Source: Planobispora longispora
GTDB taxonomy: Bacteria > Actinomycetota > Actinomycetes > Streptosporangiales > Streptosporangiaceae
Direction: 5' to 3'
Assembly: GCF_016863135.1 (NCBI RefSeq)
Contig: NZ_BOOH01000001.1
Span: 186,001-250,000, forward strand
Length of the DNA stretch: 64,000 bases
Below the pieces are notes generated by a model. It was not told the DNA's origin and did no database searches. It saw only the letters and a list, made by a program, of their open reading frames with translations. Numbering within the stretch: position 1 is the stretch's first letter; every line of letters begins with the position of its first letter. Shown here piece by piece: positions 1 to 64,000 of this stretch. The translations under genes and the position numbers were made by a program.

Positions 1-1336
1 GCAGGACCGACAGGCGGGCGGTCAGCGGCTCCCCGAGCCAGTCGACCTCCAGCCCGAGCATCCTGTTGACCAGGCCGAAGTCGGTGTTGAACATGTCCCG
101 CCAGACCAGCAGCATGGCGAAGGCGGGCATCGCGTACGGCAGGACGACCAGCGTCCGGTAGACCCGTACGGCGCGCATCCGGGGATGGTGCAGGGCCAGC
201 GCGAGCGCGATGCCGAGGGCGGCGGTGAGGGCCACGACGGAGACGGCGTAGACCACGTTCCACCCGAAGACGCCGAGGAAGTGGGCGTTGACCTGGGGGT
301 TGGTGAGCGCGGCGGTGAGGTTGGCCAGGCCGACGTCCACCTTCCAGCCCTGGGGCAGCGCGGTGCCGTCCGCGGCCACGAACCGGCCCTGCTTCTCATC
401 GGCTCGCCAGACCTTCTCGCGGCCTTCCTGCCCTGCCCCGGCCTCGGTTCCGGCACCGGAGCCGGCCGCCGCGCCGGGATCGGGGCCGCGGACGCAGTCG
501 CATCCCGCCTCGTAGGACAGCTCCGCCCTGCCCCGGTAGGCGCGGGACAGACCCTGGCTGCGGATCGCGCCGCCCTCGACCGGCACGGCCAGTTCGGTGA
601 CCTCCGCGCCGCGGGCGGAGGCCTGGGCGGCGGTGAGCACCGCGTATCCCTCGGCGGCGGCGACCCGCCCGCCGGGACCGAGCCTCGCGCCCTCCAGCGG
701 GCGCAGCCCTCCGGCGGTGCCCGCGTAGGCGCGCCCCCCGTCCGCCAGCAGGAAGACCAGCTCGCCGTCCCGCTCGGCCACGGTGAGGCGGTACTCCGCG
801 GAGCCGGGCTCCCGCCGGACCGAGGAGGTCTCGATCGCGGTGATCGCCTCCTGCTTGGTGCCGAGGTGCCCGTCGCCGATGTTGGTCAGCGCCAGCGACA
901 TCGTGTGGACCACCGGGAAGACCTGGAAGGCCAGGACCAGGAGGGTGGTGGGGAACAGGTACTTGGCGGGCAGCCGCCTCGGGGTCAGGTAGACGTGCAT
1001 CCCGGCGGCGGTGACCACCGCGACGATCGCCGTACCGGTCCAGTTCCCCGCCGAGACGAGCGGGGCGGCCGCCCAGAGCGCGACGGCGACGATCAACCCG
1101 AGCACCAGGAAGCGCGCCGCGATCGCGCCCGGGCTCCCGGGCCATCCCCTGGCCGGTACGGCCCGCGCCCGGCGCCCCCGGGCCGGCGGTCCGCCGGGCG
1201 AGCCCTGGGGCCGGACGCGTTCGCCGGTCTCCCCGGAGCCTCCGCGCGTTCCGGCCTCCCCGCGCCGGGACGCGCCGGTGTCCCCCGGCCGGGGAAGGCC
1301 GCGGCCCTCCCCGGTCCGGGTCCGCTGGGTGCTCAC
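1..1336 (-). CDS. malF: MalF-type ABC transporter permease (3' end cut by window edge)
   Basis: Membrane permease of a carbohydrate ABC importer. It starts at a GTG that overlaps the malE stop codon (GTGA), so translation is probably coupled. About 445 codons lie in the window and the frame runs off the left edge. The N-terminus is a long basic, Gly/Pro/Arg-rich cytoplasmic tail (~80 residues), followed by hydrophobic segments, a large extracytoplasmic insert (about residues 165-320) like the P2 loop of MalF, then transmembrane segments with the MalF-like stretch around VLPYAMPAFAMLLVWRDMF. MalF proteins contact the maltose-binding protein and MalK. A MalG partner would be expected beyond the left edge. 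The substrate is inferred from MalF similarity and the CTTGCAG boxes upstream. Confidence 0.87.
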   Translation of the reverse strand, partial: MSTQRTRTGEGRGLPRPGDTGASRRGEAGTRGGSGETGERVRPQGSPGGPPARGRRARAVPARGWPGSPGAIAARFLVLGLIVAVALWAAAPLVSAGNWTGTAIVAVVTAAGMHVYLTPRRLPAKYLFPTTLLVLAFQVFPVVHTMSLALTNIGDGHLGTKQEAITAIETSSVRREPGSAEYRLTVAERDGELVFLLADGGRAYAGTAGGLRPLEGARLGPGGRVAAAEGYAVLTAAQASARGAEVTELAVPVEGGAIRSQGLSRAYRGRAELSYEAGCDCVRGPDPGAAAGSGAGTEAGAGQEGREKVWRADEKQGRFVAADGTALPQGWKVDVGLANLTAALTNPQVNAHFLGVFGWNVVYAVSVVALTAALGIALALALHHPRMRAVRVYRTLVVLPYAMPAFAMLLVWRDMFNTDFGLVNRMLGLEVDWLGEPLTARLSVL

Positions 1337-2601
1337 TGCTTGAGCTGCCCGGCGATGGCCTCGGCGGCGGCGGCGACCGCCGCGGGCACCGGCTCACCCT
1401 TGACCGCGGAGTGGATGAGCGTGTTGAACGGCACCCAGATGGCCACCATCTGCGGGATCGCGGGCAGCGGCGTGCCGTTCTCGGCGGCGGCCTGGAACTT
1501 TGCCACGTCGGGGTCCTTGCCCGCGGCGTACTCCAGCGCCTGCTTCAGCGCGGGCATGCGCGGCTCGGCGTCGAACAGCGCCCGCGCCACCTCGGGCGAG
1601 GCCAGGGTTCCGGTGACGAACTCCTGGGCGAGCGCCTTGTTCCGGCCCTTGCTCGCCACGAAGAAGGACTGCACGCCGACGAACGGCCGGGCGGGCCCGG
1701 CGTCCTTGAAGCCGGGAACCGGTGTGACGTCGTATTCCACGCCCGCCTTGCGGGCGTCGGCCAGCCGCCAGGGCCCGGCGACCATGAACGCGGTCTTGCC
1801 CTCGTTGAAGGCCGCAGCGGCGTTGTCGGAGGTGAAGGAGCGCTTGAGCGCGCCCTCGCCCTTCTCTCCCAGCTCGGCGATGCGCTCGAACGCGGCGACC
1901 GACTCCTCGGTCCCGACGCCCAGGTCGGCCGGGTCCGGGTCGCCGGTCGGGGTGGTGCCGAACAGGTGCGCTCCGGCCGAGGTGTAGAGGGGGTAGAGGT
2001 GGTAGGTGTCGCCGGACTGGCCGTTCTGCTGGCTGACCGGGTAACCGACGATCTCCTCGACCTTCCCGGCGGCCTTGAGCTTCTTGCCGGTGGCGACCAG
2101 TTCCTCGAAGCTCTCGGGCGCGTCCGGGGCGAGGTCGGTGTTGCGGAACAGGGCGAGGCTCTCCACCGCGTACGGCACGCCGTACACCTGGCCGCCGTAG
2201 GTGACGGCCTTGCGGGCCACGTCCACGTATCCCGACAGCTGCTCCTCGGTCATCTGGACGGGGTCGATGAGCCCGTTCTGGACGAGGTTGCCGATCCAGT
2301 CGTGCGCGCCGACGATCACGTCCGGGCCCTTGCCCGCCTGGGAGGCGGTGGTGAAGGTCTGCTGCTGGTTCTGGGCCACGACGACGATCTCGGCCTTGAT
2401 CCCGTTCTCCTCGGCGAACGCCTCGGCGAACGGCTTGAGGGTGGCCGAGCGCATCTGGTCCGCCCAGATGAGCAGGGTGGTGTCGCTCGCGGCGGACGGG
2501 GCGCCGGAGGACTGTCCCGCGGTGCCGCCGCCCCCGCCGCAGGCGGTGAGCGTGAGGCCGAGCACGAGGGCTCCGGCGAGGGCGTGGGGGGATCTGCGCA
2601 C
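1333..2601 (-). CDS. malE: Maltose/maltodextrin-type solute-binding lipoprotein
   Basis: Extracellular binding protein of the importer, 422 aa, GTG start with CTGGAG 9 bases upstream. The signal peptide ends in a lipobox (LTAC, Cys21) followed by a Gly-rich linker, so it should be lipid-anchored outside the membrane. The mature part reads as a family-1 sugar-binding protein with MalE-like stretches such as GPDVIVGAHDWIGNLVQNG. It is the first gene of the unit and overlaps the permease start by four bases. It is transcribed divergently from a LacI-type gene, the same arrangement as malR/malEFG of Streptomyces coelicolor. Substrate specificity is inferred, not proven. Confidence 0.88.
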   Translation of the reverse strand: MRRSPHALAGALVLGLTLTACGGGGGTAGQSSGAPSAASDTTLLIWADQMRSATLKPFAEAFAEENGIKAEIVVVAQNQQQTFTTASQAGKGPDVIVGAHDWIGNLVQNGLIDPVQMTEEQLSGYVDVARKAVTYGGQVYGVPYAVESLALFRNTDLAPDAPESFEELVATGKKLKAAGKVEEIVGYPVSQQNGQSGDTYHLYPLYTSAGAHLFGTTPTGDPDPADLGVGTEESVAAFERIAELGEKGEGALKRSFTSDNAAAAFNEGKTAFMVAGPWRLADARKAGVEYDVTPVPGFKDAGPARPFVGVQSFFVASKGRNKALAQEFVTGTLASPEVARALFDAEPRMPALKQALEYAAGKDPDVAKFQAAAENGTPLPAIPQMVAIWVPFNTLIHSAVKGEPVPAAVAAAAEAIAGQLKQ

Positions 2602-2688
2602 GGTCGGACTCCAGGTGGGAGGGGTTTTTCAGGGGGTGCACCGCGATGTGCGCCGAAGTTAACAGGGGGTTCACCGTCCCTGGAATGC

Positions 2689-2726
2689 CTTGCAGGGTTT
2701 TGCTGCAAAGTTTCAGGATCTCTTGC
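2689..2726. promoter_or_regulatory. Probable MalR operator (CTTGCAG-type boxes)
   Basis: In the 159-base divergent malE/malR space, CTTGCAG lies on the plus strand at 2689-2695 and CTTTGCAG on the minus strand at 2710-2703, overlapping a perfect TTTGC-T-GCAAA palindrome (2699-2709). A further TCTTGCG lies at 2720-2726. CTTGCAG repeats are the known MalR-linked element in front of Streptomyces malE. Binding here is inferred. Confidence 0.6.
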
Positions 2727-2760
2727 GTCGTTTCAGCGGGCTGATCCACAATCGGCCACC

Positions 2761-3798
2761 ATGGCGGCACGACTCGACGAGATCGCCCGGCAGGCCGGGG
2801 TGAGCAAGGCGACGGTCTCCCGGGTGCTCAACGAGCGCCCGGGGGTGAGCCGGCGGGCACGGGACGCCGTGCTCACCGCGATGGGCGTGCTCGGCTACGA
2901 GCGTCCCAGCGGGCTGCGGCCGCGCAGCTCGGGCCTCGTCGGGCTGATCACCGCCGAGTTGCAGAACCCGGTCTTCCCCTTCTTCGCGCAGGTGATCGAG
3001 ACCGCCCTGGCCCGCCACGGGTACACCGCCGTGCTGTGCACGCAGACCCCGGAGGGCGCGGGCGAGGACGAGTACGTCGGGATGCTGCTGGACCGGGGCG
3101 TCTCCGGGATCGTGTTCGTCTCCGGCCTGCACGCCGACACCACGATCGACCCCTCCCGCTACCGGGACCTGCGCCGGCAGCGGCTGCCCATGGTGTTCGT
3201 CAACGGCGACCTCCCCGGCCTCGGCGTCACGTGCGTCTCCTGTGACGACGTCGCGGCGGGACGTACGGCCGCGCTGCACCTGATCGGGCTGGGGCACCGG
3301 CGGATCGGCTTCGTCAGCGGGCCGCTGCGCTACTCGCCCTCCCAGCGCCGCCTGGCCGGGTTCCGCGCCGCGATGCGGGAGCTGGGACCTCCGGCGGAGG
3401 AGGAGTTGATGGAGCTGGCCCCCTTCGACGTGGAGGGTGGGCAGACGGCCGCGTCCCTGCTGGTGGAGCGGGGCGCGACCGCGCTGGTGTGCGGCAGCGA
3501 CCTGATGGCGCTGGGCGCCGTGCGCGCGGTGCGGCGGCTCGGCCTGCGGGTGCCGGAGGACGTCTCGATCGTGGGGGCCGACGACTCGCCGCTGATGCCG
3601 TTCACCGACCCGCCGCTCACCACGGTCCGCCAGCCGGTCCTGGCCATGGGCGTGGCGGCGGTGCGCGCGCTGCTCGACGAGATCAAGGGCCGCCCGGCCA
3701 AGGCCGCCGAGTATCTCTTCGCCCCCGAGCTCGTGGTGCGCGGCTCGACCCTGGCCCGGTGGAGGTCCGGCGACCGGGACCCGGCGGAGACCCGGTGA
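2761..3798 (+). CDS. malR: LacI-family repressor, MalR-like
   Basis: DNA-binding sugar-responsive regulator, 345 aa. The N-terminal helix-turn-helix is a textbook LacI head (AGVSKATVSRVLNERPGVS, about residues 12-30), followed by the hinge and a periplasmic-binding-protein-like effector domain (about 60-340). Phrases such as SSGLVGLITAELQNPVFP and VSGLHADTT closely resemble Streptomyces MalR as I remember it. I chose the ATG at 2761 because the HTH begins at once after it; no clear ribosome site precedes it, so the mRNA may be leaderless. Divergent from malE. Expected to repress malEFG in the absence of maltose. Confidence 0.9.
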   Translation: MAARLDEIARQAGVSKATVSRVLNERPGVSRRARDAVLTAMGVLGYERPSGLRPRSSGLVGLITAELQNPVFPFFAQVIETALARHGYTAVLCTQTPEGAGEDEYVGMLLDRGVSGIVFVSGLHADTTIDPSRYRDLRRQRLPMVFVNGDLPGLGVTCVSCDDVAAGRTAALHLIGLGHRRIGFVSGPLRYSPSQRRLAGFRAAMRELGPPAEEELMELAPFDVEGGQTAASLLVERGATALVCGSDLMALGAVRAVRRLGLRVPEDVSIVGADDSPLMPFTDPPLTTVRQPVLAMGVAAVRALLDEIKGRPAKAAEYLFAPELVVRGSTLARWRSGDRDPAETR

Positions 3799-3951
3799 TC
3801 GGGACGACACGCCGGGGATTTCTCTGGTGGACTCCAACCGAAGACCAGAGAGTGGTGTTGTGTCCCCTAAAGATATTTAGATCGCGATTATCGCCCTAAT
3901 TTCCGGTTATGACACTGCTCGACAACCTGTCATTCCAACGGGGAAGGCACC

Positions 3952-4161
3952 ATGACGAACTTCGACCAGATGCGGGGCCAGGGCAGAGAGGCCGGGAGCG
4001 AGAGCGGCACCGGGCAGGCCCAGGGCGGCCAGGGCAGGAACCAGAACAAGAACCAGTCCAGGAGCCAGTCCAGGGGGCAGGCCAAGCAGCAGCCCTCGAA
4101 GAAGGTCAAGGGGTCCGGCGGGCAGGCCGACGACACCGCCCGGGACACCTTCACCCCGTAA
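3952..4161 (+). CDS. Small Gln/Gly/Arg/Lys-rich hydrophilic protein, unknown function
   Basis: A 69-residue protein I do not recognise. GGGGAAGG stands 4 bases before the ATG and an intrinsic terminator follows, so it looks like a real single-gene unit. The sequence has no hydrophobic core, few aliphatic residues and a low-complexity middle made of repeated short blocks (QGGQGRNQNKNQ, then SRSQSRGQ), so it is probably intrinsically disordered; the middle is basic while both ends carry acids. No signal peptide. The upstream 150 bases are AT-richer and contain a CTAAA-GATA-TTTAG palindrome (3867-3880) that may belong to its promoter. A nucleic-acid-binding or desiccation-type role would be guesswork. 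Confidence 0.6.
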   Translation: MTNFDQMRGQGREAGSESGTGQAQGGQGRNQNKNQSRSQSRGQAKQQPSKKVKGSGGQADDTARDTFTP

Positions 4162-4201
4162 CTGATCGCTTCGGATCACCCGGCGCCGCGGGTAGGCTTC
4201 A

Positions 4202-4222
4202 CGCCACCCGTGGCGCTTTTTT
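4202..4222 (+). terminator. Intrinsic terminator after the small hydrophilic protein gene
   Basis: CGCCA/TGGCG stem with a CCCG loop (4202-4215) followed by CTTTTTT. The rest of the 4162-4522 gap has no gene; it holds scattered GTTCAC/GTTCAG elements and the promoter of the next gene. Confidence 0.75.
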
Positions 4223-4407
4223 CTGCTTTATTCTGCGGCGGTTCACGGCGCATATCGGTTCACGACGCACGGGCTTTCCCGCCGGACACCCCTGGGGCTT
4301 CTGACCGATTTGTCCTAATTATTCTCGGCGGTGTTCACGTTCCCGAGAGAAGATCGGCAGACGGGACCCGCGCCCGTTTCCGGACGGGAGCTCCACCCTC
4401 GCGGAAA

Positions 4408-4473
4408 GTTCAGACGGGCGACTCTGGACGTTCAGCTCGCACACCCCTTTCCGGTCACCCTCGTGGCTAGCGT
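4408..4473 (+). promoter_or_regulatory. PHO-box-like promoter of the NeuA-HAD-NeuB gene
   Basis: GTTCAG at 4408 and again at 4430, exactly 22 bases (two 11-base units) apart. The 11-base unit beginning at 4441 (ACACCCCTTTC) is followed 27 bases from its start by TAGCGT (4468-4473), a plausible -10. Streptomyces PhoP binds 11-base direct repeats with a GTTCACC core. The assignment is inference from spacing and shared geometry with the other two promoters of this cluster. Confidence 0.55.
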
Positions 4474-4522
4474 TCTCAACACCCCAGCTCAGGGGCGCTG
4501 CCGTAGGTTAAGAGGAGTCACT

Positions 4523-6583
4523 TTGCGAGTCCTGGCCGTCATCCCCGCCCGTGGAGGTTCGGCGGGTGTCCCGCTGAAGAACCTGGCCGCCGTAGGCGGA
4601 ACTCCCCTGGTCGCCCGCGCGGTGAAGGCCTGCATCCAGGCCGAGCTGATCGACGACGTCGTGGTCAGCACCGATCACCCGGAGATCGCCGGAGCCGCCC
4701 TCACCGCCGGGGCCACCGTCATCGACCGGCCCGGCGAGCTGAGCGGGGCGACGGCCTCCAGCGAGTCGGCGGTGCTCCACGCGCTGGAGCACATCTCCGC
4801 CGCCCCCGAGGTGGTCCTGCTCGTCCAGTGCACCAGCGCCTTCATCGACCCGTCCGACCTGGACGCCGCGATCGCGCGGGTCCTCGACGGCACCGCCGAC
4901 GTGGTCTTCTCCGGGCTGGAGACCCACGAGTTCCTGTGGGACGCGGCGAACGCGACCATGAAGGGCGTCAACCACGACCCGGCGTCCCGGCCGCGCCGCC
5001 AGGAGCGGGAGCCGCACTACCGCGAGACCGGCGCGTTCTACGTGATGCGCACCGAGGGCCTGCGCGAGCACGGGCACCGCTTCTTCGGCTCGATCGCCGT
5101 GCAGCCGGTGCCCTCGCGGCACGCCGTCGAGGTGGACACCCCCGAGGACCTGGAGATCGTCCGGGCGCTGGCGCCGTTCGTGGACCGGCCCGAGCCGATC
5201 GACGTGGACGCGGTGATCACCGACTTCGACGGGGTGCACACCGACGACCGCGCCTACGTCGACTCCGAGGGCCGCGAGATGGTCGCGGTCAGCCGCTCCG
5301 ACGGCATGGGCATCTCCCTGCTGCGCCGCTCCGGCGTCAAGCTGATGATCATGTCCACCGAGCACAACCCGGTGGTCGCCGCCCGCGCCCGCAAGCTCGG
5401 CGTCCCGGTCCTGCAGGGCCTGACCGACAAGCGGACCGTGCTGCGCGACTGGCTGGCCATCGAGGGCCTGGACCCGGCGCGGGTCGCCTACGTCGGCAAC
5501 GACGTCAACGACCTGGGCCCGATGAGCGAGGTCGGCTGGCCGGTCACGGTCCCCGACGCCCACCCCAGGGTCCGCGCCGCCGCCCGGGTGGTGCTCACCC
5601 GGCCGGGCGGGGCCGGCGCCGTACGGGAACTGTGCGACCGCGTCCTCGCGGCCCGCCCGGAGGTCGCCGAGGCCCCCGCTCCCCGCGCCGAGCTGCGCCT
5701 GTCCCCGATCGTCAGGCCGGTGCGGATCGGAGACGCGCTGGTCGGCCAGGACCAGCCCGTCTACGTGATCGCCGAGATCGGCATCAACCACAACGGCGAC
5801 CTGGACATCGCGCGCCGGCTGATCGACGTGGCCGCGGACGCGGGCTGCCAGGCGGTCAAGTTCCAGAAGCGCACGCCGGAGATCTGCGTCCCGCTGGAGC
5901 AGCGCGACCAGATCCGGCAGACGCCGTGGGGCGAGATGACCTACATGGAGTACAAGATCCGCACCGAGTTCGGCGCGGACGAGTACACCGAGATCGCCAA
6001 GTACGCCGCCGAGCGCGACCTGCACTGGTTCGCCTCGCCGTGGGACGTGCCGTCGGTGGAGTTCCTGGAGGAGATGAACGTCGTCACGCACAAGGTCGCC
6101 TCGGCCAGCGTGACCGACCTGGAGCTGCTGCGCGCGCTCGCCGCGACCGACAAGCCGATCATCCTGTCCACCGGCATGTCCACGCTGGAGGAGATCGACC
6201 GGGCCGTGGAGATCCTCGGCACCTCCAAGCTGGTGCTGATGCACGCCACCTCGACCTACCCGCTCCCGCCCGAGGAGGCCAACCTCCGCACGATCGCCAC
6301 CCTCCAGGAGCGGTACGGCGTGCCGGTCGGCTACTCCGGCCACGAGCGCGGCCTGCAGATCTCGCTGGCGGCGGTCACCCTCGGCGCGGTGGCCGTGGAG
6401 CGGCACATCACCCTGGACCGCACCATGTGGGGCTCCGACCACGCCGCCTCGCTGGAGCCCTCCGGCCTGGAGCACCTGGTCCGCGACATCCGCATCATCG
6501 AGACCGCGCTCGGCGACGGCGTCAAGCGGGTCTTCCCCGGCGAGCAGGCCCCCAAGTCCCGCCTGCGCCGCGTCACGGTCTGA
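4523..6583 (+). CDS. Trifunctional CMP-nonulosonate synthetase / HAD phosphatase / nonulosonate(-9-P) synthase fusion
   Basis: 686 aa, TTG start chosen because AGAGGAG sits 6 bases upstream and the NeuA fold begins at once. Residues ~1-230 are an acylneuraminate cytidylyltransferase: ARGGSAGVPLKN is the nucleotide loop, with Ala14 where most family members have Lys, while the second Lys (Lys19) is kept. Residues ~230-390 are a KdsC-like HAD phosphatase with Asp234-x-Asp236 (DFDGVHTD). Residues ~400-686 are a NeuB-type condensing enzyme (VIAEIGINHNGD; later YSGHERG). It ends where the usual C-terminal SAF/antifreeze-like domain would begin, so that domain is missing. The three activities would condense a hexose (or its phosphate) with PEP, dephosphorylate the product and activate it as a CMP-sugar for the wall glycan built by the neighbours. 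Kdn is a likely product because actinomycete walls contain Kdn teichulosonic acids, but N-acetylneuraminate is not excluded. Confidence 0.9.
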   Translation: MRVLAVIPARGGSAGVPLKNLAAVGGTPLVARAVKACIQAELIDDVVVSTDHPEIAGAALTAGATVIDRPGELSGATASSESAVLHALEHISAAPEVVLLVQCTSAFIDPSDLDAAIARVLDGTADVVFSGLETHEFLWDAANATMKGVNHDPASRPRRQEREPHYRETGAFYVMRTEGLREHGHRFFGSIAVQPVPSRHAVEVDTPEDLEIVRALAPFVDRPEPIDVDAVITDFDGVHTDDRAYVDSEGREMVAVSRSDGMGISLLRRSGVKLMIMSTEHNPVVAARARKLGVPVLQGLTDKRTVLRDWLAIEGLDPARVAYVGNDVNDLGPMSEVGWPVTVPDAHPRVRAAARVVLTRPGGAGAVRELCDRVLAARPEVAEAPAPRAELRLSPIVRPVRIGDALVGQDQPVYVIAEIGINHNGDLDIARRLIDVAADAGCQAVKFQKRTPEICVPLEQRDQIRQTPWGEMTYMEYKIRTEFGADEYTEIAKYAAERDLHWFASPWDVPSVEFLEEMNVVTHKVASASVTDLELLRALAATDKPIILSTGMSTLEEIDRAVEILGTSKLVLMHATSTYPLPPEEANLRTIATLQERYGVPVGYSGHERGLQISLAAVTLGAVAVERHITLDRTMWGSDHAASLEPSGLEHLVRDIRIIETALGDGVKRVFPGEQAPKSRLRRVTV

Positions 6584-6609
6584 CCGGGCGGGTCCGGCAC
6601 GTCCCCACT

Positions 6610-6664
6610 GTTCACCGCCGCTTCCCCGCGCGTTCAGCCCGGACGCTCCGGCGATCGCTACGGT
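6610..6664 (+). promoter_or_regulatory. PHO-box-like promoter of the GT2 gene
   Basis: Three contiguous 11-base units: GTTCACCGCCG (6610-6620), CTTCCCCGCGC (6621-6631), GTTCAGCCCGG (6632-6642). A TACGGT -10 candidate begins at 6659, 27 bases from the start of the last unit. This is the clearest PhoP-type repeat in the cluster. Confidence 0.65.
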
Positions 6665-6704
6665 TCAGGCGTCCGCGCCCGCGCCGCACCCCGAGAGGGA
6701 AAAC

Positions 6705-7634
6705 TTGATCAAGCTGTCGGTCGTCGTCCCGGTGCGGGACGCCGAGCTCTACATCTCCGACGCGCTGACCTCGCTGGCCGCGAACGCGCACCGGGATTTC
6801 GAGTTCATCGTCGTGGACGACGGATCGGTGGACCAGACCGGGCAGGTCATCGAGGACTTCCGCGACGACCTGCCCGGTCTCGTCGTCCTGCGCAACGAGA
6901 CCCCGGCGGGGCTGGCCGACGCCCGCAACATCGGGCTCTCGCTCGCCTCCGGCCGCTACGTGACCTTCATGGACGGCGACGACTGGCTCGCCCCCGGATA
7001 CCTCGCCGACCTGGTCGGCGCGATCGAGCGGCTCGGCTGCGACTTCGTCCGGGTGGACCACGTGCAGGCGGAGGGCCGCAAGCGGGTGATCCACCGGGCG
7101 CCGCTGGCCGTACGGGAGACGGTGGTCAAACCGCGCGAGCACATCCTGCCCGCCCGGTCGAAGACCATGGTCGACTACCCCTACGCCTGGGCCGGGATCT
7201 ACCGCCGCGACCTGGGCGACCTGCTGACCTTCCCCGGCCGCCTGCACACCGCCGAGGACCGGCCCTGGATCTGGCGGCTGCACCTGCAGGCGAGCTCGTT
7301 CGCGGTGGTCTCCCTGGCCGGTCTCTTCTACCGGCGGATGGTGCCCGGCTCGCTGACCCAGATCGGCGACGAGCGCCAGCTGCACTTCTTCGACGCGTTC
7401 GAGCTGGTCTTCGACGACCTGCCGGAGGAGTTCGCGGCCAAGGCCGTCCGCCAGTTCTGCGCGCTGCTGGCCCACCACCTGGAGCTGCGCGAGCGTTTCA
7501 CCCCGGAGCTGCGCGCCCGTTTCGAGCGGCGGGGCGCGGACGCCCTGCGGCGGCTCCCCGCGGACCTGCTGGCCGCCACCACGCTGGACCCCGAGCGCGA
7601 CGGGATCCTGCGCGGGCTGCTGGAGGCCCGGTGA
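6705..7634 (+). CDS. Family 2 glycosyltransferase
   Basis: 309 aa, TTG start preceded by GAGAGGGA. GT-A fold nucleotide-sugar transferase: VVVPVRDAELYISDAL strand, FIVVDDGSVDQTG, and the metal-binding DGDDW motif near residue 88. No membrane anchor is evident, so it is probably cytoplasmic or peripheral. It lies between the CMP-sugar synthesis fusion and the polysialyltransferase-like gene (70 bases downstream), so it probably adds a sugar or primer residue to the same surface polymer. Donor and acceptor cannot be read from sequence. Transcription probably starts at the PHO-box-like promoter just upstream. Confidence 0.88.
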   Translation: MIKLSVVVPVRDAELYISDALTSLAANAHRDFEFIVVDDGSVDQTGQVIEDFRDDLPGLVVLRNETPAGLADARNIGLSLASGRYVTFMDGDDWLAPGYLADLVGAIERLGCDFVRVDHVQAEGRKRVIHRAPLAVRETVVKPREHILPARSKTMVDYPYAWAGIYRRDLGDLLTFPGRLHTAEDRPWIWRLHLQASSFAVVSLAGLFYRRMVPGSLTQIGDERQLHFFDAFELVFDDLPEEFAAKAVRQFCALLAHHLELRERFTPELRARFERRGADALRRLPADLLAATTLDPERDGILRGLLEAR

Positions 7635-7704
7635 CCTGTCCATCCCGGCCGGAGGCCATGGTCCCGGCCCGCCGTCCCGGATCGGCGACGAGCGGAGGAA
7701 TCCG

Positions 7705-9012
7705 ATGACGCAGCTGTTCTACGCCTCGACCCTGTTCGGCGCGATGACGCTGGCCGCCGCGCTGGACGAGGGCGTGTTCGGGCCGCACGAGGGCCGCCGG
7801 ATCCTGCTGGTCTCCACCAACGCGGCCATCCCGGAGATCACCCCGTCGCTGGACCGGGCGCCCGGCTTCGCCGCGCTGCGCCCGCGCTTCGACGAGGTGC
7901 GGTCGTGGAACGAGATCGTGGCGCCGCTGCACCCGTCGGACTGGAAGGCCCGCGTCATCGAGGTTCCGATGATCGGCCGGCTGCTCCGTTCCCACCTGTC
8001 CCTGGGCGACGGCCCGGACGAGCTGATCGTGGAGTCCATCGCGGTCCCCCCGGCGCGGACCATCGCCGGACTGATCAAGGACTGCCCGATCACCGTCTAC
8101 TCCGACGGCCTGATGAGCTACGGCCCGACCCGCGACCCGCTGCCCGCCGAGATCGCCGGGCGGATCACCCGCCTGCTCCACCTGGACCTGGTGCCCGGCC
8201 TGTCGCCGCTGCTGCTGTCGGAGTACGGCGTGCCCGCGCGGGTCGTGGGGGACGAGGCGTTCCTCCGCGTCCTGTCCGAGGTCTCCACCGCCTCGGAGAC
8301 CGGCACGCCGGAAGACGGCGCGCCGGAGGGCGGCCGGGCGATGATCCTCGGGCAGTACCTGTCGGCGCTCGACATCGTCACCCCCGAGGAGGAGGCCGGG
8401 CTCCACGCGGACATGCTGCGCGGCCTGGCCGCCCGGGGCTTCGGCTCCGTGCTGTTCAAGCCGCACCCGGCCGCCGGCCGCCGGCACGCCCGGGAGCTGC
8501 GCGCGACGGCCGCCGAGCTCGGCGTCCGGCTCGACGTGGCGGGCGAGGCGATCCCGGCGGAGTCGTACTTCGCGGCCCTGCGGCCGGAGCTGGTGGCGGG
8601 CTGCTTCTCCACCGCTCTGGTCACCGCCCGGCGCTGTTTCGGCCTGCCGGTGGCGGCCGTCGGCGGGGAGCTGGTGCTGGAGCGGCTGGCGCCGTACGAG
8701 AACAGCAACCGCGTCCCCGTCACGATCACCGACGCGCTCCTGCCCCGGCTCGGGGCCGACGGCTCCCTGGAGGAGCCGCCGGAGATCGACCTGCCGGACC
8801 TGGTCCGCGCGGTCGGCTACTGCATGCAGAGCGAGGCCTACCCGGACCTGCGCGAGACGGCCGGGACCTACCTGGCCGCCCACGGCCCGGCCCGCTACTT
8901 CAAGCGCCAGCGCCTGACCGCCCTGGAGCTGCTGCCCGCCGCCCCGCAGTCCCCCGCCGCGGCCGGCACGCTCGGAAGACTCCGCCGCCGGCTGTCCCGG
9001 GCGCTGTCGTAG
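7705..9012 (+). CDS. Polysialyltransferase-family protein (alpha-2,8-polyST-like)
   Basis: 435 aa, ATG with AGCGGAGGAA upstream. It resembles the polyST family of bacterial sialyltransferases: N-terminal TQLFYASTLFGAMTLAAAL, a central ITVYSDGLMSYGP segment, a LFKPHPAAGRRH histidine-proline motif and a Cys-Phe-Ser-Thr-Ala (CFSTAL) serine/threonine motif near residue 298. GT-B-like, cytoplasmic, no signal peptide. CMP-nonulosonate made by the upstream fusion is the natural donor. Cotranscribed with the GT2 gene and followed by a strong terminator hairpin. In Streptomyces coelicolor a cluster with related genes is tied to Kdn-containing teichulosonic acid. Confidence 0.82.
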   Translation: MTQLFYASTLFGAMTLAAALDEGVFGPHEGRRILLVSTNAAIPEITPSLDRAPGFAALRPRFDEVRSWNEIVAPLHPSDWKARVIEVPMIGRLLRSHLSLGDGPDELIVESIAVPPARTIAGLIKDCPITVYSDGLMSYGPTRDPLPAEIAGRITRLLHLDLVPGLSPLLLSEYGVPARVVGDEAFLRVLSEVSTASETGTPEDGAPEGGRAMILGQYLSALDIVTPEEEAGLHADMLRGLAARGFGSVLFKPHPAAGRRHARELRATAAELGVRLDVAGEAIPAESYFAALRPELVAGCFSTALVTARRCFGLPVAAVGGELVLERLAPYENSNRVPVTITDALLPRLGADGSLEEPPEIDLPDLVRAVGYCMQSEAYPDLRETAGTYLAAHGPARYFKRQRLTALELLPAAPQSPAAAGTLGRLRRRLSRALS

Positions 9013-9044
9013 GCGCGGGACCCGCCCGGAGCGGAGCCCGTCCC

Positions 9045-9079
9045 CCGCGGGACGGGCGGCCGGGACGCCCGTCCCGCGG
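9045..9079. terminator. Terminator hairpin after the polysialyltransferase-like gene
   Basis: 14-base perfect inverted repeat (9045-9058 with 9066-9079, CCGCGGGACGGGCG arm) around a 7-base loop, with no U-tract. It separates this plus-strand unit from converging minus-strand DNA. Confidence 0.7.
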
Positions 9080-9087
9080 AGGTCCGA

Positions 9088-9240
9088 TCAGAGCCGCCGG
9101 TAGTAGACGGCGACCGGGAGCAGCGTGCACCCGAGACTCTCGTAGAGGGCCCTGGCCGGCGCGTGGAAGGGGTCTCCCCCGGTGCCGATCTCGACCACCG
9201 TGGAAGGTGCGCCTTTCAGGCTGAGGGCGTGATAACCGAT
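9088..9240 (-). pseudogene. GNAT acetyltransferase remnant (C-terminal end only)
   Basis: The minus strand reads about 50 codons with no start of its own, ending in a normal stop at 9088. They contain VVEIGTGGDPFHAPARALYESLG and a final VAVYYRRL, i.e. the acetyl-CoA-binding loop and last strand that close many actinomycete GNAT proteins. The frame continues only into unrelated sequence at the 3' end of the neighbouring transferase gene, whose stop lies at 9240. The first two thirds of the acetyltransferase are gone, so this is a degraded relic, probably left by a deletion or insertion of the cluster. Confidence 0.75.
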
Positions 9241-10487
9241 CAGCCCAGCGCCCTGAGGTAGCGGCGCATCCGGCGCTTGGCCCGGTAGCCGACGCGCAGC
9301 ACCTTCGGCGGCACCTCGACGCGGAGCCGGGCGCGGCGGCGGGCGGCGGCGTGCTGAGGGCCGTCGAGCAGCGAGCGGGCCGGCTCGAGGCGGCCCGAGC
9401 GGGCCTGTCCGACGAGGGTGACCAGCCTGCTCGCCCAGTCGTTCTCCGAGCCCGGGTGGAAGTAGTTGGCGCGGCACCACTCCGCGTCCGGGGTGAGGAA
9501 ACGTCCCCCGGACAGGTCGTCGAGGGTGCCGAGCACGCCGCTGCCCTCGAAGACCAGGTTGATCATCTCGGCGCTGACCCCGAAGTCCGACAACACCAGC
9601 AGCGGGACGGACTGGGCGATCGCCTCCAGCGCCGCGGTCGAGCTGACCGTGACGAACCCGGCCGCGTGGGCCAGGTGCTCGTGCATCGGCCCCGCCGCGA
9701 AGCGGAGCACGTCCTCGTCCCCGCCGAGCTCCCGCCAGAGGCGCTGGTAGTGGTGGCGCTCGTTGTGCGTCTGCCGCTCCCCGTCCAGCGCGCGGAGCTT
9801 GACCACCACGTCCAGGTCCGGCCGCCGCCGTGCCAGGTCGGCCAGGGAGGCCAGGATGCGCTCGCGCTCCTCGCGCCGCTTGGGGACCTTGGCCTGGGTG
9901 GCGAAGACGACCCGGTCGCGCGGCCCGGTGGCGGGGACCTCGCCGCTCCCGTGCAGGAAGGGCAGCCGGGCCAGTCCCACCTGGCCGCCGCCGCCCAGCC
10001 GCCGGCCGACCTCCGTGAACTCCCGGACCTCCCGCCCGCTGTGCAGCACGAACAGCTCGCACCCGCTCCGGAACAGCCAGGCCTTCTCCGTCGCCGGGAT
10101 CGAGATGCCGGGCAGCCCGGAGACGAACACCGGCCGCGGCGACAGGCCCGCGAGCACCTCCGCGGCCAGGATGTCCACCACCGGCCCGGTGCAGGCCAGC
10201 AGGACCGCGTCGGGCCGGAACCGCTCGGCCGTACGGCGCAGCGCGCGGGCCGACACCACCGGCGGGTCGCCCGCCTGCGCCCCGGGCTCACGTCCGGCCC
10301 CCGTGTCGGACGCGGCCGGGCGGAACCACGGCGCCCCGGCCACGGCGGCGTGGATCTGCGCCGGGGACGGCGTGATGGGCGTGCGGATCACCGCCAGCTC
10401 CGTCGTGCACCCCTCGGGCAGATCACCCAGCAGGCACGCGGCCCACTTCAGGTAGGAATCCGAGTCGGCCACGGCCAGGACTTTCAA
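9240..10487 (-). CDS. DUF6716-like putative glycosyltransferase
   Basis: 415 aa, TTG start overlapping the stop of the upstream gene (TTGA), so translation is coupled. The N-terminus KVLAVADSDSYLKWAA is the Rossmann-type opening of this family; the C-terminal half has a capsule-transferase-like pattern (KVPKRREERERIL, then VVKLRAL, then FVTVSSTAALEA and a Pro-rich LVLSDFGVS). The C-terminus is Arg-rich and may touch the membrane. Located in the nonulosonate cluster, it probably assembles the wall polymer. Exact linkage unknown. Second gene of a two-gene minus-strand unit. Confidence 0.72.
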   Translation of the reverse strand: MKVLAVADSDSYLKWAACLLGDLPEGCTTELAVIRTPITPSPAQIHAAVAGAPWFRPAASDTGAGREPGAQAGDPPVVSARALRRTAERFRPDAVLLACTGPVVDILAAEVLAGLSPRPVFVSGLPGISIPATEKAWLFRSGCELFVLHSGREVREFTEVGRRLGGGGQVGLARLPFLHGSGEVPATGPRDRVVFATQAKVPKRREERERILASLADLARRRPDLDVVVKLRALDGERQTHNERHHYQRLWRELGGDEDVLRFAAGPMHEHLAHAAGFVTVSSTAALEAIAQSVPLLVLSDFGVSAEMINLVFEGSGVLGTLDDLSGGRFLTPDAEWCRANYFHPGSENDWASRLVTLVGQARSGRLEPARSLLDGPQHAAARRRARLRVEVPPKVLRVGYRAKRRMRRYLRALG

Positions 10488-11503
10488 GTGCTGACTCCAG
10501 TGTCGTGATGGGCGAACATCGAAAGGTGGGAGCGCAGTGACGGGGCGGCCTGGGCGGTCCACCACTCGTCGGGGACCTCCACCGTCTCCACCGCGACGCC
10601 CCGCGGCCCGAGGAGGACCCGCAGGGAGGTGACCGCGGTGGAGGGCAGGCTCAGCACCCGCTGCTCGGCGGCCAGCCCGCGCAGGGTCATCTCGGCCGGG
10701 GCCCCGCCGTCGTAGACGGTGATCCCGGGCTGTTCCCCGACCAGGGCCAGGTCCCGGGGGTCCTCCCGCCGGTGCGGGAAGTAGGCGACCGGCCCGTCCG
10801 AGCCGAGACCCGCCAGCCAGGTGAAGTAGCGGTCGCGATGGATGAGCCCGTTGCGGACCAGCGAGGTGCCCAGCACGACGGTGCGTTCGGCGGGGCGGGG
10901 CCTGCGCAGCGGCTGGGCGCGCAGCCAGGCGAACTCGTGGGTGACCAGCTCGGCCCCGGTGCCCCGGACGGCCCGCGCCAGCGCGTCGGGGACCGGCAGC
11001 GCGGTGAAGATCGACAGCTTGCCGGAGCGGGCGGCCAGCCGGAGCCGGAGACCGGCCGCGGCCCCCAGGGCGGTCCTCAGCGGCCCGGCCGTGGCGCGGG
11101 CCCGGAGCAGCGGCGTCCACGCGCGCCCGGAGAGCAGTTCCAGGAGCCTGATCGTGGCCAGCCCGTCATCGACGATCACAACGCGGCGGGGGAATGCGGT
11201 GAGCCAGGCGAGCTGGACCTTGCCGGAGAAGGCGTCGCCGACCACCCAGGTCGCGCCCCGCCCGGGCCGCGGCATGTCCGCCTCCGGATCGGCCAGCTCC
11301 AGCCCGTCCGGGAGGGAGAGCCGGCGGAGCTCCCGGCGGGTGACGGCGAGCGGACGCAGCTTCGCCCGGGGGACCAGCCGGGTCCGGCCGCCCAGCAGCC
11401 CCGCGTGGTGGGCCTCCACCGCGCAGAGCATCTGCAGCGGGGACTCCACCCAGGCTACGGCCGAACACTGCTCCCGCGCGTGGTCTCGACCGTCTTCCTC
11501 CAC
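10484..11503 (-). CDS. Sialyl/polysialyltransferase-like protein
   Basis: About 339 aa from a GTG at 11503; the start is uncertain because GGAGGAAG lies just inside that codon and a second GTG lies further upstream. The N-terminus VAWVESPLQMLCAVEA matches the (E/K)xPLQ opening of polysialyl- and GT52-type sialyltransferases, and the C-terminal part has YFPHRRED, then AEMTLRGL and SLPSTAVTSLRVL, the His/Ser-Thr pattern of those enzymes. No signal peptide. The nearby CMP-nonulosonate synthesis gene suggests the donor. Its promoter carries two 11-base GTTC repeats like those of the plus-strand genes, which ties both halves of the cluster to one regulator. Confidence 0.7.
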   Translation of the reverse strand: MEEDGRDHAREQCSAVAWVESPLQMLCAVEAHHAGLLGGRTRLVPRAKLRPLAVTRRELRRLSLPDGLELADPEADMPRPGRGATWVVGDAFSGKVQLAWLTAFPRRVVIVDDGLATIRLLELLSGRAWTPLLRARATAGPLRTALGAAAGLRLRLAARSGKLSIFTALPVPDALARAVRGTGAELVTHEFAWLRAQPLRRPRPAERTVVLGTSLVRNGLIHRDRYFTWLAGLGSDGPVAYFPHRREDPRDLALVGEQPGITVYDGGAPAEMTLRGLAAEQRVLSLPSTAVTSLRVLLGPRGVAVETVEVPDEWWTAQAAPSLRSHLSMFAHHDTGVST

Positions 11504-11533
11504 GCCGGGCGATGACCCGTTCACGACCCGCCC

Positions 11534-11577
11534 ACCGTAACCCGGCGGCCTTACGCGCCCGGGAACCGAAGGTGAAC
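11534..11577 (-). promoter_or_regulatory. PHO-box-like promoter of the minus-strand transferase pair
   Basis: On the minus strand GTTCACCTTCG (11577-11567) is followed directly by GTTCCCGGGCG (11566-11556), and TACGGT (11539-11534) begins 27 bases from the start of the last unit. Both the hexamer and the distance equal those before the GT2 gene. Confidence 0.6.
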
Positions 11578-11621
11578 ACCGGACTACACCGTTGCGCGCC
11601 GGGCGGAGGCCGCCTACCGTG

Positions 11622-11644
11622 GTGTACGAAACGGTTCCGTACAC
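11622..11644. promoter_or_regulatory. Palindromic operator for the SDR-TetR unit
   Basis: 23-base imperfect palindrome: arms GTGTACG and CGTACAC, inner AAC/GTT also symmetrical, 10 of 11 pairs matched. It lies 64 bases before the SDR gene. Size and symmetry fit a TetR dimer site, and the TetR gene is the second gene of the unit, so autoregulation is likely. Confidence 0.65.
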
Positions 11645-11707
11645 CACCCTGCACACCACTCCGCACACCACGCCCCGCACCACTTCGCGCACCCCGAGGA
11701 GCGAGCC

Positions 11708-12580
11708 ATGTGGACGCCCGACGACATCCCCCGCCTGACCGGTTCCACCGCCCTGGTGACCGGGGCGAACAGCGGCATCGGCGTGCCGACCGTCCTGGAA
11801 CTGGCCAGGCACGGCGCCCGGGTCGTCATGACCGCCCGCGATCTCGCGAAGGGCCGGGCCGCGCTGGAGACGATCAGGGCGGAGGTCCCGGAGGCGGACG
11901 TCGAGCTCAGGCGGCTGGACCTGGCCGCCCTGAGCTCGGTGCGCGAGTTCGCCGCCTCCGTGGACGAGCCGATCGACATATTGATCAACAACGCCGGGAT
12001 CGGCATCATCCCCCGGAGCACCACCGCCGACGGCTTCGAGACGCAGTTCGGCACCAACCACCTGGGCCACTTCGCGCTGACCGGTCTCCTGCTGCCCCGG
12101 CTGCTGGAGCGGAAGGACGCCCGGGTCGTCACCGTCTCCAGCGACGCGCACGCCGTCGGCAGGATCGACTTCGACGACCTCGGGCTGGAGCGCGGCTACG
12201 GCAGGTTCTCCGCCTACGGCCGTTCCAAACTGGCCAATCTGCTGTTCGCCCGCGAGCTCCACCGCCGGGCGGAGGGCCGGCTGCTCAGCGTGGCCGTCCA
12301 CCCCGGCTCGACGAGCACCGGCATCCTGAAGCTGGGCGTGCTCACCCGGCCGGTCATGGCCCTGGCCGGGCTCTTCCTCCAGTCGGCCGCCAAGGGCGCG
12401 GTCCCCTCCCTGTACGCGGCCGCCTCCCCCGCCGTCCGCGGAGGCACGTTCATCGGCCCCGGCCCCAAGGAGCTGCGGCCCAGGCCGCACGCGCTGGACG
12501 AGGCCGTGGCCAGGCGGCTCTGGGAGACGTCGGAGGAGCTCACCGGCGTACGATTCGAGATGCTCGACCCGCACGTCTAG
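11708..12580 (+). CDS. Short-chain dehydrogenase/reductase (retinol-dehydrogenase-like)
   Basis: 290 aa, NAD(P)-dependent oxidoreductase. Cofactor motif TGANSGIG (about residues 19-26), NNAGIG (about 96-101), catalytic Ser in VTVSSDAHA and the YGRSK pair (Tyr-x-x-x-Lys) near residue 175; the HPGST segment follows, as usual. It starts at the ATG after GAGGAGCGAGCC. The subgroup resembles WW-domain-oxidoreductase/retinol-dehydrogenase-like SDRs of actinomycetes, whose substrates are generally unknown. It forms a unit with the TetR gene 14 bases downstream, which suggests induction by its substrate or a related lipophilic compound. Confidence 0.9.
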
Positions 12581-12594
12581 GCACCGGAGGCACC

Positions 12595-13173
12595 TTGCGT
12601 CTCGACCCGTCCCGTGAGCGCGCCATCCTCGAGGCGACGCGGGAACTGCTCGCGGAGGTCGGGTTCGAGCGGATGTCCGTCGACCAGATCGCCAGGCGCG
12701 CCAGCGCCAGCAAGGCCACGATCTACCGCCGCTGGACGGGCAAGGAGGCGCTGGTGGTGGACCTGGTCTGCAACCATCTGGAGCTCGACGTCCCGGCGCC
12801 GCCCGACACCGGGACGATACGCGAGGACCTCGTCGAGGCGGTCACCGGCTTCTGCGACGTCCTGCGGCGCAAGCACAGCATGATCGTCGGGCTCCTCCCC
12901 GGCCTGCTCACGAACCCCAACCTGGCCGGGGCCCTGCGCGACAACGTGCACCGCCCCGACATCACCGGCACCGTCCCGCTGCTCGAGCGCGCCCGGGAGC
13001 GGGGCGAGCTGGCCGGCGCGATCGACCCGGCGCGGCTCAGGACGGTGGTCGAGGCGCTGGTCTGGCACCGGCTGCTGATCACCGGCGAACCGCTGGACCG
13101 GGCGTTCGTCGAGAGCGCCGTCGACGGGACGCTGCTTCCCCTGATCCGCTCCTGGGCCGGTACGGGATCATGA
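12595..13173 (+). CDS. TetR-family transcriptional regulator
   Basis: 192 aa, TTG start 4 bases after GGAGG, 14 bases past the SDR stop. The N-terminal HTH is clear: ILEATRELLAEVGFERMSVDQIARRASASKATIYRRW spans about residues 9-45 in two halves. The C-terminal ligand domain contains LLPGLLTNP and ends WAGTGS. It most likely binds the 23-base palindrome in front of the SDR gene and controls both genes. The ligand is unknown. Confidence 0.88.
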   Translation: MRLDPSRERAILEATRELLAEVGFERMSVDQIARRASASKATIYRRWTGKEALVVDLVCNHLELDVPAPPDTGTIREDLVEAVTGFCDVLRRKHSMIVGLLPGLLTNPNLAGALRDNVHRPDITGTVPLLERARERGELAGAIDPARLRTVVEALVWHRLLITGEPLDRAFVESAVDGTLLPLIRSWAGTGS

Positions 13174-13399
13174 GGGACACGGCCTCCGTCGCTCCCGACG
13201 ACGGCGTGCGGACGCCGCGGCCCGGTTCCGGCGTCTGACGGGTCCCCGACGCCGAGGCGTTTCGCCGGGACTTTCATGCCTTTTGGCCCTCAGTGGAGGC
13301 AGGCAGCCGTCTGACGGGGCGTTCACGTCTCCCGCTTGACCAGACGTTGACCTTTCGCGGCTCATCCCACCGCTCCGCCCGCCGATGGGATGGCACGGA

Positions 13400-13525
13400 A
13401 GCCTAATCCGCGGCCCCGCGGAGCCGGGAACCCATGTGTTTCCTGGGGTGAATCGGCGCGTTCGCGCGCCGTAGGGCACTTCCGAGCCCGAACCCGTCAG
13501 CTAACCCGGTAGGCACTGGAAGCCG
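13400..13525 (+). promoter_or_regulatory. c-di-AMP riboswitch (ydaO/yuaA class)
   Basis: The leader of the CHAP gene has the conserved parts of this class in order: CCGCGGAGCCGGGAACCCA, TGGGGTGAATCG, a GCGCG-TTCG-CGCGC hairpin, GTAGGG, then CCGAACCCGTCAGCTAACC and GGTAGGC. In actinomycetes such elements commonly precede cell-wall hydrolase genes and switch them off when c-di-AMP binds. The remaining 13174-13399 gap shows TTGAC-type promoter-like hexamers near 13336-13357 but no gene. Boundaries are approximate. Confidence 0.88.
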
Positions 13526-13546
13526 AGCAAGGAGTCGTACCCCTCC

Positions 13547-14290
13547 ATGGGCAAGCACCGCCGCGTTCCCCCGTTCAAGAAGCGCCACCTGACCCGCGTC
13601 GCCGTCGGGATGTCGGTCGCGCTCACCGGCGGTACGGCGGCCGCGCCCTCCGCGCTCGCCGACACCGGGACGGGCAATCCCCTCAACGCCCCTGCGGCCG
13701 ACGTCCCCGTGACCGCCTGGGCCCCGGTCGAAGCGTCCGCCACCGGCGCCACCGCCTCCAAGACCCCTCTCGAGGCCGTCGCCGAGGGGCTTCCCCCCGT
13801 CTCGGCCGAGCAGCTGCTGGCCATCGCCGAGCAGCAGATCGGGATCACGGAGAACTCCGCGGGCGGCGGGACCAAGTTCCACTCCTGGTACATGAGCTCC
13901 CCGCGGGTGTGGGAGACCATCGCCCGCGACGGCGGCAACGTGCGGGCCTACGCCAACGCCCCCTGGTGCGACATGTTCGTCTCCTGGGTCGGCGAGCAGG
14001 CCGGCATCCGCCCCACCGTCGGCTGGGACGCCTACACCGTCACCCACGCCGAGTGGTTCAGGAACAACGGGCACTGGGGCGCCCAGGCCGAGCCGGGCGC
14101 GGTCGTCTTCTTCGACTGGAAGGGCGGCGACAGCCTCTACGGGATCGACCACGTCGGCTTCGTCAAGAAGGACAACGGCGACGGCACGATCACCACGATC
14201 GAGGGCAACACCGGCAACGGCAACGTCGAGCAGCGCGTCCGGCCGAAGTCCCAGGTCGTCGGGTACGGCTACCCGGTCTACAACGGCTGA
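13547..14290 (+). CDS. Secreted CHAP-domain peptidoglycan hydrolase
   Basis: 247 aa. Twin-basic N-region, hydrophobic core and AxA site (SALADT, about residue 39) give a signal peptide; a Pro/Ala linker follows, then the CHAP domain (about 90-247). Catalytic Cys is in APWCDMFVSW, His in GIDHVGFV and the third residue in TIEGNTG. CHAP enzymes cut peptide or amide bonds in peptidoglycan. Control by the upstream c-di-AMP riboswitch links it to turgor/wall homeostasis, as for resuscitation and NlpC/P60 hydrolases in related bacteria. A 28-base tandem repeat follows the gene. Confidence 0.92.
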   Translation: MGKHRRVPPFKKRHLTRVAVGMSVALTGGTAAAPSALADTGTGNPLNAPAADVPVTAWAPVEASATGATASKTPLEAVAEGLPPVSAEQLLAIAEQQIGITENSAGGGTKFHSWYMSSPRVWETIARDGGNVRAYANAPWCDMFVSWVGEQAGIRPTVGWDAYTVTHAEWFRNNGHWGAQAEPGAVVFFDWKGGDSLYGIDHVGFVKKDNGDGTITTIEGNTGNGNVEQRVRPKSQVVGYGYPVYNG

Positions 14291-14337
14291 TCGCGCGTCC
14301 ACCGCCAGGAGTACGGCTCGCGCGGGCCGTGCTCCCC

Positions 14338-14408
14338 GAGCCGGTTCCGGTGAGCCGTGCCCCTTGAGCCGGTTCCGGTGAGCCGTGCTCCGCGAGCCGG
14401 TTCCGCCC
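14338..14408. repeat. 28-base tandem repeat, about 2.5 copies
   Basis: GAGCCGGTTCCGG begins at 14338, 14366 and 14394 (period 28). The third copy is partial. It lies just downstream of the CHAP gene and contains short palindromes but no coding signal. Confidence 0.85.
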
Positions 14409-14589
14409 CCGGCGGCTCCCCGTCCGGCATGGCCGAGATCACACTGAGGATCTTTACCTATCGGAGCAGCCGCCGAACGTGCAGTTTTGCGCAGAGATGG
14501 ACCGTCCTCCCCTCCGATCATGAGGACGAAAGGTGAGCGGGCCTCGGCTTGGCCCGCTCCTCAGCTCCGTTTCGGACAAGGAACCGCAC

Positions 14590-15396
14590 ATGAACACCAT
14601 CAAGCGAGGCGCGCTGCGCCTGACCATGCTCGGCGGCCTCGTCGCCGCCCTGGCCGCGATCCCCGGGACCGGCCTGGCCGCCGCCGCCCCCGGCGACCTC
14701 GTCGTCGAGCGCGTCTCCACCGCCATCACGATCGTGCCCGGCGCCACCGCGGTGAACGACACCGTCCAGGTGGTCAAGGTGGGCTCGATCTTCCGCGTGA
14801 GCAACACCACCGGCACCCTGAAGGCCACCCCCGGCAAGGGCTGCACCCAGGTCACCGCCACGGTGGTCGACTGCGGCACCGGCGTCACCGGCCTGTCGGC
14901 GAGCCTGGGCGGAGGCAACGACACCTTCACCGCCCGCGTCCCGCTCACCGGCGCGGTCAACGGCGGCGACGGCTCCGACGTCTTCAACGCCGGCCTGTCG
15001 GCGGGCGGCGGGACCACGCTCACCTACCAGGGCGGCGCGGGCTCCACCGACATGGTGAGCTACGCCCAGGCGAACGTCGGCGTCTTCATCAGGAAGGACG
15101 CCGTCAACAACGACGGCCGGAACGCCGGCGGGAACATCGACCGCGACAAGGTGCTCGGCGACGTCGAGATCGTCGTGGGCAGCCGGTTCGGCGACACCAT
15201 CGAGGGCGACAACGCACCGGAGACCATCAACGGTCTCGGCGGCAACGACCGCCTCACGGCCAACGGCGGCGACGATCGCATCGTGGCCCAGGACGGGGGG
15301 ATCGACTCCGTGGTGTCCTGCGGCGCCGGCGGCGGCGACATCGCGGACGCCGACGCGGCCGACCAGCCGACCGGTTGCGAGACCGTCAACCGGTGA
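14590..15396 (+). CDS. Secreted RTX-like calcium-binding repeat protein
   Basis: 268 aa. Start at the ATG after AAGGAACCGCAC; an in-frame ATG 57 bases earlier lacks support. Signal peptide about 1-32 (GLAAAAPGD). The body is beta-rich, and Gly/Asp nonapeptide-like blocks resembling hemolysin-type calcium repeats appear: GGGNDTF, GGDGSDVF, then GDTIEGDNAPETINGLGGND and NGGDDR near the C-terminus. Two Cys pairs. Such proteins fold outside the cell on binding calcium. No enzymatic domain is visible, so the role (surface or matrix protein) is unknown. The 5' leader holds a GAGCGGGCC/GGCCCGCTC hairpin (14535-14559). Confidence 0.8.
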   Translation: MNTIKRGALRLTMLGGLVAALAAIPGTGLAAAAPGDLVVERVSTAITIVPGATAVNDTVQVVKVGSIFRVSNTTGTLKATPGKGCTQVTATVVDCGTGVTGLSASLGGGNDTFTARVPLTGAVNGGDGSDVFNAGLSAGGGTTLTYQGGAGSTDMVSYAQANVGVFIRKDAVNNDGRNAGGNIDRDKVLGDVEIVVGSRFGDTIEGDNAPETINGLGGNDRLTANGGDDRIVAQDGGIDSVVSCGAGGGDIADADAADQPTGCETVNR

Positions 15397-15548
15397 CCCG
15401 CGGGGGCGCGGCTCAGGGAAGGGCCGTGGCGCACCCGCCGCCGAGGCCGCGGCCCGGGCTCTCCCCGGCCGCGCACGTCACCCGGCGGCATTTCCCGGAC
15501 CCCGGCCGGAATGAATCCCGAAAGCGCATTCCGGCCGGATCCCTCAGC

Positions 15549-15592
15549 CGCCGCTATTCGTTCCCCTTCGCACCGGGGAGCGAATAGCGGCG
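15549..15592. terminator. Large hairpin downstream of the RTX-like gene
   Basis: 18-base inverted repeat with one wobble pair (arms 15549-15566 and 15575-15592, containing GCTATTCG/CGAATAGC) around an 8-base loop, 153 bases after the stop. No U-tract; terminator or structured RNA. Confidence 0.55.
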
Positions 15593-15814
15593 AGGCGGTT
15601 TCCCGGCGCCGCCGGACGACATTCCGGCCGTCGCCCGCCGAATGCCTTCCCGCCTCCCGACGCCGTCCGGGCTCTCCGGCGCACGCCTCACTCCGGTTGC
15701 CGGGCCGTGATCGCCGCGGAGCTCCGTACCAGCAGATCAGGAGATCCCGCCGCACCGGAGGCGGGAGCGGCGCGGGCCGGCCGATCTCCACCGGCACGGG
15801 ACCGCCGGATCACC

Positions 15815-15859
15815 GCCGGATCCCGGAATCCCCCGCCGGATCCCGGAATCCCCCGCCGG
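15815..15859. repeat. 20-base tandem duplication
   Basis: GCCGGATCCCGGAATCCCCC occurs twice head to tail (15815-15834 and 15835-15854), followed by GCCGG of a third unit. Confidence 0.9.
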
Positions 15860-16141
15860 CGGATCCGGCGTCAATGTCACGGACACCGGATCGTCGTCAT
15901 TGTCATCGCGATAACGCCATCGCCTCTCCGGCCGTCCCGGGCCGCCTTTCCCCCTGATTTCACAATCCGTCGGACCGGACTTCTCTCCCGATCCTCCGGC
16001 GGCCATTCAGCGGGTGCATCCGCCGGCCGGACGGCAGCGCCCGGGACGCCTGTGACCGGGGACACCCGCGTCACGCAAAGCGACCAGAGGTCCGCTTGAC
16101 GTCATATGAGCCAGGAATCACCCCGATGCCGTCTCCCGTCA

Positions 16142-16155
16142 TGGGAGCGCTCCCA
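16142..16155. promoter_or_regulatory. CebR operator 1
   Basis: TGGGAGCGCTCCCA, identical to the published 14-base palindrome bound by the cellobiose/cellotriose-responsive repressor CebR of Streptomyces. 230 bases before cebE. Confidence 0.9.
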
Positions 16156-16272
16156 ACCATATGTTTGGGGTCTTCGTCCTGGTTAGGCCCTATTCATCCC
16201 GCAGATGTGGCCATGATGTAACGGTTGAGTTTCGGGATATTGACGCCCGCGTGGCCCTTCGTCCACTCTTCG

Positions 16273-16286
16273 TGGGAGCGCTCCCA
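16273..16286. promoter_or_regulatory. CebR operator 2
   Basis: A second perfect TGGGAGCGCTCCCA, 131 bases from the first and 99 bases before the cebE start, downstream of a TTGACG (16240-16245) that may be the -35. Two sites allow looping or cooperative repression. Confidence 0.9.
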
Positions 16287-16384
16287 AACACGCTGACGAA
16301 GCACCCGCCGCGGACGGAGCTGTCGGGGACTGTCTGCGGCGCCACCTCCCATCGATTCGGGCGACCACCTGAGAGGGGTCCGGA

Positions 16385-17725
16385 ATGTTCAACAGCAAGC
16401 GGCAGGGCAAGCTCGCCGCCGTCGCGGTCATGGCGGTCACCGCTTTGACCCTCACCTCCTGCGGCTCGGAGGAGCCCACCAAGCCGAGCGCCGGCGGCGG
16501 CAGCTCCGCCCCGGCCGAACCGGTGACCATCACCGTGCACACCTTCGGCGGCGGCGAGAACTTCGGTTACGACAAGGCCGTCGAGAAGTGGAACGCCGAG
16601 CACCCGAACATCCAGGTCAAGTACCAGAACCTGACCGACCGGTTCGAGGACGTCTACCTGCCCCAGCTGCTGCAGAAGCTGCAGGCCGGCAGCGGCACCG
16701 CCGACATCGTCGGCATCGACGAGGGCGCGATGGGCCTGATGGCCCAGCGTCCGCAGTTCTTCACCGACCTGGGCCAGTACGGCCTGGACAGCCGCAAGGC
16801 CGAGTTCCCCGCGGCCAAGTGGGAGAACGGCATCAACAAGGACGGCAAGCTGTTCGCCCTCGGCACCGACATCGGCGGCATGGCGATGTGCTACCGCAAG
16901 GACCTCTTCGAGAAGGCCGGCCTGCCGGGCGACCGCGAGGAGGTCGGCAAGCTCTGGCCGGACTGGAACGCCTTCATGGAGACCGGCAAGAAGTTCCAGG
17001 CGAAGGTCACCGACGCCAAGTTCCTCGACGGCCCGAACACCCTCTTCAACACGGTCCTGTCGCAGGAGGCGCCGAAGAACGGCAACGTCTCCTACTTCGA
17101 CAAGAGCAACCAGCTGGTCATCGAGAGCAACCCGGCGATCAAGACGTCCTTCGACACGGTCAAGTCCTTCAGCGAGGCGGGCCTGACCGCCAAGCTCGCC
17201 TCCTTCACCCCCGAGTGGAACGCGGCGATCAAGAAGGGCGGCTTCGCCGTCATGGGCTGCCCCGCCTGGATGGTCGGCGTGATCGAGGGTGCGGCCGGCG
17301 AGGAGAACAAGGGCAAGTGGGACGTGGCCGCGGTTCCCGGCGGCGCCGGCAACTGGGGCGGTTCCTACCTGGCGGTGCCCGCGCAGAGCAAGCACCCGAA
17401 GGAGGCCGCCGAGGTCCTGAACTACCTCACCGGCAAGGACGGCCACATCGCGGCCTTCGAGGAGGCCAACGCCTTCCCGAGCTCCCTGACCGCGCAGCAG
17501 GACCCGGCCGTGTCCGGCAAGAAGAACGCCTTCTTCAACGACGCGCCGGTCGGCAAGATCTTCGGTGACTCGACCGCGGGTCTGCTCCCGGTCTTCCTGG
17601 GCGAGAAGCACGCCCAGGTGAAGACCGCGGCGGAGAAGGTCCTGGAGGGCATGGACAAGGGCTCCATCCCCTACGGCGAGGCCTGGACCAAGTTCATCGA
17701 GGCCGGCACCAAGGCAGCGGGCTGA
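16385..17725 (+). CDS. cebE: Cellobiose/cello-oligosaccharide-binding lipoprotein CebE
   Basis: 446 aa, family-1 solute-binding protein. Lipobox LTSC with Cys26, then a Ser/Gly linker (SAGGGSSAPA). Mature part: VHTFGGGENFGYDKAVEKW, LPQLLQKLQAGSG, and the family C-terminus with AGLLPVFLGEKHAQV. Lipid-anchored outside the membrane; it hands cellobiose or cellotriose to CebFG. Identification rests on the CebR boxes and the following cebFG-bglC-cebR order, which matches the Streptomyces locus. The operon has no ATPase; MsiK encoded elsewhere normally serves it. A strong hairpin separates it from cebF. Confidence 0.93.
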   Translation: MFNSKRQGKLAAVAVMAVTALTLTSCGSEEPTKPSAGGGSSAPAEPVTITVHTFGGGENFGYDKAVEKWNAEHPNIQVKYQNLTDRFEDVYLPQLLQKLQAGSGTADIVGIDEGAMGLMAQRPQFFTDLGQYGLDSRKAEFPAAKWENGINKDGKLFALGTDIGGMAMCYRKDLFEKAGLPGDREEVGKLWPDWNAFMETGKKFQAKVTDAKFLDGPNTLFNTVLSQEAPKNGNVSYFDKSNQLVIESNPAIKTSFDTVKSFSEAGLTAKLASFTPEWNAAIKKGGFAVMGCPAWMVGVIEGAAGEENKGKWDVAAVPGGAGNWGGSYLAVPAQSKHPKEAAEVLNYLTGKDGHIAAFEEANAFPSSLTAQQDPAVSGKKNAFFNDAPVGKIFGDSTAGLLPVFLGEKHAQVKTAAEKVLEGMDKGSIPYGEAWTKFIEAGTKAAG

Positions 17726-17737
17726 TCCCCTCTCCCA

Positions 17738-17778
17738 CGACGGGCCCGACGGCGGCCATCCCGCCGCCGGGCCCGTCG
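17738..17778 (+). promoter_or_regulatory. Stem-loop between cebE and cebF
   Basis: CGACGGGCC and CGGCGG on the left pair with CCGCCG and GGCCCGTCG on the right. No U-tract, and the operon plainly continues, so it probably stabilises cebE mRNA or causes partial termination, giving more binding protein than permease. Confidence 0.7.
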
Positions 17779-17804
17779 CCTGCCCTTCGCTGAAAGGCTG
17801 ACCG

Positions 17805-18785
17805 ATGACCCTGAACATCGACACTCCCGCCCCCCCGAAGCGGACCGGCCCCCGCCGGTCGTCGGGGCACCGGGGTTCCGGACGAGGTGGTAACGCGCTC
17901 ACGCGGTTCGACCTGCGGGCGACCCCCTACTTCCTCGTCTCGCCGTACTTCCTGCTCTTCGCCCTCTTCGGCCTCTTCCCCCTCGGCTACACCTTCTGGG
18001 CGTCCCTGCACGACTGGGAGCTCGGCGGGGACAAGTCCTTCCTCGGCATCGACAACTACACCGAGCTGATCGCCGACGACGGCTTCTGGAACGCGGTGGT
18101 CAACACCGTCGGGATCTTCATCATCTCCACGATCCCGCAGCTCGTCCTGGCGCTGATGCTCGCCAACGCCCTCAACAAGCGCATCCGGGGCCGGCTCTTC
18201 TTCCGCCTCGGAGTCCTGCTGCCGCTGGTGACCTCGGTCGTCGCGGTGGCGGTGGTCTTCACCCAGCTCTACGGCCGCGACTACGGCATGGTCAACTGGT
18301 TCCTCGGATTCTTCGGCGTCGAGCCCATCGAGTGGCAGAACCAGAGCTGGACGGCGTGGATCGCCATCTCCACGATGATCGACTGGCGGTGGACCGGCTA
18401 CAACGCGATCATCCTGCTGGCCGCCATGCAGACGATCCCCAAGGACCTCTACGAGGCCGCGTCCCTCGACGGCGCCTCGCCCCGGCGTCAGTTCTGGCAG
18501 ATCACCGTCCCGATGCTCCGCCCGACGCTCATCTTCGTCGTCTTCGTCTCCACCATCGGCGGCCTGACCCTGTTCGCCGAGCCGGTCATGTTCGAGGGCA
18601 ACCCGACGATGGCGGGTGGCGCCACCGGCCAGTACCAGACGGTGGCCATGTTCATCGTCAAGGAGGCGTTCCGCGACTTCGACATGGGCTACGCCTCGGC
18701 GGCCGCCTGGATGCTGTTCGCGCTGATCCTCGTGGGCATCCTGATCAACTACTCCTTCACCCGCCGGATCGGGGGCAAAAAGTGA
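17805..18785 (+). CDS. cebF: Cello-oligosaccharide ABC permease CebF
   Basis: 326 aa, MalF-type inner subunit without the large MalF P2 insert. A basic cytoplasmic N-tail (~40 residues) precedes six predicted transmembrane segments; the first is FLVSPYFLLFALFGLFPLGY. The ATPase-contacting EAA loop reads EAASLDGASPRRQFWQITVP (about residues 207-226). ATG with GAAAGG upstream. Its stop overlaps the cebG start (GTGA). Imports cellobiose with CebE and CebG, energised by a shared ATPase not present here. Confidence 0.93.
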   Translation: MTLNIDTPAPPKRTGPRRSSGHRGSGRGGNALTRFDLRATPYFLVSPYFLLFALFGLFPLGYTFWASLHDWELGGDKSFLGIDNYTELIADDGFWNAVVNTVGIFIISTIPQLVLALMLANALNKRIRGRLFFRLGVLLPLVTSVVAVAVVFTQLYGRDYGMVNWFLGFFGVEPIEWQNQSWTAWIAISTMIDWRWTGYNAIILLAAMQTIPKDLYEAASLDGASPRRQFWQITVPMLRPTLIFVVFVSTIGGLTLFAEPVMFEGNPTMAGGATGQYQTVAMFIVKEAFRDFDMGYASAAAWMLFALILVGILINYSFTRRIGGKK

Positions 18786-19659
18786 CGGCCATCCAGACCC
18801 GGCGGCGCCCGGCGGGCTCCGCCTCCGCGGCGAACCGCATCTGGGACGCGGGTCCGCTGACGAAGGTGGTCCTCGCCTTCGCCCTCGTGCTGTCGGCGTT
18901 CCCGATCTACTACATGTTCATCATGGCCACGCGGAGCAAGGACGAGGCGCTGGACACCCCGCCTCCGCTGCTCCCCGGCGGCCGTCTCGGCGAGAACATC
19001 CAGCAGCTGCTCGACAACGAGAACGCCTACTTCGCCACCGGCCTGATCAACTCGGCCATCATCGCGACCACGGTGACCTTCTCCGTCGTGGTCATCTCCA
19101 CGCTGGCGGGCTTCGCCTTCGCCAAGCTGAAGTTCAAGGGCAGCAAGATCCTGCTGGGCTCGATCCTGCTGACCATGATGGTCCCGCTGCAGCAGATGGG
19201 CATCGTCCCGCTGTACGAGATGATGGTGAACCTCGGCTGGACCGGTCAGATCCAGGCCGTGATCCTGCCCTTCCTGGTCAACGGGTTCGGGGTCTTCATG
19301 ATGACCCAGTACACCACCCAGGCGGTGCCCGACGAGCTCGTCGAGGCGGCCCGCGTCGACGGCGCCTCGACCATGCGCATCTACACCAACGTCATCCTGC
19401 CCGCGGTACGGCCCGGCATGGCGGTTCTGGCGCTGCTCACCTTCATGCAGAACTGGAACGAGTTCATGTGGCCGTCGATCGTGCTGAACCCGGACAACCC
19501 GGTGGTCCAGACCTCGATCGCGGCGCTCAACCAGGCCCAGGGCACGGACTACGCCATGCTCTTCACCGGCACGGCCGTCTCCGTCCTCCCGCTCATCATC
19601 GTTTTCGTCGCGTTCGGCCGGCAGATCGTCGGCGGACTCATGGAAGGTGCGGTCAAGGC

Positions 19660-19663
<4 letters not shown>
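18782..19663 (+). CDS. cebG: Cello-oligosaccharide ABC permease CebG
   Basis: 293 aa, MalG-type permease starting at the GTG that overlaps the cebF stop. Membrane segments begin at FALVLSAFPIYYMFIMATRS; the EAA loop is EAARVDGASTMRIYTNVILP, and the C-terminus carries the GLMEGAVKA tail typical of MalG-like subunits. Partner of CebF. Translation is coupled again to bglC through a GTGA overlap. Confidence 0.93.
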
Positions 19664-21084
<1,421 letters not shown>

Positions 21085-21119
21085 GTCGCTACCGAATATT
21101 CACTTTCATGGGGGCGAAC

Positions 21120-22127
21120 ATGAACGGCGGCCGTCGTCCGACGCTCGAGGCGGTCGCCGCCCTGGCCGGTGTCGGCAGGGGAACGGTTTCGCGAGTCATC
21201 AACGGCTCGCCGAAAGTGAGCGAGAAAGCCCGTGAGGCGGTCCACCGGGCGATCGACGAGCTGGGCTACGTGCCCAACCGGGCCGCCCGCGCGCTGGTCA
21301 CCCGGCGCACCGACACCGTCGCGCTGGTGGTCTCGGAGTCGGAGCTGCGGGTCTTCGACGAGCCGTACTTCGCCGGGACCATCCGCGGCATCGGCTCGGC
21401 CCTGTCCGAGACCGGTCTCCAGCTCATCCTGGCCATGGCCCAGTCCCAGCAGGAGCACGAGCGGCTGGAGCTCTACCTGACCGGGCAGCACGTCGACGGC
21501 GTGCTGCTGATCTCGCTGCACGGGGCCGACCCGCTGCCCGGGCGGCTGGAGGCGATGGGCGTGCCGACCGTCATCGGCGGCCGCCCGATCGGCCTGGACC
21601 CCTACAGCTACGTCGACGTCGACAACCGGGCCGGCGCCCGGCAGGCGGTGAAGTACCTGCTGGGCAAGGGCCGCCGGCGGATCGCCGCCATCGCGGGCCC
21701 GCAGGACATGGGGGTGGGCGTCGACCGTCTGGCGGGCTACCGCGACGCGCTGCTCGCCACCGGGGTGCCGGAGATCGTCGCCTACGGCGACTTCAGCGAG
21801 GAGAGCGGCATGGCCGCCATGCGCGCGCTCCTGGCCGACCACCCCGGACTGGACGCGGTCTTCACCGCCTCCGATCCGATGGCGCTGGGCGCGATGCGGG
21901 TGCTGCGCGAGGAGGGCAAGGACATCCCCGGGGACGTCGCGGTGATCGGCTTCGACGACTCCCCCGCCGCCGCGCACTCCGTCCCCGCCCTCACCAGCGT
22001 GCACCAGCCCACCGAGGCCATGGGCCGCCAGATGGCCCACCTGCTCGTCTCCCGGATCAACGGCGAGCACCTGGAGCAGCCCGTGGTGATCCTGGACACC
22101 CACCTGGTCGAGCGGGAGTCCGCGTGA
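21120..22127 (+). CDS. cebR: LacI-family cellobiose repressor CebR
   Basis: 335 aa. I chose the second of two in-frame ATGs because GGGGG precedes it and the HTH follows closely; the ATG at 21108 lacks a ribosome site. HTH: LEAVAALAGVGRGTVSRVINGSPKVS in the first ~35 residues, then hinge and periplasmic-binding-like ligand domain (VALVVSESELRVFDEPYF, then FTASDPMALGAMRVL and VIGFDDSPAAAHS). In Streptomyces CebR releases its 14-base palindromes on binding cello-oligosaccharides. Two perfect sites before cebE and one variant before its own gene are present here. Confidence 0.93.
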   Translation: MNGGRRPTLEAVAALAGVGRGTVSRVINGSPKVSEKAREAVHRAIDELGYVPNRAARALVTRRTDTVALVVSESELRVFDEPYFAGTIRGIGSALSETGLQLILAMAQSQQEHERLELYLTGQHVDGVLLISLHGADPLPGRLEAMGVPTVIGGRPIGLDPYSYVDVDNRAGARQAVKYLLGKGRRRIAAIAGPQDMGVGVDRLAGYRDALLATGVPEIVAYGDFSEESGMAAMRALLADHPGLDAVFTASDPMALGAMRVLREEGKDIPGDVAVIGFDDSPAAAHSVPALTSVHQPTEAMGRQMAHLLVSRINGEHLEQPVVILDTHLVERESA

Positions 22128-22196
22128 TCGTGACCCCGGCGGTCCCGCCGCGCCTCTGACGTCCTCCCCTCCCCCCTCCCCCCGGAAAGGACCCCC

Positions 22197-23093
22197 GTGT
22201 CCCGGCAGTTCACCCTCCGCAGCGGCCTCCTCCACGCCGAGATCACCCAGCGGGCCGCGGCCCTGCGCGTGCTCCGTCACGACGGGCGCGACCTGGTCGC
22301 GAGCTGGCCGGCCGACGGGCCGATCCCCTGCTACAGCGGCACCCTGCTGGCCCCGTGGCCCAACCGGGTCGGCGGCGCCCGCTACCGCTTCGGCGGCGAG
22401 TCCTTCGACCTGCCGGTGAACGAGGAGGACCTGGGCAACGCCCTGCACGGGCTGGTGGCCGACGTCGCGTGGGAGGCGGTGGAGTGGCCGGCCGCCGACG
22501 ACGAGCACGGTCTCGTACGGCTGGCGCACACGATCGCCCCCACCCCCGGCTACCCGTTCACGCTGGCCCTGCAGGCGACCTACTCCCTCACCCCCGAGGG
22601 GCTGACCACCACGCTGACGGCCGAGAACATCGGGACCGCGGCGGCGCCGTACGGCTGCGGCCCGCACCCCTGGCTGCTGGCCGGCGGCGCGGTCGAGGAC
22701 TACGAGCTCCACCTGCCCGCGGGCCGCGTGCTGCTCGTGGACGACCGGCTGCTGCCCCGTTCCCTGGAGGACGTCTCCGCCACGCCGTACGACTTCGGCG
22801 TCCCGCGCGTGATCGGCGGCGTCCCGGTGGACCACGCCTTCACCGGGCTGGTCCCGGACGCCGACGGGCTGGTCCGGGTCCGCGTGCGCGGGCCGGAGGG
22901 CGGCGTCGAGATCCGCTGGGAGGCCGCGGCGATGCCGTGGGCGCAGGTGTGCACCGGGACCGGGCTCGGCTACGCCGGGCTGGCCGTGGAGCCGATGACC
23001 TGCCCGCCGGACGCCTTCAACTCCGGCACCGACCTGATCGTGCTCCAGCCCGGCGAGAAGACGGAGCACTCCTGGACGATCTCCCCTCTCTGA
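22197..23093 (+). CDS. Aldose 1-epimerase (mutarotase family)
   Basis: 298 aa, GTG start with GGAAAGGA 5 bases upstream. Interconverts alpha- and beta-anomers of aldoses. Family signs: APWPNRVGGARYRF, the ALHGLV histidine, GCGPHPWL with the second His, and AVEPMTCPPDAFN with the catalytic Glu near residue 266. Cytosolic. It follows cebR by 69 bases in the same direction and could equilibrate beta-glucose released by BglC before phosphorylation; whether it is cotranscribed is not shown. Confidence 0.9.
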   Translation: MSRQFTLRSGLLHAEITQRAAALRVLRHDGRDLVASWPADGPIPCYSGTLLAPWPNRVGGARYRFGGESFDLPVNEEDLGNALHGLVADVAWEAVEWPAADDEHGLVRLAHTIAPTPGYPFTLALQATYSLTPEGLTTTLTAENIGTAAAPYGCGPHPWLLAGGAVEDYELHLPAGRVLLVDDRLLPRSLEDVSATPYDFGVPRVIGGVPVDHAFTGLVPDADGLVRVRVRGPEGGVEIRWEAAAMPWAQVCTGTGLGYAGLAVEPMTCPPDAFNSGTDLIVLQPGEKTEHSWTISPL

Positions 23094-23171
23094 GGTCACC
23101 GGCGGCTCCGGGACCCTCCGGGGCCGCTCTCCCGCCCCTCCCCAGCCCGACCACCGCCCCGAGGTGAGGCG

Positions 23172-24146
23172 ATGCACAGCCAGACCAAGCGACGGCTCTC
23201 CCCGGCCGAGCTCGACGCCCTGCTCCGGCGGGCCCTGGGCGCCGGGGTCGTCTCCTCCGCCGAGCTGAGCGACGGCTTCGCCAACGCGGTCTGGCGGCTG
23301 GCCCTGGACGACGGCCGCGAGGTGGTGCTCAAACTGTCTCCCCCGCCCGAGCTGGAGCAGCTGCGGTACGAACGGAACCTGCTGCGCGCCGAGGCCATGG
23401 TCTACCGCACGGCCGCGCTGCCCGGGCCCGAGCTGCTGCACGCCGGGTTCGACGATCCGGTGCTCGGCGGCGACTACCTGGTGCTGTCCGTGCTGGACGG
23501 GGTGGCGTGGAACCGCGCCCCCGAGGCGCCCTCCGAGGTCCTCCGGCGCGAGCTCGGCGGCCATCTGGCCCGGCTGCACGAGGTCACCGGCGAGGTGTAC
23601 GGCTACCCGCACGCCGGGCTGACCGGGCCGAGCTGGCGCTCCGCGTTCCAGACCATGATCGGCGCGGTCCTGGACGACGCCCTGCGCTACTCCATCTCCC
23701 TGCCGGTCTCCCCCGCCTCCGTCGCCGCGGCCGTCGAGTCCGCGGCCTGGGCCCTGGACGAGGTGACCACCCCCTCGCTGGTCCACTTCGACGTCTGGCC
23801 GGGCAACGTCTTCCTCACCCCCGAATCGCTGAACGGCGGCCCGCCCCGGATCCAGGCGATCATCGATCACGAGCGCGCGTTCTGGGGCGACCCGCTGGCC
23901 GACTTCGTCACTCCGACGATCTTCGAAACGCTGGAGGAGGGCGACGCGATCGTGGCCGGTTACCGAGAGGCGGGCGGGACCGTGCCGTTCGACGACGGCG
24001 CTCGCGTCCGGATCGCCCTCTACCGGAGCTATCTGTCCCTGATCCTTCTCGTGGAGAACGGCCCGCGGCAGTATCCGGAGGAGGACTACGCCCCGATCCG
24101 CGACCTCAGCGTCGCCGCCCTCGTCCGGGACCTCGGCTCCCTCTGA
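23172..24146 (+). CDS. Aminoglycoside-phosphotransferase-like (APH/choline kinase fold) protein
   Basis: 324 aa, ATG after GAGGTGAGGCG. Kinase-like fold: Lys of VVLKLS in the N-lobe, Brenner motif HFDVWPGNVF (His, Asp, Asn) and the metal-binding Asp of IIDHERAFWGDP. The family phosphorylates antibiotics, sugars, choline or unknown small molecules. Its position after a mutarotase suggests a sugar or housekeeping substrate rather than drug resistance, but that is a guess. No membrane segment. Confidence 0.85.
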   Translation: MHSQTKRRLSPAELDALLRRALGAGVVSSAELSDGFANAVWRLALDDGREVVLKLSPPPELEQLRYERNLLRAEAMVYRTAALPGPELLHAGFDDPVLGGDYLVLSVLDGVAWNRAPEAPSEVLRRELGGHLARLHEVTGEVYGYPHAGLTGPSWRSAFQTMIGAVLDDALRYSISLPVSPASVAAAVESAAWALDEVTTPSLVHFDVWPGNVFLTPESLNGGPPRIQAIIDHERAFWGDPLADFVTPTIFETLEEGDAIVAGYREAGGTVPFDDGARVRIALYRSYLSLILLVENGPRQYPEEDYAPIRDLSVAALVRDLGSL

Positions 24147-24203
24147 TCCGGCCCCATCCGGCCCCGTCCGGCTCCGATCCGGTTCTGATCCGGTTCTGAT
24201 CCG
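24144..24203. repeat. 10-11-base tandem repeats around the APH-like stop codon
   Basis: Six degenerate units built on (G)ATCCGG or GTCCGG followed by CCCC, CTCC or TTCT; GATCCGGTTCT occurs twice in a row. The array begins at the stop codon. Confidence 0.85.
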
Positions 24204-24281
24204 GACGGCGGGCCCGGCGGCGGCCTCCCCGCGTCGCCTTCCCCGCGGACGGGCACGCGGTCGGACGCACGACGGGCACGC

Positions 24282-24317
24282 GACGGGCCGCGCTCCCCTG
24301 GCGGAGCGCGGCCCGTC
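24282..24317. terminator. Bidirectional terminator hairpin
   Basis: Perfect 15-base stem (GACGGGCCGCGCTCC with 24303-24317) and 6-base loop between convergent genes. Confidence 0.8.
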
Positions 24318-24331
24318 CTGCGATGTCCGGT

Positions 24332-24628
24332 CTACATCCGCGCGTGCGAGGGCATCCGGCCCTCGGCGTAGGTGCTGTCGAACATCTCGCGTTCCGTCAA
24401 CCGGGTGTTGTCGCTGTGGGTCTCCTCGATGCGCAGCGCCAGGCCCATGGCGAAGAAGGTCGGAGCCCACTCGCCGATGAAGATGCCCCAGCGGTCCGCC
24501 CGGGCGAGGCTGGCGTTCTCTACGTTCTTGGAGGTCAGCCATGAGGCGAACGACAGGCCGATCGACGCGATCCCGGCGGTGTACATCATGCCGGACTTCA
24601 CGCCCATCCGGTGAAGCATGTTGATCAT
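24332..24628 (-). CDS. Small two-segment membrane protein, unknown function
   Basis: 98 aa. GGGGGGATGAG precedes the ATG. Two hydrophobic stretches, MMYTAGIASIGLSFASWLTS (about 14-33) and WGIFIGEWAPTFFAMGLAL (about 47-65), predict two transmembrane helices; the tail is charged (RIEETHSDNTRLTEREMF). Codon use is like its neighbours and a terminator lies just beyond, so I consider it real. I do not recognise a named family; similar small membrane proteins of unknown role are common in actinomycetes. Confidence 0.72.
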   Translation of the reverse strand: MINMLHRMGVKSGMMYTAGIASIGLSFASWLTSKNVENASLARADRWGIFIGEWAPTFFAMGLALRIEETHSDNTRLTEREMFDSTYAEGRMPSHARM

Positions 24629-24712
24629 TTCTCATCCCCCCGATGGTGGTTCGTCCCTATCGCTACCCCTCACTATCCATACGTAACCGACAATGTGCAC
24701 TCTGTGATGTGA

Positions 24713-25219
24713 TCAGCTGTCCCGGGAGAGACGGAACATCTCCGACTCCAGCCCGAAGAAGCGGCGGGTCCGCCCGAGGGGCGTCATGCCGAGCCTGCGG
24801 CAGACCGCCGCGGACGCCTCGTTGCCCGGCATCACGAGCGCGTGGACCTCTTCCAGCCCGGAGGCGAAACCGCGCTCCACCGCCCCGCGGGCCGCCTCGG
24901 TGGCGTACCCGTGCCCCCAGGAGTCGGGATGCAGGTGCCAGCCCACCTCGACCTCCCCGTCGCCGCCGGGGATCGGGCGGAACAGCACGCTCCCGGCCAC
25001 GAGACCGCTCCGCCGGACCTGCACGGCCCACGAGCCGTAGCGCCGGTCCTTCTCGTGGAAGGCGCGCCAGCCCTCCACCGCCCCGGCCGCGTCGAACTCG
25101 AAGGGCGGCAGCCAGCGCGTCACCTCCTCGCGCGTGTAGATGTCGGTCATGCGGTCGAGGTCGGCCGGGTCCGCGGTCCACTCGCGGACGATCAGGCGCT
25201 CCGTCTCGTAAACAGTCAT
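24713..25219 (-). CDS. GNAT-family N-acetyltransferase (RimJ/RimL type)
   Basis: 168 aa from the ATG at 25219; another in-frame ATG lies 12 bases earlier. The pattern ETERLIVREWTADPADL at the start, VEVGWHLHPDSWGHGYATEAARG (the acetyl-CoA loop, Gln/Arg-x-x-Gly-x-Gly replaced by WGHGYA) and PGNEASAAVCRRLGM near the C-terminus are typical of ribosomal-protein-acetyltransferase-like GNATs. Acceptor unknown. Single gene; the next gene is divergent. Confidence 0.88.
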   Translation of the reverse strand: MTVYETERLIVREWTADPADLDRMTDIYTREEVTRWLPPFEFDAAGAVEGWRAFHEKDRRYGSWAVQVRRSGLVAGSVLFRPIPGGDGEVEVGWHLHPDSWGHGYATEAARGAVERGFASGLEEVHALVMPGNEASAAVCRRLGMTPLGRTRRFFGLESEMFRLSRDS

Positions 25220-25370
25220 GGCGGCCACCATGCCGCACCCCGGCCGGCGGCACGTCATCCGCCAGGCGGATCTCCCGGCGGAGGGGATCGCACGCCGTCC
25301 CGCCGGGGGATCGCGCATTTCTCCGGCGGAAGGGGCCGGGCGGCCGTTCCCTTCGGGGAGGCTCCGTGCA

Positions 25371-25395
25371 ATAATTTCATTAGGTGATGAATTAT
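25371..25395. promoter_or_regulatory. AT-rich inverted repeat at the start of the FAD monooxygenase gene
   Basis: ATAATTTCAT and ATGAATTAT flank TAGGTG; one unpaired base. It runs into the ATG itself and is strikingly AT-rich for this DNA. It would suit a MarR-type or similar repressor, but no such gene is adjacent. Confidence 0.5.
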
Positions 25396-26611
25396 GAACG
25401 GGAACACATGTGTGATCGCCGGGGGCGGCCCGGCGGGGGCCGTGCTCGCCCTGCTGCTGGCCCGGTCCGGAGTCCAGGTGACCCTGCTGGAGAAGCACGC
25501 CGACTTCCTGCGTGACTTCCGGGGCGACACCATCCATCCCTCGACCCTGGAGATCCTCGACGAGCTCGGCCTGGCCGAGGAGTTCCACCGGCTGCCCCAC
25601 CGCAAGACCAGCCGGCTGGAGATCCACACCGACGACGCCGTCGTCCCCCTCGCCGACCTGAGCGGGCTCGGCAGCCGCTACCCCTACATCGCGTTCGTCC
25701 CGCAGTGGGACTTCCTCGACCTGGTGACCACCGCGGCCGCCCGCTACCCCGGCTTCCGGCTGCTGATGAACGCCGAGGTCACCGGCGTGATCCGGGAGGG
25801 GAACGCGGTGCGCGGCGTCCGCTACCGCGACGCCTCGGGGGAGCACGAGCTGCGGGCCGCGCTCACCGTGGCCGCCGACGGCCGCCGCTCCGACGTGCGC
25901 CGGGCCGCCGGGCTGGTGCCGGTCGAGCACGGCGCGCCGATGGACGTGGTCTGGTTCCGGTTGCCGCGAGAGCCCGCCGACCCCGATGAGACGTTCCTGC
26001 GGGTCTCCGCCGGCCACCTGATGGTCGCGATCAACCGGGAGAGCTACTGGCAGCTCGCCTACGTGATCCCCAAGGGAGGCTTCGAGACCCTGAAGGGCCG
26101 CGGCGTCGACGCGTTGCGCGAGCCCGTGGCGCGGATCCTGCCGTTCCTCGGCGACCGCACCGGGCTGATCAGGGACTTCGGCGACGTCAGCGTGCTGTCG
26201 GTGGCGCTCAACCGGCTGCGCCGCTGGCACCGTCCCGGACTGCTGGTCATCGGCGACGCCGCGCACGCCATGTCGCCGGTCTTCGGCGTCGGCATCAATC
26301 TGGCCGTGCAGGACGCGGTGGCCGCCGCCAACCTGCTGGCCGGGCCGCTGCTGGCCGGCGGCGAGATCCCCGAGGCGCTGCTGGCCCGGGTCCAGCGCCG
26401 GCGCACCCCGCCGACCGTGATCACCCAGTTCGCCCAGCGCGTGGTCCAGAACCGGCTGATCCGCCCGGTCCTGGCCGGCGGCGCGAGACCGGTGCGGCTC
26501 CCGCGCGACGTCTCCCGGCTCCCGCTGATCTCGTCCCTGGTCCGCCGCTTCGCCGGGCTGGGCGTGCGCCCCGAGCACGTGCGCACTCCCGAGGCGGATA
26601 TACGCGCGTGA
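25394..26611 (+). CDS. FAD-dependent monooxygenase (PHBH/TfdB fold)
   Basis: 405 aa. N-terminal dinucleotide fold GGGPAGAVLALLLARSG (about 9-25), the DG motif ADGRRSDVRRAAGL (about 160-173) and the second FAD motif VIGDAAHAMSPVFGVG (about 285-300). Such single-component hydroxylases use NAD(P)H and oxygen on aromatic or polyketide-like substrates. It stands alone, so the substrate is unknown. The C-terminus is basic and could lie near the membrane. The palindrome over its start suggests substrate-inducible control. Confidence 0.9.
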   Translation: MNGNTCVIAGGGPAGAVLALLLARSGVQVTLLEKHADFLRDFRGDTIHPSTLEILDELGLAEEFHRLPHRKTSRLEIHTDDAVVPLADLSGLGSRYPYIAFVPQWDFLDLVTTAAARYPGFRLLMNAEVTGVIREGNAVRGVRYRDASGEHELRAALTVAADGRRSDVRRAAGLVPVEHGAPMDVVWFRLPREPADPDETFLRVSAGHLMVAINRESYWQLAYVIPKGGFETLKGRGVDALREPVARILPFLGDRTGLIRDFGDVSVLSVALNRLRRWHRPGLLVIGDAAHAMSPVFGVGINLAVQDAVAAANLLAGPLLAGGEIPEALLARVQRRRTPPTVITQFAQRVVQNRLIRPVLAGGARPVRLPRDVSRLPLISSLVRRFAGLGVRPEHVRTPEADIRA

Positions 26612-26691
26612 TACGGGTGATGTACGCGCCCGCGCGACCCTGATCCGGCAGGGGCGGACCGCCCCGCCGGACCAGGAGGAGCATTCCATCG

Positions 26692-27303
26692 ATGAATAGA
26701 CCCGCACGCGCTCTTGTCAGGGCGTTCCTCGGCATGGCCCTCGTCACCGCGGGCGGCACCGCGTGCACGGCCCATGCCGACTCCGCCGCCCGCGGGAGCG
26801 CGGCCCCCGGGGACGCCGCCCACGGGAACGCGGCCCCCACGGGACCGGGTCCGGGCGGCGCGGCCGCCTACGAGGGCAGGACGATCGACCTGGCCAGGAG
26901 CTGGGAGGGCGCCCGGGCCTGCGCCGTCCTGTCCGCCACCGCCGTCACGTGCTACGGGACCTACCAGGAGGCCAACACCGCCAGCGTCCGGGACGGCGGC
27001 GACGCGGGATCGGTCACACTCGGCACCGCCGACTGCCCCGCCGGGTGGGTGTGCGTCTACGAGCATCCCGTCTGGGACGGCCGCCGCCTGCAGTTCCGCG
27101 ACGAGCGCTGGATGAGCCTGGCCCCGTACGGCTTCGCCCGGCAGGCCTCCTCCTGGCACAACAACCAGAACTGCTCCGGGGGCCGCAGGAGCGACGCGGC
27201 GTCCCTGCGCAACGGCTCCGGCCGGAGCCTGGCCATGGCGGCCTGCTCCCGGTCGGGTTCCATCGGCTCCTTCAACGACGCCGCCGTCGACATCCACGGC
27301 TGA
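26692..27303 (+). CDS. Secreted peptidase-inhibitor-I36-like protein
   Basis: 203 aa. AGGAGG precedes the ATG by 12 bases. Signal peptide ~1-29 (VTAGGTACTAHADS; the ACTA is not a clean lipobox), then an Ala/Gly/Pro low-complexity linker (30-60). The C-terminal domain has the beta-gamma-crystallin-like I36 pattern: DCPAGWVCVYEHPVWDGRRL and FARQASSWHNNQ. Members include the Streptomyces metalloproteinase inhibitor SMPI. Six Cys in the mature part suggest disulfides. Inhibitor activity is inferred from family only. Confidence 0.8.
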   Translation: MNRPARALVRAFLGMALVTAGGTACTAHADSAARGSAAPGDAAHGNAAPTGPGPGGAAAYEGRTIDLARSWEGARACAVLSATAVTCYGTYQEANTASVRDGGDAGSVTLGTADCPAGWVCVYEHPVWDGRRLQFRDERWMSLAPYGFARQASSWHNNQNCSGGRRSDAASLRNGSGRSLAMAACSRSGSIGSFNDAAVDIHG

Positions 27304-27311
27304 CCCCGCGG

Positions 27312-27343
27312 CCGGGGCGGCGCGCCTGCCGCCCCGGGTTTTT
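27312..27343 (+). terminator. Intrinsic terminator after the I36-like gene
   Basis: CCGGGGCGGC pairs with GCCGCCCCGG around a 6-base loop, followed by GTTTTT. Confidence 0.9.
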
Positions 27344-27366
27344 CCCGAGAGCGGAAAGAATCGGCG

Positions 27367-27948
27367 GTGCCGCGACATAGACCGAGTGTGCGCCAACAGG
27401 CAGACAGCGTGACGGGCGGGATCCCGCCGGACCCCGCGGCCACCGGCGGTGAGCAGTGCGACCACTTCATCGCCATGTACAGCCGCTACTACGACGAGGT
27501 GCTGCGCTACGCCTGGCGCCGGGTGGGGCCCGACTACGCGGCGGAGGTCGTCAGCGAGACCTTCACCGTGGCCTGGCGCCGGGCCGGGGAGCTGCCGGAG
27601 CACGAGCTGCCCTGGCTCTACACGGTGGCGCGCAACATCATCGCCAACCGGCGCCGGGCCGAAGAGCGCCAGGAGCACCTGCTGACCGCGCTGGCCGAGA
27701 CCGTCCGGACCGAGCCGGACCACGCCGACGCGGTGACCCGCAGGCAGGCCGCGGTGGAGGCGCTGCAGAGCCTGAGCCCGGACGACCGGGAGCTGGTCCG
27801 GCTGGTCGCCTGGGACGGGCTGGACGCGCGGGGCGCCGCCGCCGTCCTGGGGTGCAGCGCCGCCGCGGTGCACGTCCGCCTGCACCGGCTCCGCAAGAGG
27901 CTGAGCCGCACGCTCGGCTCGTCGATCCGTACGGAGGCCCGCCCGTGA
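27367..27948 (+). CDS. RNA polymerase sigma factor, ECF type
   Basis: 193 aa, GTG start with GGAAAGAA upstream. Region 2: YSRYYDEVLRYAWRRVG through WLYTVARNIIANRRR (about 37-99); region 4: LSPDDRELVRLVAWDGLD to VRLHRLRKRL (about 137-182). No region 1 or 3. The next gene overlaps its stop (GTGA) and encodes a membrane-anchored CU044_5270-type protein that probably controls it. Target promoters unknown. Confidence 0.92.
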   Translation: MPRHRPSVRQQADSVTGGIPPDPAATGGEQCDHFIAMYSRYYDEVLRYAWRRVGPDYAAEVVSETFTVAWRRAGELPEHELPWLYTVARNIIANRRRAEERQEHLLTALAETVRTEPDHADAVTRRQAAVEALQSLSPDDRELVRLVAWDGLDARGAAAVLGCSAAAVHVRLHRLRKRLSRTLGSSIRTEARP

Positions 27949-29018
27949 AGTCCGACATCGCCGCGCTCCGTGAGCTGATCGGCCCGCACGACCCCGCCGC
28001 GGCCGTCCACGGCGACCCGTCCGTGCGGCGGGCCACGCTCTCCACCGTCTTCGCCGCCTCCCCCGGTCCGGACGGCACGCCGCCGTCCCAGCTCACCGCC
28101 GTGCTCGCGACGCGGAACGGGCCCCGCTCCCCCGTCCTCGCCCGCCGCATGCTGATCTCGGGACTGGCCACGGCCGCCGCGGCGACCGTCGTCGCCGTCC
28201 TGTCCAGCCTGGACAGGGCGGCGCCCGCCCATGCCGCGACGCCCGCGCCGCTCGCCTACGCCGGCGCCGGCGGCAGGCCCGTGCGCGAGGCGCTGCTGGA
28301 GATCGCCGAACGGGCCGCCCGCCTGCCCGACGACACGGGCGCCGGCCGCTATCTCTACACCAGGACGCGCGGCTGGCACCTCGGTTCGGCGGTGAACGGC
28401 CGGAGCGTGCGCTCGGCGGTCGTGCCGGTCGTCACCGAGCGGTGGACGGCGCCGGACGCGCCCGGCCGCGTCCGCACGGTCACCTCCTCACCGGAGTTCC
28501 CCTCCGAGGAGAGCCTGGCCGCCTGGGCGGCGGAGGGGCGTCCCGGGCTGCGGCCGCAGGTCTCCGACGAGACGCTGGACCTGCGTCCGCGCTGGAATCC
28601 CGACGACCTCGCCCCCGACCCCGAGGCGCTGGGCGCCGCGCTGGGATGGGGAGGGCCGCCGGAGGCCGGCGAGGCGGAGCTGCTCATGACGATCGCCGAC
28701 CTCTACCGCGAGCAGCCGGTCCGCCCCGCGGTCCGCGGCGCGGCGTTGCGGCTGCTCTCCGGCCTCACCGGCCTGCGCTACGAGGGAACGGTCACCGACC
28801 GGGCCGGGCGCGCCGGGGTCGCGGTCAGCCTGGACTCCGATCACGGCGGGCTGCCCAACCGGCACACCCTGATCTTCGACGGGCGGACCGGCGTGCTGCT
28901 CGGCGAGGAGCGGACGCTGACCGTGACTGCCGGCGAGCTGGACGTGCCGGTGCCCTCGGTCATCTCCTACACCCTGTTCATGGACGCCGGGAGAAGCAAT
29001 TCACCCACCCCCCGGTGA
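27945..29018 (+). CDS. CU044_5270-family membrane protein, probable sigma-factor partner
   Basis: 357 aa, GTG start inside the sigma factor stop. A ~65-residue cytoplasmic part is followed by one transmembrane helix (MLISGLATAAAATVVAVLSSL, about 66-86) and a long extracytoplasmic domain (GRYLYTRTRGWHLG, GLTGLRYEGTVTDRAGRAGVAVSLD). No zinc-type anti-sigma motif is seen. The constant pairing of this family with ECF genes in actinomycetes suggests an anti-sigma or sensor role, unproven. Confidence 0.8.
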   Translation: MKSDIAALRELIGPHDPAAAVHGDPSVRRATLSTVFAASPGPDGTPPSQLTAVLATRNGPRSPVLARRMLISGLATAAAATVVAVLSSLDRAAPAHAATPAPLAYAGAGGRPVREALLEIAERAARLPDDTGAGRYLYTRTRGWHLGSAVNGRSVRSAVVPVVTERWTAPDAPGRVRTVTSSPEFPSEESLAAWAAEGRPGLRPQVSDETLDLRPRWNPDDLAPDPEALGAALGWGGPPEAGEAELLMTIADLYREQPVRPAVRGAALRLLSGLTGLRYEGTVTDRAGRAGVAVSLDSDHGGLPNRHTLIFDGRTGVLLGEERTLTVTAGELDVPVPSVISYTLFMDAGRSNSPTPR

Positions 29019-29082
29019 ATTGAACGTGATTCGGACTCCCGATTTTTACATCTGAGATTACTCTTGCCTGAAACTCCTGTTG

Positions 29083-30000
29083 ATGCAACGATTCTCCATG
29101 CTGTCCGATCGCCATCCGGGGGCAGGAGTGCTTTTCCATATTCTCGGTCCACTGACGGTGAGAACCGAGCACGGCCCCGCCGACCTGGGCACGAACAAGC
29201 AGCGACTGCTCCTTGCCGTATTACTCTGCCGCCCGGAAAAGGTGCTCTCCACCGACTGTCTGGCATATGCCCTTTGGGGTGACAAACCGCCCTCATCGGC
29301 GGCCAGCAATATCCGTCTCTATGTGCACCGGTTACGCCGGGCGCTCGGCCGGGACCGCATCATCACCCAGGGGCGCGCCGGTTACCGCCTGCGCGCCCAG
29401 CCCCCGGAGATCGACGCGCACCGCTTCGCCGACCTCGTCCACGACGGTCACGCGGCCTTCGGCGCGGGCGACCCGCACCGGGCCTCGCAGCGGCTGCGCT
29501 CGGCGCTCTCGCTCTGGCGGGACCGCCCCTTCACCGGCATGGAGGACGAGCCCGCGCTCCAGGCGGAGGCGGACCGGATGAAGGAGATCCACCTGAGCGC
29601 CGTGGAGCTCCGTCTCGACGCCGACCTCGCCCTCGGCCACCACGTCGGGCTCGTCCCCGAGCTGGTCGGCCTGGTCGCCGAGCACCCGCTGCGCGAGCAC
29701 CTCCACGCGCAGCTCATGCTCGCGCTCTACCGGTCCGGCCGGCAGGCCGAGGCCCTGGACGTCTACCGCCGGATCCGCCGCCTCCTCGTCCGGGAGCTCG
29801 GCCTCGAACCCGGATCCGAGCTGCGCGCCATGGAGGCGATGATCCTCTCCGGCGCCTCGTTCCCGAGCCCGCGACTCCCGTCGTTCCCGGGTCCGCATCC
29901 CCTCCCGGAAGGCTCGCGCCCCCTCATGGAATCTCACCAGGGAAAAAGACCTTCTCACTCCGTGGACATCGGGGTCGGTTCGCCAAGCGGGGTGCAATAG
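29083..30000 (+). CDS. SARP/AfsR-type activator with BTAD domain
   Basis: About 305 aa. Start uncertain: ATG at 29083 or 29098, neither with a good ribosome site. OmpR-like winged helix (LFHILGPLTVRTEHG to SNIRLYVHRLRRALG, about 18-88), then the bacterial transcriptional activation domain (IDAHRFADLV to RELGLEPGSELRAMEAMIL, about 105-255), and a Pro/Ser-rich tail. SARPs switch on secondary-metabolite or stress genes. No biosynthetic cluster is adjacent; the next gene is DAHP synthase, the entry to aromatic precursors, which may be its target. The intergenic gap is only 10 bases. Confidence 0.85.
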   Translation: MQRFSMLSDRHPGAGVLFHILGPLTVRTEHGPADLGTNKQRLLLAVLLCRPEKVLSTDCLAYALWGDKPPSSAASNIRLYVHRLRRALGRDRIITQGRAGYRLRAQPPEIDAHRFADLVHDGHAAFGAGDPHRASQRLRSALSLWRDRPFTGMEDEPALQAEADRMKEIHLSAVELRLDADLALGHHVGLVPELVGLVAEHPLREHLHAQLMLALYRSGRQAEALDVYRRIRRLLVRELGLEPGSELRAMEAMILSGASFPSPRLPSFPGPHPLPEGSRPLMESHQGKRPSHSVDIGVGSPSGVQ

Positions 30001-30010
30001 CCTGTCAATC

Positions 30011-31342
30011 GTGAGCATCAACCTCGATTCCTGGCGGAGCCTGCCCGCCGCGCAGCAGCCCGAATGGCCCGACCGTGGCGCACTGGAGCAGGTCGTCACC
30101 AAGCTGCAGGGACTGCCGCCCCTCGTGTTCGCCGGCGAGTGCGACAACCTCAAGGCGGAGCTGGCTGCGGTGACCCGGGGCGAGGCCTTCGTGCTGCAGG
30201 GGGGCGACTGCGCCGAGACCTTCGCCGGGGCGACCGCCGACGCCGTGCGCAACAAGCTGAAGACGCTGCTGCAGATGGCGATCGTGCTCACCTACGCCGC
30301 GAAGGTCCCGGTCGTGAAGATCGGCCGGATGGCCGGGCAGTTCGCCAAGCCCCGCTCCAAGGGCACCGAGACCCGCGCGGGCGTGGAGCTGCCGGCCTAC
30401 CGGGGCGACATGGTCAACGGCCTGGACTTCACGCCCGAGGCGCGCATTCCCGACCCCGAGCGGCTGGTGCAGGCCTACCACTCCTCGGCGGTGACGCTGA
30501 ACCTGATCCGCGCCTTCACCAAGGGCGGTTACGCCGACCTGCGCCAGGTGCACGCCTGGAACCAGGACTTCGTGGCCGAGTCCCCGGCCGGCAAGCGCTA
30601 CGAGCAGCTCGCCCGCGAGATCGACCAGGCGCTGGCGTTCATGCGCGCCTGCGGGGCCGACCCGGAGGAGTTCCACACCGTGGAGTTCTACTCCTCGCAC
30701 GAGGCGCTCATCCTGGACTACGACCAGGCGCTCACCCGGATCGACTCCCGCACCGGCCTGCCGTACGACGTGTCGGCGCACATGGTCTGGATCGGCGAGC
30801 GCACCCGCCAGCTCGGCAACGCGCACGTGGAGTTCTTCGCGAGCATCCGCAACCCGATCGGGGTGAAGCTCGGCCCGACGACCAGCGTCGACGACGCGCT
30901 CGCGCTGATCGACAAGCTGAACCCCGACAACGAGCCGGGCCGCCTGTCCTTCATCACCCGCATGGGCGCGCCGAAGATCCGCAAGCACCTGCCCGAACTG
31001 GTGGAGAAGGTCACGGCCAGCGGCGCCCAGGTGGCCTGGATCTGCGACCCCATGCACGGCAACACCTTCGAGGCGCCCAGCGGCCACAAGACCCGCCGCC
31101 TGGACGACGTGCTGGACGAGGTGGCCGGCTTCTTCGAGGTGCACCGCGCGCTCGGCACGCACCCCGGCGGCATCCACATCGAGTTCACCGGTGACGACGT
31201 CACCGAGTGCGTGGGCGGCGGCCAGGAGATCGTCGAGGGTGACCTGGCGCTGCGCTACGAGACCGCCTGCGACCCCCGCCTCAACCGCGGCCAGTCACTC
31301 GACCTCGCCTTCCGCGTGGCCGAGCTCTACCGCTCCGCCTGA
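30011..31342 (+). CDS. 3-Deoxy-7-phosphoheptulonate (DAHP) synthase, class II
   Basis: 443 aa, GTG start. Condenses phosphoenolpyruvate and erythrose 4-phosphate, the first step of the shikimate pathway. The plant-like class II type is clear: LDSWRSLPAAQQPEWPD at the start, FVLQGGDCAETFAG with the metal Cys near residue 70, KIGRMAGQFAKPRS, and WICDPMHGNTF. Length equals the family. Lies 10 bases after the SARP gene with no ribosome site visible, so readthrough or leaderless translation are both possible; a hairpin terminator follows. Confidence 0.95.
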   Translation: MSINLDSWRSLPAAQQPEWPDRGALEQVVTKLQGLPPLVFAGECDNLKAELAAVTRGEAFVLQGGDCAETFAGATADAVRNKLKTLLQMAIVLTYAAKVPVVKIGRMAGQFAKPRSKGTETRAGVELPAYRGDMVNGLDFTPEARIPDPERLVQAYHSSAVTLNLIRAFTKGGYADLRQVHAWNQDFVAESPAGKRYEQLAREIDQALAFMRACGADPEEFHTVEFYSSHEALILDYDQALTRIDSRTGLPYDVSAHMVWIGERTRQLGNAHVEFFASIRNPIGVKLGPTTSVDDALALIDKLNPDNEPGRLSFITRMGAPKIRKHLPELVEKVTASGAQVAWICDPMHGNTFEAPSGHKTRRLDDVLDEVAGFFEVHRALGTHPGGIHIEFTGDDVTECVGGGQEIVEGDLALRYETACDPRLNRGQSLDLAFRVAELYRSA

Positions 31343-31351
31343 CCTCCGCGA

Positions 31352-31398
31352 GCCCTCCTCGGGTCACCGGGCGAAGACCCGGACGGTCCGAGGAGGGC
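31352..31398 (+). terminator. Terminator after DAHP synthase
   Basis: GCCCTCCTCGG pairs with CCGAGGAGGGC; the loop contains a smaller CCGGG/CCCGG hairpin. Confidence 0.75.
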
Positions 31399-31447
31399 GT
31401 CGTATGATCATCTCCCGCGCAAAGCCTACGAACCGGGAGAATCATCC

Positions 31448-32248
31448 ATGGCGGACGAGTCCTCGGCTGTCCACGGGGTCGATCCCAGCGTCCCCAACGT
31501 CGCCCGCATGTACGACTACTATCTCGGCGGAAAGGACAACTTCGCAGCCGACAGGGCCGCGGCCGAGCAGATCCTCACGTACTTCCCCGAGACCCGCCCC
31601 TCGGCGCAGGAGAACCGGGCCTTCCTGGCCCGGGCCGTACGGGCCCTGGTGCAGGCCGGGGTGCGCCAGATCGTCGACCTCGGCTCCGGGCTGCCGACCC
31701 GGGGCAACGTGCACGAGATCGCCCACCGGATCGCGCCCGACACCCGCGTCGCCTACGTCGACTACGACACCGTCGTGTGCGCGCACGGCCGCGCGCTGCT
31801 CGGCGGCGACAACGTCAAGATGATCCAGGGCGACATCCGTGAGATCGACGCCCTGCTGACCTCTCCCGGCCTGCGCAAGCTCATCGACTTCGACCAGCCG
31901 GTGGCGTTCCTGATGCTGGCGGTGCTGCACTTCGTCTCCGACGAGGACGGGGCCTACGACATCGTCCGCACGCTGCGCGCCGTCAGCGCCCCCGGCAGCC
32001 ACCTGGTGATCAGCCACGCCATCGACGCCCGCCCGGACACCACCCCGGAGGCGCTGGAGATCTACAAGCAGGCCACCGCCGCGCTCAGCCTGCGCACCTC
32101 CGAGGAGATCGGCCGCTTCTTCGAGGGGTACGAACTGCTGGAGCCGGGCCTGGTCTTCCCCCGGGACTGGCGGCCCGACCCCGAGCAGACCGCCGCACCC
32201 GAACGACATCGGCCGATCGGCTACGCCGGCGTCGCCCGCCGTCCCTGA
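31448..32248 (+). CDS. SAM-dependent methyltransferase, DUF574 family
   Basis: 266 aa, ATG after GGGAGAATC. The opening VDPSVPNVARMYDYYLGGKDNF and the SAM-binding VDLGSGLPTRGN (about 75-86) followed by VAYVDYDTVVCAHG are the signature of this actinomycete-specific family, which is expanded in Streptosporangiaceae. Substrates are unknown. Single gene facing trxA, with a shared terminator between. Confidence 0.9.
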   Translation: MADESSAVHGVDPSVPNVARMYDYYLGGKDNFAADRAAAEQILTYFPETRPSAQENRAFLARAVRALVQAGVRQIVDLGSGLPTRGNVHEIAHRIAPDTRVAYVDYDTVVCAHGRALLGGDNVKMIQGDIREIDALLTSPGLRKLIDFDQPVAFLMLAVLHFVSDEDGAYDIVRTLRAVSAPGSHLVISHAIDARPDTTPEALEIYKQATAALSLRTSEEIGRFFEGYELLEPGLVFPRDWRPDPEQTAAPERHRPIGYAGVARRP

Positions 32249-32281
32249 CCCCGTCCACGGGGCGCAGTCCCCGTCCGCGGG

Positions 32282-32309
32282 CGGCGGGGCGGACATCTCC
32301 GCCCCGCCG
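32282..32309. terminator. Bidirectional terminator
   Basis: 12-base perfect stem CGGCGGGGCGGA/TCCGCCCCGCCG with a CATC loop between the convergent methyltransferase and thioredoxin genes. Confidence 0.85.
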
Positions 32310-32350
32310 TCCCGTCGCGGCGCTCGTGTGCTCCGGCGCCTGTCAGCGCG

Positions 32351-32719
32351 TCAGTTCTGCGCGCCCAGCTCGCTGGCGAGCTCGGCGCGGATCGCGTCCA
32401 TGTCCAGGGCGCGGACCTGCTTGATCAGATCCTCCAGGGCGGGCGCGGGCAGCGCGCCGGGCTGGGCGAAGACGACGATGCCGTCGCGGATCGCCATGAC
32501 CGTCGGGATCGAGGTGATCTCGAACCCCTGGGCCAGGGCCTGCTCGACCTCAGTGTCGATCTTTCCGAACGTGATGTCGTCGTGCTTCTCGGACGCCTTC
32601 TCGAAGATCGGCCCGAACGTCCGGCACGGGCCGCACCAGGCCGCCCAGAAGTCCAGCAGGACGATCCCCTTGTCGGCGATATCGTTGAAGTTCGCTTCGG
32701 TTACCTCGATGGTCGCCAC
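32351..32719 (-). CDS. trxA: Thioredoxin
   Basis: 122 aa from the GTG at 32719, which has GAGGAAAGAGGAG just upstream. The active site is FWAAWCGPCRTFGP (Cys34-Gly-Pro-Cys37) and the cis-Pro loop is SIPTVMAI. Reduces disulfides in the cytoplasm. It is about 12-15 residues longer than E. coli Trx through a C-terminal helical extension (LDMDAIRAELASELG). Confidence 0.95.
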   Translation of the reverse strand: MATIEVTEANFNDIADKGIVLLDFWAAWCGPCRTFGPIFEKASEKHDDITFGKIDTEVEQALAQGFEITSIPTVMAIRDGIVVFAQPGALPAPALEDLIKQVRALDMDAIRAELASELGAQN

Positions 32720-32910
32720 TGCCGGCTCCTCTTTCCTCTCCGTCGTCTGTACGGCTCGCATAACCCCGTACCCCCGCTGAGCATTCCATCCCTCGCCCCG
32801 TAGGGAAAACCGGCCCGGCGGCCGCGATGACAGGCCCGTTCCGCGGTGAACGGCCGCTGTCCGGGCAGCCCACCCCCGTAGCCTCGATGGACTCCCGGAA
32901 GGCGCACGGC

Positions 32911-33726
32911 ATGACAGGCGGCGAGGAGACGGACGCCCGGCCCGCCCGGGTCCTGGTGGTCGGAGACGTGCACGGCGACTTCGCGTCGCTGGCACGCTGG
33001 TCGGCCGCCGTACGGCGGGAGCGCGGGCCGCTGGACGCCGTCCTCTCGGTCGGCGACCTGGAGCCCCACCGCGACGAGGCCGACGCGGCCGGGGCCCACG
33101 GCAGGGGCGGGCTCGGCGACTTCCCCCGCGTCGTGGAGGGCGCGATCGACCTGGGCGCGCCGCTGTACTTCATCGGCGGCAACCACGAGCCCTGGCCCGC
33201 GCTGGACGACGCCGGTCCGGGCCGGTGGGGCGGGGTCGCCCGCTTCCTCGGCAGATCCGGGGTCGGCGAGGTCGCGGGGCTGCGGGTGGCGTTCCTGTCG
33301 GGAATCTACGCCGCCCGCGTCACCGACGCCCCCGGCGCCCGCCGGGAGACGGCCAAGGACCGCACCTACTACACGCGGGAGGAGGTGGAGCGGGTGGGCC
33401 TCGCCGCGCAGCGGGCGGGGGACGTCGACATCCTGCTGACCCACGACTGGCCCTCGGGCATCGCCGGCCCACGGCTGGGGGCCCATGTCGGCCGCCCCGA
33501 GCTGCGCGCGCTGTGCGAGCGCGTCCGGCCCCGCTGGCACTTCTGCGGTCACATGCACCGTCCGCACCGGGCGTCCATCGGACCGGCGGAGGTCGTCTGC
33601 CTGGCTCACATCCGCTCCGGGTACGCCGCGCTCGCCGTCATCGAGCGGGAGGCCGGCGGGCCGCCCGTCCGCGTCCGCGGTCTCGGCGGCCGGAGGTCCC
33701 ACGGCCCGCGCCGTCCGTCCGGATGA
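32911..33726 (+). CDS. Metallophosphoesterase, lariat-debranching-enzyme (Dbr1)-like
   Basis: 271 aa from the ATG at 32911 (GGAAGG 8 bases upstream; another ATG at 32887). All binuclear-metal motifs are present: Asp19-x-His21 (GDVHGD), Asp49 (GDLEPH), Asn91-His92 (GGNHEP), His178 (LLTHDWPSG) and His214-x-His216 (GHMH). The GNHEP...SGIY...HDWP order is that of eukaryotic RNA lariat debranching enzyme, except that Dbr1 has Cys where this protein has Asp19. The Dbr1 C-terminal domain is absent. Bacteria have no spliceosomal lariats, so the substrate is open: 2'-5' linkages, msDNA-like or group II intron products, or an unrelated nucleotide. Confidence 0.8.
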   Translation: MTGGEETDARPARVLVVGDVHGDFASLARWSAAVRRERGPLDAVLSVGDLEPHRDEADAAGAHGRGGLGDFPRVVEGAIDLGAPLYFIGGNHEPWPALDDAGPGRWGGVARFLGRSGVGEVAGLRVAFLSGIYAARVTDAPGARRETAKDRTYYTREEVERVGLAAQRAGDVDILLTHDWPSGIAGPRLGAHVGRPELRALCERVRPRWHFCGHMHRPHRASIGPAEVVCLAHIRSGYAALAVIEREAGGPPVRVRGLGGRRSHGPRRPSG

Positions 33727-33771
33727 GACCGCCGGGAAGGCTCCGGAGAACGGGAGGGCTCCGGAAAAAGA

Positions 33772-33801
33772 ACTCGCCCCGCCGGTGACGGCGGAGCGAG
33801 T
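33772..33801. terminator. Bidirectional terminator
   Basis: ACTCGC...CCGCC pairs with GGCGG...GCGAGT; preceded by GGAAAAAGA, which supplies a U-tract for the minus-strand nuclease gene. Confidence 0.85.
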
Positions 33802-33817
33802 CCTCGGGAACGTCGGG

Positions 33818-36163
33818 CTATCCCCTGCCACCCGGCAGGTTCAGGCCGATGATCACGGGGTCGTGGTCGGAGGAGCGGAACGCGTTGGGCTCGTAGAGGC
33901 CCGGCGGGTTGTACTCCAGGTTGTAATCGAGGGACCTGCTCTCATCCGAGTTGATGTGCCAGATCGTGGCGCCGGTGACCCGCCGGAGCAGCTGCTTGCC
34001 GACCAGGGCGTGGTCGAGCTCGCCGAGCTGGCCGTTGAACAGGTAGCTGTAGCGCAGCGGGGCGGGGATGAACTTCTTCGTCACGCTGGTCAGGCCGCCG
34101 GCCTCCAGGGTGTCGATCGGGTCCTCCTCGCCGTAGGCGTTGAGGTCGCCCAGGACCAGCGGGTTGGGCAGGTCCAGGCTCTGGATCAGGCCGAGCGTGG
34201 CCTGGGCCTGGCGGACGCGCTCGCCGTTGTAGCAGCTCTGCCCGTCGCCCTGGTCGGCGTCCGGCCCGGTGGCGTCCTCGTCGCAGCCCTTGGACTTGTA
34301 GTGGTTGACCAGCACGGTGAACGACTGGCCGCCCTGGACCCGGCGGAAGGTCTGGATCAGCGGGGGCCGGCGGAAGACCGGGTCGGTCGAGGACTGCGCC
34401 GCGCCGACGAGCTCCACCTTGGCCGGCTTGTAGATCATCGCGACGTGGATGAGGTCGGTGCCGGGGTAGGGGTGGGCCAGCGCCGCGTAGGTGCCGGCGC
34501 CGACCTCGGCGTTGAGCGCGTCGACCAGGGCCTGGACGGCGGTCTGGCCGTTGTTCTGGACCTCCATCAGGCCGACGACGTCGGCGTCGATGCCCTTCAG
34601 CGCGGCGACCAGCTTGGTCAGCTGGCGCTGCTGCTCCTCGGCGGTGTTCGCGCCGCGCGAGCCCAGGGTGGTGAACCAGTTGAGGGTGTTGAAGCTCGCC
34701 ACCTTGACGTTGCCGAACACCGGCAGCGGCTTGGGCAGGCGCGGGCTGGTGCGCAGGAACTTCACCGGCTCGGTCGGCTGGAGGCGGTACTTGCCGAAGC
34801 CGTACCCCATGACGCCGGTGAGGCCGATCGTGGTGTCGCCCAGCCGGACCACGCGCGGTTCGGTGTGCGGGATGACCGGCGGGTTCTCCACGGTGGAGCC
34901 GTCGTCCACCAGGAGGGTGCGGCGCGCGTCCTTGGCGGGGTCCACGCCCGGCCGGTCGGTCGGCTGGTACACGCGGCCGTCGGAGGCGACGTTGATCTCG
35001 CCGTAGCGGCCCTGGTTGTAGTGGTCGGTGACGGTGAGCGGCTCGGGGAAGGTGACGAGCATGCTCTCGACCGGCTCGAAGGTCGCGCCCTCGGCGCGCG
35101 GCAGGTTCTGCTTGGCCGGGGCGATCGTGCCGGTGCCGCACACGTCCACGGCGGTGGCCGGGGAGATCTCGGTCCAGCCGTTGAACTCCACGGCCCTGCC
35201 GGTGACCAGGACGCGGTCGCCGACCTTGACGTCCTTGAAGGACGCGCGGGCGAAGACGAACAGGCCCTCGGAGGTGGCCGGGTCGGCGTCCGGGGTCGGG
35301 TCCTGCAGGAAGAACCCGTTGAGCTGGTTCGGCTGCTGGAAGTCGGCGGTCACCACGCCCTCGACGCGGACGGTCTGACCGGCCAGCGGGCTGACGTCGC
35401 CGCTGCCCTGCACCTGGGCGATCTGGTGGGTCGCCGGGGTCTCGCACGGGGCGGTGGTCGGCGTCGGGCTGGGCGTGGGCGTCGCGGTCGGCTCGGGACC
35501 GGTGCCGCAGGGCGCCGGGGCGGTGGCCCGGTTGCGCGGGGCCGGGGCGGCGGCCTCGACGTCGGCGCCGTTGGCGTCGGTGTCGGTGCAGCCGCCGGCC
35601 TTGCGCAGTCCCGCGGTGGTGTTCGACAGGGTGGGGGCGGCGGCGCCCTCGGAGTAGTTGGCGGTGCCGTAGCCGACGAGGTCGGCGATGAGCGCGGTCT
35701 GCTCGGGGGTGCAGGGCGCGGAGCCGCCGTTGCAGGCCAGGCCCTCGGCGGAGCGGACCAGGGCGACCTTGCCCGAGCTCCCGCTCATGTTGACCGAGCC
35801 GGTGCTGTCCGGCGTGGGCAGCGCGGCGCCGTTGGCCCCGCCGGCGAGCTGGACCAGGTGGTACTGGCCCGGGGCCAGGGTGCCGGACAGCGCCACCGTG
35901 CCGGCGGCGAAGTTGCCGGTGCCGGTGGCGCTGGCGTACTGGACCGACCAGCCGTCCAGGGCGACGGGCGCGGAGCTCCGGTTGAACAGCTCGACGAAGT
36001 CGTTGGCGAACGGGGCGCCGCTGTTGCCGCCGCCGCCGTAGACCTGGCTGACGACGACGGTGCCCGGCGCGGCCAGAGCCGGGGTTGAGGTGAGGACCGC
36101 GACACCGGCGGCGGTGACGCCGACGGCCGCGAAGGCGGCGAGCGCCCGGGATAAAACACGCAT
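33818..36163 (-). CDS. Secreted ExeM/NucH-type extracellular endonuclease
   Basis: 781 aa. Signal peptide ~1-31 (TSTPALAAPG). Residues ~33-200 are a lamin-tail domain (VVVSQVYGGGGNSGAPFANDFVELFN in two halves), then a Thr/Pro linker (TATPTPSPTPTT), an OB-fold-like segment (TVRVEGVVTADF to VLVTGRAVEFNG, about 245-330) and an endonuclease/exonuclease/phosphatase domain (~490-780) with SFNTLNWF, VVGLMEVQN and the final SSDHDPVI. Such enzymes degrade extracellular DNA for nutrient recovery or biofilm turnover. Single minus-strand gene. Confidence 0.92.
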   Translation of the reverse strand: MRVLSRALAAFAAVGVTAAGVAVLTSTPALAAPGTVVVSQVYGGGGNSGAPFANDFVELFNRSSAPVALDGWSVQYASATGTGNFAAGTVALSGTLAPGQYHLVQLAGGANGAALPTPDSTGSVNMSGSSGKVALVRSAEGLACNGGSAPCTPEQTALIADLVGYGTANYSEGAAAPTLSNTTAGLRKAGGCTDTDANGADVEAAAPAPRNRATAPAPCGTGPEPTATPTPSPTPTTAPCETPATHQIAQVQGSGDVSPLAGQTVRVEGVVTADFQQPNQLNGFFLQDPTPDADPATSEGLFVFARASFKDVKVGDRVLVTGRAVEFNGWTEISPATAVDVCGTGTIAPAKQNLPRAEGATFEPVESMLVTFPEPLTVTDHYNQGRYGEINVASDGRVYQPTDRPGVDPAKDARRTLLVDDGSTVENPPVIPHTEPRVVRLGDTTIGLTGVMGYGFGKYRLQPTEPVKFLRTSPRLPKPLPVFGNVKVASFNTLNWFTTLGSRGANTAEEQQRQLTKLVAALKGIDADVVGLMEVQNNGQTAVQALVDALNAEVGAGTYAALAHPYPGTDLIHVAMIYKPAKVELVGAAQSSTDPVFRRPPLIQTFRRVQGGQSFTVLVNHYKSKGCDEDATGPDADQGDGQSCYNGERVRQAQATLGLIQSLDLPNPLVLGDLNAYGEEDPIDTLEAGGLTSVTKKFIPAPLRYSYLFNGQLGELDHALVGKQLLRRVTGATIWHINSDESRSLDYNLEYNPPGLYEPNAFRSSDHDPVIIGLNLPGGRG

Positions 36164-36405
36164 GGCAGGAGCGTAGAGCCCATCGAATCGCCTTACGTCC
36201 GCCTATAAGTGGACGGAAGGCGAAATTAGGAATATTGACACTTCATGTCGATCCGCTGTACGGAACCTCGGCTTGCCTTGACCTAGCCCGGCCGCCCGAC
36301 GGCGGCTCCGGGTCATCTCAGGGTCCTCCCGGATGCGCGGCCCCTTCCCGATGACCAGGATGGATGCCGGATACCCTGGAAGGGGACCGCACACCTGGGG
36401 AGAGC

Positions 36406-37104
36406 ATGGCGAGCAACGGGGTCATCGACGACTACGTCACCGGGCTCGGCCGGGCGCTCCGCGGGCCGCGGGGCGCCAAGCTCGACCTGATCACCGAGGC
36501 GCGCGACAGCCTGCTCGACGCCGCCGAGGCCCTGGAGCTCGACGGCCTGGACCGGCCCCGGGCCGAGCGGGCCGCGGTCGAGGAGTTCGGCACGATCGGC
36601 GAGATCGCCCCGGGCTACCAGCGGGAGCTGTCCGTCGCCGCGGGCCGCAGGCTCGCCGCTCTGATCTTCCTGTCCGTGCCGCTCACCGCGGCCCTGTGGA
36701 CCGCGATCTGGCAGGTCTTCCCGGTGGACGCGACCTCCCACGCGGCCCAGCCGGACTGGTTCGTGCCGGTGGCCCGCGCCATGGACGTCACGCAGGTCGG
36801 CATCGGGGTGGTCGGCGCGTTCGCGCTGCTCGCGCTCGGCCGGGGACGGCGCAGGCTCCGGCGGCCGTGGCTGGTCACCCGGGCGCTGGGGGTGTTCGTC
36901 TGGGCCATGCTGCCGGTCATGCTCGTGCTGTGCGGGGCCCTGATGTACGGCTCGGACAGGTCGTTCGGCTTCTCCGACTACCCGCCCGGCCTCGTCGCCT
37001 CCGTGGTGAGCTACGGCGTGTGGGGCCTGCAGATCTACTGCGCGACCCGCTGCATCGGCGTCACGGCCTTCGCGGGGGCGGACCCGGCGGCGACCCGGTC
37101 ATAG
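36406..37104 (+). CDS. HAAS/permease-prefix-domain membrane protein
   Basis: 232 aa from the ATG at 36406 (GGGGAGAG upstream). Residues 1-75 are a HAAS-type helical domain (VIDDYVTGLGRALRG, LITEARDSLLDAAEAL, AVEEFGTIGEIAPGYQ); four to five hydrophobic segments follow. Proteins with this domain are often encoded beside PadR regulators and may tether or modulate them. Here a PadR gene lies 150 bases away in convergent orientation, with a tandem repeat between. Confidence 0.8.
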   Translation: MASNGVIDDYVTGLGRALRGPRGAKLDLITEARDSLLDAAEALELDGLDRPRAERAAVEEFGTIGEIAPGYQRELSVAAGRRLAALIFLSVPLTAALWTAIWQVFPVDATSHAAQPDWFVPVARAMDVTQVGIGVVGAFALLALGRGRRRLRRPWLVTRALGVFVWAMLPVMLVLCGALMYGSDRSFGFSDYPPGLVASVVSYGVWGLQIYCATRCIGVTAFAGADPAATRS

Positions 37105-37120
37105 CGGGATCCGCCCCGAC

Positions 37121-37222
37121 GGCTCGGCACAGACCCTGACGACCCGGCACAGACCTGGCCGCCCGACAGACCTGACGGTCCGGCACAGATCCCGACGGTC
37201 CGGCACAGATCCCGACGGCCCG
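37121..37222. repeat. 20-base tandem repeat, about five units
   Basis: Units of the form GACGGTCCGGCACAGATCCC; the last two full copies are identical, earlier ones diverged (one shortened to 16). It fills the space between the convergent HAAS and PadR genes. Confidence 0.88.
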
Positions 37223-37254
37223 CGGCCCGCGCCCGGCCGGGCCGGGGCCGGCCC

Positions 37255-37593
37255 TCACTTGGTGGGGCGCGGCTCCAGCACGCTGCCGATGGTGCTGGCG
37301 AAGCGCCGCCAGGCCGAGCGCTCGCCGGCCAGGGCCGTACGGCCCGCCGAGGTCAGCCGGTAGGTGCGCCGCTTGCGCCCGCCCACCGTCGCCCACTCGC
37401 TGGCCAGGTATCCCGCCTGCTCCAGGCGGCGCAGCGCGGGGTAGACCGTGCCGGTCGGCACGTTCAGCGCGCCCCCGCTGCGCTCCTGGAGCGCCTCGAT
37501 GATCGCGTAACCGTGCAGGGGCTCGCTCTCCAGTACGGACAGCAGCAGGGCGTCCATATGCCCGCGGAGCGCGTCGGTGTTCACGTCCTTCAC
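37255..37593 (-). CDS. PadR-family transcriptional regulator
   Basis: 112 aa, GTG start with AGAGG upstream. Winged HTH of the PadR type: MDALLLSVLESEPLHGYAIIEAL, NVPTGTVYPALRRLEQAGYL and the wing VGGRKRRTYRLTSAG. The C-terminal helix is short (PadR-s2 size). It is divergent from cydA, and the 98-base gap holds an elaborate palindromic array; the simplest reading is that it represses cydABDC and itself. The signal is not evident (no Cys pair or cofactor motif). Confidence 0.93.
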   Translation of the reverse strand: MKDVNTDALRGHMDALLLSVLESEPLHGYAIIEALQERSGGALNVPTGTVYPALRRLEQAGYLASEWATVGGRKRRTYRLTSAGRTALAGERSAWRRFASTIGSVLEPRPTK

Positions 37594-37605
37594 CCTACCT
37601 CTCGA

Positions 37606-37669
37606 ATAGACAGCCTACATGTAGGTGTTCTACATGTAGGCTGTCTATAAGTAGAGTGTCTACAAGTAG
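37606..37669. promoter_or_regulatory. Operator array before cydA: four 10-base palindromes at 15-base period
   Basis: CTACATGTAG (37615-37624), CTACATGTAG (37630-37639), CTATAAGTAG (37645-37654) and CTACAAGTAG (37660-37669) start exactly 15 bases apart. The first two lie in a perfect inverted repeat with 19-base arms and a 5-base spacer (37606-37648). The array lies 22-85 bases before the cydA start and just upstream of the PadR gene. PadR-family sites typically contain such symmetrical ATGT/ACAT halves. Confidence 0.85.
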
Positions 37670-37690
37670 GCCAACAACGGAGGTGACGCC

Positions 37691-38881
37691 ATGGACGTGC
37701 TCGACCTGGCCCGGACGCAGTTCGCGGTGACGGGGAGCCTGCACTTCCTGTTCGTCGTGCTGACGCTGGGCCTGGCCCCCCTCGTCGCGATCATGCAGAC
37801 CGTCGGCACGTTCCGCGGCAGGCCGGACATGATGCGGATGGCCCGCTTCTGGGGCCAGATCTACGTGATCAACTACGCCCTGGGCATCGCCACCGGCCTG
37901 GTGATGGAGTTCCAGTTCGGCCTGAGCTGGAGCGGCCTGTCGCACTACGCGGGGGACGTCTTCGGCGCGCCGCTGGCGATCGAGACGCTCGGCGCCTTCT
38001 TCCTGGAGTCCACGTTCCTCGGCCTGTGGATCTTCGGCTGGCACCGGCTGTCACCGAGGCTCCACCTGGCGTGCATCTGGATCGTCACACTGACCGCCTA
38101 CGCCTCGGCGTTCTGGATCATGGTGGCGAACGCGTTCCTGCAGAACCCGGCGGGCGCGGCGGACCGGGGCGACCACCTGGAGCTGGTCGACCCCGGCGCG
38201 CTGCTCGCCAACCCCATGCTCGTCATGGCACTCCCCCACGTGATCGGCGCGTCCCTGCTCACCGGCGGTTTCGTGGTCATGGGCGCCAGCGCCTACCGGC
38301 TGTTCCGCAGGACTTCCGAGCAGCGGTTCTTCACCGCCTCCCTCCGGTTCGGGGTGGTCGTCGCCGCCGTCGGCGCCGTGGTCACGGTCGCCTTCGGCTT
38401 CGCGCAGTTCGGCCCGGTCGGGGAGTTCCAGCCGGGCAAGTTCGACGACGCCCCGCTGGCCGGGGCGGGGCTCGGCTTCATGATCATGATCGGGGAGCTG
38501 CTCCAGCTCTTCGTGCTGTTCTTCCTCCTGCCCGTCATCCACTGGCTGCCGCGCTGGCGCTGGGTGCACCCGCTCGTGATGCTGGCGACCCCGCTGCCGT
38601 TCCTCGCCGCGATCCTCGGCTGGCTGGCCCGCGAGGTCGGCCGCCAGCCCTGGCTGATCTACGGCAAGCTCACCGTGGCCGACGCGATGTCCCCCGGGCT
38701 GACCTCCGGGATGGTGACCACCTCGCTCATCGCCTTCACCGCCGTGCTCGGCCTGCTCGCGGTGACCGACTACATCCTGATCGCCCGCACGGTACGGCGC
38801 GGCCCGGCCGCCGTCTCCCTGGGCGCGGCCCCCACCGGCCCCGACCCCGCCCCCGAGCGCGCCGCCGCGCTGAGCCTGTAA
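37691..38881 (+). CDS. cydA: Cytochrome bd oxidase subunit I
   Basis: 396 aa, ATG after GGAGGTGACGCC. Quinol-oxidising, haem-bearing membrane subunit. N-terminal ARTQFAVTGSLHFLFVVLTLG carries the haem-ligand His19; VMEFQFGLSWSGLSHYAGDVFGAPLAIE and the conserved GWLAREVGRQPWLIYG segment are present. About 400 residues versus 450-520 in many bacteria; the Q-loop belongs to the short class. Together with CydB it reduces oxygen at high affinity without proton pumping. Confidence 0.94.
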   Translation: MDVLDLARTQFAVTGSLHFLFVVLTLGLAPLVAIMQTVGTFRGRPDMMRMARFWGQIYVINYALGIATGLVMEFQFGLSWSGLSHYAGDVFGAPLAIETLGAFFLESTFLGLWIFGWHRLSPRLHLACIWIVTLTAYASAFWIMVANAFLQNPAGAADRGDHLELVDPGALLANPMLVMALPHVIGASLLTGGFVVMGASAYRLFRRTSEQRFFTASLRFGVVVAAVGAVVTVAFGFAQFGPVGEFQPGKFDDAPLAGAGLGFMIMIGELLQLFVLFFLLPVIHWLPRWRWVHPLVMLATPLPFLAAILGWLAREVGRQPWLIYGKLTVADAMSPGLTSGMVTTSLIAFTAVLGLLAVTDYILIARTVRRGPAAVSLGAAPTGPDPAPERAAALSL

Positions 38882-38891
38882 GGAGGCACCC

Positions 38892-39650
38892 GTGGACATC
38901 CTCTGGTTCGGCGTCTTCGCCGTCCTGCTGCTGGGCTACTTCGCCCTGGAGGGATTCGACATCGGGCTCGGCATGCTCCTGCCGGTCCTCGGCCGCACCC
39001 AGGAGGGCCGCGACCGCGTCGTGGCCGCCATGGCGCCGTACGTGCTGGCCAACGAGGTCTGGCTGGTGGCGGTGGCCGGCGTGCTCTTCGGCGCCTACCC
39101 GCGCGCCGAGGGCGAGGTCCTGTTCGGTCTCTACCCGCTGGTCGTCTCACTGCTGGTCTCGTGGATCGTGCGCGACGCCGGGCTCTGGTTCCGCCGCCGT
39201 CTGGACGGCCGCGCCTGGCGCGCCGGGTGGGACGGGGCCATCTGCCTCGGCTCCTTCGGCCTGGCGTTCAGCTGGGGCGCCGCCCTGGTCGCGCTGGCGA
39301 GCGGGATGTCGATCACCCCGCTCGGGCTCGCCGGCGGGGTCGCGGTCGCCGCGGCCCTCGCCTTCCACGGGTGGACCTTCGTCTCCTGGCGGCTGCCCGG
39401 CCGGGTGACGGGCGCGCGCCGGAGCGGGACGGCGCTCCTCGTCTCCGCCTGCGTGGCCGCCGCGCCCGCCGCCGCGCTGCTGGCCGGGGCCGCACCCTGG
39501 CTCCTGGGGCACACCGCCCCCACCGATACGCTGAATGTGCTCAGTCTCATGATCCTGCCCTTCGCGCCGGTCATGATCGGTGGGCAAGTATGGGTGTGGC
39601 GCACGTTCGGTCCCGGGCGGGCGCCGGAGCGCACTCCGTCCTTCTTCTAG
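38892..39650 (+). CDS. cydB: Cytochrome bd oxidase subunit II, shortened
   Basis: 252 aa, GTG start with AAGGAGG. Opening LWFGVFAVLLLGYFALEGFDIGLGMLLPVLGR is diagnostic, and the last helix (LMILPFAPVMIGGQVWVW) corresponds to the usual CydB end. About seven hydrophobic helices are visible instead of the eight or nine typical of CydB (around 340-380 aa), so the missing residues appear to be internal. The frame is clean and followed directly by cydD, so I take it as functional. Confidence 0.9.
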   Translation: MDILWFGVFAVLLLGYFALEGFDIGLGMLLPVLGRTQEGRDRVVAAMAPYVLANEVWLVAVAGVLFGAYPRAEGEVLFGLYPLVVSLLVSWIVRDAGLWFRRRLDGRAWRAGWDGAICLGSFGLAFSWGAALVALASGMSITPLGLAGGVAVAAALAFHGWTFVSWRLPGRVTGARRSGTALLVSACVAAAPAAALLAGAAPWLLGHTAPTDTLNVLSLMILPFAPVMIGGQVWVWRTFGPGRAPERTPSFF

Positions 39651-39690
39651 GGACTCCCCCCGGGGCCCCGGACACCCTCGTAAGGCACGC

Positions 39691-41415
39691 ATGCACAAGG
39701 ATCTCCTGCGGCTGGCGCGAAGCGAGCGAGCCGTCCGCCGTCATCTGGCCCTCTGCCTGGCCGCCGCGGTCCTCGCCGGGCTGCTCGTCCTGGTCCAGGC
39801 GGAACTGCTGGCCGGTGTCCTGTCCGGGCGCTTCGCCGCCGCGGCCCTGCTCCCGCTGGCGCTGGTCGTCGGGGCCCGGGGAGTGCTCGGCCTGGTCCAG
39901 GGCGTGGCGGCCGGGCACACCACGACCGCGGTGAAGTCGGTCCTGCGCCACCGGCTGCTGTCGCGGCTGCGCGAGCTGGGCCCGGCCCGGCTGGCCTCGC
40001 ACCGCTCCGGTGAGCTGGTGACGCTGGCCGGCCGGGGCCTCGACGCCCTCGACCCCTACCTGAACGGCTACCTGCCGTCGGTCGCGGTGGCGGCCGTCGT
40101 GCCGGTCGCCGTGCTCGTCCGGCTGGTCACCGCGGACCTGGCCAGCGCGGTGATCGTGCTCGTCACGCTCCCGCTGATCCCGATCTTCGGCGCGCTGGTC
40201 GGGATGCACACCAAGGCCGTCACCGAACGCCAGTGGCGGGCCCTGTCCCGCCTCGGCGGGCACTTCCTCGACGTGGTCCGCGGCCTGCCGACGCTGCGCG
40301 CCTTCGGCCGGGCCCGCTACCAGGCGGAGGTGATCGGGCGGGTCGCCGACGAGCACCGGGCCGCGACCATGCGCACGCTGCGCGTGGCGTTCCTGTCGTC
40401 GCTGGTGCTGGAGCTGGCCGCGTCGCTGTCGCTGGCCCTGGTCGCGGTCCCGATCGGCCTGCGGCTGCTGGGCGGGACGCTGGACCTGCCGGCCGCGCTG
40501 CTGGTGCTGCTGCTGGCCCCGGAGGCGTACCTGCCGCTGCGCACCATGGGCAACAGGTTCCACGCGGCGATGGAGGGCGTCGCAGCCGCCGACCAGGCGT
40601 TCGCCGTACTGGACGGGGAGAGCGGGGACGACGCACGCGGGGCCGCGCACGGCGGGCACGGAACGGACGGGCGCGCGGGCGCGTCCGGCCCGGATGGGAC
40701 GGGGACCGCGCCGCGGGCCCGGCGGGGGGCGCCGGAGATCCGGCTGGAGAACGTCACCGTGCGCTATCCGGGACGCCCGGAGGCGGCGCTGGAGGACGTC
40801 TCGCTGGTGATCGGGCCCGGTGAGCGGGTGGCGCTGGTCGGCGAGAGCGGCGCGGGCAAGAGCACCCTGCTCCACCTGCTGCTCGGTTTCGTCACCCCGG
40901 AGAGCGGGAGGGTGCTGGTCGACGGGGCGGAACCGACCGCGGACGACGCCTGGCGGCGGCGGCTGGCCTTCGTGCCGCAGCGCCCGCACCTGTTCGCCGC
41001 CTCGGTGGCCGACAACATCCGGCTGGGCTCGCCCGCCGCGACGATCGAGGAGGTCTGGGCGGCGGCGCGGGCCGCGCACGCCGACGGGTTCACCGCGGAG
41101 CTGCCGGAGGGCTACGACACGGTCCTCGGCGAGCGCGGCGCGAACCTCTCGGCCGGGCAGCGGCAGCGGGTCGCGCTGGCCCGCGCGTTCTGCCGCCCGG
41201 GAGCCGACGTCCTGCTGCTGGACGAGCCGACCGCGCGTCTGGACGGCCGGAGCGAGGCCGCGATCGTCGCGGCCACCCGGGACCTCTCCGCGGGCCGGAC
41301 CGCGGTGATCGTGGCCCACCGGCCCGCGATGATCGACCTCGCCGACCGGGTGATCCGGATCGCCGACGGCCGGGTCGTGTCGGATTCGGCGTCGATGATC
41401 GAGGAGTCGCGATGA
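39691..41415 (+). CDS. cydD: ABC exporter subunit CydD (cytochrome bd assembly)
   Basis: 574 aa from the ATG at 39691 (TAAGG upstream). Six transmembrane segments (1-300) then a nucleotide-binding domain with GESGAGKST (Walker A), NLSAGQRQRVALARA (signature) and DVLLLDEP (Walker B). A Gly/Asp/Ala-rich linker of ~35 residues (GDDARGAAHGGHG) joins them. CydDC exports cysteine/glutathione or delivers haem needed for bd oxidase assembly. Overlaps cydC (ATGA). Confidence 0.92.
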   Translation: MHKDLLRLARSERAVRRHLALCLAAAVLAGLLVLVQAELLAGVLSGRFAAAALLPLALVVGARGVLGLVQGVAAGHTTTAVKSVLRHRLLSRLRELGPARLASHRSGELVTLAGRGLDALDPYLNGYLPSVAVAAVVPVAVLVRLVTADLASAVIVLVTLPLIPIFGALVGMHTKAVTERQWRALSRLGGHFLDVVRGLPTLRAFGRARYQAEVIGRVADEHRAATMRTLRVAFLSSLVLELAASLSLALVAVPIGLRLLGGTLDLPAALLVLLLAPEAYLPLRTMGNRFHAAMEGVAAADQAFAVLDGESGDDARGAAHGGHGTDGRAGASGPDGTGTAPRARRGAPEIRLENVTVRYPGRPEAALEDVSLVIGPGERVALVGESGAGKSTLLHLLLGFVTPESGRVLVDGAEPTADDAWRRRLAFVPQRPHLFAASVADNIRLGSPAATIEEVWAAARAAHADGFTAELPEGYDTVLGERGANLSAGQRQRVALARAFCRPGADVLLLDEPTARLDGRSEAAIVAATRDLSAGRTAVIVAHRPAMIDLADRVIRIADGRVVSDSASMIEESR

Positions 41416-43106
41416 AGCGGATGGGCGGGCGGCTCGCCCTGGCGGCGGCGGCCGGGGCCGCGGCGGAGCTCGCCGGGCTGGGACTGATCGGGTCCGCGGC
41501 GTGGCTCATCGCCAGGGCGGCCGAGCAGCCGCCGCTGGCGGCGCTGAGCGTGGCGATCGTCGGCGTGCGCGCGTTCGCGACGAGCAAGGGCGTCTTCCGG
41601 TACGGCGAACGCCTGGCCGGGCACGACGTCGCGCTCCGCGCCCAGGCGACGACCCGCGAGCGGCTCTACCGGGCGCTCATCCCGGCGGGGCCGCGCGACC
41701 AGGGCGGGGCCGACCTGCTCAGCCGGATGGTCGACGACACCGACGCGGTCCAGGACCTGCTCGTCAGAGGGCTGCTCCCGGCGCTCGCGGCGCTGGTCAC
41801 CGGGGTCGCGGCCGTCACGGTCGGGTTCTTCCTGCTCCCGGCGGCGGCGCTGGTGCTGCTGGCCGGGCTGCTGGCCGCCGGGATCGTGCTCCCCGCCGGG
41901 GTGACCGCCGTCACGCGGCGCCGGGCGGCGCGGCTCGCCCCGGCCCGCGCCGAGCTGGCCGCCCGGGTCGCCGACCTGCTGCACGGGGCCGCCGACCTGG
42001 CCGCCTACGGGGCGGGCGACCGGGCGCTGGCGGCCTCCGCCGAGGCCGACGCCCGGCTGGCCGCGCTGGAGCGGGGCCAGGCGCGGGTGAACGCGGCCGC
42101 CGCCTGTCTGGGGGTGCTCGCCCAGGGACTGACCGTCGTCGGGGTGGTGCTGGTGGCCCAGGCGGCGGACGCCGGGTCCGTGGCGACCGCCGTGCTCGCG
42201 CTGACCTCGCTGGTCTCCTTCGAGCCGGTCCTGCCGATGGCCGCCGCCGCCGAGCGGATGGCCGGGGTGTCCGCCGCCCTGCGCCGCCTGAGGGAGGTCC
42301 GGGCGGCGCCGCCCGCCGTCGCCGAGCCCGGCCGGCCGGCGGCCGTTCCGGCCGGCCCGCTGACGGTGGAGGTCGAGGACCTGGTCGTCCGGCACGCCCC
42401 CGGCCGCTCCCCCGCCCTGAACGGCGTCGGCCTGACCCTCACCCCGGGCAGGCGCGTGGCGATCGTCGGCCCGAGCGGCGCGGGCAAGAGCACTCTGCTG
42501 TCGGCCCTGATGCGCCTGGTCGAGCCCGAGTCGGGCACGCTCCGGCTGCGCGGGGAGGACGGGCCTGCGGTCGATCTGCGGGAGCTGCCCTCGGACGAGG
42601 CCCGGCGGGTGATGACGGGGCTGACGCAGGACCCGTACGTGTTCCAGGCCCCGCTCCGGGACAACCTGCGGCTGGCCGGCCCCGAGGCCGGTGAGGAGGA
42701 GCTGGCCGAGGCCGTACGGCGGGCGCGGCTGGACGGGTGGGTCGAGCGGGTCGGGTGGGACGCCGCGCTCGGCGAGGACGGGCGGACGGTCTCCGGCGGC
42801 CAGCTGCAGCGGCTGGCGCTGGCGCGGGCCCTGCTGAACGACCCGCCCGTGCTCCTGCTGGACGAGCCCGCCGAGGCCCTCGACGAGGAGACCGCCGACG
42901 CGCTCATGGCCGACCTGCTCGACGCCACCCGGGGCCGTACGACGCTGCTGGTCACGCACCGGCTGCGCGGCCTGGAGGAGGTGGACGAGATCGTCGTGCT
43001 GGAGAACGGCTCGGTCGTCCAGCGGGGCGCCCACGACGAGCTGGTCGGCGTCCCCGGCTACTACCGGGACCTGTGGCGCGCGGAGGCGATGGTCTCCCGC
43101 CGGTGA
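41412..43106 (+). CDS. cydC: ABC exporter subunit CydC (cytochrome bd assembly)
   Basis: 564 aa, start overlapping the cydD stop. Transmembrane half with SAAWLIARAAEQPP and the GVFRYGERLAGHDVALR motif typical of CydC; ATPase half with GPSGAGKST, TVSGGQLQRLALARA and VLLLDEPAEALDEE. Forms the heterodimer with CydD. Last gene of cydABDC; a strong hairpin follows. Confidence 0.93.
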   Translation: MKRMGGRLALAAAAGAAAELAGLGLIGSAAWLIARAAEQPPLAALSVAIVGVRAFATSKGVFRYGERLAGHDVALRAQATTRERLYRALIPAGPRDQGGADLLSRMVDDTDAVQDLLVRGLLPALAALVTGVAAVTVGFFLLPAAALVLLAGLLAAGIVLPAGVTAVTRRRAARLAPARAELAARVADLLHGAADLAAYGAGDRALAASAEADARLAALERGQARVNAAAACLGVLAQGLTVVGVVLVAQAADAGSVATAVLALTSLVSFEPVLPMAAAAERMAGVSAALRRLREVRAAPPAVAEPGRPAAVPAGPLTVEVEDLVVRHAPGRSPALNGVGLTLTPGRRVAIVGPSGAGKSTLLSALMRLVEPESGTLRLRGEDGPAVDLRELPSDEARRVMTGLTQDPYVFQAPLRDNLRLAGPEAGEEELAEAVRRARLDGWVERVGWDAALGEDGRTVSGGQLQRLALARALLNDPPVLLLDEPAEALDEETADALMADLLDATRGRTTLLVTHRLRGLEEVDEIVVLENGSVVQRGAHDELVGVPGYYRDLWRAEAMVSRR

Positions 43107-43150
43107 CCGCGGCCGGAGGTCTCCCTCTCCCCGGGAGCCTCCGGCCGCGG
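43107..43150. terminator. Bidirectional terminator after cydC
   Basis: 13-base perfect inverted repeat CCGCGGCCGGAGG/CCTCCGGCCGCGG with an 18-base loop between convergent genes. Confidence 0.8.
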
Positions 43151-43153
43151 GCC

Positions 43154-44311
43154 TCAGGACCGGCCGCACGCCTCGGGGCAGAACTTGACCTCGGGGTGGT
43201 CCGCCGACGGCTCGTCCAGCAGGGGCTGCGGCTGGGACTTCAGGTGCCGGTCGAGGAAGGCGGCCACGTACGTGCGGGTGAGCTCGGCGGCGCGCTTGGC
43301 GTCCAGGGCGCCGTAGGCGGGCGTGATGCCGAGGGCGCCCGCCAGCAGCGGCAGGTCGGTGGAGGACTGGTGATCCGCGCCCGTCAGCACGAGCCAGCGC
43401 TTCCAGCCGGTCAGCAGCTTCCAGTCGCGGTCCCAGGAGATGTCGCGACCGCCGGGGACGTGCTGCGGCGAACCGATGAACATGAACGGCCGGGTGAAAC
43501 CGCCCTTGGGGATGCGGGCGTAGGTGGTGCCGTCCATGTCGATCCCGGCGCGCACGCGGGAGTCCTTGATCAGGGTCGCCATGGCGCTGGCCCCGCCGAT
43601 CGACTGGCCCGCCATCGCGATGCGGGAGCGGTCGATCCGGCCGGAGCCGTCCCACTCCGACGGCAGCCGGTCGAGCACGAAGGAGACGTCGGCCGCCCGG
43701 CCCTGGACCACGCCCGTGCCGAAGCCCGGGTCGCTGTCGCTGTCACACGCGATGCATTCGGCGAACCGCCCGTCGGGCAGGGCCGTGACGTAGCTCTCGT
43801 AGGGGTGGTCGATCCCGACCACGACGTATCCCCGGCTGGCCAGATCCTCGGCCAGGGACGTGAGGGTGCTCACCGGCTTGGTGAAGCCGGGTGAGAGCAC
43901 CACCAGCGGAAGCCCGCGCCCGGAGGGGGCGGCGTCCTTGACGGCGTGCGTGCGCGTCTTGCTCAGCGTGTCGTACGGCACGCCGACGATCTTGGAGCCC
44001 TTCAGGAGGAGTTCCGATTCCTTCGGCGTCATGTACGGCGCCCGCTGCCCGTCACGCTGCTCGGTCGGATACCAGAGGGTGACCTTGAGCTCCCTGGCGT
44101 CGGCGTCGAGGTTCCAGGGATCGGGGCGGGAGGTGTCCTTCAGGTACAGGACGGTGGTGCCGACCGGATGGGGACCGGTGGGGGCCGGCAGGGTGACGGG
44201 GCCGGTCGGCGTGGCCGCCGCGCCGGCGGGTCTGGGCGGGGCGGGCGCGGTGCAGGCGGACGCGGCCAGGACGGTCAGGCCCGCCGCGGCGACGGCCAGG
44301 AGCTGTCTCAT
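43154..44311 (-). CDS. Alpha/beta-hydrolase lipoprotein, PAF-acetylhydrolase-like
   Basis: 385 aa. Lipobox AASAC (Cys20), Pro-rich linker, then a hydrolase with nucleophile GQSIGG (about residue 231), acid in GIDMDGTTY and His in TGADHQSS. LPLVVLSPGFTKPVSTLTSLAEDLASRGYVVVGIDHP (in two parts) is typical of platelet-activating-factor acetylhydrolase-type lipases. Surface-anchored; probably an esterase of lipids or polymers. Thirteen bases separate it from the upstream S41 protease gene, so both are one operon. Confidence 0.88.
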   Translation of the reverse strand: MRQLLAVAAAGLTVLAASACTAPAPPRPAGAAATPTGPVTLPAPTGPHPVGTTVLYLKDTSRPDPWNLDADARELKVTLWYPTEQRDGQRAPYMTPKESELLLKGSKIVGVPYDTLSKTRTHAVKDAAPSGRGLPLVVLSPGFTKPVSTLTSLAEDLASRGYVVVGIDHPYESYVTALPDGRFAECIACDSDSDPGFGTGVVQGRAADVSFVLDRLPSEWDGSGRIDRSRIAMAGQSIGGASAMATLIKDSRVRAGIDMDGTTYARIPKGGFTRPFMFIGSPQHVPGGRDISWDRDWKLLTGWKRWLVLTGADHQSSTDLPLLAGALGITPAYGALDAKRAAELTRTYVAAFLDRHLKSQPQPLLDEPSADHPEVKFCPEACGRS

Positions 44312-44324
44312 CGGCAGGTCCCTT

Positions 44325-45743
44325 TCACTTGTGCAGCAAGGTCAGGGCCTTGGCCAGCGCGGGGTCGCGTCCGGCGGCCGCGTCCTCGGCGGTCGGGGGC
44401 ACGTGGTGGTCGGGCGGCACGCCGATCCGGTCGATCACCTCGCGGTTGGGCCCGAGGTGGTGCTTGGACGGAAAGCCCAGCAGGGTGTTGTTGCTCAGCA
44501 GGTAGGAGGAGGCCGGGCCCGATACCGCCCCCGCGGTCCTGGTGCCGACCAGCTGGCCGAGGCGCAGGTCCTTGACCGCGGCGCTGAAGTGCTCGCACGC
44601 CGAGGGGCAGCCGGGGCCGATGAGCACCACCAGCGGCAGGCCGAGCAGCTCGACGGTGTCGTCGGTCCGCATGGCCTCGCATTCGCCGTCCACGGTGCAC
44701 TGGTAGGCGGTGACCTTGCCGTGGCCGAACGCGCTGAGCAGCCGGGTGGTCTCGGCGGGGCTGCCGCCGCCGTTGTCGCGCAGGTCCAGCACGACGCCCG
44801 ACAGCGTCCGGCCGGTGCGCAGCCGGGCGATCGCCTTGAAGACCCTGTTCGCGGCGTCGGAGGCGAACCCGCGCAGCCGCACGTAGGCGACGTCGTCTTC
44901 CAGCAGCTTCGACTGCACCACCCGCAGGGCGGCCGGATCCTGCGGGAAGAGGCCGGGTGTGAGCGTCACGCTCCAGCGGCGGCCGGTGGCCTGCCGCAGC
45001 AGCCGCAGCTCGACCGGGCGCGCCTCGGGGTAGTCGGGGTAGAGGGCGGCGACGGCGGGGGTGGCCCTGCCGTCGATGAAGGGCGCCGAGTCGTTGACGG
45101 CTTCGATGATGTCGCCGGGGCGCAGCCCGGCGGCCTGCGCGGCGCCGCCCTGCACGGCGGTGACGAACAGCGGGGGGATCGCGGCGCCGGGGTCGCCGCC
45201 CGCCTGCAGGGAGGTGACGCTGACCTGCAGGCCCAGGCCGTAGCCGTCGACGTCGTAGGAGTCGGGCGGCCGTCCGGCGTCGTGCGCCCAGCGGGCGTGG
45301 TCGTCGCCGAGGGCGGCCACGATGGCCTCCAGGGTGGTGACGGCCAGCTTGTCGCGGAGATCGGGGACCCGGTCGGTGACCTTGCGGTAGGCGGTCTCGA
45401 AAGCGGCCCAGTCGGCTTTCCTGTCGCCGGTCAGCGCGGGCATGATCGCCTCGGGCACGTCGCGCCCGTTGCGGTTGAGCTCCTGGGTCAGGGCGAGGAA
45501 TCCGGCGGCCAGCAGCGAGCGGGCGTCCAGCACGGCGCCGGCGTGGTAGCGGTCGAGGATGCAGAAGTACGCCTGCTCGATCACGTCGACCGTGGTGGGC
45601 GTCTCCGCCCCGAGGGATCCCGAAGGCCGCGCGCAGGCCGTACCGGCCGCCGCGCTGGCCTGGCTGCGCGGCGGCGTCGGCGCGGTGCAGGCGGCGGCCA
45701 GGAGCAGGGCGAGTCCGGCGGCCGCGGTCCTGACGGCGGTCAT
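44325..45743 (-). CDS. S41-family (C-terminal-processing-like) peptidase lipoprotein with PDZ domain
   Basis: 472 aa. Lipobox LAAAC (Cys19). After an N-terminal helical part comes a PDZ-like segment (FVTAVQGGAAQAAGLRPGDIIEAVND, about 185-210) and the S41 domain (VVLDLRDNGGGSPAET, about 305-320) with Ser in GPGCPSACEHF. The Lys of CtpA-type enzymes is not obvious (GTRTAGAVSG occupies that area), so a Ser-His-Glu arrangement or lost activity is possible. Six Cys. Extracytoplasmic. Operon with the downstream lipase-like lipoprotein. Confidence 0.82.
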   Translation of the reverse strand: MTAVRTAAAGLALLLAAACTAPTPPRSQASAAAGTACARPSGSLGAETPTTVDVIEQAYFCILDRYHAGAVLDARSLLAAGFLALTQELNRNGRDVPEAIMPALTGDRKADWAAFETAYRKVTDRVPDLRDKLAVTTLEAIVAALGDDHARWAHDAGRPPDSYDVDGYGLGLQVSVTSLQAGGDPGAAIPPLFVTAVQGGAAQAAGLRPGDIIEAVNDSAPFIDGRATPAVAALYPDYPEARPVELRLLRQATGRRWSVTLTPGLFPQDPAALRVVQSKLLEDDVAYVRLRGFASDAANRVFKAIARLRTGRTLSGVVLDLRDNGGGSPAETTRLLSAFGHGKVTAYQCTVDGECEAMRTDDTVELLGLPLVVLIGPGCPSACEHFSAAVKDLRLGQLVGTRTAGAVSGPASSYLLSNNTLLGFPSKHHLGPNREVIDRIGVPPDHHVPPTAEDAAAGRDPALAKALTLLHK

Positions 45744-45807
45744 GGGCCCTCCTTCGCCGGCCTCATGACCGAGGTGCTGTGTCCGTTGATGACCTCGACA
45801 AGCCCGG

Positions 45808-46851
45808 TCATGAGAGCCGCCTGCGGATCCACCGGAAGCAGAGTCCCGTGAGACCGGCGGTGAGCAGGGCGTAGATCCCGGTCTCGATCCACTGCAGCGG
45901 CCAGAAGCGCTCCAGGGGCTGGTAGGTCGCCTTCTGCCGGTAGCCGAGCCGGTTGACCTCGGCCGGGCACCCGTCCGGTGAGCCCGCTGCCGGCGCGCAG
46001 GCCCCCGACGTGGTGGAGACCCCCGTGATACGGCCGTCCTGGCCGCTGACGGCGATCGTGCGCCCGGACGGATCGACCAGTTCGCTGGACAGGACCCATG
46101 CGCCCGTGTGCCCGGGGATCGCCGCTTTTATGCGGACGTCGAAGGTGCCGTCACGGTTGATGCCGAAGCCGTCCACGTTCTCCCGGCCGAGCTCGAAGGC
46201 CGAGGTGACCGGGGGGATCAGGTGGGGCCGGACCAGCAGGGGCATGGCGAGCTGGACGGCGGCGAAGGCGACCAAGGTGAGGGCCATGGCGGGAAGGGTG
46301 CGGCGCACCAGCATCCCCACGGTCACCCCGAGGGCGAAGGCGAAGGCCGCATACCCCAGGGGGGCGATCCCGCGCGCGCTGAACACCAGGGGGTCCATGA
46401 GCGCGAAGCCCTCCGGGGCGGATTGGTCCAGCGGGCCGGACCACCAGGTCACCGCCAGACCGGCCGTTCCCGCGGCGGCCACGGCGATCAGGCCGGTGAA
46501 CCCGAGCTTGACCGCCAGCCACCGGGTCCTGGTGATGCTCTGGTTCCACACCAGCAGGTGCGTGTCCGCCTCCAGCTCGCGGGTGATCAGCGGCGCCCCC
46601 CAGAAGAGGCCGATCATGGCGGGCAGGATCAGCACGACGAGGATGCTGGCCAGGAAGGGGATCTCGTAGTCGTCGAACAGCTGGTCGTAGAAGCCCACGC
46701 AGTCATCGCCCCGTATGCAGGCGGCGAGCCCGCCGGTGTAGTCGGCGGCCAGCTGGGAGCCGGTCGGGACCAGGACCGCGGCGAGCAGCCCGAGCAGGAT
46801 CGCCGTCATCACGGCGGCGCCGCGGAGCTGGCGCCAGGTCAGCCAGATCAT
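45808..46851 (-). CDS. ABC-2-type transporter permease
   Basis: 347 aa. Begins MIWLTWRQLRGAAVMTAILLG, then about six hydrophobic segments with an extracytoplasmic loop before the last (residues ~215-310, containing four Cys-bearing turns such as SGACAPAAGSPDGC). LITRELEADTHLLVWNQSITRTRWLAVKL is typical of YtrC/D-like permeases. Its start overlaps the ATPase stop by four bases. Likely exports or relays signals for cell-envelope stress; substrate unknown. Confidence 0.87.
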   Translation of the reverse strand: MIWLTWRQLRGAAVMTAILLGLLAAVLVPTGSQLAADYTGGLAACIRGDDCVGFYDQLFDDYEIPFLASILVVLILPAMIGLFWGAPLITRELEADTHLLVWNQSITRTRWLAVKLGFTGLIAVAAAGTAGLAVTWWSGPLDQSAPEGFALMDPLVFSARGIAPLGYAAFAFALGVTVGMLVRRTLPAMALTLVAFAAVQLAMPLLVRPHLIPPVTSAFELGRENVDGFGINRDGTFDVRIKAAIPGHTGAWVLSSELVDPSGRTIAVSGQDGRITGVSTTSGACAPAAGSPDGCPAEVNRLGYRQKATYQPLERFWPLQWIETGIYALLTAGLTGLCFRWIRRRLS

Positions 46852-47738
46852 CGCTGGACCTCCAGGGGGGCACGCCGATCGGCGGCGGCGGGCTTGTCCA
46901 TGTAGGCCAGGACGAGGTCCTCCAGGCTGAGCCGGGTGACCGTCCAGGCGGGGTCGTGGATCGGGGCGTCGGTGCGGACCACGTACGTGCTCTGCCGGTC
47001 GGTGTGGCGCGCGGAGACCACGTGCTGGCCTGCGGGGAGCCGGTCGGGGTCGCGGCGCGGGCCGGTGAGCCGGTGGTGGGCGGCCAGCAGCCTGTCGGTC
47101 TCCCCGGCGACCTGCACGCGCGAGTCGACGAGGACGATCAGGTAGTCACAGATCCGTTCCAGGTCGGAGACCAGGTGGGAGGAGAGCACGACGCTGAGCT
47201 CGTGCTCGGCGGTGGCCTCCATCAGCCCCTGCAGGAACTCGCGGCGGGCCAGCGGGTCGAGCGAGGCCACGGGCTCGTCCAGGATCAGCAGCTCGGGCCG
47301 CTTGGCCAGCCCCAGGGTGAGGGCGAGCTGGGCGCGCTGGCCGCCCGACAGCTTGCCCGCCCGCTGGGCGGGATCGAGACCGAGCCGCGCGACGCGCTCC
47401 CGCGCCATGCCGTCGTCCCAGCGGGGGTTGAGCCGCGCCCCCAGCCGCAGATGCTCGGCGACGGTCAGTCCCGCGTAGGCGGGGGTGTCCTGGGCGACGA
47501 ACCCGACCCTGGCCAGCTGCGCGGGCGTGCCCCCGGGCCGCCCGCCCAGCACGGCGATGTCGCCGGCCGTCGGTTCGAGCTGGCCGCTGGCGAGCTTCAG
47601 CAGCGTGGTCTTGCCGGCCCCGTTGGGGCCCACCAGCCCGACGACGTGGCCGGCCGGGATGTCGATGGTGCACTCGCGCAGCGCCCAGCGCCTGCCGTAC
47701 CTCTTGCCCAGTGCCTGGGCCGTTAAGACGGTGGTCAC
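46848..47738 (-). CDS. ABC transporter ATPase (YtrB-like)
   Basis: 296 aa. Walker A GPNGAGKTT (about 37-45), signature KLSGGQRAQLALTLG, Walker B LLILDEPVASLDP, switch His in SSHLVSDLERI. A ~75-residue C-terminal extension follows. Sandwiched by ATGA overlaps between the GntR gene and the permease gene, the usual GntR-ATPase-permease order of YtrA-type operons. Confidence 0.92.
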   Translation of the reverse strand: MTTVLTAQALGKRYGRRWALRECTIDIPAGHVVGLVGPNGAGKTTLLKLASGQLEPTAGDIAVLGGRPGGTPAQLARVGFVAQDTPAYAGLTVAEHLRLGARLNPRWDDGMARERVARLGLDPAQRAGKLSGGQRAQLALTLGLAKRPELLILDEPVASLDPLARREFLQGLMEATAEHELSVVLSSHLVSDLERICDYLIVLVDSRVQVAGETDRLLAAHHRLTGPRRDPDRLPAGQHVVSARHTDRQSTYVVRTDAPIHDPAWTVTRLSLEDLVLAYMDKPAAADRRAPLEVQR

Positions 47739-48139
47739 GCTATGTCCTCCTGAGCGGTGGTCCGAAAGGTGGTCATGAAGAGGGCCTCGATGCTCTCCTC
47801 GTCGAGGCCGGCCCGGCGCGCCTTGGCCAGCCAGCGCTGCAGCTCCAGCCGGAGCGGGCCGTGCGCGGCCAGCGAGGCGCCGGTGAGGGTCGCGGTCACG
47901 AACGTCCCGACCCCCGGCCGGGCGGTGATCAGGCCCTCGTGCTCGAGTTCCCGGTAGGCCTTGAGGACGGTGTTGGGATTGATCGCCAGCTGCGCCACGA
48001 CCTCCTTGACCGTCGGCAGCTGATCGCCCTCGTCCAGGAGGCCGAGCCGGAGCGCGTGCCGTACCTGCCGGACCAGCTGCAGGTACGGCGAGACGCCGGT
48101 CTTGGCGTCCAGATGGAACTCGATCACCGGTTCCTCCAT
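47735..48139 (-). CDS. GntR-family regulator, YtrA subfamily
   Basis: 134 aa if it starts at the ATG at 48139. GGAGG inside the first codons stands 5 bases before an in-frame GTG at 48127, whose product (VIEFHLDAKTGVSPYLQLV) begins exactly where YtrA proteins usually begin, so the shorter start is quite possible. Winged HTH: LPTVKEVVAQLAINPNTVLKAYRELEHEGLI. The short C-terminal dimerisation helix pair is the YtrA type. Represses its own ABC operon in response to wall-active agents in relatives. Confidence 0.92.
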   Translation of the reverse strand: MEEPVIEFHLDAKTGVSPYLQLVRQVRHALRLGLLDEGDQLPTVKEVVAQLAINPNTVLKAYRELEHEGLITARPGVGTFVTATLTGASLAAHGPLRLELQRWLAKARRAGLDEESIEALFMTTFRTTAQEDIA

Positions 48140-48140
48140 T

Positions 48141-48166
48141 TATCTAATGTCCTAGGACTTTAGATA
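48141..48166. promoter_or_regulatory. GntR/YtrA operator-promoter
   Basis: Palindrome TATCTAA-TG-TCCTAGGA-CT-TTAGATA: 24 of 26 bases are symmetrical. On the minus strand TTAGAT stands 3 bases before AAATG and may also be the -10, giving a leaderless or very short leader mRNA. Confidence 0.75.
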
Positions 48167-48274
48167 CTGGCATGTATGGAGCCGGTTAACGATCAGCACG
48201 CGGGAAATGCCGCGCCGGGCGGGCCACTCCGCCGCCGAGGCGTCACCGCCCCGCCGCCGTCTCCGGAGGGCGGC

Positions 48275-48318
48275 GGGCCGCCGGATCCGGAGGGGTCGGG
48301 CCGCCGGATCCGGAGGGG
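48275..48318. repeat. 21-base direct repeat, two copies
   Basis: GGGCCGCCGGATCCGGAGGG(G) at 48275 and 48298 (period 23). Each contains CCGGATCCGG. Confidence 0.85.
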
Positions 48319-48326
48319 GCGGGGCC

Positions 48327-48382
48327 TTGAGTTGACACCGCAGTGTGGTTTACAGTTCAAACCACAGGTTTGCGATGCAAAC
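48327..48382 (+). promoter_or_regulatory. Promoter and palindrome of the second ABC unit
   Basis: TTGAGT (48327-48332), 18-base spacer, TACAGT (48351-48356). Just downstream GTTTGC-GAT-GCAAAC is a perfect palindrome (48368-48382), with TTCAAACC and CGTTTGAG halves nearby. Probably bound by the wHTH protein encoded second in the unit. Confidence 0.65.
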
Positions 48383-48407
48383 TCGTTTGAGCCTTCAAGA
48401 GGGTCGC

Positions 48408-49049
48408 ATGAACATGGATGACGACGAGCTCGCGCTGAGTCCGGAGGAGACGCTCCGGCTGATCGAGCAGCAGGAGACGGCGACGGTGAACCGCATCGTC
48501 CCCGACCCCGTCCCGCACTACCTGGCATGGGGCGTCGCCTGGTTCGTCGGGTTCGGTATGTTCTTCCTGCACCACGGCCTGTCCGGCACGCCGTACGTGG
48601 AGATTCCCATCGGGGTCGTGCTGGCGCTGCTGTTCGGGCTGATGGCGATGGCGATGCTCGTCAGCGCCATGACGACGTGGCAGCTGCGCAGCCCCGTGCG
48701 GGGCGCGTCCCAGGAGCGCGGCACGATGTACGGCATGGCCTGGGGCTTCGGCTTCTTCGCCATGTGGGTGATCGCCGTCAGGTTCGGCCCGCTCCTGCCC
48801 GCCCCGGAGCGGAGCCTGCTGTGGTCGAGCCTGTCGATGCTGGTGGTCGCCCTCCTCTACATGGCGGGCGGGATCATCTTGTCGTTGCGGCCGATGTTCG
48901 TCCTCGGCGCGGGCCTGGCCGTGCTCAACGCGGTCGGCGCCGCCGCCGGGCCGGGCTGGCACGCCCTCCTGATGTCGGTGGGCGCCGGGGGCGGATCCAT
49001 CGTCACCGCGCTCGTGCTGCGCCGGAAGCGCCGGAGGCTCCGCCGGTGA
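48408..49049 (+). CDS. Polytopic membrane protein of unknown function
   Basis: 213 aa from the ATG at 48408. An acidic N-tail (DDDELALSPEETLRLIEQQE) precedes five or six hydrophobic segments (YLAWGVAWFVGFGMFFLHHG, IGVVLALLFGLMAMAMLVSAM, MYGMAWGFGFFAMWVIAV, and two more) and an Arg/Lys-rich end. I do not recognise the family. First gene of a unit with a winged-helix regulator and an ABC transporter, so it may be an accessory or sensor protein. Confidence 0.75.
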   Translation: MNMDDDELALSPEETLRLIEQQETATVNRIVPDPVPHYLAWGVAWFVGFGMFFLHHGLSGTPYVEIPIGVVLALLFGLMAMAMLVSAMTTWQLRSPVRGASQERGTMYGMAWGFGFFAMWVIAVRFGPLLPAPERSLLWSSLSMLVVALLYMAGGIILSLRPMFVLGAGLAVLNAVGAAAGPGWHALLMSVGAGGGSIVTALVLRRKRRRLRR

Positions 49050-49366
49050 CCCCCGACCTCGACCCGGTGATCCACGCGCAGGCCCGGCTCCGGGTGGTCG
49101 CCACGCTCAACACCCTCGCCCAGGGCGATCAGATCACCTTCCCGGGGCTGAAGGACCTCCTCGGCATGACGGCCGGCAACCTCTCGGTGCACCTGAGCAA
49201 GCTCGAGGAGGCCGGATACGTGGAGATCGTCAAGACCCACAAGGGCCGCACCCCCGTCACCTACGTCGCCCTCACCCGCCGCGGCCGCCTCGCCTTCGAG
49301 GAGTACACCGCGGCGATCCGCGAGCTGCTGGACACGGCCAGGGCGCCGGCGTCCGGCGACACCTGA
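49046..49366 (+). CDS. Winged-helix regulator (HTH_34/MarR-like)
   Basis: 106 aa, GTG start overlapping the membrane-protein stop. VIHAQARLRVVATLNTLAQGDQITFPGLKDLLGMTAGNLSVHLSKLEEAGYV (read in two parts) plus the wing HKGRTPVTYVALTRRGRLAFEEY identify the small single-domain type that pairs with ABC exporters. Likely represses this unit through the GTTTGC/GCAAAC palindrome. Confidence 0.9.
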   Translation: MTPDLDPVIHAQARLRVVATLNTLAQGDQITFPGLKDLLGMTAGNLSVHLSKLEEAGYVEIVKTHKGRTPVTYVALTRRGRLAFEEYTAAIRELLDTARAPASGDT

Positions 49367-49392
49367 CCCCTCCGAGAAAGGAAACCCCTCCG

Positions 49393-50367
49393 ATGGCGGA
49401 GCCCACCGCGGGACCCCTCGCAGAATCCACCGCGGCGCCGGTCGCGGCCCCCTCCACGGACCCGGCGGCCGGAACGCGGGCGCGGCCCGAGACCCTGGCC
49501 CGCGCCGTCGGGGTCACCCGCCGCTACGGGGACGTCCTGGCGCTGGACGGCCTCTCCCTCGACATCCGCTCCGGCGAGCTGGTCGGCCTGCTCGGCCCGA
49601 ACGGCGCGGGCAAGTCCACCCTGATCAACCTGTTCGTCGGGCTGCGCAAGCCGAGCTCCGGCCGGGTGGAGCTGCTCGGCGGCTCCCCCGCCGACCCCGC
49701 GCGCAGGCGCGGCATCGGCGTCACGCCCCAGGAGACCGGGCTCCCGGCGACCCTGCGGGTCCGCGAGGTCGTCGACTTCGTCGCCGCCCACTACCCCCGG
49801 AGCGTCGAGCGCGGGGCCCTGCTGGAGCGGTTCGGCCTGTCCGGGCTGGAGCGCCGCCAGATCGGCGGGCTGTCGGGCGGGCAGAAGCGGCGGCTCGCGG
49901 TGGCGCTGGCGTTCGTCGGCGACCCCCGGCTGGTCTTCCTCGACGAGCCGACCACCGGCCTGGACGTCGAGGCGCGGCGGTCGCTCTGGGAGGCCGTCCG
50001 GCACTTCCACGCCGAGGGCGGCACCGTGGTGCTGACCAGCCACTACCTGGAGGAGGTCGAGGCGCTGGCCGAGCGGGTCGTGGTCATCGGGCAGGGCCGG
50101 ATCCTCGCCGACGGCACCACGGCCGAGGTGCGGGACATCGCGGGCGTGCGCCGCGTCACTCTGACCGCCGGCGACCTTCCCGAGCTGCCGGGCGTGCTCA
50201 GCGCGGAGCGCGACGGCGCCCGGACCCACCTGCTCACCACCGACGCCGACACCCTGGTCCGCGCGCTGGTCCGGGCCGACGTCCCCTTCTCCGACCTGGA
50301 GATCCGCCCCACCTCCCTGGAGGAGGCGTTCATCACCATCACCGCCCGCCCGTCCCGGGCCGCCTGA
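49393..50367 (+). CDS. ABC transporter ATPase (drug-exporter type)
   Basis: 324 aa, ATG after GAAAGGAAACCCCTCCG. An Ala/Pro-rich N-tail of ~35 residues precedes the domain: GPNGAGKST (about 74-82), QIGGLSGGQKRRLAVALA, LVFLDEPTTGLD and SHYLEEVEALA. The C-terminal part resembles DrrA/CcmA-type exporters (RPTSLEEAFITIT). Works with the permease 83 bases downstream. Confidence 0.92.
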   Translation: MAEPTAGPLAESTAAPVAAPSTDPAAGTRARPETLARAVGVTRRYGDVLALDGLSLDIRSGELVGLLGPNGAGKSTLINLFVGLRKPSSGRVELLGGSPADPARRRGIGVTPQETGLPATLRVREVVDFVAAHYPRSVERGALLERFGLSGLERRQIGGLSGGQKRRLAVALAFVGDPRLVFLDEPTTGLDVEARRSLWEAVRHFHAEGGTVVLTSHYLEEVEALAERVVVIGQGRILADGTTAEVRDIAGVRRVTLTAGDLPELPGVLSAERDGARTHLLTTDADTLVRALVRADVPFSDLEIRPTSLEEAFITITARPSRAA

Positions 50368-50449
50368 CCCACCGGCCCCCGGCCACCGGCGGACCGGCCG
50401 AACCCGCGCGCCCGGCGGGACGACCTCGCTTCCACGAGAGGACCGTGCC

Positions 50450-51187
50450 ATGGCACTTCTGCTCACCCATACCCGGTACCAGTTACTGGAGACCGTCCGC
50501 GTTCCGATCGCCCTGGTCGGCAACGCCTTCTTCCCCGGCGCCGCGATGCTCTTCTTCGTGGTCCCCGCCGCCGGGGACCACCCCGTCGGGGCCACGATCG
50601 CCGCCGCGTCGATGATGACCTTCTCGGTCATGACCAGCGGCCTGTTCACCCACGGCCTGGGCGTCGCCGAGGACCGCGCCCAGCCCTGGGACCCCTACAC
50701 CCGCACCCTGCCCGCCGGGCCGTGGCCGCGGTTCGGGGCCCGGATCCTCACCGCGCTGGGCATGACGCTCATCGGGATCCTGCCGGTGCTGGCCATCGCC
50801 GTCTTCCTCACCGAGGCCACCGCGACCCCCCTCCAGCTGCTGCTGGGCCTGGGCGCCCTGGTGGTCGGCTCGATCCCGTTCCAGCTGCTCGGTCTGTTCA
50901 TCGGCTACGCGCTGCCGATGAAGGCGGCGGTCGCGGTGGTGCAGCTGCTGTTCTTCCCGATGGCGGTGGGCGGCGGCCTGCTGACCAACCCGATGGACCC
51001 CCCGGCGTTCATCGCCGCGGTCGCCCCCTTCCTGCCCAGCCGCGGCGCGGCCGAACTGGTCTGGGCGGCCGTCGGGTACAACACCCCCCGGCCCCTGACG
51101 ATGGTCATGTTCGGCGTCTGGATCGTGGTCGCGGGGGCGCTGGCCCTGTGGGCCTACCGCCGCGACGAGGGCAACCGCTTCTCCTGA
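50450..51187 (+). CDS. ABC-2-type exporter permease (DrrB-like)
   Basis: 245 aa, six predicted helices, ATG after GAGAGGACCGTGCC. Begins LLLTHTRYQLLETVRVPIALVGNAFFPG, the usual opening of this group. Partner of the preceding ATPase; likely exports a lipophilic compound. Followed by a very strong terminator. Confidence 0.9.
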   Translation: MALLLTHTRYQLLETVRVPIALVGNAFFPGAAMLFFVVPAAGDHPVGATIAAASMMTFSVMTSGLFTHGLGVAEDRAQPWDPYTRTLPAGPWPRFGARILTALGMTLIGILPVLAIAVFLTEATATPLQLLLGLGALVVGSIPFQLLGLFIGYALPMKAAVAVVQLLFFPMAVGGGLLTNPMDPPAFIAAVAPFLPSRGAAELVWAAVGYNTPRPLTMVMFGVWIVVAGALALWAYRRDEGNRFS

Positions 51188-51259
51188 GGCGGCGCCTCGC
51201 CGAGGGGCGTGCGGCACCCGCCCGTCAGCGGGGCCCGCGAGTGGAGAGAGCGGAGAGAA

Positions 51260-51300
51260 GAGAGCGCCGCCGGACCCCGCAACGGTCCGGCGGCGCTCTC
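51260..51300. terminator. Terminator hairpin between convergent units
   Basis: 17-base perfect stem GAGAGCGCCGCCGGACC (51260-51276 with 51284-51300) and 7-base loop. Confidence 0.85.
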
Positions 51301-51353
51301 GCCCCGAGGGAGGCTCTCCCGGGTTTCCCGAGCCCCGGGAGAGCCGGGGGAGT

Positions 51354-52880
51354 CTACTCGCCGGTCTTCTCGGCGAGGGTCGCGGTGGCGGTGAGGGTCC
51401 GGCCGTCGCGGACGTAGGTGAGGGTCACCTTGTCCCCCGGCTTGAGGCCGCGGACCACGCCGACCACCGTGGACGAGCCCTCCACCGCGGTGTCGCCGAT
51501 CTTCGTGATCAGGTCGCCCTGCTTCAGGCCCGCCTGCGCCGCCGGGCTGCCCTCGGTCACCTGCTGGACCATGGCGCCGCCCGCGTCGCCGATGGCGTCG
51601 GCCATGCTCACGCCGAGGAAGGCGTGGGTGACCTTGCCGGTCTCGATGAGCTGCTGGGCGACCTGCTTGGCGGTGTTGATCGGGATGGCGAAGCCGACGC
51701 CGATGTTGCCCCCGCCGCCGCTGGTGGCGATGGCGGTGTTGATGCCGATCACCTGCCCGCTGGAGTTGACCAGCGCTCCTCCGGAGTTCCCGGGGTTGAT
51801 CGCCGCGTCGGTCTGGATGGCCCCGCCGATCGTGGTGCCGGGGCTGCCGCCGCCCTGCTGCCGGCCGTCCCAGCCGGGCGGGAGCTGCTGGCGCTGCTCG
51901 CCGCCGACGTTCAGGGTCCGGTCGAGCGCGCTGATGATCCCGGCGCTGACCGAGCCGGACAGGCCGAGCGGGCTGCCGATGGCGAGCACGGAGTCGCCGA
52001 CCCGGAGCTGGTCGCTGTCGCCGAGCGACGCCTTGGTCAGGCCGGAGACGTTCTCCGCCTTGATGACCGCGAGGTCGGTGGCGGGGTCGGTGCCGACCAC
52101 CTTGGCGGTGGCGGTCTTGCCGTCGCTGAACTTGACGGTCAGCTCACCGCCCTGGGCGGCGGAGTCCACCACGTGGTTGTTGGTGAGGATCATCCCGTCC
52201 TCGCTGAGGATCACCCCGGAGCCCTCGCCGTTCCCGCCCTGGCCCTTGACCTCGATCGACACGACCGAGGGCTGGACGGCCTTGGCGACGTCGGCGACGG
52301 TGGCCGAGTTGCCGGCCGGGATGGCCACCGGGGCCGAGGAGGCCGCCACCGGGGCCCTGTCGTCGAAGGCGGTCGCGGCGAAGGCCCCCGCCACCCCGCC
52401 GCCCACGGCCATGGCGGCCAGCGCCAGTCCGGCGCCCAGCTTCTGCGCGGCGCTCAGCCGGGCCCGCTGGGCGGGCACCGCGGGCGCCGCGGCGGCGTGC
52501 GGGACGAAGGGGCCGGGGATCGGCCCCGTGACCGGCTCGGCGGCGGGCGGGGCGAAGACCGGCTGCTCGGCGGTGTGCTGCGCCGCGGCGGCCTGCCCGG
52601 CGCCGGGCTGTGCCGGGATGGGGTGGACCAGCGTCGGCTCCGTTCCGGCGTCCGAGACCGCGGCGCTCTGACCAGCGGCGTCCGGGCTTGCGGCGCTCTG
52701 ACCGGCGGCGGCCTGGCCCGCGCGGAATCCGCCGGCACGCGGCGGCACCGCGCCGAACTGGGTCCAGCCCCCGTTGCCGGAGGTCTCGTTGCCGGAGGCC
52801 CCCTCCCCCGGGGTGGCGTCCTGTGCGGGGACGGAGCCCTGCGCCGGAGTGATGTCCTGCTCGTCCTTGTTGTCGTTCAT
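51354..52880 (-). CDS. HtrA/DegP-like membrane serine protease with PDZ domain
   Basis: 508 aa from the ATG at 52880, which has GGGGGATG upstream; an ATG 12 bases earlier is less likely. A long Ala/Gln/Pro-rich cytoplasmic tail (1-130), one transmembrane helix (AGLALAAMAVGGGVAGAFAATAF), the trypsin-like domain with His in ILTNNHVVDSA, Asp in ATDLAVIKAE and Ser in NPGNSGGALV, then a PDZ domain (MVQQVTEGSPAAQAGLKQGDLITKIGD). Envelope quality-control protease. Confidence 0.93.
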   Translation of the reverse strand: MNDNKDEQDITPAQGSVPAQDATPGEGASGNETSGNGGWTQFGAVPPRAGGFRAGQAAAGQSAASPDAAGQSAAVSDAGTEPTLVHPIPAQPGAGQAAAAQHTAEQPVFAPPAAEPVTGPIPGPFVPHAAAAPAVPAQRARLSAAQKLGAGLALAAMAVGGGVAGAFAATAFDDRAPVAASSAPVAIPAGNSATVADVAKAVQPSVVSIEVKGQGGNGEGSGVILSEDGMILTNNHVVDSAAQGGELTVKFSDGKTATAKVVGTDPATDLAVIKAENVSGLTKASLGDSDQLRVGDSVLAIGSPLGLSGSVSAGIISALDRTLNVGGEQRQQLPPGWDGRQQGGGSPGTTIGGAIQTDAAINPGNSGGALVNSSGQVIGINTAIATSGGGGNIGVGFAIPINTAKQVAQQLIETGKVTHAFLGVSMADAIGDAGGAMVQQVTEGSPAAQAGLKQGDLITKIGDTAVEGSSTVVGVVRGLKPGDKVTLTYVRDGRTLTATATLAEKTGE

Positions 52881-52994
52881 GTCATCCCCCATGTCTCACG
52901 TCCGCCCGTGGACGCCACGGTGACGACCGGTTCCTCCGGTGACATCCACGATGCCGGGGGGCGCATAAACACTGGTTAAGAGGATGATCGGCCT

Positions 52995-53047
52995 GCGCCG
53001 CGCCCCCTGACGGGGGCTTTATCAGCCGTGGTCAGGGGGCGCGGCGC
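52995..53047 (-). terminator. Terminator after the acyl-CoA synthetase gene
   Basis: 17-base perfect inverted repeat (GCGCCGCGCCCCCTGAC arm) with a 19-base loop. Confidence 0.75.
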
Positions 53048-53069
53048 GGGCCGTACGAGAACTAAAAAA

Positions 53070-54605
53070 TCATGATTTGGCGGGCCAGTACTCGTCGCGG
53101 AGCAGGCGCTTGTAGAGCTTCCCGGTGGGATGGCGGGGCAGTTCCTCGCGGAAGTCCACGGATCTGGGGCACTTGTACGGCGCCAGCCGGGCGCGGCAGT
53201 ATTCGATCAGCTCGGCCTCCAGCTCCGGCCCGGCCCGCTCCATGGACAGCGGCTGGACGACGGCCTTGACCTGCTCGCCCATCTCCTCGTCCGGGACGCC
53301 GAAGACCGCCACGTCGGCCACCTCGGGGTGGAGCACGAGGATGTTCTCGGCCTCCTGCGGGTAGATGTTCACCCCGCCGGAGATGATCATGTAGGAGCGG
53401 CGGTCGGTGAGGTAGAGGAAGCCGTCCTCGTCGACGTAGCCGATGTCGCCCAGGGTCGTCCACCCGCGCCCCTGCGGGTCCCGGGACGCCTTCGTCTTCT
53501 CCTCGTCACCGTGGTAGACGAACTGCGGCCCGTCGGAGAAGTAGACGGTGCCGTGCTCACGCGGCGGCAGCTCGTTGCCGTCCTCGTCGCAGATGTGCAC
53601 GACGCCCAGGAGCGGGCGGCCGACGGTGCCCTTGTGCTTGAGCCAGTCGTCCGAGCCGACGTAGAGGAAGCCGTTGCCCTCGGTCCCCGCGTAGTACTCG
53701 TGGATGACCGGGCCCCACCAGTCGATCATCTGCTCCTTGACCGGGACCGGGCAGGGCGCGGCGGCGTGGATCGCGCACTTCAGCGACGACAGGTCGTACT
53801 TGGCGCGCGCCTCCTCCGGTAGCTTGAGCATCTTGATGAACATGGTGGGCACCCACTGCGCGTGCGTGACGCCGTACTTCTCGATGATCGCGAGCGCCTG
53901 CTCGGGGTCGAAGCGCTCCATCACCACGACGGTCGCGCCGAGGCGCTGGAAGCTCATGCAGTAGCGCAGCGGCGCGGCGTGGTAGAGCGGGGCCGGGGAG
54001 AGGTAGACGCTGTCGGCCGAGGGCGCGAACAGGAACTGGATGAGCTGCAGCAGCGGGCCCGGCGTGTCCAGCGGGGCCTGGGAGAGAGCGGGCTTGACGC
54101 CCTTGGGCCGGCCGGTGGTGCCCGAGGAGTAGAGCATGTCCACGCCCTGGCACTCGTCCTCGATCGGGGTGGCCGGGTGGGCGGCGACCGCCTCCTCGTA
54201 GGAGTCGAAGCCGGGGGCGACGCCGTCCAGCATGAGCCGGAGCCCGACCCGGGGCGTGGCCTCGGTGACGGAGGTGGCGACGTCGGCGAGCGCGGCCGAG
54301 GAGATGAAGACCCGGGCCTCGCAGTTGTCGACGATGTAGGCGAGTTCGTCGGCCTTCAGCCGCGAGCTGATCGCGGTGTAGTAGAGGCCGGATCGGTGCG
54401 CCGCCCAGGCCACGGCCAGGAACAGCGGGTGGTTCTCCAGCATGAAGGCGATGTGATCGCCCGGGCCCAGACCGGCGGAGCGGAATAGGTGGGCGAGGCG
54501 GTTGGATTCTTCGTCGAGCTCACGGTAGGTGACGACCCTGCCGGAACCCGCCATGATCACAGCGGGTCGGTCCGGCGATGCTGCTGCGATGGCTCCGGGG
54601 TGCAT
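53070..54605 (-). CDS. Acyl-CoA synthetase (FadD-type, AMP-forming)
   Basis: 511 aa. Activates a carboxylic acid with ATP and CoA. P-loop-like YSSGTTGRPKGVK (about 166-178), YYAGTEGNGF adenine motif, TTLGDIGYVDEDGFLYLTDRR hinge region, and the final PTGKLYKR catalytic Lys (about 500). Chain-length preference unknown; fatty or aromatic acids are both possible. Transcribed alone; a symmetrical element overlaps its promoter. Confidence 0.92.
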   Translation of the reverse strand: MHPGAIAAASPDRPAVIMAGSGRVVTYRELDEESNRLAHLFRSAGLGPGDHIAFMLENHPLFLAVAWAAHRSGLYYTAISSRLKADELAYIVDNCEARVFISSAALADVATSVTEATPRVGLRLMLDGVAPGFDSYEEAVAAHPATPIEDECQGVDMLYSSGTTGRPKGVKPALSQAPLDTPGPLLQLIQFLFAPSADSVYLSPAPLYHAAPLRYCMSFQRLGATVVVMERFDPEQALAIIEKYGVTHAQWVPTMFIKMLKLPEEARAKYDLSSLKCAIHAAAPCPVPVKEQMIDWWGPVIHEYYAGTEGNGFLYVGSDDWLKHKGTVGRPLLGVVHICDEDGNELPPREHGTVYFSDGPQFVYHGDEEKTKASRDPQGRGWTTLGDIGYVDEDGFLYLTDRRSYMIISGGVNIYPQEAENILVLHPEVADVAVFGVPDEEMGEQVKAVVQPLSMERAGPELEAELIEYCRARLAPYKCPRSVDFREELPRHPTGKLYKRLLRDEYWPAKS

Positions 54606-54606
54606 A

Positions 54607-54627
54607 AAACCGAACGCTACTCGGTTT
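54607..54627. promoter_or_regulatory. Operator-like palindrome at the acyl-CoA synthetase start
   Basis: AAACCGA-N7-TCGGTTT, 7-base perfect arms, ending one base before the start codon on the minus strand; TAGCGT lies in the spacer. Looks like a TetR-type site; the regulator is not in the window. Confidence 0.6.
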
Positions 54628-54658
54628 GCCTTCCCGTGAGAAGTGTCCGCTTACGCGA

Positions 54659-54695
54659 CGGAGCCGCGACCTCCGTGAAGGAGATCGCGGCTCCG
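54659..54695 (-). terminator. Terminator after the Lys/Trp-rich protein gene
   Basis: CGGAGCCGCGA/TCGCGGCTCCG stem with inner CTCC/GGAG pairing. Confidence 0.75.
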
Positions 54696-54749
54696 CGCTT
54701 GCGGGTGATGGCCTGCTGCTCCGGGAGTACCGGCCAGGCCGCCTTACGG

Positions 54750-55361
54750 TCAGACCTGGCTGTAGACGCTCTGCCAGCCGCCGAAGTAGCCCTTGGGCCC
54801 GTGCGGGTTGCCGCGGCTCACCTGGACGTAGATGGCCTTGGCGTCCTTACCGTGGAAGGTGTAGAACTTCGCGTGCTGGGTGCAGTTCTTGAAGCTCACG
54901 AAGTGCGTCGAGTTGTCGAACTTCACGATCTTGAAGGTCTCCCACGCGCAGTGGAACTTCCACTTGCCCCACCACTTGTGGTTGATGAGCTTGCTGTCAA
55001 CGGTGAAGGGGTACTCGTGAACCCACTTCCAGACCTTCTTCTTGACGACGATCTTGACCCACTTGCACTTCTTGTGGCCGTTAACCCACTTACACTTCTT
55101 GACCCACTTGGAGTACTTCTTCCAGTACCACTGCTTGTAGGACTTCTTGTGGACCGTGACCTCACCCTTGGCCTCAGCCTTGTGGTTGGAGGAGGAGTAC
55201 GGTCCCCAGGTGTCGTGGAAGACAACGGGGGTCGTGGCGGTGGAGGTGGCCTGGACGGGAGTTGCGGGTGTGGCGGTCGAGGCGTTTGCGGCGACCGGGG
55301 CGCCCATCGCCAGAAGGGTGGCCACCCCCGCGCCAACCAGGAAACGGGTGACGAATCGCAT
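54750..55361 (-). CDS. Secreted Lys/Trp/Tyr-rich cationic protein, unknown function
   Basis: 203 aa. GAGAGGA stands 6 bases before the ATG. Signal peptide ~1-30 (APVAANAST), then a Thr/Pro segment. The mature core is highly unusual: about 30 Lys and 13 Trp, with KKCKW and KCKWV-type motifs duplicated (SKWVKKCKWV, then NGHKKCKWVK) and VWKWV, KWWGKWKF after them; only one Arg. Four Cys could form two disulfides. Predicted strongly basic and aromatic. The gene is clearly poorer in GC than its surroundings because of AAG/TGG-type codons. I recognise no family. An antimicrobial, surface-binding or toxin-like role is inference from composition. Confidence 0.8.
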   Translation of the reverse strand: MRFVTRFLVGAGVATLLAMGAPVAANASTATPATPVQATSTATTPVVFHDTWGPYSSSNHKAEAKGEVTVHKKSYKQWYWKKYSKWVKKCKWVNGHKKCKWVKIVVKKKVWKWVHEYPFTVDSKLINHKWWGKWKFHCAWETFKIVKFDNSTHFVSFKNCTQHAKFYTFHGKDAKAIYVQVSRGNPHGPKGYFGGWQSVYSQV

Positions 55362-55548
55362 TGAGGGGTCCTCTCGGGAATGAGGATTTTCTGACGTTCC
55401 CGTTGTAGGACCGGACGATTGCCATCCACTTTCAATTCGCTTTAAGCGCCAGGCCACGCCGAAGATTCGATAAGTGGATTTTCCCGATCTTTCCCAATAA
55501 AGATCGTTAAATCATCGGCGCGACCTGGCTATTCCCTCACCCGTCAGG

Positions 55549-55585
55549 GAAACGATCACTTCGCCGCGGCGGAAGTGATCGTTTC
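55549..55585. terminator. Terminator after metQ
   Basis: GAAACGATCACTTC pairs perfectly with GAAGTGATCGTTTC around a self-complementary GCC/GGC tip. Confidence 0.8.
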
Positions 55586-55600
55586 ACCCGGCGCGATCGA

Positions 55601-56449
55601 TCACTTCCCGTCGGCGGGGATGACGGAGCCGTTGTACGTCTGCTCGATGAACTGCTTCACCTCGGGGCCGGACAGCAGCTCGGCGAGCTTGACCACGCGC
55701 GGGTCCTGCTCCTTGCCCGCGGCCACGACCAGGCCGTTGGCGTACGGGTTGCCCTCGGCCTTCTCCAGCACCAGCGCGTCGGTGGCGGGCTTGAGACCGC
55801 CCTCGATCGCGTAGTTGCCGTTGATGACGGCGGCGTCGACGTCCTCCAGCGAGCGGGGCAGCTGGGCGGCCTCCAGCGGCTGGAAGGTCAGGTTCTTCGG
55901 GTTGGCGGCGACGTCGCGCTCGGTGGCGGCGGTGCCGACGCCCTCCTTCAGGGTGATCACGCCGTTGTCGGCCAGCAGCTTCAGCGCGCGGCCGAGGTTG
56001 GTGGCGTCGTTGGGCACGGCCACGGTCGCGCCGTCGGCCAGCTCGGCGGCGGCCTTGATCTTCTTGGAGTACAGGCCCAGCGGCTCCAGGTGCACGTCCT
56101 TGACGTAGGTCAGTTTGGTGCCCTTGGAGGCGTTGAAGTCGTCCAGGTACGGCCGGTGCTGGAAGAAGTTGGCGCCGAGCTGGCCGTCGTCGAGCTGGAC
56201 GTTCGGCTGGACGTAGTCGGTGAACTCGACGATCTCCAGGTTCAGGCCCTGCTCGGCGGCGAGGTTGTCCTTGACGAACTTCAGGATCGCCGCGTGCGGG
56301 ACCGGGGTGGCGCCGACCTTGAGCACCTCTCCCGCCGCGGGCGCGGCGGCGCCGGTGGACTCGGAGGTGCCGGACCCGGTCGAGCCGCAGGCGGTCAGGG
56401 CCAGGGCCAGGGCGGTGGCGGCGGATGCGACGGCGAAGAACCTGCGCAT
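55601..56449 (-). CDS. metQ: Methionine-binding lipoprotein MetQ
   Basis: 282 aa, ATG with AAAAGGAG upstream. Lipobox LTAC (Cys21). NlpA family: LKVGATPVPHAAILKFVK, LEIVEFTDYVQPNVQLDDGQLGANFFQH (in two parts) and VPNDATNLGRALKLL. Captures methionine (L- or D-) for MetNI. Third gene of metNIQ, 100 bases after metI. Confidence 0.94.
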   Translation of the reverse strand: MRRFFAVASAATALALALTACGSTGSGTSESTGAAAPAAGEVLKVGATPVPHAAILKFVKDNLAAEQGLNLEIVEFTDYVQPNVQLDDGQLGANFFQHRPYLDDFNASKGTKLTYVKDVHLEPLGLYSKKIKAAAELADGATVAVPNDATNLGRALKLLADNGVITLKEGVGTAATERDVAANPKNLTFQPLEAAQLPRSLEDVDAAVINGNYAIEGGLKPATDALVLEKAEGNPYANGLVVAAGKEQDPRVVKLAELLSGPEVKQFIEQTYNGSVIPADGK

Positions 56450-56549
56450 GGTGTGCGCTCCTTTTCGGATGGGAGTCCGGGACCCGCTCATGACGGAGTC
56501 CCGGGAGAGAAGCCTCACGACGAGGCTCTGGAAGAGAGGCGGGAGGGCG

Positions 56550-57206
56550 TCAGCGGCGGGTGAGGCGGCGGGCGACGGCGTCGCCGACGGTCTGCACGAG
56601 CTGGACGATGACGATCAGCACGATGACGGTGACCACCATGAGGGTGGTCTCGAAGCGCTGGTAGCCGTACCGGATGGCCAGGTCGCCGAGACCGCCGCCG
56701 CCGATCACCCCGGCCATGGCCGAGTAGGAGATCAGCGCCACCACGGTCACGGTCAGCCCCGCCACCAGGCCGGACCTGGCCTCGGGCAGGAGGACCTTGC
56801 CGATGATCGTCCAGCGGCCGGCGCCCATGGCCTGGGCGGCCTGCACCGTGTCCCGGCCGACCTCCCGCAGCGCGGTCTCCACCAGCCGGGCGAAGAACGG
56901 CGCGGCGCCGAGCGTCAGCGGGACGACGGCGGCGAAGGTGCCGATGGTGGTGCCGACGATCAGCCGGGTCAGCGGGATGACCGCGATCATCAGGACGATG
57001 AAGGGCAGCGACCGGCCGATGTTGACGACCAGGCCGAGCACCCGGTTGACCGGCGCGGAGGGCAGCAGCCCGCCCCGGTCGGTGAGGATCAGCGCCACGC
57101 CGAGCGGGAGGCCGAGCAGGACGGTGAACAGCGTGGACCAGACGACCATCAGGGCGGTCTGCCCGGTCGCCTCCCACAGCAGCGGGCTCATCTCATCCCA
57201 GCTCAT
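56550..57206 (-). CDS. metI: Methionine ABC permease MetI
   Basis: 218 aa, five hydrophobic helices. MVVWSTLFTVLLGLPLGVAL near the start; the ATPase-contact loop reads AAQAMGAGRWTIIGKVLLPEA. The start codon overlaps the metN stop (ATGA). Confidence 0.94.
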   Translation of the reverse strand: MSWDEMSPLLWEATGQTALMVVWSTLFTVLLGLPLGVALILTDRGGLLPSAPVNRVLGLVVNIGRSLPFIVLMIAVIPLTRLIVGTTIGTFAAVVPLTLGAAPFFARLVETALREVGRDTVQAAQAMGAGRWTIIGKVLLPEARSGLVAGLTVTVVALISYSAMAGVIGGGGLGDLAIRYGYQRFETTLMVVTVIVLIVIVQLVQTVGDAVARRLTRR

Positions 57207-58165
57207 GCCGCCTCCTCCACCAGCAGGCCGCGCCCGGTCAGATAGTCGAGGGCGGCGGCGCGCTCGCCGCCGGTGAGACGGACCCGGAGCCGCCCGGCCG
57301 AGACGCCGGCCACCTCCTCCAGGGCGCCGCCGAGAATGCTCACGTCCACGTCGAACTTGCGCACGACCTCCGAGATCACCGGCTCGTCGGCCCGCCCGGT
57401 GAAGGTGACCGTGACGCTCCCGGGCTCGGGATCGGGCAGGGGGAACAGTTCGGCGGCCAGCCGGGAGCCGGGACGGGCGATCAGCTCGGCGATGCCGCCG
57501 GACTCCTCGATCAGGCCGTCGCGCATCACGGCGACCGAGTCGCAGATGCCCTTGACCACGTGCATCTCGTGGGTGATCAGCAGGATGGTCAGCCCCAGCT
57601 CGCGGTTGAGGTTCTTGAGCAGGGCGAGGATCGACTGCGTGGTCCCGGGGTCGAGGGCCGAGGTGGCCTCGTCCGACAGCAGCACCGAGGGGTTGCCGGC
57701 CAGCGCGCGGGCGATCCCGACCCGCTGCTTCTGCCCGCCGGACAGCTGCGCCGGGTAGGCCCCGGCCTTGCCGGCCAGCCCGACCAGCTCCAGCAGCTCG
57801 GCCACCCGCCGGGCCCGCTCCGCCCGGCCGACGTCCATAACCTCCAGCGGGAAGGCGACGTTCCCGGCGACGGTGCGCGACGACAGCAGCGCGAAGTGCT
57901 GGTGGATCATGCCGATCCGCTGCCGGGCCCGCCGCAGGTCGGCCTCGCCGAGCGCGGTCAGCTCCCGGCCCGCCACGGAGACGGTGCCCGCGGTGGGCCG
58001 CTCCAGCAGGTTCACGCAGCGCAGCAACGTGCTCTTACCGGCGCCGCTCTGCCCCAGCACGCCGAAGATCTCACCCTGGCGGACGTGGAGGTCGACACCG
58101 CCCAGGGCGACGACCTCGCGTCCCCGGTCTCGATAGACCTTGCGCAGGCCTGACACATCGATCAC
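57203..58165 (-). CDS. metN: Methionine ABC ATPase MetN
   Basis: 320 aa, GTG start. Walker A GQSGAGKST (about 38-46), signature QLSGGQKQRVGIARA, Walker B VLLSDEATSALDP, switch His in ITHEMHVVKGI. C-terminal NIL/ACT-like regulatory domain (VTVTFTGRADEPVISEVVRKF to RLRVRLTGG, about 245-305) that binds methionine for trans-inhibition. A ~300-base leader with a Met/Cys-rich ORF precedes it. Confidence 0.95.
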   Translation of the reverse strand: MIDVSGLRKVYRDRGREVVALGGVDLHVRQGEIFGVLGQSGAGKSTLLRCVNLLERPTAGTVSVAGRELTALGEADLRRARQRIGMIHQHFALLSSRTVAGNVAFPLEVMDVGRAERARRVAELLELVGLAGKAGAYPAQLSGGQKQRVGIARALAGNPSVLLSDEATSALDPGTTQSILALLKNLNRELGLTILLITHEMHVVKGICDSVAVMRDGLIEESGGIAELIARPGSRLAAELFPLPDPEPGSVTVTFTGRADEPVISEVVRKFDVDVSILGGALEEVAGVSAGRLRVRLTGGERAAALDYLTGRGLLVEEAA

Positions 58166-58219
58166 AACGGTTCCCCAACATGAATAGATCGCGGAAGAAG
58201 ACTTCAGGCGGGGGAAGGG

Positions 58220-58291
58220 CTAGCGCGTGCCGGGAGGGAACGGCAGGTGGCTCAGGCGGCGCAGGACGATGGTGTCCGCGGGGCAGTTCAT
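58220..58291 (-). CDS. Possible second leader ORF (23 codons) before metN
   Basis: ATG with AGAAGG 9 bases upstream reads MNCPADTIVLRRLSHLPFPP plus three residues and stops 54 bases before metN. It has no special Met or Cys content. Could be a genuine small ORF, part of an attenuator, or chance. Confidence 0.3.
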   Translation of the reverse strand: MNCPADTIVLRRLSHLPFPPGTR

Positions 58292-58354
58292 GGTGCAGGA
58301 CCTTCTCGGGAGGAACGGGGCCGGGGCTTCGGCGCGAGCGGGGGGCGTCCGGGC

Positions 58355-58471
58355 TCAGCGCATCGAGGGCATGCCGCCCATGGCACACGCGCAGGGCGTC
58401 CCGCACATGCGCGCGGCACGACACATGACCCGGCCCTGCGGGGTCATCCAGATGTCGTGCGCCACGTTCAC
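58355..58471 (-). CDS. Met/Cys-rich leader peptide upstream of metNIQ
   Basis: 38 codons from a GTG with GAGG 5 bases upstream. The second half reads VMCRAARMCGTPCACAMG and ends GGMPSMR: six internal Met and four Cys in 38 residues, far above chance in DNA this GC-rich. It lies about 190 bases before metN on the same strand. Such composition is the hallmark of attenuation peptides: ribosome stalling at Met (or Cys) codons when the amino acid is scarce would alter downstream RNA folding and raise metNIQ expression. Cysteine-rich leader ORFs that act this way are known in mycobacteria. Function here is inferred. Confidence 0.65.
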   Translation of the reverse strand: MNVAHDIWMTPQGRVMCRAARMCGTPCACAMGGMPSMR

Positions 58472-58585
58472 GTCTGCCTCAACACATCGCTCCTCTCCCG
58501 CATTCCCCTCGGTTCACGTGATACCCATCACACACACGAGCAGCCGGCCCGCCCGTGGAACCGGGCCGGACACGCCGGGGAAGAG

Positions 58586-58616
58586 GCGCTCTCCCCCCCG
58601 TCAGGAGGGAGAGCGC
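58586..58616 (-). terminator. Terminator of the two-component operon
   Basis: GCGCTCTCCC pairs with GGGAGAGCGC and spans the response-regulator stop codon. A second hairpin, CCGGCCCG/CGGGCCGG, lies at 58544-58569. Confidence 0.7.
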
Positions 58617-59338
58617 GGGAAGGGCTCCATCAGGCCGGCCTCGTGGGCGAGGATCGCCGCCTGGACCCGGTTCTCCAGCCCCAGCCTGGTGAGGATGCGG
58701 TTCACCCGGCTCTTCACCCCCGCCTCCGACAGGCCGAGGCTCCTGGCGACGCGAGTGTTGGACATGCCTCTGGCGACCAGGATCAGGACCTCCAGCTCGC
58801 GCGCGGTCAGCTCGCCGATCCGCCGCGCCGCCTCCGACCGGGCATCCGGCCGCGCCGCTCCCCCGGCGGGCCGTGGAACGTCGGCGAGCAGGGCGGCGGG
58901 CAGGGCCGTGACGGCGCCGATGATCCGCCGGGTGACGCTCGGGGCGAGCGCGGCCTCTCCTGCGGCGACCACGCGGATGGCGTCGGCGAGCCGGTCGGGC
59001 GTGGTGTTCTTCAGCACGAAGCCGGAGGCTCCCGCGCGCAGGGAGGCGTGGACGTACTCGTCGAGATCGAACGTGGTCAGCATCAGCACGCGGGGGCGGG
59101 GGCCGTCGTGCGGCCAGTCACCGAGGATGCGGCCGGTCGCCTCCACTCCCGTCATCCCGGGCATGCGCACATCCATCAACACCACGTCGGGCCGGAGCGC
59201 GAGGGCCGCGGCCACCGCCTCCTGTCCGTCGGCGGCCTCCCCGGCGACCGTCAGATCGGCACGCCGCTCGATCATGAGGCGCAGGGCCGCCCTGACCAGT
59301 TCCTGATCGTCGGCGATGAGCACGCGCACGGGCGTCAT
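58601..59338 (-). CDS. NarL/LuxR-type response regulator
   Basis: 245 aa. Receiver domain VRVLIADDQELVRAALRLM with phospho-acceptor Asp in VVLMDVRMPGM (about 54), Thr in MLTTFDLDEYV and Lys in GFVLKNTTP; an Ala/Pro linker; LuxR-type HTH RIGELTARELEVLILVARGMSN to VNRILTRLGLENRVQA. Its start overlaps the kinase stop (ATGA). Cognate to the upstream kinase. A beta-lactamase-fold hydrolase gene is divergent and may be a target. Confidence 0.93.
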   Translation of the reverse strand: MTPVRVLIADDQELVRAALRLMIERRADLTVAGEAADGQEAVAAALALRPDVVLMDVRMPGMTGVEATGRILGDWPHDGPRPRVLMLTTFDLDEYVHASLRAGASGFVLKNTTPDRLADAIRVVAAGEAALAPSVTRRIIGAVTALPAALLADVPRPAGGAARPDARSEAARRIGELTARELEVLILVARGMSNTRVARSLGLSEAGVKSRVNRILTRLGLENRVQAAILAHEAGLMEPFPRSPS

Positions 59339-60606
59339 GCCGCTCCCCGAGGGTCCGTGACGCCCCCGGTGACTCCCGGCGGATTCGCGATGTCCCCGGG
59401 AGCTTGCAGCGGGGTCTCGGCATGCGGGGCCGGTTCCGGGAAGGGGAACAGGGCCTCCACCCGCCATCCGCCGCCGTCCCGGGGGCCCGCCCGCAGGAGG
59501 CCGCCGAACAGCGCCACGCGCTCGCGCATGCCGACCAGCCCGAGCCCGGAGCCGGTGAGGGGGGTGCGGCCCGGCGCGGGCGGCCCGTTCTCGACGGTGA
59601 CGGCCAGCCGCCCCTCCTCCCGCACCAGGACCACCCGTACGGCCGTGGCGCCCGCGTGCCGCAGCACGTTGGTGAGCGCCTCCTGCACGACGCGGTAGGC
59701 CGACACCTGCACCGCGGGCGGGACCCCTCCCACCGGGTCCGCCTCGATCGCGACCCGGCATCCGGCGGCGCGGGCGGCGGCGGCCAGCCGGTCCAGATGA
59801 CGCAACGACGGTTCCGGGGCGGGATCCGGCCCGTCCCGGTCGTCGGTGAGCAGGCCCAGCAGGCGCCGCATCTCGGCCAGCGCGGTGTCGGCGGCCGTAC
59901 CGATCGCGTCCACGCCCCGCCCGGCCGAACGCGGGTCGTCGGTCAGCGCCTCGGCCGTGGCACGCGCCTGCATCGCGATCGCGCTGACGTGGTGGGCGAC
60001 CAGGTCGTGCAGGTCGCGGGCGATGCGCGCGCGCTCGGCCACGACCGCGCGCCGGGCGCTGACCTCCTGTTCCGCGCGCAGCCGCCCGGCCAGCCCCCGC
60101 AGGCGGACCGCGTCGGCGTGGATGTGGCGCCGGGAGGCGCCGAGCCACCACACCCCCGCCGACAACGCGACGACCAGCACCACCCCGAGGGGGTCCACCA
60201 CCGGCTCACGCGGGGCGGGCAGGCTCAGCCAGGGTCCGGCGAGCTCCGGCGCCAGCACCGCGACCGCCACCACGACGACCGCGGAGGCGCTCGCCGGCGG
60301 GCGCGCGTGCCGGGCGACGGCGTAGCCGGCGAACAGGATGCACGCGCCGTCCTTGAAGTCGACCATGGGATCGACCAGCTCGTAGGCGATGTAGGCGGCG
60401 GCGACCGCCGCCAGGACCGGCCATGGGCGCGACCGGCGCCATGCCAGCGGCACGGCCTGCGCCAGCAGCAACGCGATCACCGTCGCGCTCCCGGCCCCGT
60501 CGGCGGGAAGCCCTTCGCCGCGCCGCATCAGCAGCACCGACGCGGCCAGCGCCGCCGCGAGCAGCGCGTCCGCGAGCAGCGGACGGGCCCGGACGCCCCG
60601 TCGCAT
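59335..60606 (-). CDS. Sensor histidine kinase (HisKA_3 type)
   Basis: 423 aa if it starts at the ATG at 60606 (a GTG precedes it directly). Four to five membrane helices (LLADALLAAALAASVLLM, ATVIALLLAQAVPLAW and others to ~170), then the HisKA_3 dimerisation motif ERARIARDLHDLVAHHVSAIA with the phospho-His, and an HATPase with QEALTNVLRHAGA and GSGLGLVGMRERV. The frame stays open upstream through a 36-base tandem repeat encoding FSRAVSAARRSR units, so the true N-terminus may be longer, but no convincing start is visible there. Confidence 0.88.
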   Translation of the reverse strand: MRRGVRARPLLADALLAAALAASVLLMRRGEGLPADGAGSATVIALLLAQAVPLAWRRSRPWPVLAAVAAAYIAYELVDPMVDFKDGACILFAGYAVARHARPPASASAVVVVAVAVLAPELAGPWLSLPAPREPVVDPLGVVLVVALSAGVWWLGASRRHIHADAVRLRGLAGRLRAEQEVSARRAVVAERARIARDLHDLVAHHVSAIAMQARATAEALTDDPRSAGRGVDAIGTAADTALAEMRRLLGLLTDDRDGPDPAPEPSLRHLDRLAAAARAAGCRVAIEADPVGGVPPAVQVSAYRVVQEALTNVLRHAGATAVRVVLVREEGRLAVTVENGPPAPGRTPLTGSGLGLVGMRERVALFGGLLRAGPRDGGGWRVEALFPFPEPAPHAETPLQAPGDIANPPGVTGGVTDPRGAA

Positions 60607-60624
60607 CACGGAGATCGAGCGGCA

Positions 60625-60696
60625 GAAGCGGGAGCGCCGCGCCGCGGAGACCGCGCGGGAGAAGCGGGAGCGCCGCGCCGCGGAGACCGCGCGCAG
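60625..60696. repeat. 36-base tandem duplication at the kinase N-terminus
   Basis: Two nearly identical 36-base units (60625-60660, 60661-60696), i.e. exactly 12 codons in the kinase frame, with a degenerate third unit running into the annotated start. The codon-sized period hints that it is or was coding. Confidence 0.85.
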
Positions 60697-60974
60697 AAAC
60701 CGCGTCGCGGAGACGGAACCTGGGATGAGTGCCTCATTCGCCTCGGGGGACCGGGCGGCGCCCCCGCCGGGAGCCGGGGGGCGCCTGCTACGCCGCCAAG
60801 CGTAGGACAACGGCCTCGCCGGGGGAACGCATCCAAAGTCGCGCCGGGGCCCGCCCGCTCCTCCCAAAGGTCGATGCGGATCCGGGCTTATGGCCGATCC
60901 GGCGGACGATCTTCCTTCCTAGGGTCGAACCGTCTGCCGGGACGACCGGCGCCGACCACGGAGGGAACCACTTC

Positions 60975-62228
60975 ATGAACAACACCGCTTCCCGGCACTC
61001 CGGCTCGCGGATGGCGGGAGGACGCGGGCGTCGCCTGGCGGCCTTGTCCGCCGCCTGCGCCGTGACCGCCGCCCTGGCCGCTTCCCTCGTCCCCCCGCCC
61101 GCCTCCGCGGCCGGGACCGCCGCCCCCGCGTATGGGAACTCCGCCTCCGCGTCCGGGGACTCCGCCCCCGCGTACGGCCGGGCCCGGCTCCAGCGCGACG
61201 TCGACGCCCTCCGCAGGATCGGGGTCATCGGCGTCGACGCCCAGGTGGTCACCGCCGACGGCCGCCGCCTGGTCGCCACCGCCGGCGTCGCCGACCTCCG
61301 TACCGGGCGGCCCGTCCCCCCGGGCGGCTACACCCGGATCGCCAGCGTGACCAAGACCTTCGTCGCCACCGTGGTCCTGCAGCTCGCCGAAGAGGGCACG
61401 CTGTCCCTCGACGACACCGTCGAGCGCTGGCTGCCCGGCGTGGTGAAGGGCAACGGCAACGACGGCGGCGCGATCACGATCCGCCACCTCCTCCAGCACA
61501 CCAGCGGCATCCCCGAGGCCTACCCGTCCTTCGCCTCGCTGGAGGACTACCTCAAGCACCGCTACGACCCCTTCACCGCCGAGCAGATCGTGGCCGAGGC
61601 CGTGAAGCGCAAGCCGGGCTTCGCCCCCGGCAAGGACTGGATGTACTCCAACACCGGTTACCTGCTGATCAGCATGATCATTGAGAAGGCCACCGGGAAC
61701 CCCTGGCACGTCGAGGTCCGCGACCGCGTCAGCCGGCCCCTCGGGCTGAGGCACACGCGCTGGGCGGGCGCCTCAGTGGGCGTCCCCTCCCCCCACGCCA
61801 AGGGCTACCTGGTGGCCGCGGGCAAGAAGCCGGTGGACCTCACCAGGCACTTCGACGGCGACGCGGCCGGTGGCCTCATCTCCACCACCGGCGACGTCAA
61901 CCGGTTCCTGCGCGCCCTGGCCGGCGGCAAGCTGCTGTCACCCGCGATGCTGGAGCAGATGCGCGCCACCGTCCCGGCCACGCCCTTCGAGGAGGCCTGG
62001 CCGGGTGTGCGCTACGGGCTGGGAGTGATGTCACGCCCCCTGTCGTGCGGCGGCGTCTACTGGAGCCACGGCGGCGACGACCCCGGATACCAGACCCGCA
62101 CCGGCGTCACCGCCGACGGCCGGCGCAGCGTCGTGCTGGCGGTGTCCTCGCAGTTCGGCGACGCCCGCACGCGGGATCAGGAGAAGGCCGCCACCGACCT
62201 GGTCGACCGCGCGCTCTGCGGGAGGTGA
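60975..62228 (+). CDS. Secreted serine hydrolase, beta-lactamase/D-Ala-D-Ala carboxypeptidase family
   Basis: 417 aa, ATG after GGAGGGAACCACTTC. Signal peptide ~1-43 (PPPASAAGT), short Ala/Ser repeats (ASASGDSAPAYG), then a class C-like fold: Ser-x-x-Lys in ASVTKTF (about 118), Tyr-x-Asn in MYSNTGY and His-x-Gly in WSHGGDD near residue 364. Extracytoplasmic; could be a DD-peptidase or esterase rather than a resistance enzyme. Divergent from the sensor kinase operon. Confidence 0.92.
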   Translation: MNNTASRHSGSRMAGGRGRRLAALSAACAVTAALAASLVPPPASAAGTAAPAYGNSASASGDSAPAYGRARLQRDVDALRRIGVIGVDAQVVTADGRRLVATAGVADLRTGRPVPPGGYTRIASVTKTFVATVVLQLAEEGTLSLDDTVERWLPGVVKGNGNDGGAITIRHLLQHTSGIPEAYPSFASLEDYLKHRYDPFTAEQIVAEAVKRKPGFAPGKDWMYSNTGYLLISMIIEKATGNPWHVEVRDRVSRPLGLRHTRWAGASVGVPSPHAKGYLVAAGKKPVDLTRHFDGDAAGGLISTTGDVNRFLRALAGGKLLSPAMLEQMRATVPATPFEEAWPGVRYGLGVMSRPLSCGGVYWSHGGDDPGYQTRTGVTADGRRSVVLAVSSQFGDARTRDQEKAATDLVDRALCGR

Positions 62229-62243
62229 GCGGGGGTCACTCCA

Positions 62244-62309
62244 CCCGGCCGTACGGCTGACGGGACAGGGCCGCGGGGTCGCGCCGCCCGGCCGTACGGC
62301 TGACGGGAC
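62244..62309. repeat. 23-base direct repeat, two copies
   Basis: CCCGGCCGTACGGCTGACGG plus GAC at 62244 and again at 62287 (43 bases apart). Each holds the palindrome GCCGTACGGC. In the gap between convergent genes; no other feature seen there. Confidence 0.88.
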
Positions 62310-62481
62310 GGGGCCGGAGCCGCGGCCTCCCGGCCGGGGAGGGCGTCAGCGGTAGGGGTCGCGGAGCGGCGTGATCCGGGCGGCGAAGGGGGCTCCAGCT
62401 GCGGCGTTCCGTACAGCATGGAGCCCATGACAACATGAGCGAATCATTCGGTCGATCAACTTGATGATTCGTCCATATATG

Positions 62482-63675
62482 TCATCTGCCCATGCGGACC
62501 GGCATCTCCTTGATGGAATTGACGAAGTTGGAGCGCAGGCGGCGCGCCTGTCCGGCGGGGGCGATGTCCGGGGCGCGCTCGGCCAGGACCTCGAACAGCA
62601 CCCGGACCTCCATGCGGGCCAGGTGGGCGCCGAGGCAGAAGTGCGGGCCGCCGCCGCCGAAGCCGATGTGCGGGTTGGGGTCGCGGCCGATGTCGAAGGC
62701 GTCCGCGTCGGGGAAGACGTCCGCGTCGCGGTTGCCCGAGGGGTAGTAGAGGACGACCTTCTCCCCCGCCGGGATCTTCTGGCCGCCGAGCTCGGTGTCG
62801 GTGAGCGTGGTGCGGCGCATGGTGATCACCGGGGAGACCCAGCGGACGACCTCGTCGGGGAGCGTGCGCAGCAGCGATCGGTCGTCCAGGAGCCGCCGCC
62901 ACTGGTCCGGGTGGTCGAAGAACGCCTGGAGCCCGCCGGAGGCGGCGTTGCGGGTGGTCTCGTTGCCCGCCACGGCCAGCAGCATCACGAACACGCCGAG
63001 GGAGAGGTCGTCCATGCTGGTGCCGTCCTCACCGGGGGCGACCAGCTTGCTGACGATGTCGTCGCGCGGCTCGGCTCGGCGCCGCGCGCCGAGCGCGGTG
63101 GCGTAGTCGAGCAGCTCGAAGATCGGCGTCAGGTCACCGGTGGCGAACTCCGGGTCGTCGGCGCCGATGAGCGCGTTCGACCAGGTGAAGATCTTCTCCC
63201 GGTCCTCGGGGGGCGCGCCGAGCAGCTCGCAGATCACATACAGCGGGAGCGGCGCGGCGATGTCGGCGACGAAGTCCGCCGAGCCGCGCTCCAGGGCGGC
63301 GCCGACCAGGTCGTGGCAGATCTCGCGGATGTGGTCCTCGAGCTTGCCGATCATGCGCGGGGTGAAGCCCCGGTTGACGACGCTGCGGGTGGCGGTGTGC
63401 TCCGGCGGGTCCTGGAAGAGCATCATGAGCCGGTTCCGGGAGAGCTGCTCCTCGGTCTGGTCCGGCACCATGATGCCGCCCGCGTAGGAGGAGAAGACCT
63501 CCGGGTGCCGGGAGACGCGCTGGATGTCGGCGTGCCGGGTGACGGCCCAGAACCCGGGGCCGCCGGGCTCGGCGTGCCGGTGGACGGGGGAGTTCCGCCG
63601 GAGCCAGGCGTAGCCGTCCCAGGGAACGCCGATCTCATACAGCGAGGGGTCGTAGACGTCGATCTCGGTGCTCAT
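62482..63675 (-). CDS. Cytochrome P450
   Basis: 397 aa, ATG after AGAAGG. I-helix oxygen motif LLAVAGNETTRN (about 235), Glu-x-x-Arg in PDEVVRWVSP, and haem loop FGGGGPHFCLGAHLAR with the Cys ligand near residue 345. Soluble. MMLFQDPPEHTATRSVVNRGFTP and YYPSGNRDADVF resemble the CYP124/125/142-type sterol and fatty-acid hydroxylases of actinomycetes, so an aliphatic or steroid substrate is likely but unproven. No ferredoxin gene is adjacent. Next upstream on the same strand is the end of a VOC protein. Confidence 0.93.
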   Translation of the reverse strand: MSTEIDVYDPSLYEIGVPWDGYAWLRRNSPVHRHAEPGGPGFWAVTRHADIQRVSRHPEVFSSYAGGIMVPDQTEEQLSRNRLMMLFQDPPEHTATRSVVNRGFTPRMIGKLEDHIREICHDLVGAALERGSADFVADIAAPLPLYVICELLGAPPEDREKIFTWSNALIGADDPEFATGDLTPIFELLDYATALGARRRAEPRDDIVSKLVAPGEDGTSMDDLSLGVFVMLLAVAGNETTRNAASGGLQAFFDHPDQWRRLLDDRSLLRTLPDEVVRWVSPVITMRRTTLTDTELGGQKIPAGEKVVLYYPSGNRDADVFPDADAFDIGRDPNPHIGFGGGGPHFCLGAHLARMEVRVLFEVLAERAPDIAPAGQARRLRSNFVNSIKEMPVRMGR

Positions 63676-63885
63676 CAAGTGCCTTCTGTACGTCATGTCA
63701 GCGGATAGCCGATGGCCCTGAACGACCCCATCTTTGTGATCACGCTCTGGGATTGGCAATCGGCGATCGTCGAAGCGCGGGATGGGGGTTCCCACGCGCG
63801 TCCGGTCGCCGGCCCGCTCTCGACGATCGGTGACTCGAGGCGAGCCCGGAGGGCGCGGATGCGTGCTGACGAGTACCGCGGCCGG

Positions 63886-64000
63886 CTACTTCTGGTGGAT
63901 CTGGATCCGGTGGCCGTCCGGACCGTCCACATGGGCATACGTGCCCCACGGTTCTTCGACCGGGTCGGTGACCGTCGCCCCCGCGTTCCGGAGTTCGGCG
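63886..64000 (-). CDS. VOC-family (glyoxalase/bleomycin-resistance) protein, C-terminal fragment at window edge
   Basis: 37 complete codons on the minus strand before a TAG at 63886: ELRNAGATVTDPVEEPWGTY then AHVDGPDGHRIQIHQK. The WGTYAHVDGPDGHRIQI end is the last beta-alpha-beta-beta unit of VOC proteins, with the metal-ligand position (His or Glu) near the end. The rest lies outside the window. The region 63676-63885 between it and the P450 shows no gene. Confidence 0.8.
   Translation of the reverse strand, partial: AELRNAGATVTDPVEEPWGTYAHVDGPDGHRIQIHQK

What the first reader, a model, noticed from the sequence alone, without database searches (positions are those of the whole stretch)
58355..58471. 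Met/Cys-rich leader ORF before metNIQ: likely translational attenuator
A 38-codon ORF with ribosome site has six internal Met and four Cys codons and lies in a ~300-base leader of the methionine importer. I see no SAM-riboswitch core on this strand, so ribosome stalling may be the sensing device. Cys-responsive leader ORFs are known in mycobacteria; a Met/Cys version for metNIQ would be new to me.
Basis: partly seen in the sequence, partly recalled or inferred. Interest (0 to 1): 0.72.

Follow-up and report, generated by a model that had tools for sequence, protein, structure and literature searches.

The report
Two tiny control genes before metNIQ

Summary
The 38-codon ORF (ORF1) is real, but its 'ribosome site' lies in the spacer of a SigR-type promoter (GGAAT-N18-GTT) that ends 9 nt before GTG, so ORF1 is probably leaderless. 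Promoter and spacing recur in 76 of 77 related leaders; ORF1 drifts in sequence yet stays Met/Cys-rich (Met 12.5%, Cys 8.7%; shuffles 0.9%, 2.5%).

It is the best conserved part: 121 distinct leaders, 120 followed by metN, motif LSHxP[FY][PH]PGxx-stop, a coding substitution pattern, no match in Pfam, NCBIfam or the papers searched. Folding suggests that a ribosome at the ORF2 stop uncovers the buried metN start; in six leaders ORF2 runs on into the metN start. Best reading: a two-ORF leader in which ORF1 reads Met/Cys supply and ORF2 acts on metN. The ORF1-to-ORF2 link, any arrest and any ligand are inferred; the folding model does not support the link.

The parts
58518..58531 (-). Dyad GTGATGGGTATCAC (GTGA-N6-TCAC), candidate regulator site (Crp-type, name recalled)
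   Evidence: 67 of 76 leaders have GTGA-N6-TCAC starting 23-25 nt upstream of the -35 (62 at 25); shuffle expectation 0.06; coordinates
58502..58506 (-). -35 element GGAAT of a SigR-type promoter
   Evidence: 76 of 77 leaders; published SigR consensus GGAATN18GTT (PMC2375139, passages); SigR-family sigma plus adjacent RsrA in this genome
58481..58483 (-). -10 element GTT, spacer 18 nt
58355..58471 (-). ORF1, 38 codons, Met/Cys-rich leader ORF (metL-like), GTG start, predicted leaderless (transcript start inferred at or next to the GTG)
58301..58307 (-). Shine-Dalgarno-like GAGAAGG of ORF2, 9 nt before its ATG
   Evidence: sequence
58220..58291 (-).
58171..58176 (-). Shine-Dalgarno-like GGGGAA of metN
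   Evidence: sequence; predicted to be buried in RNA structure
57203..58165 (-). metN, ATPase of the methionine importer; followed by metI (56550-57206) and metQ (55601-56518)

Best explanation
A tandem two-ORF leader controls metNIQ mainly at translation. A SigR-type promoter starts the transcript at or next to the GTG of ORF1, so ribosomes begin at the 5' end and read its Met and Cys codons; how fast they do so reports the supply of charged Met- and Cys-tRNA (inferred). ORF2 has its own ribosome site. In the free RNA the metN start is buried; a ribosome that reaches and pauses at the C-terminal PPG-x-x-stop of ORF2 covers the strand that hides the metN ribosome site and lets metN be translated (folding model; pause inferred). 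Low Met/Cys should then raise, and plenty lower, the ribosome traffic that reaches ORF2 (inferred). Shown by sequence: conserved promoter and spacing, conserved Met/Cys make-up of ORF1, conserved and translated-looking ORF2, strict link to metN, extension of ORF2 into the metN start in two lineages. Not shown: any response to Met or Cys, any ribosome arrest, the step from ORF1 to ORF2.
For: ORF2: 63 of 297 family genomes by one query, about 136 of 341 with the wider profile (144 at E<=0.02, 8 of which have only matches inside long open frames); 121 distinct leaders read, 120 with metN next on the same strand (78 of 78; 39 of 40 plus 3 of 3). Invariant His, Pro and Gly in 121 of 121, stop two codons after PG in 115 of 121; synonymous fraction 0.39 in frame against 0.12 and 0.17 in the other forward frames and 0.07, 0.30, 0.13 in the reverse frames; Arg12 switches between AGG and CGN. 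In the six leaders without that stop (Microtetraspora-type L050-L054, and L088) the frame ends on the metN start codon, which suggests that ORF2 translation feeds metN. ORF1. Folding: opening the metN ribosome site costs on average 12-15 kcal/mol; a ribosome at the ORF2 stop lowers it by more than 0.5 in 36 of 45 leaders, group means -1.9 to -3.9; in a scan of 16 leaders only positions at and 15 nt after that stop have a clear effect. Opposed pairing of ORF2 with the metN start is better than in synonymous shuffles in Nonomuraea-type leaders (mean Z -2.3, 48 leaders).
Against: No expression, ribosome-profiling or arrest data. In the folding model a ribosome anywhere on ORF1 barely changes the metN site (group means -0.32 to +0.77) and changes the ORF2 site little except in the five Microtetraspora leaders, so the proposed ORF1-to-ORF2 step has no support from it. 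The pairing test is weak outside Nonomuraea (mean Z -0.15 to -0.92). Three ORF1s have no internal Met. ORF2 was not recognised in Streptomyces (a loose pattern hits 2 of 30 leaders), where metL exists without it. In the six overlapping cases the conserved motif is not next to a stop. One ORF2 (L242) lies 16.5 kb from metN.
Confidence: 0.55

Rival explanations
1. ORF1 alone is the sensor (metL-type attenuator) and works on transcription, for instance through Rho access after ORF1; ORF2 is only a coupling ORF without a sensing role.
For: metL of Streptomyces works, if it does, without ORF2 (PMC8079986 passages). No intrinsic terminator is found here (0) and the authors of PMC8079986 found none after metL; Seliverstov et al. 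discuss Rho for Cys leaders without terminators (PMC1262725 passages).
Against: Does not explain why the ORF2 peptide is far better conserved than ORF1 or its fixed distance to the stop.
Confidence: 0.22
2. ORF2 encodes a small protein that acts in trans, for example on the transporter.
For: Protein-level conservation; it is always found with metN except one case.
Against: The conserved part is a short C-terminal stretch at fixed distance from the stop, the N-terminus varies in length and sequence, the ORF stays just ahead of metN in 120 of 121 leaders, no family match, 16-24 residues without a membrane-like stretch (by eye).
Confidence: 0.1
3. The conservation reflects an RNA element (structured leader or unknown riboswitch) and the ORFs are incidental.
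For: ORF1 ends in fixed nucleotides in several groups (TGT and CGA codons, CGAATG); in Streptomyces- and Actinomadura-type leaders a hairpin CTCGC-GCCCCGAA-GCGAG follows ORF1; ORF2 pairs with the metN start in Nonomuraea.
Against: ORF2 substitutions follow the reading frame; no Rfam match in the window leader or in ten leader loci at E<=1; the hairpin form is absent from Planobispora (0 matches in G000, G001, G003).
Confidence: 0.1
4. The leader ORFs have no regulatory role; only the promoter and the upstream dyad regulate metNIQ.
For: Strong promoter and dyad conservation.
Against: Frame-wise conservation of ORF2 over 121 leaders and Met/Cys bias of ORF1 over 76.
Confidence: 0.03

Closest known systems
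metL leader peptide of metNIQ, Streptomyces lividans TK24 (PMC8079986, passages read)
   Same: Leaderless short ORF rich in Met/Cys directly upstream of metNIQ, no typical terminator reported; 'CRRM' block as in the Nonomuraea and Actinomadura-type ORF1s.
   Different: Planobispora ORF1 has another N-terminus, a SigR-type promoter in place of the TTTACT-like -10 seen in Streptomyces, and a second conserved ORF before metN that the 30 Streptomyces leaders lack.
Polycysteine leaderless sORFs of mycobacteria, Cys-responsive attenuators (Canestrari 2020; not held here, known from a passage of PMC9031893, and its title)
   Same: Leaderless short ORF whose codons match the regulated pathway, ahead of a sulfur gene operon.
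   Different: No run of Cys codons in Planobispora, Met as well as Cys, a transport operon, and a second ORF.
RAPP-type (RQH) arrest peptides upstream of sec/yidC genes (PMC10987492 passages) and CruR of Bordetella (PMC9426467 passages)
   Same: Upstream ORF with a conserved Pro-containing motif close to its stop, predicted to act on the next gene.
   Different: Motif HxP[FY][PH]PG is not (R/Q/H)-(A/G/D)-(P/G/S)-(P/G); the peptide is 16-24 residues; downstream gene is metN.
TnaC-type ligand-sensing leader peptides (recalled, no call)
   Same: About 24 residues with the conserved residues ending near the stop.
   Different: Different residues, and no ligand or arrest is known for ORF2.
SigR regulon of Streptomyces, consensus GGAATN18GTT (PMC2375139 passages)
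   Same: Promoter match, and SigR with adjacent RsrA in this genome.
   Different: Control of metNIQ by SigR was not found in the papers searched (no paper with SigR, metN and Streptomyces); the 2012 regulon paper is not held.

Membership tests
metL-type leader ORF of metNIQ | Short ORF directly upstream of metNIQ with Met (and Cys) codons | tested here: met
   76 related leaders
metL-type leader ORF of metNIQ | Leaderless transcript | tested here: inconclusive
   Predicted from promoter-to-start spacing of 9-10 nt in 76 of 76; no transcript-start data
metL-type leader ORF of metNIQ | Response to methionine | not testable with these tools
   needs reporter assays
Polycysteine leaderless attenuators | Run of contiguous Cys codons | tested here: not met
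   Planobispora ORF1 has four separated Cys codons; CC or CCC only in some relatives
Classical transcription attenuator | Intrinsic terminator after the leader ORF | tested here: not met
   0 terminator-like sites in 58100-58640
SAM riboswitches and other Rfam leaders | Match to a covariance model | tested here: not met
   in this genome the SAM-I hit precedes a threonine synthase and the SAM-IV hit a SufS-like cysteine desulfurase
RAPP-type (RQH) arrest peptides | C-terminal (R/Q/H)-(A/G/D)-(P/G/S)-(P/G) motif | tested here: not met
   121 ORF2 sequences carry HxP[FY][PHD]PG
RAPP-type (RQH) arrest peptides | Located upstream of secA, secDF or yidC | tested here: not met
   metN follows in 120 of 121
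Arrest peptides in general | Ribosome arrest in vivo or in vitro | not testable with these tools
   needs toeprinting or ribosome profiling
SigR-dependent promoter | GGAAT-N18(-19)-GTT | tested here: met
   in the own genome the pattern plus GTG at 9-10 nt occurs 9 times, control 1
SigR-dependent promoter | SigR and RsrA encoded in the genome | tested here: met
   TIGR02947 351 bits and TIGR03988 104.9 bits, adjacent
SigR-dependent promoter | SigR-dependent transcription (for example after diamide) | not testable with these tools
   needs transcript assays

The most novel reading that the evidence does not exclude
ORF2 is the founding member of a new family of ligand-sensing arrest peptides (LSHxP[FY][PH]PGxx-stop) that senses a sulfur metabolite such as methionine, S-adenosylmethionine or cysteine from inside the ribosome tunnel, placed in series with a codon-counting Met/Cys ORF and behind a thiol-stress promoter: three sulfur inputs on one short leader.
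Probability: 0.22. Interest if true: 0.88.

Novelty: new variant of a known kind. Interest (0 to 1): 0.62.

Why it matters
If true, a family of antibiotic-producing actinobacteria controls methionine import with two upstream ORFs in series rather than with a riboswitch, and ties it to thiol stress by the promoter. The ORF2 motif, kept for ORFs of 16-24 codons in 13 genera as grouped in the search, is a compact and directly testable candidate for a new ribosome-arrest sequence, and the bare metL leaders of Streptomyces are a natural comparison without it.

Tried and rejected
SAM riboswitch or any Rfam family in the leader: none. Intrinsic terminator or sigma-70-type promoter: none. Covariation by RNAalifold on four genus groups gave only scattered variable pairs and different folds per group, so I claim no conserved RNA structure for the Planobispora leader. 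ORF1-to-ORF2 control by folding: tested and not supported. ORF2 in Streptomyces: 2 of 30 by a loose pattern, taken as chance. Whether SigR-type promoters explain metN in relatives without ORF2: of 43 metN loci (from 41 family genomes without an ORF2 match and 48 others) only one, L181, has the promoter with a start behind it, and its ORF2 is degenerate. ORF2 relatives L192, L191 and L205 scored 28.6, 21.1 and 9.9 against a null with 99% at 6.4 and a maximum of 12.5, so L205 alone was not safe; the 40 further loci settled it. Phage records hold nothing similar to the leader.

Rows dropped before counts: L064 (contig end) and L039 (no promoter found) from the 78 leaders, leaving 76 ORF1s; L039 and L064 are kept in the ORF2 counts. 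In the 43 Actinomadura-type leaders the automatic ORF1 choice is wrong or cut for at least L242, L245, L246, L255 and L261, so I give no exact composition for them. Folding used 45 of the 76 leaders (20 of 48 Nonomuraea-type, the two Microbispora and L088 left out), the scan 16. The 33 Streptomyces-type rows are 30 genomes, three counted twice (L206/L280, L207/L286, L208/L284), and 30 rows were fetched by the hairpin pattern itself, so only L206-L208 are independent there.

Full report
What was claimed.

Checking the ORF. The ORF, its six internal Met and four Cys codons and its place 306 nt before the metN GTG are as described. metN, metI and metQ are confirmed by family scans, though MetN and MetI score below NCBI's curated cut-offs. 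The 'ribosome site' is not supported: GAGGAG ends 18 nt before GTG. In the first alignment of five relatives the bases GGGAAT and GTT are invariant, 18 nt apart, and GTT ends 9 nt before GTG. That is the published SigR consensus GGAATN18GTT (PMC2375139, passages; the related SigH consensus of Corynebacterium is GGAAT-N18-19-GTT, PMC10012870, passages). The same-genus genomes have contig lengths equal to those of Planobispora takensis, P. rosea and P. siamensis records, so the window is probably from Planobispora. The genome has a SigR-family sigma factor with an adjacent RsrA anti-sigma factor.

Scale of the promoter and ORF1. Of 78 distinct leaders found through ORF2, 77 have enough upstream DNA; 76 carry GGAAT-N18/19-GTT (20 and 56; shuffles 0 and 0.05 per spacing). 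Those 76 have a start codon (74 GTG, 2 ATG) 9 (67) or 10 (9) nt after GTT and an ORF of 15-48 codons. These ORF1s differ much in sequence, yet internal Met is 12.5% (shuffle mean 0.9%) and Cys 8.7% (2.5%); all 76 have Cys, 73 have internal Met. Cys codons are TGT in 142 of 196, while in the first 300 codons of metN from 75 of these leaders TGT is 7 of 155. The three without Met are two Microbispora ORFs and L091. Direct peptide-level selection on ORF1 is weak in the Planobispora group and moderate in Nonomuraea. A dyad GTGA-N6-TCAC stands 23-25 nt before the -35 in 67 of 76 (shuffle 0.06).

The second ORF. The same first alignment showed a block better conserved than ORF1: 58220-58291, MNCPADTIVLRRLSHLPFPPGTR, with GAGAAGG 9 nt before its ATG and 54 nt before metN. 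It is below the 25-residue limit I had set. One query found it in 63 of 297 family genomes, and all 63 lie ahead of metN. A profile gave 85 of 345 genomes of the order at E<=0.01, five of them weak matches inside long frames, and 13 of 394 of the class, 11 of these in the same family. In loci without a match, relatives appeared in Actinomadura-like genera; with these added, 144 of 341 family genomes match at E<=0.02, 8 of them only inside long open frames. I read 40 more loci: 39 have metN 72-573 nt downstream on the same strand; in the fortieth, L242, metN is 16.5 kb away. In total 121 distinct leaders, 120 followed by metN.

ORF2 looks translated. Over 110 distinct sequences the synonymous fraction of differences is 0.39 in frame against 0.12 and 0.17 in the other forward frames and 0.07, 0.30 and 0.13 in the reverse ones; Arg12 uses AGG and CGN codons. 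His at -10, Pro at -5 and Gly at -4 are present in 121 of 121, Pro at -8 in 120, and the stop follows PG-x-x in 115. In the other six (five Microtetraspora-type and L088) the frame runs on and its stop overlaps the metN start. No Pfam or NCBIfam model matches.

How it may work. At 30 C the metN ribosome site is buried, 12-15 kcal/mol on average to open. A ribosome footprint at the ORF2 stop lowers this by more than 0.5 kcal/mol in 36 of 45 leaders (group means -1.9 to -3.9); a footprint on ORF1 does not. Among footprints placed every 15 nt in 16 leaders, only those at and just after the ORF2 stop have a clear effect; further downstream, where only 5-6 leaders could be tested, the effect is gone. 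ORF2 pairs with the metN start better than synonymous versions do in Nonomuraea-type leaders (Z -2.3), but hardly in other groups (-0.15 to -0.92). So the step from ORF2 to metN has model support, the step from ORF1 to ORF2 has none. I infer that Met/Cys shortage slows ORF1 and favours ORF2 use, by analogy with the Cys-responsive leaderless sORFs of mycobacteria (known from a passage of PMC9031893) and metL.

What is known. metL, a leaderless leader peptide before metNIQ with several Met, is listed for S. lividans (PMC8079986, passages). Earlier comparative work reported no conserved RNA structures before methionine operons in Actinobacteria (PMC1262725, passages). I found the metL-like arrangement in Streptomyces-type genomes: a hairpin CTCGC-GCCCCGAA-GCGAG occurs once per genome in 35 of 39 Streptomyces-type genomes examined and in one other (36 of 394); 30 of 30 fetched lie 138-244 nt before metN, and 29 have a Met/Cys ORF ahead by my rule, at least one in a wrong frame (L280). 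The hairpin also occurs in 41 of 43 Actinomadura-type leaders, two with a compensatory change. ORF2 is absent from these Streptomyces leaders as far as a loose pattern can tell. So metL appears older and wider, ORF2 belongs to the Streptosporangiales family searched here, and the SigR-type promoter to its Streptosporangium/Nonomuraea/Planobispora part. No paper in my searches describes ORF2 or SigR control of metNIQ (open-licence library only; the 2012 SigR regulon paper is not held).

Verdict. ORF1: new member of a known kind. The two-ORF leader with SigR-type promoter: new variant. ORF2 as a ligand-sensing arrest peptide: open, and the most interesting reading.

Noticed in passing
window 13390-13530 (+): c-di-AMP riboswitch (RF00379, 81 bits, gathering 38).
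   Followed up: no
window 58518-58531 (-): Dyad GTGA-N6-TCAC at fixed distance (23-25 nt) before the SigR-type -35 in 67 of 76 leaders, centre near -53 if the transcript starts at GTG; the regulator is unknown, Crp-type by recall.
   Followed up: partly
L268-L297, L206-L208, L228-L267: Hairpin CTCGC-GCCCCGAA-GCGAG right after metL-like ORFs in Streptomyces- and Actinomadura-type genomes, preceded by CGAATGTG...TGAGGGCCC; no Rfam match in ten loci tested.
   Followed up: partly
ORF1 of 76 leaders: Rare codons are fixed inside ORF1: TGT for Cys (142 of 196) and CGA for Arg (76 of 405 Arg codons), in Nonomuraea as CGA-ATG in 18 of 20; nucleotide-level constraint or slow decoding.
   Followed up: partly
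L162 and L163 (own genome): SAM-I riboswitch ahead of a threonine synthase and SAM-IV ahead of a SufS-like cysteine desulfurase, the same pairing as reported for S. lividans.
   Followed up: yes
L181: A Microbispora-type leader (genus g79) with promoter and ORF1 (MSVSNLMNPPRRECPGG) but a degenerate ORF2.
   Followed up: partly
L242: ORF2 and its hairpin stand without metN; metN of that genome is 16.5 kb downstream, perhaps after an insertion or rearrangement.
   Followed up: no
L057 and L090, between ORF2 and metN: Short tandem repeats in the gap before metN (three copies in L057 of a unit of about 28 nt; GTTCCAGAGCG-like units in L090).
   Followed up: no
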